The translations under genes and the position numbers were made by a program. From Chloroflexota bacterium (GTDB lineage: Bacteria > Chloroflexota > Anaerolineae > J036 > Brachytrichaceae): DNA of 33,620 nucleotides. Position 1 is the stretch's first letter. Each line of letters starts with the position of its first letter. Shown one piece after another: positions 1-33,620 of the stretch. The notes under the pieces were generated by a model. It saw nothing but the letters and a program-made list of their open reading frames with translations, was not told the DNA's origin and did no database searches. The DNA lies in assembly GCA_018969115.1 (NCBI GenBank), contig JAGWYZ010000014.1, forward strand, positions 1 to 33,620, given 5' to 3'.

Positions 1-2
1 TT

Positions 3-1349
3 GGCATGAACCCCGATGGCTGGGGCTATTTTTTAAATGGCAAAGTAAACGACGCAGGTTACACCTCTATTTGCACCCCCGGCACCATCAAAATGCTTGA
101 TATGATGCTATCGCGTTGGGGCACGCGAAGTTGGGCTGAGGTGTGCCAGCCAGCTATCAAGGTTGCCGAAGATGGCTTTATGGTTTATGACAAATTGGCA
201 AGAGGTTGGCATGAAAAAGCACGTTTCCCCGAAGCGTGTTCATTGCTCGAATATATTGAGCGCAATCCCGAGGCCAGCCGTATTTATCTGAAGCAGGGGC
301 AGCCCTATGCGGCTGGTGAGTGGTTTAAAAACCCAGACTATGGGCAAACATTGCGCCACCTTGCCGCCAAAGGCGCTGATGATTTTTATCATGGCGAATT
401 GGCAGCCCGTATGAGCGCCGATTTGGCGGCGAATGGCGCTTTTGTTACTGCGGCTGATCTGGCGAATTACAGCTTGCGCGATGCCGCCCCTGTGCAAGGC
501 ACGTATCGCGGTTATGGCATTGCCAGTGCGACTGCGCCACATGGTGGCGCAACCATTGTTGCCATTATGAATATTCTCGAGGGTTGGGATATGGCCTCGC
601 TTGGGCATAATTCACCCGAATATATTTACCGTTTGGGGATGGCGATGAAGGCAGCGTTTGTGGATCGTAATCAGCATATGGCAGATGCCAATTTTGTTAA
701 GGTTCCGCTTGATTGGATGTGCTCGAAGGCGCGTGGGGCCTATTGGCGTGAGGTGATTGATTCGGGTAAGCCAATTGAGGCTAGCCCGGTGGTTACTGGC
801 ACGCCCACTACCACCCATGTGACGGTGGTTGATAAACATGGCAATTGTGTCGCATTAACCCATTCACTGGGGGCTTCGTCGGGGGTTATTACGCCGGGTT
901 TGGGTTTTATGTATAACAATTCGATGATTAATTTTGACCCCTACGCAGGTAATGCCAATTCGATTGCACCGGGCAAAAGCCGTACCACCGGTATGACCCC
1001 AAGCATAGTTTATAAAGATGATAAACCGATGTTGGTGTTGGGTGCGCCAGGGGCCACCCGCATCATCACCTCGTGTTTACAGGTGATGTTAAATGTCATT
1101 GATTTTGGCATGAGTGTGGCCGAGGCGGTTCACACCCCGCGCATTGATTGTCAAATTAACAATATCCGTTGCCAAACCCGTATTCCCGAATATGTGATGG
1201 CTGAGGTGCGCAAACGCCACCCGATTGGTCATATCCCCTATTCGCACGGCGGTATGGGGCTGGTCCAAGCCATTTATATTGACCCTGTCACAGGAGCACT
1301 GTCTGGTGCATCTGACGGTGGGTGTGATGGCATGGCGTTGGCGGGGTAA
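3..1349 (+). CDS. gamma-glutamyltransferase family protein, 5' end outside window
   Basis: This is the C-terminal roughly 450 residues of a gamma-glutamyltranspeptidase (Ntn-hydrolase). Family members cleave the gamma-glutamyl bond of glutathione or related amides and self-process into large and small subunits. The open frame runs off the left edge, so the true start is not visible; the first Met at base 6 lies inside a conserved stretch. The autoprocessing site is the Thr-rich PTTTHVTVVD motif (residues about 266-275 of the visible part), where a Thr becomes the nucleophile. Further family signatures are the GLGFMYNNSM region, MTPSIV, GAPGATRI and the C-terminal SDGGCDGMA. The last motif resembles the family's usual (S)DPRRxGxA end but lacks the Arg pair. 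That may mean an amidase/acylase-type substrate rather than glutathione. No signal peptide can be judged. Family assignment is firm, substrate is unknown. Confidence 0.88.
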   Translation, partial: GMNPDGWGYFLNGKVNDAGYTSICTPGTIKMLDMMLSRWGTRSWAEVCQPAIKVAEDGFMVYDKLARGWHEKARFPEACSLLEYIERNPEASRIYLKQGQPYAAGEWFKNPDYGQTLRHLAAKGADDFYHGELAARMSADLAANGAFVTAADLANYSLRDAAPVQGTYRGYGIASATAPHGGATIVAIMNILEGWDMASLGHNSPEYIYRLGMAMKAAFVDRNQHMADANFVKVPLDWMCSKARGAYWREVIDSGKPIEASPVVTGTPTTTHVTVVDKHGNCVALTHSLGASSGVITPGLGFMYNNSMINFDPYAGNANSIAPGKSRTTGMTPSIVYKDDKPMLVLGAPGATRIITSCLQVMLNVIDFGMSVAEAVHTPRIDCQINNIRCQTRIPEYVMAEVRKRHPIGHIPYSHGGMGLVQAIYIDPVTGALSGASDGGCDGMALAG

Positions 1350-1446
1350 TTGGCAGCGTTTTGCTTGCTTATGTTGCGTATAATAAACAAAGTGGTGTAG
1401 CCATGCATCACTATTTTTCACACATATCTTTAAAGAGGGGAAATAA

Positions 1447-1884
1447 ATGTATCAAAGTATTACAGTAGTTGGTCGACTTGGGCGTGACCCAGAAATGCGT
1501 TATATGCCAAATGGCGACCCAGTCACTAGCTTTAGCATTGCCACCGATCGGCAATACAATGACAAGAATGGTCAAAAAGTGAAAGAAACGACTTGGTTTC
1601 GGGTTTCAGTGTTTGGCAAACAAGCTGAAATCGCCAATCAATATCTAAACAAGGGCAAGATGGTATTGGTTGAAGGGCGGTTGCGGGTTGATCCCAAGAC
1701 TGGTGGACCACAAACATTTACACGCCAGGATGGTGTTGTCAGTGCCAGCTTTGAAATTGCTGCTAATGCGTTGCGCTTTCTTAGCCCCAAAGATGAAGGC
1801 AGCGCCAGTGGCGGCGGTGGCGGCGGTAGCGGAGATATGGGTGGTGGGGCTGATGCTTCGGGTGGCGAAGATATGCCATTCTAA
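1447..1884 (+). CDS. ssb: single-stranded DNA-binding protein
   Basis: This is bacterial SSB, which coats single-stranded DNA in replication, recombination and repair. The protein has 145 residues. The OB fold spans about residues 1-112: it starts MYQSITVVGRLGRDPEMRY, has the conserved TTWFRVSVFGKQAE core and the GKMVLVEGRL strand. A Gly-rich flexible linker (about 116-138) leads to the acidic tail EDMPF, the usual docking peptide for partner proteins. A good ribosome-binding site (GAGGGG, 7 nt before the ATG) supports the start. The DUF3467 gene follows after 21 nt, so the two are probably co-transcribed. Length and all signature elements are normal for the family. Confidence 0.96.
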   Translation: MYQSITVVGRLGRDPEMRYMPNGDPVTSFSIATDRQYNDKNGQKVKETTWFRVSVFGKQAEIANQYLNKGKMVLVEGRLRVDPKTGGPQTFTRQDGVVSASFEIAANALRFLSPKDEGSASGGGGGGSGDMGGGADASGGEDMPF

Positions 1885-1905
1885 GATTGAGGTTAAACAT
1901 AATTT

Positions 1906-2244
1906 ATGCAACCCTCATCACAACCATCTTCAGCCAATTCACATCAGCAATCGCCACAACCACAAGGGTTGCAAATTGATATTCCAGCTAATTTAGACGC
2001 TGCTTATTCAAACTTTGTTGTTATTCAACATACTCCTGCCGAATTTGTGTTCGATTTTGTGCGGGTGTTACCCAATATGCCACACGCAAAAGTAGGTGCG
2101 CGGGTGATTATGACGCCCATGCACGCGAAATTGCTATTACGGGCTTTGCAAGATAATATTGATAAGTATGAAACCCAGTATGGGGCAATTTATATCCCAC
2201 AGCAAAGTGGTGAACAACTGGTTAGCAAGTTGTTTGGTGCATAG
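1906..2244 (+). CDS. DUF3467 domain protein
   Basis: A 112-residue protein of the DUF3467 family, whose function is not established. After a Gln/Ser/Pro-rich tail of about 24 residues comes the domain, recognised from YSNFVVIQHTPAEFVFDF, the PHAKVGARVIMTP segment and the HAKLLLRALQDNIDKYE helix. The gene sits 21 nt behind ssb, so it is likely to share its transcript. This order hints at a role near DNA replication or repair, but that is inference from context. There is no signal peptide or membrane segment, so it is cytoplasmic. Confidence 0.85.
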   Translation: MQPSSQPSSANSHQQSPQPQGLQIDIPANLDAAYSNFVVIQHTPAEFVFDFVRVLPNMPHAKVGARVIMTPMHAKLLLRALQDNIDKYETQYGAIYIPQQSGEQLVSKLFGA

Positions 2245-2379
2245 ACGCTATTGTCTGTAGCTTCTCGATAATGTGGCTTCGATATGCTTCGTTAAGTACA
2301 ATTTTATGTGGAATATCGAAATAGGCGAGACCTTTCACCATTTAGTATTAAAAAAATAACAAAAAAGTTTATTCGTTGT

Positions 2380-2480
2380 TAACTTGACAATATCAGATTA
2401 AAAAAGATGTATGTCGATTTCACTATATCTTCCCCTGTCGTAAATAGAGGAAGATGTAGTGAAGTCAGCGAAAACTTGAT
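2380..2480 (+). repeat. palindromic repeat unit A with promoter-like lead
   Basis: This intergenic element (between the DUF3467 gene and the L,D-transpeptidase) begins TAACTTGACAATATCAGATT, a lead shared with units at 17580 (plus) and 15694 (minus). It contains TTGACA (2384-2389). The lead runs into an imperfect palindrome with arms 2415-2433 and 2449-2467 (three mismatches). The arm start CGATTTCACTA also occurs in unit C at 9729. The rest of the 2245-2537 gap is AT-rich, and nothing else was recognised there. Confidence 0.6.
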
Positions 2481-2537
2481 TTGCTTTGGCTCATGTGACA
2501 TTGGTAAGTTAATGAAATGGATAAATGACAATTAAAT

Positions 2538-3263
2538 ATGAAGCGATTGATTCTTTCACTCCTGCTCACAATTTTGCTTGGAATCACCACGCTCGTTGAT
2601 CTTCAAACGACATCAGCTAACATACTTAGCAGCACAACCAACGAGAACACCCAAGCAGGTATCCACGTGGTGCAGCCCGGCGAAAATTTATTTCGTATCT
2701 CCCTTCGCTATGGCGTTAGCGTTCAATCCCTTATGGCTGCGAATGGCATTGAGGGCAATATTGTGTATATTGGTCAGCGACTCGTGATACCGGGTAACAC
2801 ATCCGCTTCTTCCAATGTCGTGTCGCAACCACAAGTAAGCGCACCCACATCCCCGATAAAAACTGAAACAAATACAACCTCACGCGCTAGTAAATCGATT
2901 TATGTTAGTTTAAACCGGCAACGGGTATATTTGTATGAAAATGGTCAATTGACGCGCACCTATGTTGCGAGTACTGGAATGCAAGGTGCCACCAAAGTTG
3001 GCAATTTTCAAGTACAAACAAAATCGTTAGAGGCATTTGCCAGCACTTGGCAGTTACGCATGCCTTATTGGCTTGGCATTTATTATGTCGGGCGTATTGA
3101 AAATGGTTTTCATGCGTTGCCGATTAACCGTTTTGGGCAGACCATGTGGGCCGGGTTTTTGGGTCGTCCTGCTTCTTATGGCTGTGTGGTCTTGAGTAAT
3201 GCTGATGCGGCTGCTTTATATCGTTGGGCCGATATGGGCACCTCTGTTTCGATTCGTTGGTAA
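2538..3263 (+). CDS. LysM domain L,D-transpeptidase (YkuD family)
   Basis: A secreted cell-wall enzyme of 241 residues. An N-terminal hydrophobic segment (about residues 3-24) is a signal peptide or anchor. A LysM peptidoglycan-binding motif follows (about 43-86: IHVVQPGENLFRISLRYGVS to GQRLVIPG). After a Ser/Thr/Pro linker comes a YkuD domain (about 119-241) starting SIYVSLNRQRVYLYENG. The catalytic centre is visible as His in GFHALPINRFG and Cys in ASYGCVVLSN. YkuD enzymes usually read SHGC(I/V)R; here Tyr replaces the His and Val replaces the Arg. I infer peptidoglycan 3-3 cross-linking or protein anchoring. The SDR gene starts 2 nt after its stop. The ATG at 2538 precedes the signal peptide directly. 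Confidence 0.9.
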   Translation: MKRLILSLLLTILLGITTLVDLQTTSANILSSTTNENTQAGIHVVQPGENLFRISLRYGVSVQSLMAANGIEGNIVYIGQRLVIPGNTSASSNVVSQPQVSAPTSPIKTETNTTSRASKSIYVSLNRQRVYLYENGQLTRTYVASTGMQGATKVGNFQVQTKSLEAFASTWQLRMPYWLGIYYVGRIENGFHALPINRFGQTMWAGFLGRPASYGCVVLSNADAAALYRWADMGTSVSIRW

Positions 3264-3265
3264 TT

Positions 3266-3967
3266 ATGAAAATTGCACTTGTTACTGGAGCCAATCGTGG
3301 TATTGGGCAACAAATTTGTGCCGATCTTGCTGCGAAAAACATTCAAGTTGTTTTGACCAGCCGTGACCTGCAAAAAGGTGAAGCGGCGGCACAAATAATT
3401 CGCGCCTCACAGCCACAGGTTCAGATTGTGGTGCAGCAATTAGATGTGACCAGCGACGAGAGTGTAAACGCTTTGCACGATTTTGTGCTTAAGACATATG
3501 GTCGGCTCGATATTTTGGTCAACAATGGGGCCATTTTGATCGATGACGATGTCAGCATTTTTAATTTAGATATTCCTCGTTTACAAGCCACCTTAGAGGC
3601 CAATTTATATGGGCCATTACGGCTATGCCAAGCTTTCATTCCATTGATGCAAACCAATGGCTATGGACGGGTGGTGAATGTGTCATCTGAAATGGGGCAA
3701 TTAAGCGATATGGGTGTCGGCACTGCGGCCTATCGCATTTCTAAAACAGCGCTTAACTCCCTTACCACGATTTTTGCTGCCGAGGTTGGGCGTGGCAATA
3801 TCAAGATTAATTGCTGTACGCCGGGCTGGGTGCGCACCGATATGGGCGGGCCATCGGCGCATAAATCAGTTGCCGAAGGCGCAGATACCCCAGTTTGGTT
3901 AGCCACCTTGCCTGATGATGCCCCAACCGGGCAGTTTTTTGCCGACCGCGAAATAATCGCATGGTGA
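3266..3967 (+). CDS. short-chain dehydrogenase/reductase (carbonyl reductase-like)
   Basis: A cytoplasmic NAD(P)H-dependent oxidoreductase of the SDR family with 233 residues. It has the Rossmann motif VTGANRGIG (about residues 5-13), the NNGA motif, a Ser in VVNVSSEMGQL and the catalytic YRISK (Tyr/Lys). TPGWVRTDMGG matches the family's PGWVxTDM segment. The overall pattern is that of short carbonyl reductase-type SDRs. An in-frame ATG 42 nt upstream (3224) lies inside the transpeptidase gene and gives a non-homologous N-terminus, so I chose the ATG at 3266, directly before KIALVTGA. Stop and start of the two genes are 2 nt apart, which suggests translational coupling. The substrate cannot be deduced. 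Confidence 0.88.
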   Translation: MKIALVTGANRGIGQQICADLAAKNIQVVLTSRDLQKGEAAAQIIRASQPQVQIVVQQLDVTSDESVNALHDFVLKTYGRLDILVNNGAILIDDDVSIFNLDIPRLQATLEANLYGPLRLCQAFIPLMQTNGYGRVVNVSSEMGQLSDMGVGTAAYRISKTALNSLTTIFAAEVGRGNIKINCCTPGWVRTDMGGPSAHKSVAEGADTPVWLATLPDDAPTGQFFADREIIAW

Positions 3968-4062
3968 TGCTATACCATGAGAAGGTGAAAATTGAGGAAA
4001 TGCTGATTTCACTGATTTTAATGGGCCAAAATAGGCATATGTGGCGGCCAAGATAGCTTGTT

Positions 4063-4305
4063 TCACATTTCTTCGGCATACGCTCGGAGGTATTCTTCAA
4101 CCGTACTCTCTATCATACGTTTGATAAATGTTACCTTGCCAATGTGATATGAGCCGTGATCATTTGGGAATTTTTGTCTTAGTGCCAATTTTAATTGGGC
4201 ATATTGGGCTGCTAATTCTGGATTTTGAATCATGTAGTTGCGAAAGCAAATCATATTTTGCCATTCTTCAGAGATGGGGAATGTGAGACTAAGAAAGCTT
4301 CTGCA
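4063..4305 (-). pseudogene. GrpB/UPF0157-like fragment (C-terminal part only)
   Basis: On the minus strand this reads as the C-terminal third of a GrpB-family (UPF0157, nucleotidyltransferase-like) protein. Recognisable parts are EEWQNMICFRNYMIQNPELA, then YAQLKLALRQKFPND and GKVTFIKRMIEST. The frame is open upstream of the first internal Met (4254) to about 4305 without a credible start, and the N-terminal catalytic half is absent. It is therefore a truncated remnant, convergent with the SDR gene. A 63-residue small protein starting at 4254 is formally possible but less likely, since the homology continues upstream of that Met. Confidence 0.6.
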
Positions 4306-4640
4306 AGACGTTATTTATGAACCTGATTGTAGATTGAACCGCCCCTAAAATGGTTCAGCCTTTGAAACGAGTATCTATGATGGTTGATATCTTGCTGTAA
4401 TGCAGTGAATATACGGCAAGGTAGCTATTAGTGCAATTTTTTGTAGACATTATATATTTGCAATCAAAAATAACATTATCAACTTAAAATAGCTGTTAAA
4501 AAATCGGAGGTTTTAATACAGCTTGATTTTGTAGTCGACTTGTGTTAAATGACTTCTCAATAAATACCATCGATTAAAACAAATTTTTGGCATTATCTCT
4601 TTGGACGAAAACGATTATAAAACCGACTAGTCAGTCTGTT
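4306..4640. other. intergenic stretch without recognisable gene
   Basis: This AT-rich spacer lies between the GrpB remnant and the promoter region of the solute-binding lipoprotein. Stop codons are frequent in all frames and I see no convincing coding sequence, RNA gene or strong hairpin. An 8-nt palindrome GACTAGTC sits at 4625-4632, just upstream of the -10 element of the following promoter. Confidence 0.5.
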
Positions 4641-4647
4641 ATGGGAG

Positions 4648-4681
4648 TATAATAGCTAATACTTGTGAATAATTTCACAAG
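4648..4681 (+). promoter_or_regulatory. promoter -10 element with downstream CRP/FNR-type operator
   Basis: A perfect TATAAT (4648-4653) is followed by a perfect 8-bp inverted repeat, CTTGTGAA (4662-4669) and TTCACAAG (4674-4681). It contains TGTGA-N6-TCACA, the consensus for the CRP/FNR regulator superfamily. The operator lies just downstream of the predicted transcription start, a position typical of repression. No good -35 hexamer is seen at 17 nt. The regulated gene would be the solute-binding lipoprotein starting at 4708. The identity of the regulator is inference. Confidence 0.5.
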
Positions 4682-4707
4682 CAACAAAAACGATCAGAGG
4701 TTTTATT

Positions 4708-5787
4708 ATGAAACGCAATTTCGTATCCCCATTTACACGAATCGCTAGCATGGCTGCGATGGCGGTGGTATTAGCCGCATGTGCCAGCCCAACCCCAACT
4801 GCCGCCCCCGCCAAACCAACCGAAGCACCGAAGCCAGCCGCCCCCGCCGCTGCGCCTAGTGGTAATTTAAAAACCATTAAATTTGGTTTTGTGCCCGTCA
4901 TTATTAACGGCGCGGTTTATGTGGCGGCTGAGAAAGGTTATTTTGCGCAAGAGGGTATTCAACTCGAATTTCTTGCTATTGATGGCGGCTCGGATGCGGT
5001 GGTGCAAGTGGCTGCCGGTAATTTTGACGTGGCTGGCGGCGGCATTGCCGCAGGCATGTTGAATGCTGTTTCACGCGGGATCGAATTTGAAATCGCTGCG
5101 CCTTTGCATTTTGAGCGCCCCAAGGTGGCTAGCCCATTGGTGGTGAGCAAAAAGCGTTTTGATAGTGGGGAGTTGACCAAAGCCGCAGACCTGAAAGGCA
5201 AAAAAGTTGCCACCAATAATCGTGGCACGGCGACTGAATGGTGGTTGTCTGAGGCCTTGAAGAAAGGTGGTGTTGATATTAAGGATGTGCAAATTCAAGG
5301 GGTGCCCTTCCCACAAATTGGCCCGGCGCTCGAAAGTGGCACATTAGACGGCGCGATTTTGACTGAGCCATTTGCCACCACTGCCGAAGGTTTGGGCTTG
5401 ATCAAGCGTATTTCTGAAGACTTTATCAGCGACTTTAAACCGACCTATGTTTATTTTAACAAAGCATGGGTAAAGGCTAACCCTGATTTAGCCAAAGGGT
5501 TTATGAAGGCGTATTTGCGTGGGGCACGCGACCTCGAGGGTGAGAAGTACTATGACGAGGCTAACCTCAAGGCCATTGAAAAGTGGACCAAAACCCCTGC
5601 CGATGTGTTGAAACGCGCCTCACGGGCTTATTATGACCCACAAGGTGTGGTACCGCTGAAAGACATTATGACTTTGCAAGCATTCTTCCGCAAGCAAGGT
5701 TTGTTGAATTATCCAGACGACATCGACATGGCAAAATTTATCAATACCAAGTATGTTGATGATGCGCTCAAAGAATTGGGTAAGTAA
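4708..5787 (+). CDS. ABC transporter substrate-binding lipoprotein (NMT1/SsuA type)
   Basis: A 359-residue extracytoplasmic solute-binding protein of the nitrate/sulfonate/pyrimidine (NMT1/SsuA/ThiY-like) class. The signal peptide ends in the lipobox VLAAC with the acylated Cys at about residue 25. A Pro/Ala/Thr-rich linker follows (about 26-52), then the binding domain: KFGFVPVIINGAVYVAAEKGYFAQEGI, the VQVAAGNFDVAGGG segment and DLKGKKVATN. The ligand may be an aromatic sulfonate, a thiamine pyrimidine precursor or another small organic acid. A dihydropyrimidinase and hydantoinases lie about 10 kb away, but a link is only speculative. No permease or ATPase gene is adjacent, so the rest of the transporter must be elsewhere. 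The ATG follows a weak AGAGG site. Confidence 0.88.
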   Translation: MKRNFVSPFTRIASMAAMAVVLAACASPTPTAAPAKPTEAPKPAAPAAAPSGNLKTIKFGFVPVIINGAVYVAAEKGYFAQEGIQLEFLAIDGGSDAVVQVAAGNFDVAGGGIAAGMLNAVSRGIEFEIAAPLHFERPKVASPLVVSKKRFDSGELTKAADLKGKKVATNNRGTATEWWLSEALKKGGVDIKDVQIQGVPFPQIGPALESGTLDGAILTEPFATTAEGLGLIKRISEDFISDFKPTYVYFNKAWVKANPDLAKGFMKAYLRGARDLEGEKYYDEANLKAIEKWTKTPADVLKRASRAYYDPQGVVPLKDIMTLQAFFRKQGLLNYPDDIDMAKFINTKYVDDALKELGK

Positions 5788-5824
5788 TCGTAAAGGAATA
5801 CGTTTGATTTAAAAGATCTTTGCC

Positions 5825-5891
5825 AAAATCACTGTCCCGACGTTGTTATGGGTGGCTTTGCCGCCCATAACAACGTCGGGACAGTGGTTTT
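5825..5891. terminator. near-perfect 32-bp palindrome between convergent genes (unit B)
   Basis: Arms 5825-5856 and 5860-5891 match over 32 nt with two mismatches around a TTT loop. The hairpin lies between the 3' ends of the lipoprotein gene (plus) and the TRIC gene (minus), and its flanks read AAAA/TTTT on both sides. It could serve as a bidirectional intrinsic terminator. Its outer flank (read on minus, TTTTGGCAAAGATCTT) resembles the right-hand tail of the other palindromic units, so it may belong to the same repeat family. Confidence 0.6.
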
Positions 5892-5920
5892 GGTACAAAA
5901 CTGGTTTAAGAAATAAGCGT

Positions 5921-6520
5921 TTAGATCGGTAACCGCCAATCAAAGCGCAGCGCCAATAGGCGTAATGACGCGCCAACAAAGATGCTTACAAAGGTGCTGA
6001 TTTCGTGGTCTCCGCCACTGGCGTGAATGAACCAATAGGCGAATGACGCAGCAAAGGCACAGGTGGCATATAGCTGTGTGCGGCGAAAAACACTAGGGAT
6101 TTCGGCACAGAAAAGATCGCGTAATACCCCGCCAAACGTTGCTGTGATCACCCCAAGTAATAGGGCCACAAATACCGAGATGTCTAAATTTAAGGCATAG
6201 GCGGTTCCGGTGGCAGCAAACAACCCCAATCCGAGGGCATCAGGGATCACAATCCAACGTTCGGCGGGGTGAAAATGATTGCCACGAAAGATGATGGCCC
6301 CGATGACTGAAAGCCCAAAGATCATGAGGGCATAGCTTGGGTCGGCGACCCATATGAGTGGGTGGCGATTAAGCAAAATGTCTCGTAGTGTGCCGCCCCC
6401 CAATGCCGTAATAAAGGCCAATGTAAATACACCAATCAAGTCCATATTTTGACGGCGGGCTTCGAGAATGCCCGAAATGGCAAAAGCGATCGTGCCTGAA
6501 AGTTCGATGATGAAGATCAT
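5921..6520 (-). CDS. TRIC/UPF0126 (YicG-like) membrane protein
   Basis: A 199-residue integral membrane protein made of two homologous three-helix UPF0126 units, the bacterial relatives of trimeric intracellular cation channels; some members are reported glycine transporters. The first unit begins ELSGTIAFAISGILEARRQNMDLIGV and has the signature ALGGGTLRDILL. The second contains the matching GLGLFAATGTAYAL and ATFGGVLRDLFC. About seven hydrophobic segments cover the sequence. The start codon (6520) lies 2 nt beyond the stop of the upstream EamA gene (6523), so the two are translated from one transcript. The transported ion or solute is not deducible. Confidence 0.88.
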   Translation of the reverse strand: MIFIIELSGTIAFAISGILEARRQNMDLIGVFTLAFITALGGGTLRDILLNRHPLIWVADPSYALMIFGLSVIGAIIFRGNHFHPAERWIVIPDALGLGLFAATGTAYALNLDISVFVALLLGVITATFGGVLRDLFCAEIPSVFRRTQLYATCAFAASFAYWFIHASGGDHEISTFVSIFVGASLRLLALRFDWRLPI

Positions 6521-6522
6521 AA

Positions 6523-7395
6523 TTAACGCTTGGCTAGCAATAAAACTGCCGACAAAATAAGGCTACCGCCTAAAACCTGCATCGGTAAAATGGGTTCGCC
6601 CAGAACTAAGGCCGCCAACAAAATGGTGGTGACGGGTTCGGTTGTGGCAAGCATTGATCCCGTAGCGGCCCCGACGCGCTGCACACCAGTAAAGAAGCAA
6701 AAAATTGCTACGACTGACGAAATAAGCGCCAAGCCCCCAATCCCAAACCAACCCTGCGCGGTTTGGGGTAAATGTGGCCCGCGTATCAGTGCAATTGCCC
6801 CAAAAATGACCAAAGCTGATAGCATGATGACGGTGCTTGAAGCCAAAATGGATAATCCACGTGTGAAATAACCCCCAACAGTGATGTAAATGGCATAGAT
6901 GACCCCAGCTGTCACGCCTAACACCACGCCGAGTGGGTTGTTGGGTGTGGTGCTGGTAGTGCTGGGCGTATCACCCCCGATGGTTAAGATGCTGCCCAAG
7001 AGCGCCAAGCCCAATGCGACTAATTGCAATCGTGTAATCTGTTCTTTGAAGAAGAGGGCCGAAAGCACCGTTACGATGCCGGGGTTTAAAAACAGTAGCA
7101 GCGAAATGAGGCCTGCCGAGGCCATCGTAATGGCGATGAAATAAGAGAGTGATTGCCCGACATAAAGCACACCGCCCATTACCATGAGTCCACTGAGCGT
7201 TTTGCCACGCGGGAAAGTTTCGTGGCGGGCTAATACAATGATTAGCATGATGCTGCCAGCAATGAGAAAACGTAAAAACAGCAGTGTAAACGGGTCTACG
7301 CCATCGGCATAAGCGATGCGTGCAAATATGGGTAATGCCCCAAATGCCATCCCTGCAATGATAACGAGAATTAGTCCTTGTGTTTTGGGGTGCAT
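6523..7395 (-). CDS. EamA (DMT superfamily) transporter
   Basis: A 290-residue inner-membrane protein with ten predicted hydrophobic helices arranged as two EamA repeats (about residues 8-138 and 153-288). It belongs to the drug/metabolite transporter superfamily, which exports or imports small metabolites. The second repeat has the typical GAATGSMLATTEPVTTILLAALVLGEPI signature. It lies in a minus-strand operon: the di-haem cytochrome gene ends 27 nt upstream and the TRIC gene starts 2 nt downstream. The substrate is unknown. A second EamA gene at 9910 is only distantly similar, so it is not a recent duplicate. Confidence 0.9.
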   Translation of the reverse strand: MHPKTQGLILVIIAGMAFGALPIFARIAYADGVDPFTLLFLRFLIAGSIMLIIVLARHETFPRGKTLSGLMVMGGVLYVGQSLSYFIAITMASAGLISLLLFLNPGIVTVLSALFFKEQITRLQLVALGLALLGSILTIGGDTPSTTSTTPNNPLGVVLGVTAGVIYAIYITVGGYFTRGLSILASSTVIMLSALVIFGAIALIRGPHLPQTAQGWFGIGGLALISSVVAIFCFFTGVQRVGAATGSMLATTEPVTTILLAALVLGEPILPMQVLGGSLILSAVLLLAKR

Positions 7396-7422
7396 TAGGG
7401 CATGATACCCGATATATTTTGG

Positions 7423-8757
7423 TCAAAGTGAACGTAGAAAGGCTAAGACTTTGGCTTGCTGGTCGGAGGTGAGTTGGTGAAAGGCTTTGCGGGCGGATAA
7501 AGCTTGCCCTTGATGTCGTTGAATGGCATTACCGAGGGTTAGGCTGAGACCATCGTGCATAAAACGGGCACGGGTGTGTAACCCCCAAAGTGCTGCGGTG
7601 CGCATTTTATTGCGGGCCTCGGCACTGCCGGTTTGGTAAATGCCATCGCCCGTGCCGATATCGTGTAATAAGAAATCGCTAAAGGGGCGTATGCGTTTGT
7701 TGCCTAGGGCTTCGGTTACGGTAAAAGTGCCACCGTTTAGCAAAGTGCCCGGTGGTGATGTGACCATAGCTGGTGTATGGCAGTTGCTACACCCGATTTG
7801 GGTAAATAAGGCTTGCCCATCAATAATAGCTTGGGTTTGGGTGGTGGCATCATTGCGAGCTGGGGCCTTTAATGATCGCATAAAATTTGTAAAGGCATGA
7901 ACATCGCGACCAAATGGATATTGTGCACTTGCTTCTTCTTCGGGGTCAGCTACGGTGTCGTAGGCCGCAACTGATTTGCCATTGGAGGTGTTTTCATCAG
8001 GCATGAGGGGGCTGGTAATGCCCATTTCATTTAAATAAGCATCGACTGCAAATGAAAGTAAGCTGGCATGTTGGCTTTTCCAGCCAAAACGCCCCACACG
8101 TTTAATACCTGAGCCTTCTAGCACCTCAACCATCACAGCTTCGCCACGCATATCGGCGGGTTGAGCGGCGGCAATGGCTAACAAAGTGTCATCTGATACG
8201 GCTTCGACAAAGCCATCGCCCAAAATGCTAAGTGAGAGGCGCAAAGCCGTAATATCGTTGCCATCTTGCACCTGCTCTTGCAATGAATAATGAATGGCGC
8301 GGTCTTGGATGAGCGACCCACCGGCATGATCGACAAATTTGCCATTGTTCATGCGCCCAGCCCGCACTACCGTCACTTGGCTTGAGCCACCGGACATCGG
8401 CGATTGATGACATTCGCGGCAAGCTTGGGCGTTATAGACTGGGCCTAGGCCATCGGCGACATCTTCAACGGCATCAAACACCTTTTTGGCGGCATAAAAC
8501 GTGAGTGGGCTTTCTTCGTCTTCGGGGCTACCCAATGGGATATGACCATTGTTGCCTTGACCCGTCGGCGCATCGTCGATGGGCAACAACTCTGTGCCAA
8601 GCATCGATATGTAAACCTTGCTGTAGGTCAATTGGTGTAATTGAGGGGTATTTGGCACAGGTTCGGCTGAGTTTGCGATGGCTGGCCCCAAAGCCAAAAT
8701 AGTGGCTGTGGCGCTACATAGTAGCATGGTGCGTGAATGGGTTTTAAAATTAAACAT
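7423..8757 (-). CDS. di-haem oxidoreductase (DUF1111/DHOR, c-type cytochrome)
   Basis: A secreted or periplasmic c-type cytochrome of 444 residues, related to di-haem cytochrome c peroxidases. The signal peptide spans about residues 1-31 (hydrophobic MLLCSATATILALGPAIANS, then AEP). Two haem-attachment motifs are present: CRECH (113-117) and CSNCH (323-327). The DHOR signature near the C-terminus reads RTAALWGLHTRARFMHDG followed by TLGNAIQRHQGQA (about 386-419). It probably oxidises a small substrate or reduces peroxide using two c haems. The gene is second in a minus operon behind a lipoprotein gene (69-nt spacer) and ahead of EamA. Family assignment is strong, physiological substrate unknown. 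Confidence 0.9.
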   Translation of the reverse strand: MFNFKTHSRTMLLCSATATILALGPAIANSAEPVPNTPQLHQLTYSKVYISMLGTELLPIDDAPTGQGNNGHIPLGSPEDEESPLTFYAAKKVFDAVEDVADGLGPVYNAQACRECHQSPMSGGSSQVTVVRAGRMNNGKFVDHAGGSLIQDRAIHYSLQEQVQDGNDITALRLSLSILGDGFVEAVSDDTLLAIAAAQPADMRGEAVMVEVLEGSGIKRVGRFGWKSQHASLLSFAVDAYLNEMGITSPLMPDENTSNGKSVAAYDTVADPEEEASAQYPFGRDVHAFTNFMRSLKAPARNDATTQTQAIIDGQALFTQIGCSNCHTPAMVTSPPGTLLNGGTFTVTEALGNKRIRPFSDFLLHDIGTGDGIYQTGSAEARNKMRTAALWGLHTRARFMHDGLSLTLGNAIQRHQGQALSARKAFHQLTSDQQAKVLAFLRSL

Positions 8758-8826
8758 GGTGAAGAGTAAGAATCGTTGAAATTTTGATTGATAAACGCAA
8801 TTTATAGCATTTTTGTTGTAATAACA

Positions 8827-9684
8827 CTACTTGCAATGTACTTCAATCTTTGTATTTTGAATAATGGATCGCAAAACTTGTTTGCTTTGATCTTGGGCCG
8901 ACATTTGAGCAAAATCCACGCCATCAAACAAGCTGCCTAAATCGCGGCTGACAATAAGATGCAAAAATGTGCCCGATTTCACCCCTTCTGCCACATCGGT
9001 CTTGTCATTTGTAACGATCAAATCTTTACTTCCCCCCCATGCCAAAGCTGATTTAAGGTTGAATGGGGTCGCTGCTGCGGTATTTGGCGCACGTACTTCG
9101 CCTTCGATCAGCAAACTGTTGCCGATCATGCTGACATCGGTGGGCAAATTTTGGGCGCTGGCCACGCCGTAGGCCACTAAATAGTGCATTTGGCAATAAT
9201 TTGGCTCACTGCCCCATTGGGTGATGGCGCTGATTGATTGTGGTACGGTTAACGATTCGACTTGCGGGTTTTTGAGACGGCTGGCATCACTCTCACCGCC
9301 ATGCCCCGCCTTGGCAATTTGTGGCGCAAACAAAGCCGCAATTGTGTCGATGGTCGATGGTTGCACCTGCGCATGGGTGTGAGCGCATGGCACTAGCTCG
9401 GCGCTGCCGGTGACCAAATAACCCTGTGTGACGTGAATTTGGTAGCCGAGGTCATTTATTACCGTCCAACCTTTGCCATCTGTGTCGGGTTGTGCCTTGC
9501 CCCAATGCCAATCAAACTGATATAAAACTTGGCCGCTGGTTGGGCTGGCGGCAGTGCTGTGGCTGTGGTTGGTTGCGGCAGGGGTGGGGGGCGCTACTTG
9601 CGTCGTGGTGCAGGCCATGAGCGAAACAGCCCCTAAAATGGTTGTGACGAAGGCTAATCGGGTGATGATTTTTTTGATAAACAT
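8827..9684 (-). CDS. lipoprotein of unknown function, partner of the di-haem cytochrome
   Basis: An exported lipoprotein of 285 residues. The signal peptide MFIKKIITRLAFVTTILGAV is followed by the lipobox SLMAC (Cys 25) and a Pro/Ala/Thr/His-rich linker. The mature domain starts about residue 55 with YQFDWHWGKAQPDTDGKGW. It holds several possible metal ligands: VPCAHTHA, AGHGGES, NYCQMHY and a terminal VHCK. I do not recognise the family. Position just upstream of a di-haem oxidoreductase suggests a metal- or electron-transfer partner, loosely like the MbnP/MbnH arrangement, but I see no proof. The frame extends upstream to 9744, but that start lies inside palindrome C, so I chose the Met at 9684 that begins the signal peptide. 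Confidence 0.75.
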   Translation of the reverse strand: MFIKKIITRLAFVTTILGAVSLMACTTTQVAPPTPAATNHSHSTAASPTSGQVLYQFDWHWGKAQPDTDGKGWTVINDLGYQIHVTQGYLVTGSAELVPCAHTHAQVQPSTIDTIAALFAPQIAKAGHGGESDASRLKNPQVESLTVPQSISAITQWGSEPNYCQMHYLVAYGVASAQNLPTDVSMIGNSLLIEGEVRAPNTAAATPFNLKSALAWGGSKDLIVTNDKTDVAEGVKSGTFLHLIVSRDLGSLFDGVDFAQMSAQDQSKQVLRSIIQNTKIEVHCK

Positions 9685-9728
9685 GGTTTGCAATTTAAGA
9701 TAGCGCAAATTTCTAAAAGATGAAGGGG

Positions 9729-9783
9729 CGATTTCACTACCCATCCCCCAAAGCTATATTTTGAGGGATAGGTAGTGAAATCG
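9729..9783. repeat. 24-bp palindrome (unit C) upstream of the lipoprotein operon
   Basis: Arms 9729-9752 and 9760-9783 pair over 24 nt with two mismatches around a 7-nt loop. The arm begins CGATTTCACTA, as in unit A, and is followed by GGCAAAATCTTTCATC, which resembles the right tail of units A and D. It sits about 45 nt upstream of the lipoprotein start, so it would be in the operon's 5' leader or promoter region. On the plus strand it precedes the divergently placed EamA gene. Confidence 0.6.
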
Positions 9784-9909
9784 GCAAAATCTTTCATCAA
9801 CCCAGAATCTGTTCTATGCACGAATAATGCCTTTAACTTGTTTAGAAGTTGTTAAGATTTATTTCGGGTTCGATGCAGCATTTCAGCCGTAAGGCATATA
9901 CTGAGTCTC

Positions 9910-10770
9910 ATGAAAAATTGGCTGCTTTTTATTGCCCTCGCTGTCATTTGGGGGTCATCATTCTTTTGGCAAAAATTGGCATTACAAGAAATTGGGCCAT
10001 TTCAGGTGGTCGGCATTCGGTTTTTATTGGCATTTTTCTTGCTGTTGGGGTTAATGTGGCGTGGCAATTTAAGTTTCCCGCGTGATGCCCGCACTTGGTT
10101 TGGTTTTTTTGCGCTTAGCCTCATTTATTCGGCGTTACCTGTTTTTCTCACGGCATGGGCCGGCACCCGCATCGATACCAGCTTAGGGTCGATTTTGAGT
10201 GCGACTTCGCCGTTTTTTGTTATTTTGTTTTCGTCATTTATATTCCGTGATGAAGCCAGCAGCCCCGCAAAAATTATTGGCACCTTGATCGGGTTTGTTG
10301 GCATGATGGTGATTATTGGTGGTGACTTGATTGGTGCAACCAAACAAAGTGATGTGTTGGGGCAATTGGCCCAGATTGGCGCATCGGCTTGTTATGGCCT
10401 AGCACCGGTCATGGCCAATCGCTTGCTCAAAAAACAACACATCACCACCCAATCTGCTGCGCTTATGTTGCTGGCCGATATCGTCATTTGGATGGGAGCT
10501 TTTGCCTTTGAACCAGTGAAATTTCCGGTGCAAGCGGCCTCGTGGGCGGGGTTATTGTGGCTGGCCGTGTTGGCGTCTACCGCCGCCAATCTCATTTACT
10601 TTACCCTGCTTAGGGCATGGGGCGCTACCCGCTCTGGCATGGTATCGTATGCTATTCCCGTTGTCGGTTTGACCATTGGGGCATTGCTCGGTGAGACCAT
10701 TAGCACCCAATTAATATTGGGCGGAGTGTTGGTGTTGCTTGGCATTGCGGTGGTGAATAAACGACACTGA
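9910..10770 (+). CDS. EamA (DMT superfamily) transporter
   Basis: A 286-residue integral membrane protein with ten hydrophobic helices in two EamA repeats. It starts MKNWLLFIALAVIWGSSFFWQKLALQEIGPFQVVGIRFLLA, the classic first-repeat signature. The second repeat contains ASTAANLIYFTLLRAWGATRSGMVSYAIPVVGLTIGALLGE. Such proteins move small metabolites or amino acids across the inner membrane; the substrate cannot be told. It appears monocistronic: the upstream operon runs the other way and the next gene starts about 90 nt downstream with a very different base composition. The ATG at 9910 places the first helix immediately, as usual for the family. Confidence 0.9.
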   Translation: MKNWLLFIALAVIWGSSFFWQKLALQEIGPFQVVGIRFLLAFFLLLGLMWRGNLSFPRDARTWFGFFALSLIYSALPVFLTAWAGTRIDTSLGSILSATSPFFVILFSSFIFRDEASSPAKIIGTLIGFVGMMVIIGGDLIGATKQSDVLGQLAQIGASACYGLAPVMANRLLKKQHITTQSAALMLLADIVIWMGAFAFEPVKFPVQAASWAGLLWLAVLASTAANLIYFTLLRAWGATRSGMVSYAIPVVGLTIGALLGETISTQLILGGVLVLLGIAVVNKRH

Positions 10771-10862
10771 CTTTGTTCGTCGGCACGAATTAGGGTTTGA
10801 ATTAAAATAGGCGTGTATTTTGAGGTTTTTATGCAAAATAATGCTTATAATTGATGTTGATT

Positions 10863-12185
10863 ATGTTGATCGAATTTCAGGTCGAAAATTTCCGTTCGTT
10901 TAAAGGCAAGCAAACCCTAAGCATGGTGGCCAATAATGCTAAAGATTTAATTGATAATGCTATTGCGCCTATCGGTTTGAACAAGCCAAAATTGTTGCGT
11001 TCTGCCGTCATTTATGGTGCAAATGCTTCTGGCAAAACAAATCTCATTAAAGCACTACAATTTGCCGAGCGCATGATCGTAACCTCATTTGATCGGTCGG
11101 AGCGACCTAAAAAATTAAAAGCTTTGATCCCAACTCAGCCTTTTAAATTGGATGAAGTGACGCGCAGATTACCTTCTTCATTTGAATTTCAGTTTATACA
11201 GAATAATATTCGATATAGCTACGGGTTTAGTGTCGATGAAATTCGTGTTCAATCAGAGTGGCTAATTGCTTATCCAAAAGGAAATGCGCAACTTTGGTTT
11301 GAACGCAAATGGAATGAAGCTGAAAATAAAGCCGTTTGGAAATTTGGGACTCATTTAAAAGGTGAGAAATCGCTCCTTAGTGAAGCTACAGATTCTCATA
11401 TTTTGTTTTTATCGGTTGGAGCAAAAGCAAAACATGGGCAATTGGCGGAGGTCTATAAATGGTTTTATGAAAAACTATGGTTTATGGATATTGATGATGA
11501 TATAACGCCAGATACGCTTGAAGGACTTGCAGACCCGGCTTTTCAAAAGGCGTTGCTAAAACTTTTAATCTCAGCCGACTTGGGTATTGTTGGTATTAAA
11601 TACGAAAAACACAGCCGAAATATGAATGATTTTGGGGCAAGCGAAGTTCCTGAAAAACTAAAGCGGCTCATTGAAGTCTTGAATGATATTAGTAATGATC
11701 AAAACTCGGAATTGCATGAAATCGAAATATCACTTGAACATACAGCGAATAACAACGAACAAGTTGCTTTTAAATTGACAGAAGAATCTGTTGGCACACT
11801 GCGATTTTTGGCTGTGGTGGGCACTTGGTTGCAAAGTCTGCGAGCCGGGCGAATTGTAATTGCAGATGAATTAGACGCAAGTTTACATCCCATTTTGGTG
11901 CGCAAGTTGATAGAAATGTTTCATGATACGGATATTAATACTGGTAACGCACAATTGATTTTTAACACGCACGACACGACTTTGCTTGACCTCACGCTTT
12001 TTCGACGTGATCAAATTTGGTTTGTTGAGAAGGAGAAATACGGCGAATCACATTTATACCCACTTTCAGACTTTAGCCCACGCAAAGATGAATCATTGCA
12101 TAAGGGCTATTTGCAAGGGCGATATGGGGCAATTCCATTTGTGGGTCATTTAACCGAAGGATTGGAGATCAATGCCCCATCATGA
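10863..12185 (+). CDS. AAA-type ATPase, RloA/AbiLi-like
   Basis: A cytoplasmic 440-residue P-loop ATPase of the OLD/RloA-like AAA_21 group, commonly found in abortive-infection systems. It starts LIEFQVENFRSFKGKQTLSM (typical N-terminal strand), with Walker A GANASGKT at about residues 52-59. A long middle region follows, then an ABC-like signature in the EESVGTLRF segment, Walker B IVIADELDASLHP and an H-loop in FNTHDTTLLD. The gene overlaps the following RloB-like gene by 14 nt, so the two are translated together. In-frame starts also exist at 10851 (TTG) and 10854 (ATG); I chose 10863 because homologues begin M-L-I-E-F. The pair is more AT-rich than its neighbours, which fits horizontal gain. 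Confidence 0.85.
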   Translation: MLIEFQVENFRSFKGKQTLSMVANNAKDLIDNAIAPIGLNKPKLLRSAVIYGANASGKTNLIKALQFAERMIVTSFDRSERPKKLKALIPTQPFKLDEVTRRLPSSFEFQFIQNNIRYSYGFSVDEIRVQSEWLIAYPKGNAQLWFERKWNEAENKAVWKFGTHLKGEKSLLSEATDSHILFLSVGAKAKHGQLAEVYKWFYEKLWFMDIDDDITPDTLEGLADPAFQKALLKLLISADLGIVGIKYEKHSRNMNDFGASEVPEKLKRLIEVLNDISNDQNSELHEIEISLEHTANNNEQVAFKLTEESVGTLRFLAVVGTWLQSLRAGRIVIADELDASLHPILVRKLIEMFHDTDINTGNAQLIFNTHDTTLLDLTLFRRDQIWFVEKEKYGESHLYPLSDFSPRKDESLHKGYLQGRYGAIPFVGHLTEGLEINAPS

Positions 12186-12849
12186 ACGCTCATTGGCTTC
12201 ACTTGATCGCCGAAATGGGCGCAAAAAACCGCGCAAAAGTATTCTGATTGTTTGCGAAGGAAGTGAAACTGAACCGAATTATTTTAAGTTTTTGCGAGGT
12301 AAAGACGGATTTAATATTGCGACCACAGTTGAAATTAAAATTGAAATTGCTGATTCCTCACCCAATCGGGTAATTAGCCATGCAATTCAATTACGAGATG
12401 AACGTAAACGTGATGCTAAAAAAAGTTTGGTTGTTTCAGCGTATGATGAGATTTGGTGTGTGTTTGACCGCGAAGCTGAAAATGAGGGTTCAACCTTTAT
12501 TTCTGCAATCGACAAAGCAAATCAAGAAAAGGTGGATACGGCTTTCTCAAACCCCAGTTTTGAGTTTTGGCTATTGTTGCATTTTAGGTTTACCACCCGC
12601 CTTTTTCGCAATTCTGACGAAGTTGAAAACGAATTGAGGAAAGAAATAGAAAGTGAATTGAAACAGAAGTATGACAAGCACATCGATGAAAAACTATTTA
12701 AGGTTCTTTTTGCGCGTATTAAGGCGGCAATTGCAAATGGCGAAAAAATACAAGAATTTCATAAAAATGAAAATGTAAACCAAAACCCATTTACAAATGT
12801 TCATTTGTTGGTTAACCAATTATGTAAAACCGCTCAGTTTGATCTTTAA
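12172..12849 (+). CDS. RloB/AbiLii-like Toprim-related effector
   Basis: A 225-residue RloB-family protein, the usual partner of the RloA-type ATPase upstream. RloB proteins look like Toprim-fold nucleases. Visible motifs are ILIVCEGSETEPNYF (about 23-37, acidic residue of the fold), EIWCVFDRE (Asp motif, about 91-99) and the very characteristic NPSFEFWLLLHF. The start codon overlaps the end of the ATPase gene by 14 nt. In phage-defence systems of this type the ATPase is thought to sense infection and release or activate the nuclease-like partner; I infer the same here. A Lys/Glu-rich C-terminal region and AT-rich codon use match the ATPase and not the flanking genes. Confidence 0.85.
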   Translation: MPHHERSLASLDRRNGRKKPRKSILIVCEGSETEPNYFKFLRGKDGFNIATTVEIKIEIADSSPNRVISHAIQLRDERKRDAKKSLVVSAYDEIWCVFDREAENEGSTFISAIDKANQEKVDTAFSNPSFEFWLLLHFRFTTRLFRNSDEVENELRKEIESELKQKYDKHIDEKLFKVLFARIKAAIANGEKIQEFHKNENVNQNPFTNVHLLVNQLCKTAQFDL

Positions 12850-12869
12850 AGCTAATAGCGTAATTAGAT

Positions 12870-14096
12870 ATGAAAATTTTTAGCGTATTTCGCTATGAGC
12901 TTTGGTCATTATTGCGTCGCCCGGGCTTTTGGATCGGCATTTTTATCATGCCGATTATTACAGGCGCAATTCTGGGCATTACCTTCGGGGCGGCAATTTT
13001 GGCAACGCTGGGGTCGGCCTTAACGCGCACGCCCGCTCCTGAGTTACAAGGCTATGTCGATCAGGCCAAAATCATCAAGCCAACGGTTAACCGCTCGGCC
13101 TCGTTTGTACGTTTTGATGACGAAGCCGCTGCCCAAACTGCACTCAATATCGACAAAATCGCTGGCTATTATCTCATCCCCGCCGATTTTGTGGCGAAGG
13201 GCGAATTGCACTTTATTTCAAAGACCTTTAGCCCCTTTGAAACTGAAGATAAAACCGATTTGTTTCAAGCTGTGTTGCGCCAAGATCTGCTGAATGCAAA
13301 TCGGGCCGAGCTGGCGCGCATTGACCGCCCGTTGATCATCACCCGCCGTGAGGCGTTAAAACCCGCTGAGGTTGGTACGACCCAATCAGCTTTAGATGGT
13401 CCGCCCATCCCGATGTTTGCTGCCATGATCTTTTTTACCGCGCTTATCGGCTCGTCGAGTTTGCTCATGAATACGATTTCGGGCGAAAAAGAAAATCGGG
13501 TGATGGAAGTCTTGATGACCTCGATCACGCCCCTGCAATTGCTCACTGGCAAAATTTTGGCGATGGGGGCGATTGGCATGGTGCAATTAGCGATTTGGCT
13601 CGGCTCGGCACTCAATGCTGTGCGTAGTTTTCCGGGTGCAGCGGCGATCATCGGGCCAATTCCTAATAGTGCCATTGCTTGGGGCGTGCTTTATTTTGTG
13701 TTTGGCTACTTTATTTATGCCAGTTTAATGGCGGGCTTGGGCGCACTGATGCCCGCCGCAAAAGAAGCTAGCCAATACACTATTTTGGTCATGATTCCGT
13801 TGATCATTCCAATTTACATCAGCACCGCCCTTACTGCCGCGCCCAATGGGGCATTGGCTGTTGGGCTAAGTTTGTTTCCGCTCACCTCGCCTTTGGTTAT
13901 GGTGATGCGGTTGATGGCCGTTGTGGTGCCGCTGCCGCAATTGCTGTTTGGGCTAGTGTTACTGATCGCCAATGCGGGGTTTGTCTTGTGGTTGGTGTCG
14001 CGTCTTTTTCGCGCTCAAATCTTGCTGGCAGGTAATAAGCCGACGCTGCGGCAAATTTTTGTTATTTTGAGAGACAGGCCGCAAATTGTCAACTAA
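12870..14096 (+). CDS. ABC-2 type transporter permease (NatB-like)
   Basis: A 408-residue ABC-2 family membrane subunit. One N-terminal helix (about 17-45) is followed by a roughly 130-residue external domain, then about five to six helices from residue 180 on. The coupling stretch LMNTISGEKENRVMEVLMTSITPLQLLTGKI is the hallmark of NatB/DrrB-like permeases that export ions, drugs or peptides together with a cytoplasmic ATPase. No ATPase gene of the NatA type lies next to it; the preceding ATPase is RloA-like and not an ABC exporter subunit. The partner is either elsewhere or was separated when the RloAB pair inserted. Only 20 nt separate it from the rloB-like stop. Confidence 0.88.
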   Translation: MKIFSVFRYELWSLLRRPGFWIGIFIMPIITGAILGITFGAAILATLGSALTRTPAPELQGYVDQAKIIKPTVNRSASFVRFDDEAAAQTALNIDKIAGYYLIPADFVAKGELHFISKTFSPFETEDKTDLFQAVLRQDLLNANRAELARIDRPLIITRREALKPAEVGTTQSALDGPPIPMFAAMIFFTALIGSSSLLMNTISGEKENRVMEVLMTSITPLQLLTGKILAMGAIGMVQLAIWLGSALNAVRSFPGAAAIIGPIPNSAIAWGVLYFVFGYFIYASLMAGLGALMPAAKEASQYTILVMIPLIIPIYISTALTAAPNGALAVGLSLFPLTSPLVMVMRLMAVVVPLPQLLFGLVLLIANAGFVLWLVSRLFRAQILLAGNKPTLRQIFVILRDRPQIVN

Positions 14097-14131
14097 TTGT
14101 TCAATACCTTCGCCAATTTGCGATTGCCTGC

Positions 14132-14230
14132 CCGTGAATTTCACGGTCTGAAGCAAACAAATGCGTTAAGACGCATTCAGAGTGCGGCGAACGCGCTTTA
14201 GCGCGTTTGAAATTTTTAGACCGTGAATTC
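14132..14230. other. multi-hairpin structured intergenic element
   Basis: Within the 263-nt gap between the ABC-2 permease and the aminotransferase, an outer stem pairs TCACGGTCT (14141-14149) with AGACCGTGA (14218-14226) and can extend outward with a bulge. It encloses two perfect 7-bp tetraloop hairpins: AATGCGT/ACGCATT (14160-14177) and AACGCGC/GCGCGTT (14190-14207). A competing 6-bp hairpin CCGTGA/TCACGG sits at 14132-14146. The dense nested pairing suggests a structured RNA or a palindromic repeat. I do not recognise a known family. Confidence 0.5.
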
Positions 14231-14359
14231 ATTCATGGGTGAGATAGCTTGTTTATCTTTGGGGCAGCGATATGTATTTTATGGGGCGGTTTTCGACTAT
14301 CATTGCAGTGCAAAATGCTTCGTCGAGGTTGATATCAACGAAACCATTATTCTCAATTT

Positions 14360-15577
14360 ATGACAACGCCTATTCACAAACCCAACATCGATACCCTTGC
14401 CATCTTGGGCAACCCACCGGCCTTTAGCGACAAACTCTATGTTGGGCGGCCCAACATTCCCGATCGCGATAAGTTGTTTGAGCGGATTAATGTTATGCTC
14501 GATAGCCGCTGGTTGAGCAACCAAGGCCCATTTGAACAAGCGTTTGAGCGCCGTTGCGCCGAGATTTTGGGGGTGAAACACGCCATTGCCATGACCAACG
14601 CCACGCTTGGGCTTGAGATTGTGGCACATGCACTGGGGCTAACTGGCGAAGTGATTGTGCCGGCCTATACTTTTGTTGCCACTGCCCATGCGTTACGCTG
14701 GATTGGCCTGACGCCGGTGTTGTGTGATGCCGACCCTGTAACGCATAATATTGACCCCAACAAAGTCGAAGCGCTCATTACGCCACGCACCAGCGCCATT
14801 TGCGGCACCCATCTGTGGGGCACGCCGTGCGATGTTGAAGCACTTGTGGCTATTGCCCGTAAACACAACTTGCGTTTGTTTTATGATGCCGCCCACGCCT
14901 TTGGTTGTAGCATGCGCCACGTGCCGATCGGCGGCTTTGGCGATGCCGAGGTCTTTAGTTTTCACGCCACCAAATTTATCAATTCGTTTGAAGGGGGCAT
15001 TGTCACCACCAATGACGATGTATTGGCTGAGCGGATCGGCAATATGCGGCGTTTTGGCTTTCATGGCATCCCCGACAGCGTCAAATACCTCGGCACCAAT
15101 GCCAAAATGCCAGAGATCTCGGCGGTGATGGGCATTACCAGTCTCGAAAGTATGCCCGATATCGTGGCAGTTAACCGCCGCAATTATGCGCAATATGAGG
15201 CGGCTTTGGGCGAGCTTGACGGCGTGCGTTTTTATCGGCACGATGCCAGCGAACAACACAATTTTCAATATGTGGTGATCGAAGTTGATGAAGCCATCAC
15301 CGGCATTAGCCGTGATGCAGTGGTCCAACTGTTACATGCTGAGAATGTGGTGGCGCGGCGCTATTTTGCGCCTGGGCTGCATCATATGGAGCCATATGCC
15401 TCAGACCCGCGCTATGCCAATCTCGACTTGCCCGTGACTGAGCGCCTGTGTGACCAAGTGATTTTGCTGCCCAATGGCACAGCAGTGAATGAGGCCGAGA
15501 TTGCCGAGACATGTAGCCTTATCACCTTGGTGGTGGCGCATGGGCGTGAGCTAACAGTGCGGATGAAGAAGTTGTAA
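14360..15577 (+). CDS. DegT/DnrJ/EryC1/StrS family PLP aminotransferase
   Basis: A 405-residue pyridoxal-phosphate enzyme of the sugar aminotransferase family, which makes amino sugars from nucleotide-linked keto-sugars for surface glycans or natural products. Diagnostic segments are NATLGLEIVAHALGL (cofactor phosphate site, about 80-94), VPAYTFVATAHAL, FYDAAHAFG (Asp 176, pyridine nitrogen) and FSFHATKFINSFEGG with the Schiff-base Lys at about 205. The N-terminal PNIPDRDKLFERINVMLDSRWLSNQGPFEQAFE is typical of VioA/FdtB-like enzymes. No other sugar-nucleotide genes are adjacent. There is no clear Shine-Dalgarno sequence; the ATG follows a short AT-rich leader. Confidence 0.92.
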   Translation: MTTPIHKPNIDTLAILGNPPAFSDKLYVGRPNIPDRDKLFERINVMLDSRWLSNQGPFEQAFERRCAEILGVKHAIAMTNATLGLEIVAHALGLTGEVIVPAYTFVATAHALRWIGLTPVLCDADPVTHNIDPNKVEALITPRTSAICGTHLWGTPCDVEALVAIARKHNLRLFYDAAHAFGCSMRHVPIGGFGDAEVFSFHATKFINSFEGGIVTTNDDVLAERIGNMRRFGFHGIPDSVKYLGTNAKMPEISAVMGITSLESMPDIVAVNRRNYAQYEAALGELDGVRFYRHDASEQHNFQYVVIEVDEAITGISRDAVVQLLHAENVVARRYFAPGLHHMEPYASDPRYANLDLPVTERLCDQVILLPNGTAVNEAEIAETCSLITLVVAHGRELTVRMKKL

Positions 15578-15587
15578 AACAAAATCT

Positions 15588-15694
15588 TGCCGAAATCGCC
15601 GTATTGGTGGTGTAGGGGCACAGCATACCGTGCCCCTACACCACCAATACGGCGATTTCGGCATATATCCTTTGAATATTACCTTGTCAAGTTA
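15588..15694 (-). repeat. perfect 34-bp palindrome with promoter-like lead (unit D)
   Basis: Arms 15588-15621 and 15630-15663 are perfect inverted repeats of 34 nt with an 8-nt loop. On the minus strand the element is preceded by TAACTTGACAAGGTAATATT (from 15694). There TTGACA and TATATG are spaced by exactly 17 nt and point into the hairpin. The inner arm ATTGGTGGTGTAGGGGCAC closely matches unit G at 17636. The lead overlaps the stop codon of the small membrane protein gene, and the hairpin sits between two convergent genes, so it may also act as a terminator. Confidence 0.7.
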
Positions 15695-15883
15695 TTTGGG
15701 TGAAATAATGCGATTGACCAAATAATCGATGGCAAAAAACAGCAGCACCGCCAAGATAATTAGCCCCCACCATGGCACCTGCACCCACACCACAAAAATC
15801 ATGCGTTCGAATATGCGATAAAGCACATAGCCGAAGATCACGGTGGTGGTGAGTGCGGCCAGTTTTCTGCGGAAATCATTCAT
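15692..15883 (-). CDS. small two-helix membrane protein, unknown function
   Basis: A 63-residue protein, not assigned to a family. It has a basic N-terminus (MNDFRRKLAAL), one moderately hydrophobic segment (about 10-32, with WV residues) and a second strong transmembrane helix (WWGLIILAVLLFFAIDYLVN, about 38-57), ending in a short basic tail. Both termini would face the same side. The stop codon TAA coincides with the outer end of palindrome D's lead sequence. It is flanked by palindromes on both sides and convergent with the aminotransferase gene. The amino-acid pattern looks like a genuine small membrane protein, but no homologue is recognised. Confidence 0.55.
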   Translation of the reverse strand: MNDFRRKLAALTTTVIFGYVLYRIFERMIFVVWVQVPWWGLIILAVLLFFAIDYLVNRIISPK

Positions 15884-15927
15884 AAGATGATTGTAGCGGA
15901 AAATGAGAAATCGGGTTTCTGGTGGCG

Positions 15928-15960
15928 ATGGCTTAAGGCGCTTTAAGCGCCTTAAGCCAT
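15928..15960. repeat. perfect 16-bp inverted repeat (unit E)
   Basis: Arms 15928-15943 (ATGGCTTAAGGCGCTT) and 15945-15960 are perfectly complementary around one central base. The element lies 7 nt beyond the stop of the dihydropyrimidinase gene (minus) and is followed on the plus strand by TTTTT. It may help terminate the minus-strand transcript, although the T-run lies on the other strand. It lacks the TAACTTGACA lead of units A, D and G. Confidence 0.55.
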
Positions 15961-15967
15961 TTTTATG

Positions 15968-17425
15968 CTAACGCTTAATAAACGCCCCGCGCCCAACTTG
16001 CCCGATAAATTGCTGATTACGCACAATCACATCGCCGCGTGACACTACATCACGCGCCCAGCCTTGCACTGCAATGTTTTCATAGGCCGAGTAATCCATC
16101 GTTGAATGCAGATCAGCCTGATTGAGTGATTGGCGAATATTGGGGTCGAACACCACCACATCGGCATCATAGCCAACCGCGAGGCGGCCTTTGTTTGACA
16201 AGCGATGCAATTCAGCCGGGCGTGTGCAGCAAGTACGCACCCAATCTTGCAGGGTTATTTTGCCGGTGCGCACCCCAAAATGATGCGCCACCCCCATCCG
16301 CACCTCGATGCCCGGCACGCCGCCCGGCATTTGGGTAAAATCATCTTTGCCACTGTCTTTTTGCGCCACCGTGAATGGGCAATGGTCGCTGCTGATGATG
16401 TCGAGTGTGCCCGACCGTAACATATGCCACATGGCATCTTGGTCAGCTTGCGAGCGTAGCGGCGGTGAGCATACCCATAGCCGCCCATCTGGGCGTTTGA
16501 GGTAATCGTCGGTAAACACCAAATATTGGGGGCAGGTTTCGCCAAACATATTGCTTAGGCCACGCGCTTTGGCTTCGCCGATGGCATTGACCGCCGTTTC
16601 ACAGCCGAGATGAAAAACCAATACTTGCGCCCCCGTCATTTCGGCCAGCGCCACCACGCGCTGCACCGATTCACGTTCTAGCCAAGGTGGGCGGGTGAGG
16701 TTGTGCCAATAGGCGCTAGAAGCTGGAAATTGCTCATTGAGCATTGGGAATTGTGGGTTTTCGATTCCCGCTTTGGCATGTTTAATTTCCCATTTGGCTT
16801 GTTCACGCAGGCCTTCAATCACATCGCCGTGCTCGGCGTGAATACAGGCCAACCCATCAACGGCGCGAATGGCGGTGAGGGCGCGATACAAATCGCCATC
16901 TTGCACCTGCATATTGGGGTAGGCCGTATACATTTTAAAGGTGGCACAACCAGCGGCGCGGGCGGCGGGTATCTCGGCAATGCGGGCGGCGCTAATGACT
17001 TTGGGCACACCATCGACTGGGTGCAGGTCGGGCTGAATGGTCATGTGCAGGCCATAATCGATCACAGCATCGGCGGCTTCACTGATCCGCAAATGCAAGG
17101 CATCGACCATGTGTTCGCCGGGCGACATATCGACAAAATCGACCAGTGTGGTTGTGCCGCCCAAGGCCGCCGCAATGGTTCCGCTGCGCCAATTATCGGC
17201 GGTACGGCCTACGGCGGTGCGCATATGCAAATGCTCATGGGCATCAATTCCGCCGGGCATGACATAACAGCTAGTCGCATCGAGGGTGGGGGTACTTGAT
17301 GCGGTTGGGGTGAAGTGTGGCGGTAATATCGCGGCAATTTTGCCCTTTTTGATGCCGATATCGGCCTGCATGCTCGAATCGGCAGTAATAACCGTGCCGC
17401 CGGTGATGAGTAAGTCGAAGTCCAT
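15968..17425 (-). CDS. dihydropyrimidinase / D-hydantoinase family amidohydrolase
   Basis: A cytoplasmic cyclic amidohydrolase of 485 residues that opens dihydropyrimidine or 5-monosubstituted hydantoin rings. The binuclear metal site is visible: HEH (63-65), the carboxylated Lys in FKMYTAY (164), His in CIHAEH (196), His in VFHLGCE (272) and Asp in ISSDHCPF (347). GGIDAHEHLHM corresponds to the family's GGIDxHTHL motif, with Glu in place of Thr. The C-terminal KGRLAVGYDADVVVFDP motif is standard. Length is as expected. The gene is on the opposite strand to the hyuA/hyuB pair about 1.6 kb away. All could take part in hydantoin or pyrimidine breakdown, though they are separate transcripts with terC between them. 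Confidence 0.92.
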   Translation of the reverse strand: MDFDLLITGGTVITADSSMQADIGIKKGKIAAILPPHFTPTASSTPTLDATSCYVMPGGIDAHEHLHMRTAVGRTADNWRSGTIAAALGGTTTLVDFVDMSPGEHMVDALHLRISEAADAVIDYGLHMTIQPDLHPVDGVPKVISAARIAEIPAARAAGCATFKMYTAYPNMQVQDGDLYRALTAIRAVDGLACIHAEHGDVIEGLREQAKWEIKHAKAGIENPQFPMLNEQFPASSAYWHNLTRPPWLERESVQRVVALAEMTGAQVLVFHLGCETAVNAIGEAKARGLSNMFGETCPQYLVFTDDYLKRPDGRLWVCSPPLRSQADQDAMWHMLRSGTLDIISSDHCPFTVAQKDSGKDDFTQMPGGVPGIEVRMGVAHHFGVRTGKITLQDWVRTCCTRPAELHRLSNKGRLAVGYDADVVVFDPNIRQSLNQADLHSTMDYSAYENIAVQGWARDVVSRGDVIVRNQQFIGQVGRGAFIKR

Positions 17426-17498
17426 AGCTACATTTTAATGGCTGAATCTATTTTCTCAATCATTAAAGGGTGGCCAAAAGACATAATATTGAAATAAT

Positions 17499-17548
17499 GA
17501 TATGGCCTTTGATGGCCGGGCAAAGCCTCGGCTATCAAAGGCCATATC
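17499..17548. repeat. 20-bp palindrome (unit F)
   Basis: Arms 17499-17518 (GATATGGCCTTTGATGGCCG) and 17529-17548 pair with one mismatch around a 10-nt loop. It lies about 75 nt upstream of the dihydropyrimidinase start codon (minus strand), with the tail CGTGGTTTCGACGAAAAT resembling the tail of unit B. It could influence the hydantoinase leader, or be a separate repeat copy next to unit G. Confidence 0.5.
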
Positions 17549-17579
17549 GTGGTTTCGACGAAAATTTATTTTGATAGGG

Positions 17580-17677
17580 TAACTTGACAAGGTCAGATTA
17601 AATAAAGACGTATGCCAATTTCATCACACATCATATTGGTAGTGTAGAGGCACGGCGTGTCGTGTCTCTACACTACT
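17580..17677 (+). repeat. palindromic repeat unit G with promoter-like lead
   Basis: This begins TAACTTGACAAGGTCAGATT, then AAATAAAGACGTATGCCAAT, aligning closely with units A and D. A hairpin follows with arms 17638-17654 and 17661-17677 (one G-U-type mismatch plus a terminal wobble). The arm ATTGGTAGTGTAGAGGCAC is a variant of the unit D arm. The element ends just before the terC stop codon (17679). Together with unit F it fills the 17426-17678 gap, in which I see no gene. Confidence 0.6.
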
Positions 17678-17678
17678 A

Positions 17679-18653
17679 TTAATGGGCTACTTTTACATCT
17701 TTACCCGCCAAGGCGCGGTCGCGGATGAGTGAGGCCACGATGGAAAGCACCAGCACGCCGATGATGACCACGAGTGATAACCCGATGGGAATCTTAAGCA
17801 GATCAGTGAGCAGCATTTTTGTTCCGACAAAAGTTAGCACGACCGATAAGCCAAGCTTCAAGTAATGGAACTTGTCGATGACGCTAGCCAATACAAAATA
17901 AAGCGAACGCAAGCCCATAATGGCAAAAATGTTTGAGGTGTAGACGATGAATGGGTCTTTGGTGACGGCAAAGATGGCGGGAATAGAGTCTACGGCAAAC
18001 ACGAGGTCGGTGCTTTCGATGACGAGCAACACTACAAACAGCGGCGTTGCCATCAATTTACCGGCGTGGCGCACAAAAAATGATTCGCCTTCATAATGGT
18101 CTGTCACTGGCATGAAGCGCTTCAGCATACGCACCAGCGGGTTATGATGGGGTTGCATTTCTTCGTCTTTATGAAATGCCATCTTGATACCAGTAAAGAC
18201 TAAAAATGCACCAAAGATGTAAATGATCCAGTGAAACTGTTTGAGCAAGGCGGCGCCTACCAAAATAAGAATAGCCCGCATCACCAAAGCTCCCAATACC
18301 CCCCAGAATAATACGCGATGTTGATAGGCCGCTGGCACGGCAAAGAAGGTAAAGATCAGCACAAAGACGAAAATATTATCGACACTGAGTGATTTTTCAA
18401 TGATGTACCCTGTTAAAAACGATAACGCGGCTTCTTGATTGGTATAAACACTGCCCGGCGAGATGCTATTCCAAAAGAAATAGATGAGTGTGTTGAAACA
18501 CATCGCCAACCCAATCCACACCACACTCCACGTTAGCGCCTCTTTTACCGACACTGCGTGGCTGTGGCGATGAAAAACGCCCAAGTCGAGCGCCAACATC
18601 GCCAGCACAAACACATTAAATGCAATCCATATCCAAATCGGCCCTTCAATCAT
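17679..18653 (-). CDS. TerC family membrane protein (probable Mn2+ exporter)
   Basis: A 324-residue TerC/Alx-type integral membrane protein with about nine hydrophobic helices; members export manganese. Signatures: WIAFNVFVLAMLALDLGVFHR near the N-terminus, GYIIEKSLSVDNIFVFVLIFTFF in the middle, and VVLLVIESTDLVFAVDSIPAIFAVT, whose acidic residues form the proposed metal site. The reading frame extends upstream to 18728, but that extension crosses a terminator hairpin. The ATG at 18653 has a strong AGGAG site and starts MIEGPIWIW, so it is the start. Control is by the upstream yybP-ykoY-type manganese riboswitch, which strongly supports a role in Mn2+ homeostasis. Confidence 0.93.
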   Translation of the reverse strand: MIEGPIWIWIAFNVFVLAMLALDLGVFHRHSHAVSVKEALTWSVVWIGLAMCFNTLIYFFWNSISPGSVYTNQEAALSFLTGYIIEKSLSVDNIFVFVLIFTFFAVPAAYQHRVLFWGVLGALVMRAILILVGAALLKQFHWIIYIFGAFLVFTGIKMAFHKDEEMQPHHNPLVRMLKRFMPVTDHYEGESFFVRHAGKLMATPLFVVLLVIESTDLVFAVDSIPAIFAVTKDPFIVYTSNIFAIMGLRSLYFVLASVIDKFHYLKLGLSVVLTFVGTKMLLTDLLKIPIGLSLVVIIGVLVLSIVASLIRDRALAGKDVKVAH

Positions 18654-18710
18654 AAGTTCTCCTTTTCTCGTTACGAGATATAAAAAATGGTTTGAGAACC
18701 GTGGGGCAAT

Positions 18711-18749
18711 AAAAAAGCGAGATCCCACGATTCAACGTGATAGTCTCGC
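18711..18749 (-). terminator. regulated intrinsic terminator of terC leader
   Basis: On the minus strand GCGAGA (18749-18744) pairs with TCTCGC (18722-18717), with an inner CACG/CGTG pairing and loop TTGAAT, followed immediately by TTTTTT (18716-18711). The 5' arm GCGAGA is part of the conserved 3' end of the riboswitch aptamer. Forming the ligand-bound aptamer and forming the terminator therefore exclude each other. This predicts terC transcription is switched on by Mn2+. Confidence 0.75.
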
Positions 18750-18850
18750 CATAGTGCGCATCTAATGCGACTTGTCGCATCACCGGAGCTTTAAGCTCGT
18801 ATTGACGATGATGCAATCTCATTATTTGAGAAGGCTACTCCCTAACAGGG
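18738..18850 (-). promoter_or_regulatory. yybP-ykoY (manganese) riboswitch
   Basis: Read on the minus strand, the terC leader contains the conserved GGGAGTAGCC (about 18843-18834) at its 5' end and TGGCGAGACTA (about 18752-18742) at its 3' end, as in yybP-ykoY riboswitches. Between them lie CTCA/TGAG, then GCATCA/TGATGC enclosing CAATACG, GAGCT/AGCTC and CCGG, and a TGCGAC/GTCGCA hairpin. This matches the class in order, sequence and neighbouring gene (terC). Ligand Mn2+ is established for the class. The region 18861-19020 upstream holds no gene; the hyuA gene begins divergently at 19021. Confidence 0.85.
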
Positions 18851-19020
18851 CTTCAGTGTATAAGGTTTTGTGAGAATTTTATGAGTTTAAGTTAATAAAT
18901 TTATGAAGATAGAACACTGTCAGTCTGATGGTGCTTTGACTAGAGCCGATACCGTTAAGCTATGATAATGGGTGACACAAGCGCCGTTGGCCTGACGACG
19001 CTCTGGTTGAACCTATAAAG

Positions 19021-21138
19021 ATGTCATATTTACTTGGTTTCGATATTGGTGGCACATTCACCGATTTTTCATTGCTTAACACGGCAACGGGTGCGTTGCA
19101 CACCCATAAGCGACTAACCACCACAAAAGACCCAGCCCAAGGGGTGATGGATGGGGTGCGCACCTTATTGGCGCAAAATCATGTGCCGATGTCGGCGCTC
19201 GATACGGTGTATCACGCCACAACTTTGGTTGCCAATACCCTAATTGAGCGCAATGGCGCTAAGATAGCGCTGTTATGCACAAAGGGGCATCGTGATGCGC
19301 TCGAAATTCGCACCGAGCAACGTTACGATGTATATGACTTGTTTTTGCAATACCCACAGCCGCTAGTACCGCGTTATTTGCGTTTGTCTGTAAATGAGCG
19401 CGTTGATCGTGATGGGCGGGTATTAGTGACCCCGACCGAAGCTGAGATTGTGCAACTTGCCGCGCAATTGGTGAATGAGCAAGTGGATGCGGTGGCAATT
19501 GCGTTTTTACACAGCTATCGCAACCCAATCAACGAGCAACAAGTGGCGGCTTGGCTGGCCAAGGCCTTGGGCGGCAAATGCGATTTGCCAATATCGCTAT
19601 CATCGGCGGTTGCGCCCGAGATTCGTGAATATGAGCGCACGAGCACGACGGTTGCCAATGCCTATGTGCAACCCAAGGTGCGTGGTTATTTGGCGCGTCT
19701 GATCACGTCATTAAAGGCCGAAGGCTATGCGGGGTGTTTGTATCTCACCTTGTCGTCGGGTGGCAATGCCAGCGCCAACATGGCGGCGCAATACCCCATT
19801 CGCTTAGTCGAGAGCGGGCCGGCTGCGGGCGCGGTGGCGGCGGCTCATTTTGGTGCAACGGCGGGCAAACAAGATTTGGTGGCTTTTGACATGGGCGGTA
19901 CGACCGCCAAGATTTGTGTGATTGAAAATGGCGTGCCAGAATTGGCGCGTGAACTCGAAGTGGCGCGGTTACACCGATTCAAAAAAGGCAGTGGCATTCC
20001 GCTGCAATTTCCCTCTATCGATATGATCGAGATTGGTGCAGGGGGCGGTAGCATTGCCAAATATGACTTGTTGGGCTTGCTAAAAATTGGCCCCGAAAGC
20101 GCGGCCAGTGACCCGGGCCCGGCTTGTTATGGCTTGGGTGGCACTGCCCCGACGGTGACAGATGCTAATTTATTATTGGGCTATCTTGACCCTAATTATT
20201 TTGCGGGCGGCAAAATGAAGCTGCACCCGTACTTGGCACAACAGGCATTTGCGGCGCTTGCTGCTCAGGGCGGCAAAATGTCAGTATCCAATGACCTTCA
20301 ATCGCATATTACCCAATTGGCGTGGGGGGTGTATCAGTTGGTCAATGAGAATATGGCTTCGGCGGCCAAAATTCACATTATTGAAAAGGGGCGTGATCCG
20401 CGTCAATATACGCTGTTGGCCTATGGCGGTGGTGGGCCTTTGCATGGCACTAGTGTGGCTAAAATTTTGGGGGCGAATGAGGTGCTTTGCCCATTGGGGG
20501 CGGGGGTTGGCTCGGCGATTGGCTTGCTGATTGCGCCGATGTCGTTTGAGATGGCGCAGTCATACCCGATCAAATGGGATAGCGTTGATTTGCAAGACCT
20601 GAATCGTTTATTGGCAGAGATGGCGCAAAAGGGCCGCGATCAACTGCTTGAAGCGGGTGTGACCGGCGAAATGACGGTTGAGCGCAGCGCTGATGGGCGC
20701 TTTGTTGGGCAATTGCATGAGCTAAATGTTGGGTTGCCAAACGGCGAATTGAGCCGCCAAACCCAAGATGAGATTCGGGCAACGTTTTTTGCGCGGTATC
20801 GTGAACAATATGGGCATTTGCCGAATAATGCCGGTGGTACACCTGCCGCAATTGAGTTTATGAGCTGGCGCATTACGGTGCGTGGGCCTCAGCCACAGGT
20901 TCAATTTGCCCGTACGCCGCCTTTAGCGGCAGGCATGGCGCGTAAAGGCAGCCGCCTTGCTTATTTTGGCGAGCATGGCTGGTGCGACACCTCGGTGTAT
21001 GACCGCTATGCGTTAGCGGCAGAGGTTAAGCTTGTTGGTCCGGCTATTATTGAAGAACGTGAAAGCACGGTGATTTTGCCGCCTAATATGCAGGCCTATG
21101 TCGATGGGCAGTTGAATTTAAGGATTAAGGTGGCATGA
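19021..21138 (+). CDS. hyuA: hydantoinase/oxoprolinase A subunit
   Basis: A 705-residue ATP-dependent hydantoinase/5-oxoprolinase/acetone-carboxylase-type A subunit. The ASKHA-fold ATP-binding motifs are LLGFDIGGTFTDF (about 4-16) and AFDMGGTTAKICVI (about 288-301). Also present are ESGPAAGAVAAAHFG, IEIGAGGGSIAKYD, SDPGPACYGLGGTAPTVTDANLLLGYL and LAYGGGGPLHG. With HyuB it opens a cyclic amide (N-methylhydantoin, hydantoin or 5-oxoproline) at the cost of ATP. The stop codon overlaps the hyuB start by 4 nt (ATGA), so the subunits are coupled. No strong Shine-Dalgarno sequence is seen; the ATG at 19021 directly precedes the first motif. The exact substrate is not decidable here. Confidence 0.93.
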   Translation: MSYLLGFDIGGTFTDFSLLNTATGALHTHKRLTTTKDPAQGVMDGVRTLLAQNHVPMSALDTVYHATTLVANTLIERNGAKIALLCTKGHRDALEIRTEQRYDVYDLFLQYPQPLVPRYLRLSVNERVDRDGRVLVTPTEAEIVQLAAQLVNEQVDAVAIAFLHSYRNPINEQQVAAWLAKALGGKCDLPISLSSAVAPEIREYERTSTTVANAYVQPKVRGYLARLITSLKAEGYAGCLYLTLSSGGNASANMAAQYPIRLVESGPAAGAVAAAHFGATAGKQDLVAFDMGGTTAKICVIENGVPELARELEVARLHRFKKGSGIPLQFPSIDMIEIGAGGGSIAKYDLLGLLKIGPESAASDPGPACYGLGGTAPTVTDANLLLGYLDPNYFAGGKMKLHPYLAQQAFAALAAQGGKMSVSNDLQSHITQLAWGVYQLVNENMASAAKIHIIEKGRDPRQYTLLAYGGGGPLHGTSVAKILGANEVLCPLGAGVGSAIGLLIAPMSFEMAQSYPIKWDSVDLQDLNRLLAEMAQKGRDQLLEAGVTGEMTVERSADGRFVGQLHELNVGLPNGELSRQTQDEIRATFFARYREQYGHLPNNAGGTPAAIEFMSWRITVRGPQPQVQFARTPPLAAGMARKGSRLAYFGEHGWCDTSVYDRYALAAEVKLVGPAIIEERESTVILPPNMQAYVDGQLNLRIKVA

Positions 21139-22769
21139 TCATGAAGGCACTTACGCTCGAAATTTTGTGGCGACGCATGATCGCCTTGGTTGATGAAATG
21201 GCGGCTACGCTGTTGCGCACCTCATTTAGCACTGTGATTGGGGCAGCCAATGACTTCGGTTGTGAATTGCTAGATGTGCATGGCAATGGCTTGGCCCATG
21301 CTACCCGCAGTATGCCGGTGTTTAATTTGCTGATGCCTAGCGTGTGTAAGGCGGTCATTCGCAAATATGGTCATGATATTCACGAGGGTGATATTTTTAT
21401 TTGTAATGATCCTTGGCTGTTGGTAGGGCATACGCCTGATATTGCGATCGTGTTGCCGTTTTTTAAAAATGGGGTGCGGGTCGGTTTTGCCGCTAGCATT
21501 GCGCACATGGCTGATATTGGCGGCATTCTTGATCAAAACCGTGCTCGTGAAAGCTATGAAGAAGGCTTGCTGATCCCGCTGACGCGGCTGTATGATCGTG
21601 GGCGTGAAATGAGTGTCGTGCTCGACTTCATTCATCATAATGTGCGTAACCCTGAAATGGTGGTGGGCGATGTACATGCCCAAGTGAGCGCTTGTCATGT
21701 TGGGGCGCAAAAAGCCTTGGCTTTGCTCGATGAATATCAAATGGCAGGGTTTAGCGAATTGGCGCACGAGATTCATGGCCGATCTGAGCTTGCAATACGT
21801 GCTGCCGTGCGGGCATTGCCCGACGGCGAATATATGGCTGAAACGGTATTTGATGAACTCGATGGGCCACTTGTGGCTAAAGTGAAGTTGTTGGTGCAGG
21901 GTGACACATTAGCGGTCGATTTTTGTGGTAGTGCGCCACAACACCCACGCGGCGGCATCAATTCGACGCTTTCATATACCACCGCGCACACCTGTTATGC
22001 GCTTAAATGTGCGCTTTTGCCCGATGTGCCGAGTAACGAAGGCTGTTATGCGCCCTTTAGCGTTAGTGCGCCGCTGGGCAGTATATTTAATTGTGTGCGC
22101 CCGGCCAGTACTATGAATCGCACAAAGAGCGGTTGGTATATTGCCCCACTCATTATGATGGCGTTGAGCAAAGCCTTGCCACAACAGGTGTTTGCTTCGG
22201 GCGGGTTGATGGGGGCGATTGGTGTTTATGGCCGTGAGGCTGACGGGCGCGGGTTTAATGCCAGTTTATTTAATGCTGGTGGCTTGGGTGCAACCTATTG
22301 TAATGATGGGGTTTCGACGACGGTTTTCCCGAGTAGCGCTAGTAATGTGCCGGTGGAGCTTTATGAGGTGGCTGCGCCAGTGCTGATTAGCGAGAAAGAG
22401 CTGATTGCAGGCAGTGGCGGTGCTGGCAAATATCGCGGTGGGTTGGGGCAACGTGCCACCATCAAGCGGCTGCCGGGCAGCACGGCGCATATTATTGTGG
22501 CGGCATCACCGCATCGCCAAAATCCCGCACCCGAGGGGTTGCATGGTGGACAGGCCGGTCGATCAGCCCGTGTGGGGCTAAATGGCAAATGGCTGTCGCG
22601 ATTTGAAGCTACCCAATTGACTGGCGCATTTGACTTGCGTGAGGGCGATGAATTGACGGTTGATACGGCGGGTGGGGGCGGCTATGGTAACCCCGCCGAA
22701 CGTGACCCTGCTGCGGTAGCAATCGACTTGCGCGATGGGCTGGTTATCGCCAGAGCGCCATCATCTTGA
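21135..22769 (+). CDS. hyuB: hydantoinase/oxoprolinase B subunit
   Basis: A 544-residue B subunit of the hydantoinase/oxoprolinase family. Recognised by the N-terminal LEILWRRMIALVDEMAATLLRTSFSTVI, the metal/catalytic region GDIFICNDPWLLVGHTPDIAI and the AASIAHMADIGG segment. FPSSASNVPVELYEVAAPVLISEKELI, GGAGKYRGGLGQR and the C-terminal GGGGYGNPAERDP are also typical. It forms the hydrolytic complex with HyuA. The start ATG (21135) overlaps the hyuA stop in ATGA. A second Met two codons later (21141) is also possible. The next gene, the ParA relic, starts 22 nt after the stop and appears unrelated. Confidence 0.93.
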   Translation: MIMKALTLEILWRRMIALVDEMAATLLRTSFSTVIGAANDFGCELLDVHGNGLAHATRSMPVFNLLMPSVCKAVIRKYGHDIHEGDIFICNDPWLLVGHTPDIAIVLPFFKNGVRVGFAASIAHMADIGGILDQNRARESYEEGLLIPLTRLYDRGREMSVVLDFIHHNVRNPEMVVGDVHAQVSACHVGAQKALALLDEYQMAGFSELAHEIHGRSELAIRAAVRALPDGEYMAETVFDELDGPLVAKVKLLVQGDTLAVDFCGSAPQHPRGGINSTLSYTTAHTCYALKCALLPDVPSNEGCYAPFSVSAPLGSIFNCVRPASTMNRTKSGWYIAPLIMMALSKALPQQVFASGGLMGAIGVYGREADGRGFNASLFNAGGLGATYCNDGVSTTVFPSSASNVPVELYEVAAPVLISEKELIAGSGGAGKYRGGLGQRATIKRLPGSTAHIIVAASPHRQNPAPEGLHGGQAGRSARVGLNGKWLSRFEATQLTGAFDLREGDELTVDTAGGGGYGNPAERDPAAVAIDLRDGLVIARAPSS

Positions 22770-22790
22770 CTGCGCTCCGGTGATAATCCT

Positions 22791-23621
22791 ATGTATGCCT
22801 GCATGCCTGTAAGAATACAATCATACAAATACCCCTACATGTTTGGATACTTGTACGCACGCATATTATTATTATTGCTTCAGGAAAAGGTGGCGTGGGG
22901 AAGACCGCTACAGCCCATCCTCTTAGTTAGAAGTTGGATTTTGAGTGAGAAGCTCAATGTTTTGATGCTGGATCTTGACCCCCAATGTAGTTTAACGGCA
23001 TGTTGTAGTTTGACCGATGTAGAGGGAACGATTGTGGACGTGTTGGCAGCCCCGAGCAAAATGTCGGTGGCGCAAACCATTCGCCCATTAAATGAAAAGC
23101 TGAGTATTTTGCCCAGCAACCCTGAGTTGGCGAGTGTTGAGTTGAGCTTGTCGGCCAAAATATCACGCGAGGCTGTGATTAAACGGATGTTGGCAATGAT
23201 GACAGGCTATGATGTATGTGTGATGGATTGTGCGCCTTCAACCGGTTTGTTGGTGTTAAATGCTTTGACGGCAGCGAATGGGGTGATTTTGCCAGTCGTG
23301 CCCGAGGCCATAAATTTATATGCCTTGCGCTCGTTTTTGGATGTGTTGGATGAAATTCTGGTGACAGTAAACCCCAATTTACATACCATCGGCACGGTGG
23401 TAAATTTTGATAACGCACGTAGTATTCATCATCAGCAAGCGCTGACTGAAATTAATCGTGCTGATATTCCGATCTTGGGCATGGTTGGCCGCACGATACG
23501 CATTGCTGAGGCAGTTGCCGCGCATGAGCTGATTACAGTCTATGAGGTATCGAACGATCGCAGGGTTGAATATAAAACAGTCGCAAAGAAGGTGATTGAA
23601 TGGCTAGAAAAACACAATTAA
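22791..23621 (+). pseudogene. ParA-family partition ATPase, frameshifted
   Basis: The main frame encodes most of a ParA/MinD-type ATPase: SEKLNVLMLDLDPQCSLT (Walker A'), YDVCVMDCAPSTGLLVLNAL (Walker B) and VVPEAINLYALRSFLDVLDEI. The N-terminal Walker A is not in this frame. It reads IASGKGGVGKTATA in another frame at 22874-22915, where no ATG, GTG or TTG start exists before a stop at 22784. The ancestral protein probably began near the MFGYLYARI stretch (ATG 22839), shifted frame in the ATT run (22861-22876) and shifted back between 22916 and 22930. Two indels therefore disrupt it. The 3' end overlaps the small partner gene by 22 nt, as in intact parA-partner cassettes. Sequencing error is the main alternative. 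Confidence 0.75.
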
Positions 23622-24012
23622 CTGGGCTTTTAAGCCGTACTGCTCCGGCTTCTGATGTGCAGTCTGTAAGCATGCCTGACATACAAGTTGCACTTGCTGG
23701 CATACCTGATATGCTTATGCCGCCAGAAGCCGCCGCACCTAAAGAAAATGTCAAAGAATTGGTGCGCAGTCGCCGCGTCAAGCCGCGAAGCATGGTGCTA
23801 AAAGTTGCTGAGCAAGAACAAATTGAGACCATTGCTCAGACCTTGAATGTGTCGGTGATAGCGTGATGACTTTTGCCATTCAGCGTTTTTTAGATGATTA
23901 TTGGGCTGGTCGAATTGATTTGACAAACCGTATTAGTCAGATTTTAGATTAAAGGTACTATTTCATAGCATACAAGTATGTCAGCAGGCGTAGGGTGTAA
24001 GCATACAAATAT
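22823..24012. repeat. CATACAAGTATG-like motifs around the ParA cassette
   Basis: A perfect short palindrome CATACAAGTATG lies at 23969-23980. Related copies are GATACTTGTACGC (22846-22858, inverted), CATACAAATAC (22823-22833), CATACAAG (23680-23687) and GCATACAAATATTA (24001-24014). They surround or lie within the ParA/RHH cassette and resemble operator or centromere iterons bound by a ribbon-helix-helix partner. The 23969 copy overlaps the glycosyltransferase start codon. Confidence 0.4.
23600..23952 (+). pseudogene. ribbon-helix-helix-like ParA partner, frameshifted
   Basis: The first frame (23600-23866) encodes 88 residues: a basic start MARKTQLTGLLSR, a Pro/Ala-rich linker, then SMVLKVAEQEQIETIAQTLNVSVIA. 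The last part looks like the strand and first helix of a ribbon-helix-helix DNA-binding fold. It stops at TGA, but the overlapping TGATG opens a second frame (23866-23952) reading MTFAIQRFLDDYWAGRIDLT. This makes a plausible second helix if one base is restored. I read this as a single roughly 117-residue gene broken by a 1-nt deletion. Alternatively a 28-residue peptide is translated by re-initiation at TGATG. The gene overlaps parA by 22 nt, consistent with a partition cassette. Confidence 0.55.
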
Positions 24013-26236
24013 TATGCAAGCCATTTTGGGTTTGTTTATGTTGTTGTGTGTGGTTAATAATATTGCGTTGCCGATGTTTGAGGCCAGCGACGAGGCTGCC
24101 CATTTTGCTTATGCCGATTTTTGGGCGCGTGAGCGACGGTTGCCTCATTTGCGTCAAGAGGTGCCATCACATGAGGCTTTTCAGCCTCCGTTGTATTACA
24201 TGGCACTTGCGCCGATTGTTGGTTTGTTTGACCGCAGTAATTTGGCAGAAATTAGCCAACTCAACCCAGATTGGTTTGACCGTGAGCTAAACGCTGATTA
24301 TGTAAGTGTGCAGCAATTACATTTACATGGCCCCGCCGAAAAATTTCCATATCAGGGGGCGGTCTTGGCGGTGCGGGTGGCTCGTTTGTTTTCATCATTT
24401 TTGGGAGCGGCTACGGTATGGCTGGTTTTTCTGATTGCCCAATTGGCGCTGCGTGGTCGAACCCATGCGGTTACAGCCAGTTATTTGGCTGCGGCGTTAA
24501 CTGCGTTTAACCCAAAATTTATTCATATCAGCAGTATTGTTAGCAATGATATTGCGGTCACACTTGCCGCAACCTTGGCTTGTTGGTGGATGTTGAGGAT
24601 GGTTGGCAGGTGGCAGGTGACAGGGGGTAGGGGTGAGGCTTGGCAATGGTTTGTATTGGGTGGGTTAATTGGTATGGCGGGGTTATGCAAAATTCAGGCG
24701 TTTGCGTTGGTTGTTCCTGCTGGTGTTTTGTGGTTATTTGCCGTACGCCAATCCGCAATCCGTAATACTCAATCCCTTATCCCTTATTTGATGGCCCTGA
24801 TCATAGGTTTTGCGTTGCTTAGCGCGTGGTGGTTTGGGTTGAATTGGGTGCGCTATGGCGATCTATTAGCATGGAACGAGGTACAGACTGCGAATGCCGC
24901 GTTACTGCGGCCTGTGCCATTAAGCTTAGGCGAGATGATTGGGCGTGTTCCTCAATTGTTCATCTCATTTTGGGGCGTGTTGGGTATCGAGAAATATTTC
25001 CCGCTTTGGGTCGATCAGTTGTTATGTGTTGGGTTGGCAGTGGCAGTGGTTGGTTGTATATGGCGCGTAAGCCGTGACGGTATTGATTTGGAGCGTGCTC
25101 GATTTATCCTTATTCTTATTACATGGCAAATGACGACGCTGACCTTGTTTTTAAGCTGGATGCGCACCCATGTTGGCACTGAAAATAGCCGTTTATTGAT
25201 GCCAAGCGTGGCATTGCCTGTTATTTTGGTAGCTGTTGGGTGGCTGGTGTTGTTGCCAGATCGCTGGCGACTTATTGCCGCGTGGTTGGCGGGTAGCGGT
25301 ATGTTGGTCTTGGCGATCAGTGCACCTTGGCTTGTTATTCGCCCGGCTTTTGCCACGCCGATTGCGCTTGACCCTCAGCAGGTGGCGGTTTTTGGGGATG
25401 GGGCGAATGTGACTTTTGGTGGGCAAGTGCAGTTGCTGCATAGCGAATTTGTGCAATGGCGTGCACAAGCGGGCCAGCTGCTCAAATTGCGGCTATTTTG
25501 GGGCGCGACCCAACCTATCCCTAAAAGTTATCGTGTATTGCTTGAAGCGGTAGATTTGCACGGCGAGTTGATTGCACGTCGTCGTTTTATTCCCTTTCAA
25601 GGGCGGTTTGCTATGAATCGTTGGCAACCCCACGTTTATTTTCAAGATGATTATGATTTGCCTATCGATGTGACGGCTATGCGTGGGCCAGCTACAATTC
25701 AATTGGCTTTGCTAACCGATGATGTGCCGCCACGTTTACTCGAAATTCAGCCGAATGTTTTTAAATTTGAGTTGGGGCAGGTGAAGATTGTTAACGATAT
25801 GATCGCCGTGCCACCGCCACAATCCCCCAATGTAACTGTAAATGCAAATTTTGGTGGGTTGATTGGCTTGCGGGGTTATGATTTGGCCCTAGAAGGTAGC
25901 CAAGCCTCGCTGCGTTTGTATTTCGCTGGTTTAAGCGATGCATCGACCTTGACAACGCCTTCGATTGATAAAAATTACACGTTATTTGTGCATGTGCTTG
26001 ACCGTGATGGCAAATTGCTAGCGCAAAACGATGCCCAGCCATTGATGGGTAAATTTCCTACGCGATTGTGGGAGCCGAATGAGTTGGTTATTGAGCCACG
26101 AGATGTATCGTTGCCGACCCAAGCTGCCAAAATTTTGATTGGCTGGTATGACGCGGCGAATGGGCAGCGATTGCTCGCCAATAACCCTCATGGTGCACGC
26201 TGGCCTGCCGATGCCGTGCTAATTTGGGAGCGCTGA
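23978..26236 (+). CDS. GT-C type membrane glycosyltransferase (PMT/ArnT or DUF2142-like)
   Basis: A 752-residue integral membrane protein. The first helix (about 13-30) is followed by an acidic loop motif PMFEASDEAAHFAYADFWARE, the usual catalytic/substrate loop of polyprenyl-phosphate-sugar-dependent GT-C enzymes. About ten further hydrophobic helices run to residue 460, including YLAAALTAFNPKFIHISSIVSND. A roughly 290-residue soluble, beta-rich tail follows, with DLHGELIARRRFIPFQGRFAMNRWQPH and a similar second copy, LDRDGKLLAQNDAQPLMGKFPTRLWEPNE. It probably transfers a lipid-linked sugar to an extracytoplasmic acceptor. The in-frame ATG at 24014 is an alternative start. Its stop overlaps the next gene's ATG (TGATG). 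Confidence 0.8.
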   Translation: MSAGVGCKHTNIMQAILGLFMLLCVVNNIALPMFEASDEAAHFAYADFWARERRLPHLRQEVPSHEAFQPPLYYMALAPIVGLFDRSNLAEISQLNPDWFDRELNADYVSVQQLHLHGPAEKFPYQGAVLAVRVARLFSSFLGAATVWLVFLIAQLALRGRTHAVTASYLAAALTAFNPKFIHISSIVSNDIAVTLAATLACWWMLRMVGRWQVTGGRGEAWQWFVLGGLIGMAGLCKIQAFALVVPAGVLWLFAVRQSAIRNTQSLIPYLMALIIGFALLSAWWFGLNWVRYGDLLAWNEVQTANAALLRPVPLSLGEMIGRVPQLFISFWGVLGIEKYFPLWVDQLLCVGLAVAVVGCIWRVSRDGIDLERARFILILITWQMTTLTLFLSWMRTHVGTENSRLLMPSVALPVILVAVGWLVLLPDRWRLIAAWLAGSGMLVLAISAPWLVIRPAFATPIALDPQQVAVFGDGANVTFGGQVQLLHSEFVQWRAQAGQLLKLRLFWGATQPIPKSYRVLLEAVDLHGELIARRRFIPFQGRFAMNRWQPHVYFQDDYDLPIDVTAMRGPATIQLALLTDDVPPRLLEIQPNVFKFELGQVKIVNDMIAVPPPQSPNVTVNANFGGLIGLRGYDLALEGSQASLRLYFAGLSDASTLTTPSIDKNYTLFVHVLDRDGKLLAQNDAQPLMGKFPTRLWEPNELVIEPRDVSLPTQAAKILIGWYDAANGQRLLANNPHGARWPADAVLIWER

Positions 26237-28620
26237 TGAAAAAGAAGTTTTGTTTTGCTTTAATTGGCTGGCTGATCGTGTGGTTGACTTCAACATTATC
26301 GACTTCTGCCGAAATTAAATTGCCCGAAGGCTTGGTTGCAGAAGTGGTTGCAGCCGATTTTGAACAACCCACGGCTTTTGATTTTTTACCTGACGGTCGT
26401 ATTTTAGTGGCTGAGCGAGGTGGTATGGTCAAAATCGTGAAAGATCAGGTCATTTATGCCCGTCCATTAGTTGATTTGCGTGCCCAAGTCAATATAGGTG
26501 GGTTAGATCGAGGGTTGATTGATGTGGCGGTTGATCCAAAATTTACCGCCAATGGTTATATTTATTTGCTTTATATTTATGATGCCCCTAACCAGAAAGC
26601 TGATGCTGATGAGCCGCGTAATGGGCGACTTGTGCGTTACACAGTCGTGAATGACGCCGCTGATCTCGATAGTGCCTTGGTGCTGCTCGATGATTACGTG
26701 GCAGATACCCGTAATCATGGGGTGGGTTCCATTCGTTTTGCCCCAAATGGCGCTATGTTTGTATCGTTGGGTGATGGGGCGATTTCTGAGCAAAAAACAG
26801 ATTTGTCCTATCGCGCTCAAGACCTTAACTCATTAAATGGCAAGATTATTCGCATCGATCCTGCGACTGGCGCGGGTATACCCCCTAAATGGGGTGGGGC
26901 GAATGAGGCTGGTAACCCATTTTTTGACTCAGCTAATGCTAAGAGTGTTCGCTCACGAATTTGGTCATCAGGTTATCGAAACCCATTTCGCATGGGGGTG
27001 CATCCGTTGACAGGGATTCCAATTGTGGGTGATGTCGGTTGGAATAATGTTGAATCGTTGCAGCAGGCAACGGCTGGCAGTAACATGGGCTGGCCCTGTT
27101 TTGAGGGTGATCAGCCGCGATCTGAATATCAAGGCCATCCGGTTTGTCAAAAGCTTAAAGCAGATGATGTCACCTCGCCTTTTTATGCTTATTTGCACAC
27201 TGGCACCAATGCATCAGTTACGGCAGGGGCATTTAATCCGGGCGGCAATTTGCCTGAGGCCATGCGGGGCGATTTTTTCTTTGCTGACTATTCCAAACAA
27301 TTTATTAAAAGGGCTGTGGTTGATCAAAGTGGAAAATTTAAGGTTGTTGAAGGCTTTGGCGAAGGCATGGGAGAGCCTGTTGACCTTAAATTTTCACCCG
27401 ATGGTAGGTTGTTTTACCTCTCCATTTTCTCCGGTGGGTTGCGACAAATACGCAATACTTTTGCAACTATTCAAGCGCCAGTGACCCCAGAAATTATTTG
27501 TGTGCAGGCCCCATGTGTTGCTTATGATGGAAATATTTTAGGGATAGCCCCTTTCACGTTAACCTTAAATTTCGCCTCTTTGATATCGACATCGCGCTTA
27601 GAAATCTCATCGACGCGCCAATTTTGGGCTGATTTTGGTGATGGCTCAGCCCCCATTTTGCTGAAGACAGGTGATACACAACTTCGACACATATATAATG
27701 TAGATGGTGATTATGTCTTGCGTGTCAGAAGTAATCAATCAGCAAAATGGTTTGAGCACCGGGTTGAGGTAGGAGCGGCTAAGCCTATTGTTGAGATCAA
27801 ATCACCAACCCAGTTTGCGCAGGTGGTGGGTAATAGCACTGTGTCGTTCGAAGCGATTGCGCGTGATGCATTGGGGCAGGTATTGCCTAATGCACCGGTT
27901 TATTGGTGGGCGACGTTAATTAGTGCATCGGGGCGTGTGCCGTTGATCGATATTATGGGTGCAAAAGCCACTTGGGTGTTGCCTAAAAATCTGCCAGAAG
28001 ATGCTCAAATTGAGGTAATTTGCGCCGTGTTGGGTACAAATTACCACGTTGGGTTTAAACAAATTACCCTGTTCTTGCGTTCAAGCGATGCTTATATTCG
28101 CACATGGTGGATCACGCGTGGTTATCCAAATCAAAGTATTGATAATGCGGCTTTAGGAGATGAAGCAACATTTATATTAGATTTAGAGGATAAAAAATTT
28201 CAATTAATTCATAGTTTTTCTCGAAATATCAATTTAAAATCTTATATTACACCAAATGAAGCAACATTTACCCAAGCGAATCATGTTGCTTATGCTTGGG
28301 TTTGGGTCGAGTCTCCTGATGATCGTAAGGCTTTGCTAGGCATGAATTCTGATGAAAGTTTGGCTGTTTGGCTAAACCAAAAAGAAGTATGGCGTAATCG
28401 AGTAAACAGGCCGTTTCCTGATGATTTGCGTGACTTTGATTTGCCACTTGTAACCTTACAAAAAGGCTTAAATAAATTACTTATTAAAGTGGCTCAAACG
28501 AATGCAAGTAATGCAACTTGGGGTTTTAAACTTCGTTTGTTAAATCCTGATGGCTCGCAAATGTTAGATGTTAATCCAATTGTGCATCCGTTTGATACAT
28601 TTTTGCAAAACAAAGAGTAA
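26236..28620 (+). CDS. PQQ-type glucose/sorbosone dehydrogenase with PKD-like and C-terminal modules
   Basis: An exported 794-residue protein. After a signal peptide (MKKKFCFALIGWLIVWLTST, cleavage near STSAE) comes a six-bladed beta-propeller of the soluble quinoprotein sugar dehydrogenase family (about 30-400). Motifs: LPDGRILVAERGG, DRGLIDVAVDPKF, NHGVGSIRFAPNG, GKIIRIDP, SSGYRNPFRM and GDVGWNNVE. A PKD-like domain (about 450-520) contains WADFGDGS and HIYNVDGDYVLRVR. A further roughly 170-residue C-terminal module follows, starting IRTWWITRGYPNQ. Upstream TTG at 26224 is inside the glycosyltransferase gene; ATG 26236 starts the signal peptide and overlaps the upstream stop. Substrate sugar unknown. 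The last 0.5 kb is noticeably more AT-rich. Confidence 0.82.
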   Translation: MKKKFCFALIGWLIVWLTSTLSTSAEIKLPEGLVAEVVAADFEQPTAFDFLPDGRILVAERGGMVKIVKDQVIYARPLVDLRAQVNIGGLDRGLIDVAVDPKFTANGYIYLLYIYDAPNQKADADEPRNGRLVRYTVVNDAADLDSALVLLDDYVADTRNHGVGSIRFAPNGAMFVSLGDGAISEQKTDLSYRAQDLNSLNGKIIRIDPATGAGIPPKWGGANEAGNPFFDSANAKSVRSRIWSSGYRNPFRMGVHPLTGIPIVGDVGWNNVESLQQATAGSNMGWPCFEGDQPRSEYQGHPVCQKLKADDVTSPFYAYLHTGTNASVTAGAFNPGGNLPEAMRGDFFFADYSKQFIKRAVVDQSGKFKVVEGFGEGMGEPVDLKFSPDGRLFYLSIFSGGLRQIRNTFATIQAPVTPEIICVQAPCVAYDGNILGIAPFTLTLNFASLISTSRLEISSTRQFWADFGDGSAPILLKTGDTQLRHIYNVDGDYVLRVRSNQSAKWFEHRVEVGAAKPIVEIKSPTQFAQVVGNSTVSFEAIARDALGQVLPNAPVYWWATLISASGRVPLIDIMGAKATWVLPKNLPEDAQIEVICAVLGTNYHVGFKQITLFLRSSDAYIRTWWITRGYPNQSIDNAALGDEATFILDLEDKKFQLIHSFSRNINLKSYITPNEATFTQANHVAYAWVWVESPDDRKALLGMNSDESLAVWLNQKEVWRNRVNRPFPDDLRDFDLPLVTLQKGLNKLLIKVAQTNASNATWGFKLRLLNPDGSQMLDVNPIVHPFDTFLQNKE

Positions 28621-28632
28621 AATTGCCCCGTA

Positions 28633-29772
28633 ATGAAACTGTCTTGCTTACAAGAGAACCTCGCTAAGGCGTTGAATATTGTTGGGCGTGCTGTTGCGCC
28701 CCGCACTGCAACTTTACCTGTATTAACTCATATTTTACTTGCTAGCGATAACGGAAGATTGCGAGTAAGTGCAACTAATCTGGAATTAGGCGTTAATTGT
28801 TGGATTGGGGCAAAAGTTGAAGATGAAGGCGCAATTACATTGCCCGCACGAACTTTGACTGAACTTGTATCTTTATTGCCCTCTGATCGCATTGATCTTG
28901 AATTGAATAACAGGACACAGGCTGTTCGGGTGCATTGCAGCAAAACGGATACCAATATTAAAGGTATTGATGCACAAGAATTTCCAATTGTGCCCATTTT
29001 TGACCCTGAGGGTGCAATTTATGTACATGCTGATGTTTTACGCAAACTGATTGCTAAAACAGTATTTGCCGCAGCTACTGATGAAAGCAGGCCGATGTTA
29101 ACTGGTGTTTTGATTCGAATGAATGAGAATCGTATTACATTGTTTGCTTCGGATGGATTTCGGTTAAGTGTTTGCAGTGGGCAATTGGCCCAACCTATCA
29201 CCGAACCGCGTCAAGTGCTTGTCCCTGCCAAAACATTAGCAGAAGTTGGGCGTATTGTAGGTGACCAACAAGTCCCTGTTGCTATTGCGATCACACCGGC
29301 GCGTGGACAAATCTTGTTTCATCTTGAGAATATTGATGTGGTTTCTCAACTCATTGATCAAAAATTCCCTGAGGTTGAGGCACTGATTCCCAAGAAATAT
29401 GAAACATTGACAGTACTAAATACTGCAGATTTATTAAAAGCTTGTAAACAGGCCAGTATTTTTGCGCGAGATGCGTCAGATGTCGTTCGCGTGCGTATTA
29501 CACCAAGTGAGGCTGGTGAAGGTAGTACGGTTGATATTGCTGCTCGTGCAGACGAGAAGGGCGACAACATGAATGAATTGGAAGCTTCATGCACCGGCGT
29601 TCCTATCGAAATTGGTTTTAATGTCAAGTTTTTGATCGATGTTTTATCAGTTATTGAAACGCCACAAGTATCTTTAAGCACCGTAACGCCTAAAAGCCCC
29701 GGCTTGTTTAAAGGGTTAGGTGATGAAAGTTTTCAGCATATTGTGATGCCAATTAATTTACCGAAATCTTAG
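28633..29772 (+). CDS. dnaN: DNA polymerase III sliding clamp (beta subunit)
   Basis: A 379-residue beta clamp that encircles DNA and tethers the replicative polymerase. It starts MKLSCLQENLAKALNIVGRAVAPRTATLPVLTHILL, the standard N-terminal signature. GAITLPARTLTELVSLLP and DESRPMLTGVLIRM, with FASDGFRLSV, mark the first two domains. The C-terminus FQHIVMPINLPKS corresponds to the family's (Y)xxMP(I/M)xL ending in the hydrophobic partner-binding cleft. It starts 12 nt after the sugar dehydrogenase stop, an unusual neighbour; dnaA is not in the window. No DnaA-box cluster was seen nearby. The ATG has no clear Shine-Dalgarno sequence. Confidence 0.96.
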   Translation: MKLSCLQENLAKALNIVGRAVAPRTATLPVLTHILLASDNGRLRVSATNLELGVNCWIGAKVEDEGAITLPARTLTELVSLLPSDRIDLELNNRTQAVRVHCSKTDTNIKGIDAQEFPIVPIFDPEGAIYVHADVLRKLIAKTVFAAATDESRPMLTGVLIRMNENRITLFASDGFRLSVCSGQLAQPITEPRQVLVPAKTLAEVGRIVGDQQVPVAIAITPARGQILFHLENIDVVSQLIDQKFPEVEALIPKKYETLTVLNTADLLKACKQASIFARDASDVVRVRITPSEAGEGSTVDIAARADEKGDNMNELEASCTGVPIEIGFNVKFLIDVLSVIETPQVSLSTVTPKSPGLFKGLGDESFQHIVMPINLPKS

Positions 29773-29782
29773 ATGCTGTATT

Positions 29783-29812
29783 TAATATTAATGCAAAATG
29801 TTATTAATATTA
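29783..29812. terminator. AT-only inverted repeat after dnaN
   Basis: TAATATTAAT (29783-29792) and ATTAATATTA (29803-29812) are perfect 10-bp inverted repeats with a 10-nt loop, 10 nt after the dnaN stop. There is no GC in the stem and no strong T-run, so termination is only a guess. The rest of 29773-29876 is AT-rich with nothing else recognised. Confidence 0.3.
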
Positions 29813-29876
29813 TGGATATAAATCTAAATCAGATAATTTTGTTACTTTTAATTGTGAATAGAAGTGTGTTAATTTA

Positions 29877-31083
29877 CGGCTAAGTTCTCAGTCCATTAGT
29901 CTTGACATAATAAAGAAGGTTGGATAAGAGCAGCAATTGCAGAATGACAGGCTTGGGTCAAAAAAGCAAGCACATTGCGATTTTGTAATTGCAGTGTGCT
30001 TTTGATCGTTAAAATGACTGAAACATAGCTGCTACTGGTGGTGCTTTGCGTTCTAAAACTCCTACGTCGCGATAACACAACTGTTTTTTTATCGTTGCTA
30101 AACTGTTATACGCACTCCACCGATCTGAGCCAACAATGCCTACATAATAATCTGCCCCAGCAGCTTCTGCCATCTGGTTTGGCCTCGGGTTTTAATCCTT
30201 ATGAACACGGCTAACAATTTTGTCGTCGCCCTTCGCATCCAAAATCGCTGGCGTATCTCACGCCAACCTGTTTCGTCGATATGGACGCTGCAACTATTTT
30301 TAATTTCAGCCTCAGTTTTTTTACGATGTCTTCAAGTGCAGCGCTCACCTGATTTTCTAATCGACTCACACTGCCTAACCCTATCTCTAGACCAAATAAG
30401 CCGCCAAGTGCCTGTTGCGTTTCGGGTTAGCTTAGCCCAAACTTACCGCTTAAATACCCAACTGTCGCCTCGATACTCACTCCAAATTCACCTTTAGGCA
30501 TACCCAGTCGCCTTTCTGTTTGCGTCAGCTTGCCACAACATACGCATTTCAAAGTATATCGTTGAAACTCAGTAATATGTGGTTTGACAACAGGGATGTC
30601 GCTCACCTGATGACGTTGGGGTGATTCATCTTGACCTAGCAGCACACTTCCGCATTCGATACAACTCACAGGCCGGCTGATCACGATTTTGTTTACTTCG
30701 TTACTTGGCTTGAGTGCCTGTTAGTAATCTTTATTCCTAGGCTATTCCTAGGCTCCCCACCTTGTGATTTGCCAGCCACTTCCTTTTTTAATTGACCGAT
30801 TTATTGTCCACGGTTGGTCACTTGAGGGCGGTTTTGTGAGTTTTGCTTGTTTTGTTCTTCTCGTTTCTCTAATCGTGTCGGCCGTGATTCAAGCAATGCT
30901 TTTACTATTGTGGGGGTTTTATCCCAACCTTCAACGTTAATTCCGGTTGGCACCTGTTGCTCACTCGTTTTATCTACTCTCTATCAAATTTTTTTTATGT
31001 CAAGTGCCAATCTTAGCTTCTTTTACTCATGTTTCGCTGTTGTTGCGGTTCTTATTGCAAAAATGGTATAGCTGAACGCTTAC
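29877..31083 (-). mobile_element. decayed IS66-family insertion sequence
   Basis: This is a degraded IS66-type element read on the minus strand. The right end, read from 31083, is GTAAGCGTTCAGCTATACC, an IS66-like terminus beginning GTAAGCG. A degenerate match, GCTAAGTTCTCAG, at 29879-29891 marks the probable left end directly behind the transposase C-terminus. The total of about 1.2 kb is shorter than an intact element because part of the transposase gene is missing. No clear 8-bp target duplication is visible, in line with age. Confidence 0.7.
29896..31012 (-). pseudogene. IS66-family transposase remnant, multiple frameshifts and stops
   Basis: Pieces in several minus-strand frames line up with an IS66 transposase. 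In order from 31012 down: GINVEGWDKTPTIVKALLES and LEKREEQNKQNSQN (N-terminal coiled coil); CIECGSVL with CVCCGKLT (zinc finger, about 30540-30665); IPVVKPHITEFQRY; GKFGLS then a stop. Next come ALGGLFGLEIGLGSVSRLEN, then after another shift VHIDETGWRE (first DDE aspartate, about 30260-30290) and IVGSDRWSAYNSL (second aspartate). After an internal deletion the C-terminus reads NRNVLAFLTQACHSAIA down to LIQPSLL (to 29896). The third catalytic acid is missing. The gene cannot produce active transposase. Confidence 0.8.
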
Positions 31084-31093
31084 AAATTCTTTT

Positions 31094-31099
31094 TATAAT
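31094..31099 (+). promoter_or_regulatory. possible -10 element of the AhpD-like gene
   Basis: A perfect TATAAT lies 24 nt before the ATG at 31123 and only 11 nt outside the IS66 end. No convincing -35 hexamer is seen at 17 nt; the equivalent position (31071-31076) would lie inside the insertion sequence end. If functional, transcription would start about 31106 with a short leader. Confidence 0.35.
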
Positions 31100-31122
31100 G
31101 ATTTTGCTTTTAGAATATAGAT

Positions 31123-31704
31123 ATGCCTTGGATCAAAATGATACCTCCACAACATGCAACAGATGAATTACGGCGTGTTTATAACGAAATTTATGATTTA
31201 TACCCCGGTGAATATAAAAAAAGTGTGCCAGCATTAATGAACCCTGATGGGAGCGAAGATAGTATTACAGCTGCGCATAGTTTAATTCCTGAGGCGATGC
31301 GACATATTATGTCGGCTTATGGTGTATTGTTGCAACCTGATTTACCGCTTACTCGTAGACAACATGAATTGATTGCATCGGTTGTGTCATTACAAAACCA
31401 TTGTTTTTACTGAACAGAAAGCCATACCGAGTTCTTACGTCGTGTTTCGCTCGATGAAGAATTCGTTGTCGCGTTGCGGCAAAACCCAGAGCAAGTTGAT
31501 TTAAATGAGCAAGATCGTGCCATCGTGGCTTTTGTTATCCGTTTAACCAAACAACCATCAAGCATGATAGAGGATGATGTTAAAGGACTACGTGCAGTTG
31601 GTTTTACAGATCAAGCAATTTTGCAAATTACTATGATCGCTGCATGGTTTAACTATATTAACCGTGTTGCAGATGCACTAGGATTAGGAAAATCGAGCAA
31701 CTAA
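31123..31704 (+). CDS. AhpD-like peroxidase-related protein, predicted selenoprotein (TGA 31411-31413 = Sec)
   Basis: One 193-residue carboxymuconolactone decarboxylase/AhpD-family protein, read through an in-frame TGA at codon 97. AhpD-type proteins use a C-x2-C-x3-H redox centre. Here it reads HCFY-TGA-TESH: Cys 94, TGA 97, His 101, so TGA replaces exactly the resolving/peroxidatic Cys. Before it come PWIKMIPPQHATDELRRVY and TRRQHELIASVVSLQNHC; after it EFLRRVSLDEEFVVALRQNP, DRAIVAFVIRLTKQP and FNYINRVADALGLG. These are normal for peroxidase-related AhpD proteins. Both halves are in the same frame with no other lesion, and the family length fits. A SECIS-like hairpin follows at 31428-31465. 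A recent TGC/TGT to TGA nonsense mutation is the alternative. The role would be thiol-dependent peroxide reduction in the cytoplasm. Confidence 0.8.
31428..31465 (+). promoter_or_regulatory. predicted bacterial SECIS hairpin
   Basis: It starts 14 nt after the TGA. The lower stem is 31428-31436 with 31457-31465 (9 bp, one G-U). After one bulged A (31437), the upper stem is 31438-31442 with 31452-31456 (5 bp, one G-U). The apical loop TGTTTCGCT (31443-31451) has a G at its second position. The distance from TGA to the apical loop is 29 nt. These features agree with the bacterial SECIS rules as known to me: loop of 3-14 nt, G within its first two bases, loop 16-37 nt from UGA. Confidence 0.7.
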
Positions 31705-31725
31705 GGGCAGTTAAGGAGTGAGATT

Positions 31726-32973
31726 GTGACAACAAAATCCCCACAGTTAGTACGGGTTGTGCTAAGTTTGGCAGGCGTGGCGCTTGCATTGCATCTTATT
31801 GAGCAAATCTGGAACTTTAGCTTGCGCCTAGGTAGTTTGGTGTCGATTTTGGCGGGTGCTTGGTATTTATCGGTATTAGCACGACCATTAATCGGCCTAT
31901 TAGGTCAGTTGCGTGTTCCTCGACGTTTGTTAAATATTTTGCAGCCAAAAATTGGGTCTCATGCTGTCGCCCGCATAGGTGATATGCGTTTGCCGTTTGG
32001 CATCCCCGTCGCAATTTCATATTTGGCATTGTTAATTGTTATTATTGGCATTGTCGGTATTGGCGCAACATCGATCATTCCGCAAGTGGTTGATTTGGTA
32101 AATCGTGCCCCTGATATTTATGCCACATTGCCTATGCGTTTAGTTGAGGTGAGCGGGAACATTGCAGCAAGTTTAAATTTGGATGTCGTTGCAATTGATC
32201 AGTTAATACGCTCGCAAAATATTAGTGGGCAAATTAGTCAAGTCGCTACAATTTTGGGCCAGCAATTGTTGTTGTTTTTAACGGGTGTTGGCTCTTTTTT
32301 AACCCAACTGTTGTTGTCTATTATTCTGAGTATTTATATTACGATGGAAGGACGGCAATTGCACGACGATTTTTTTAAAGTGTTGCCAAAGGCTGCCCAT
32401 GAAACAGCAACTGCGGCCATTACCCAAATTACCCGTGCATTTGAAGGATATTTGCGAGGTGCTTTGTTAGCCGCAGCCATTGAAGGCACAATGTGTTTTA
32501 TGGCCTTAACGGTTTTTAGGGTGAACTATGCATTGCCAACAGCAGCACTTTATTTTGTGGTGAATTTGGTGCCGTTGGTCGGCTCACCCTTGGGCATGAT
32601 TACGGTGTTTTTAGTAACCTTGTTTGCTAACCCTGCTGCCTTGCTTTGGGTGATGGTGACACTCGTTTGCAGCAATTTAATCAATGCTTATGTCATTACC
32701 CCGCGGGTGATGAGTGGGGCGGTAGGGGTTCCCAGTATTTTGGCGCTGCTTTCGACAACTGTTGGTGTGCAGTTATTTGGTTTTTGGGGGCTGATCTTTG
32801 GCACGCCGGTAACGGGCGCGGCTTATGCTTTTGTGATGAATTTCTTAGTGCCACGAGCGCGGGGGGAATTAGTACATGAATCTGCTGAAGTTAGCCCAGT
32901 CATCTCACCCGTTAGCGAGCCTCGACCAACATCAATACCCCATAGCCAGATTGCCCATTCATCGAAAAGTTGA
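31726..32973 (+). CDS. AI-2E (PerM/YdiK) family transporter
   Basis: A 415-residue integral membrane protein of the AI-2E family, a group that includes autoinducer exporters and Na+/H+ or organic-anion antiporters. Two N-terminal helices (about 8-45), a third around 90-115, a hydrophilic amphipathic domain, then a C-terminal cluster of helices. That cluster includes FEGYLRGALLAAAIEGTMCFMALTVFRVNYAL and the family's VNLVPLVGSPLGMI segment. The final GFWGLIFGTPVTGAAYAFVMNF is typical. GTG start at 31726 with a good AAGGAG site 9 nt upstream. It begins 21 nt after the AhpD-like gene, so co-transcription is likely. Its 3' end overlaps the convergent YtkA-like gene by 62 nt. The transported substrate is not deducible. 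Confidence 0.88.
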   Translation: MTTKSPQLVRVVLSLAGVALALHLIEQIWNFSLRLGSLVSILAGAWYLSVLARPLIGLLGQLRVPRRLLNILQPKIGSHAVARIGDMRLPFGIPVAISYLALLIVIIGIVGIGATSIIPQVVDLVNRAPDIYATLPMRLVEVSGNIAASLNLDVVAIDQLIRSQNISGQISQVATILGQQLLLFLTGVGSFLTQLLLSIILSIYITMEGRQLHDDFFKVLPKAAHETATAAITQITRAFEGYLRGALLAAAIEGTMCFMALTVFRVNYALPTAALYFVVNLVPLVGSPLGMITVFLVTLFANPAALLWVMVTLVCSNLINAYVITPRVMSGAVGVPSILALLSTTVGVQLFGFWGLIFGTPVTGAAYAFVMNFLVPRARGELVHESAEVSPVISPVSEPRPTSIPHSQIAHSSKS

Positions 32974-33415
32974 TGCGTAAGCGCCAAGAGCCAGCTTGAC
33001 TAAAGATCAGATCATTGGCGCGATAACTGCCATCGGCCTGATGCACAATGCTTTGTTCAAGGGCTGTGCCGGCGGTGTTTGGGCTGATGAGTAGCGTGGG
33101 CGAGATGATCGTAAGCGTATTGGTGCGGGTATTGAGTGGGATTAATGTCAGGCTGCTGGGAGTGTTGGCTTTGGGGGGGTAAGGGGCAAATTTAAAGGTA
33201 AGGGCTGTGCCATCAATGACCTGTGTGCCTATGCCATTGGTGTTAAATTGTACGGCAATTGAGGCAATTTGATCTGGGCTAGGATCTGCAATATTGATAG
33301 GACTAGGATTCTCATTGTGTGTTTGTTGCCATCGGGTCAACCCAATTCCGATGGCGATAAAAATGAATGTAAAGAAAACCGAAACCCCAATGAGGCGCAA
33401 GGCCACTTTTTGCAT
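32912..33415 (-). CDS. membrane-anchored YtkA/FixH-like protein
   Basis: A 167-residue protein with one N-terminal membrane anchor (LIGVSVFFTFIFIAIGIGL, about 9-27). An extracytoplasmic beta-sandwich-like domain follows, about 40-167, ending ANDLIFSQAGSWRLRINFSMNGQSGYGVLMLVEAR. The YxAxxLxFxxxGxWxLxI pattern is that of YtkA/FixH-like domains, often found next to copper-handling genes. The open frame extends upstream, but the Met at 33415 gives the natural anchor and lies one base after the stop of the CsoR gene (TAA-G-ATG). Translation is therefore coupled. Context suggests a metal-stress role under CsoR control. The family call is moderate. Confidence 0.65.
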   Translation of the reverse strand: MQKVALRLIGVSVFFTFIFIAIGIGLTRWQQTHNENPSPINIADPSPDQIASIAVQFNTNGIGTQVIDGTALTFKFAPYPPKANTPSSLTLIPLNTRTNTLTIISPTLLISPNTAGTALEQSIVHQADGSYRANDLIFSQAGSWRLRINFSMNGQSGYGVLMLVEAR

Positions 33416-33416
33416 C

Positions 33417-33620
33417 TTACACCTTATGTGACATTTGGAAAACCTCGGCGATTTCACGCAAGGCTTTTTCGCGTTCTTGTGTATCATCGCCACGAATGGC
33501 AGACGTAACGCAAGTATTTAAATGGTTTTCTAAAATGATCTCGCTGACTTTGTTTAGGGCAGATTGAATTGCGCTAATTTGGCGGATGATGTCAATGCAA
33601 TAGGCATCTTCGTCAACCAT
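33417..33620 (-). CDS. CsoR/RcnR family metal-sensing repressor, 5' end outside window
   Basis: The last 67 residues of a small helical metal-responsive repressor. The visible part starts MVDEDAYCIDIIRQISAIQSALNKV and continues EIILENHLNTCVTSAI. The Cys in AYC and the H-x3-C in NHLNTC form the CsoR-type ligand set (Cys-His-Cys), which indicates Cu(I) sensing rather than Ni/Co sensing by RcnR. The first visible Met is internal: the family has about 25-30 more N-terminal residues, beyond the window edge. In this family metal binding releases DNA and derepresses the operon. The next gene, YtkA-like, follows after one base, so it is probably part of the regulated operon. Confidence 0.85.
   Translation of the reverse strand: MVDEDAYCIDIIRQISAIQSALNKVSEIILENHLNTCVTSAIRGDDTQEREKALREIAEVFQMSHKV

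Follow-up and report, generated by a model that had tools for sequence, protein, structure and literature searches.

Is the frame at 31123–31704, which is interrupted by a single TGA, two short genes, a gene in decay, or one intact gene in which the TGA stands for selenocysteine? The frame lies on the plus strand of the window (the whole stretch of 33,620 nucleotides that was analysed, from a bacterium of the class Anaerolineae, Chloroflexota). It opens with an ATG at 31123 and closes with a TAA at 31702–31704, and its sole in-frame stop is the TGA at 31411–31413, with 96 codons on either side. The TGA occupies the second Cys position of a C-x2-C-x3-H motif (HCFY-TGA-TESH), exactly as an earlier note on this DNA had described it. 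That note read the locus as an AhpD-like CxxU selenoprotein and expected a normal pipeline to report two truncated ORFs, which is borne out by the table 11 ORF list: only a 96-residue ORF and a later, TTG-started ORF of 76 residues are found at the locus, so that a plain gene caller would split the gene. The selenoprotein reading is strongly supported by the selenocysteine machinery of the genome, a TGA shared among relatives, purifying selection and a SECIS hairpin, and we regard it as nearly certain. The features of the gene are as follows.

31123..31704, plus strand: complete AhpD-like selenoprotein gene, 193 residues including the predicted Sec97
31411..31413, plus strand: in-frame TGA, the predicted Sec97 codon
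31402..31404, plus strand: Cys94 codon, the CxxU partner of Sec97
31366..31368, plus strand: Glu82 codon, proton relay, equivalent to AhpD Glu118 and PA0269 Glu36
31423..31425, plus strand: His101 codon, proton relay, equivalent to AhpD His137 and PA0269 His55

The read-through protein matches the NCBIfam model TIGR01926 ('peroxidase-related enzyme') with 119 bits over a cut-off of 81.8, and the Pfam CMD family with 42.2 bits; TIGR01926 is also matched by all 27 of the 27 aligned members (E up to 0.001). Membership in NF041238 (AhpD_rel_CFYUT, alkylhydroperoxidase-related (seleno)protein) was rejected. The window protein shares the CFYUT motif and matches that model significantly over the catalytic half, but it scores 71 bits against an equivalog cut-off of 175, and the match falls at positions 174–333 of a model of 357 positions whereas the window protein has 193 residues. 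A structure predicted from 27 aligned relatives (pLDDT 90.2) finds its best PDB fold matches in the AhpD-like proteins 6k40, 2oyo, 3c1l and 2prr, and phmmer ranks 6k40 (E 2.1e-21), 3c1l and 2oyo at the top. The predicted structure and the alignment together place both the AhpD fold and the E-C-Y-C/U-H proton relay in the window protein. Residues Glu82, Cys94, Tyr96, Sec97 and His101 are spaced as in the relays of PA0269 of Pseudomonas aeruginosa (2o4d/2ijc; Glu36, Cys48, Tyr50, Cys51, His55) and AhpD of Mycobacterium tuberculosis (1gu9/1knc; Glu118, Cys130, His132, Cys133, His137) (PMC3141380), and the E-x11-C-x-Y-C-x3-H pattern follows PA0269 down to the Tyr in the middle. Both of these proteins have Cys where the window protein has the predicted Sec, and the M. 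tuberculosis AhpD is a weak fold match (E 0.07 or worse). DR1765 of Deinococcus radiodurans (6k40) is the best match in both sequence and fold, with CxxC in place of the CxxU of the window protein. Across the aligned relatives Glu82 and His101 are invariant and Cys94 is nearly so (31 of 32).

In bacterial selenoproteins the decoding of the UGA has to compete with termination under selenium shortage, and on that ground the locus might be read as two genes or as a regulated truncation, with a functional N-terminal product of 96 residues and selenium-dependent read-through. The layout of the active site speaks against this: the N-terminal piece reaches barely into the catalytic helix and includes neither Sec nor His101, the ORF of the second half starts with the TTG at 31474 and is without His101, and conservation is equal on both sides of the TGA. 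We consider such an arrangement very improbable, although it fares best among the alternatives to a single selenoprotein gene.

Among 396 genomes of the class, a relative (E up to 1e-10) is present in 96, and most of the matches have exactly one TGA; for the fetched loci we checked by alignment where the TGA lies, and for the remaining matches the single TGA is a table entry. When the window protein was aligned with its AhpD-like homologues, as the earlier note had proposed, the Sec97 column was found to be TGA-encoded in 31 of the 33 loci and Cys in two (L022 and L054). The close orthologues have TGA in the same codon in seven of seven genomes, the window's own included, and the six others are 64–86% identical to the window gene at the protein level. 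The Cys form L022 has TGC at the Sec97 codon and can be aligned over the whole length of the window gene with 43% identity; Cys is also found at this position in L054 and in the PDB relatives with CxxC. A conserved-peptide scan of named genome contigs returned two relatives only, this Cys form and L021, which is apparently the same contig as L024.

Selection on the protein was compared before and after the TGA. For the pair formed with G238, the nearest relative at 86% identity, dN/dS is 0.06 on the 5' side of the TGA and 0.036 on the 3' side; in the other pairs synonymous sites are saturated, or the ratio is 0.06 to 0.25 on either side. The low values after the TGA indicate that the codons 3' of it are translated and selected as protein. 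A TGA that recurs in the same codon in all seven close orthologues and in 31 of the 33 aligned relatives, with equally low dN/dS to both sides of it, is beyond what chance would place there.

These results also decide against a decaying Cys gene that acquired a nonsense mutation by chance at its second active-site Cys, a reading to which we give even less weight than to truncation. TGC or TGT does become TGA in a single step, and the same genome does contain a truly decayed paralogue (L053; G000:C337:2443-2859, minus strand), which has TGA in the Sec column (CEYU) and in addition a further TGA, a TAG and a TAA. True decay as seen in L053 thus comes with three further stops, and it is by contrast with this paralogue that the clean frame of the window gene is read as functional. 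The TGA shared by seven genomes and the strong purifying selection 3' of it refute the pseudogene reading, and the SECIS hairpin described below is conserved as well. A second paralogue in the same genome (L054; G000:C300:3010-3432, plus strand) is an intact Cys form with CLYC, so that a Sec form and a Cys form coexist in this genome. The earlier note had held that TGC or TGT in place of the TGA would overturn its reading, and the window does come from a fragmented assembly of 472 contigs; a sequencing or assembly error at this codon is nevertheless refuted by the same TGA in the six other genomes, at the protein identities given above, and its probability is negligible.

The source genome (4.61 Mb, 94% complete) was searched for selA, selB, selC and selD, as the earlier note had suggested, and all four are present: selA with 498.7 bits, selB with 335.9 bits when joined and above the cut-off, tRNA-Sec with 72.4 bits and the anticodon TCA, and selD with 379 bits. 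Codes in which TGA is reassigned are known in other bacteria (tables 4 and 25), but TGA acts as an ordinary stop here (it terminates 7 of the 22 listed ORFs of the window, and several of the orthologues themselves), which refutes the reading of this TGA as another residue such as Trp. Cys as the homologous residue and the tRNA-Sec with anticodon TCA also speak against that reading, whose probability is vanishingly small. The selD gene (L019:1420-2529, plus strand) itself contains one in-frame TGA in the context SCAG-TGA-AGK, and for this reason SelD is probably a second, Sec-containing selenoprotein of this genome. Across the class, tRNA-Sec (E up to 1e-8) was found in 74 of the 84 genomes with a TGA form, and the remaining 10 are all less than 90% complete.

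Bacterial selenocysteine codons are expected to be followed by a SECIS element, and a hairpin of this kind, on which the earlier note is silent, begins 14 nt 3' of the TGA.

31428..31465, plus strand: SECIS hairpin with a 9-bp lower stem, a 5-bp upper stem, one bulged A and the 9-nt apical loop UGUUUCGCU

The loop has an invariant G in position 2 and lies 29 nt from the TGA. The hairpin folds with −17 kcal/mol (z −4.55); for a stretch of 66 nt counted from the TGA, z is −2.86. No signal came from folds ending 40 or 56 nt after the TGA, which leave out the lower stem; with a fold window this short the element was nearly rejected, as only the full hairpin is significant. In the seven orthologues 90.8% of the cells are paired, as compared with 57% or less when the partners are shifted by 1–3 columns, and in three of the pairs both partners have changed, G-C becoming for instance C-G or A-U. 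In a synonymous recoding control over the 54 nt after the TGA, the close group has a mean z of −2.46, with all seven members below −1, while at most other offsets in the gene z is near zero, the largest value being −1.17 at 40 codons upstream. The wider family shows weak excess structure after the TGA in the same control (mean z −0.91).

The hairpin was also compared with the bSECIS model, which calls for a G in the first two loop positions, a distance of 16–37 nt after the TGA and an MFE of at most −7.5 kcal/mol (PMC13188914). The window element agrees with this model in its 9-nt loop with G in position 2, its spacing of 29 nt, its 5-bp upper stem and its energy of −13.8 kcal/mol, although the MFE structure forms a 2-bp ministem in the apical loop and the loop rule holds only with this ministem open. 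One close orthologue, L026, falls short of the strict energy cut (−7.0 versus −7.5). The bSECIS rules hold for 23 of the 30 fetched TGA loci (L023–L052) and for neither of the two Cys forms. Shuffled sequences also pass the loose rules quite often, and for this reason the covariation and the synonymous-codon tests weigh more. Rfam at gathering threshold gave no match in the window or in L021.

In the wider family, SECIS-like hairpins (L030, L031–L038, L042, L044 and L051) place the loop either about 17–20 or about 24–32 nt from the TGA, and TGA forms occur in 84 of the 95 genomes sampled from the class whose match could be sorted as TGA or open. The Sec form may be the prevailing state of the AhpD-like family in this class, and the family may have at least two SECIS layouts, a proposal that we make tentatively and think somewhat doubtful. 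If true, it would make the AhpD-like family a case for the study of SECIS shifts within one selenoprotein family.

Downstream, the selenoprotein stop is separated by 21 nt from the next gene.

31726..32973, plus strand: AI-2E family transporter (Pfam AI-2E_transport, 146 bits)

The two genes are probably cotranscribed. This gene order is kept in the nearest relative only (L021/L024), and no such transporter turned up next to the remaining five close orthologues; being common to the nearest relative only, the neighbour gives no clue to function. No obvious Shine-Dalgarno sequence lies immediately upstream of the ATG at 31123, and scans for consensus promoters and terminators gave no more matches than chance. 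On the minus strand at 30427–30684, a zinc-finger fragment resembling those of IS66 transposases scores 25.6 bits, slightly below the Pfam gathering score of 27.3. It lies between dnaN and the selenoprotein gene and is probably what remains of an insertion element. At 33417–33620, also on the minus strand and open at the window end, is a metal-sensitive transcriptional repressor of the CsoR type (Trns_repr_metal, 65.9 bits).

The locus is best explained, with very little room for doubt, as a single, intact gene for an AhpD-like selenoprotein that belongs to the TIGR01926/COG2128 'peroxidase-related enzyme' family and has Sec at residue 97. Computation shows that the gene is intact, that purifying selection extends past the TGA, that the genome encodes the Sec machinery and that a SECIS-like hairpin is present; the incorporation of Sec is what we infer from this. 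SelB carrying Sec-tRNA-Sec(UCA) would bind the hairpin downstream of the UGA, and selenocysteine would be inserted to give a C-F-Y-U redox motif. The product would be an all-helical peroxidase or thiol reductase of the AhpD fold in which Sec97 replaces the second active-site Cys, with Cys94 as its partner and Glu82, Tyr96 and His101 as the proton relay. It may reduce H2O2 or organic hydroperoxides, or hand electrons to a peroxiredoxin. By analogy, peroxide defence with Sec97 as the second active-site position is the most likely role, since PA0269, which has the same relay spacing, is a weak, thiol-dependent peroxidase (PMC3141380), and a DR1765 mutant is sensitive to H2O2, CxxC being needed for function (as reviewed in PMC8945050).

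A 2005 study of the Sargasso Sea described 27 sequences of AhpD-like CxxU selenoproteins in COG2128 (PMC1088965), 'AhpD-like 1' was abundant in the 2008 ocean survey (GOS) with 299 sequences (PMC2398784), and a 2026 review lists AhpD-like selenoproteins under TIGR01926 with the motif CxxU (PMC13188914). The window protein resembles these in its score over the TIGR01926 cut-off, Sec in the second Cys position, a bacterial SECIS downstream of the TGA and the existence of Cys homologues. It differs in that its Chloroflexota branch has an N-terminal half of its own (NPDGSEDSI...AAHSLIP) and a SECIS loop at 29 nt from the TGA. The window gene is thus well supported as a further member, in Chloroflexota, of an already catalogued selenoprotein family. 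Ideas on selenocysteine coding are unchanged by this, and the value of the finding is in annotation: a family that was first recognised in marine metagenomes gains well-supported members from Chloroflexota, together with evidence for their SECIS elements. Standard gene callers easily split such genes, and as a result this probable peroxide-defence enzyme, widespread as it is in Anaerolineae, may be counted wrongly or only as fragments.
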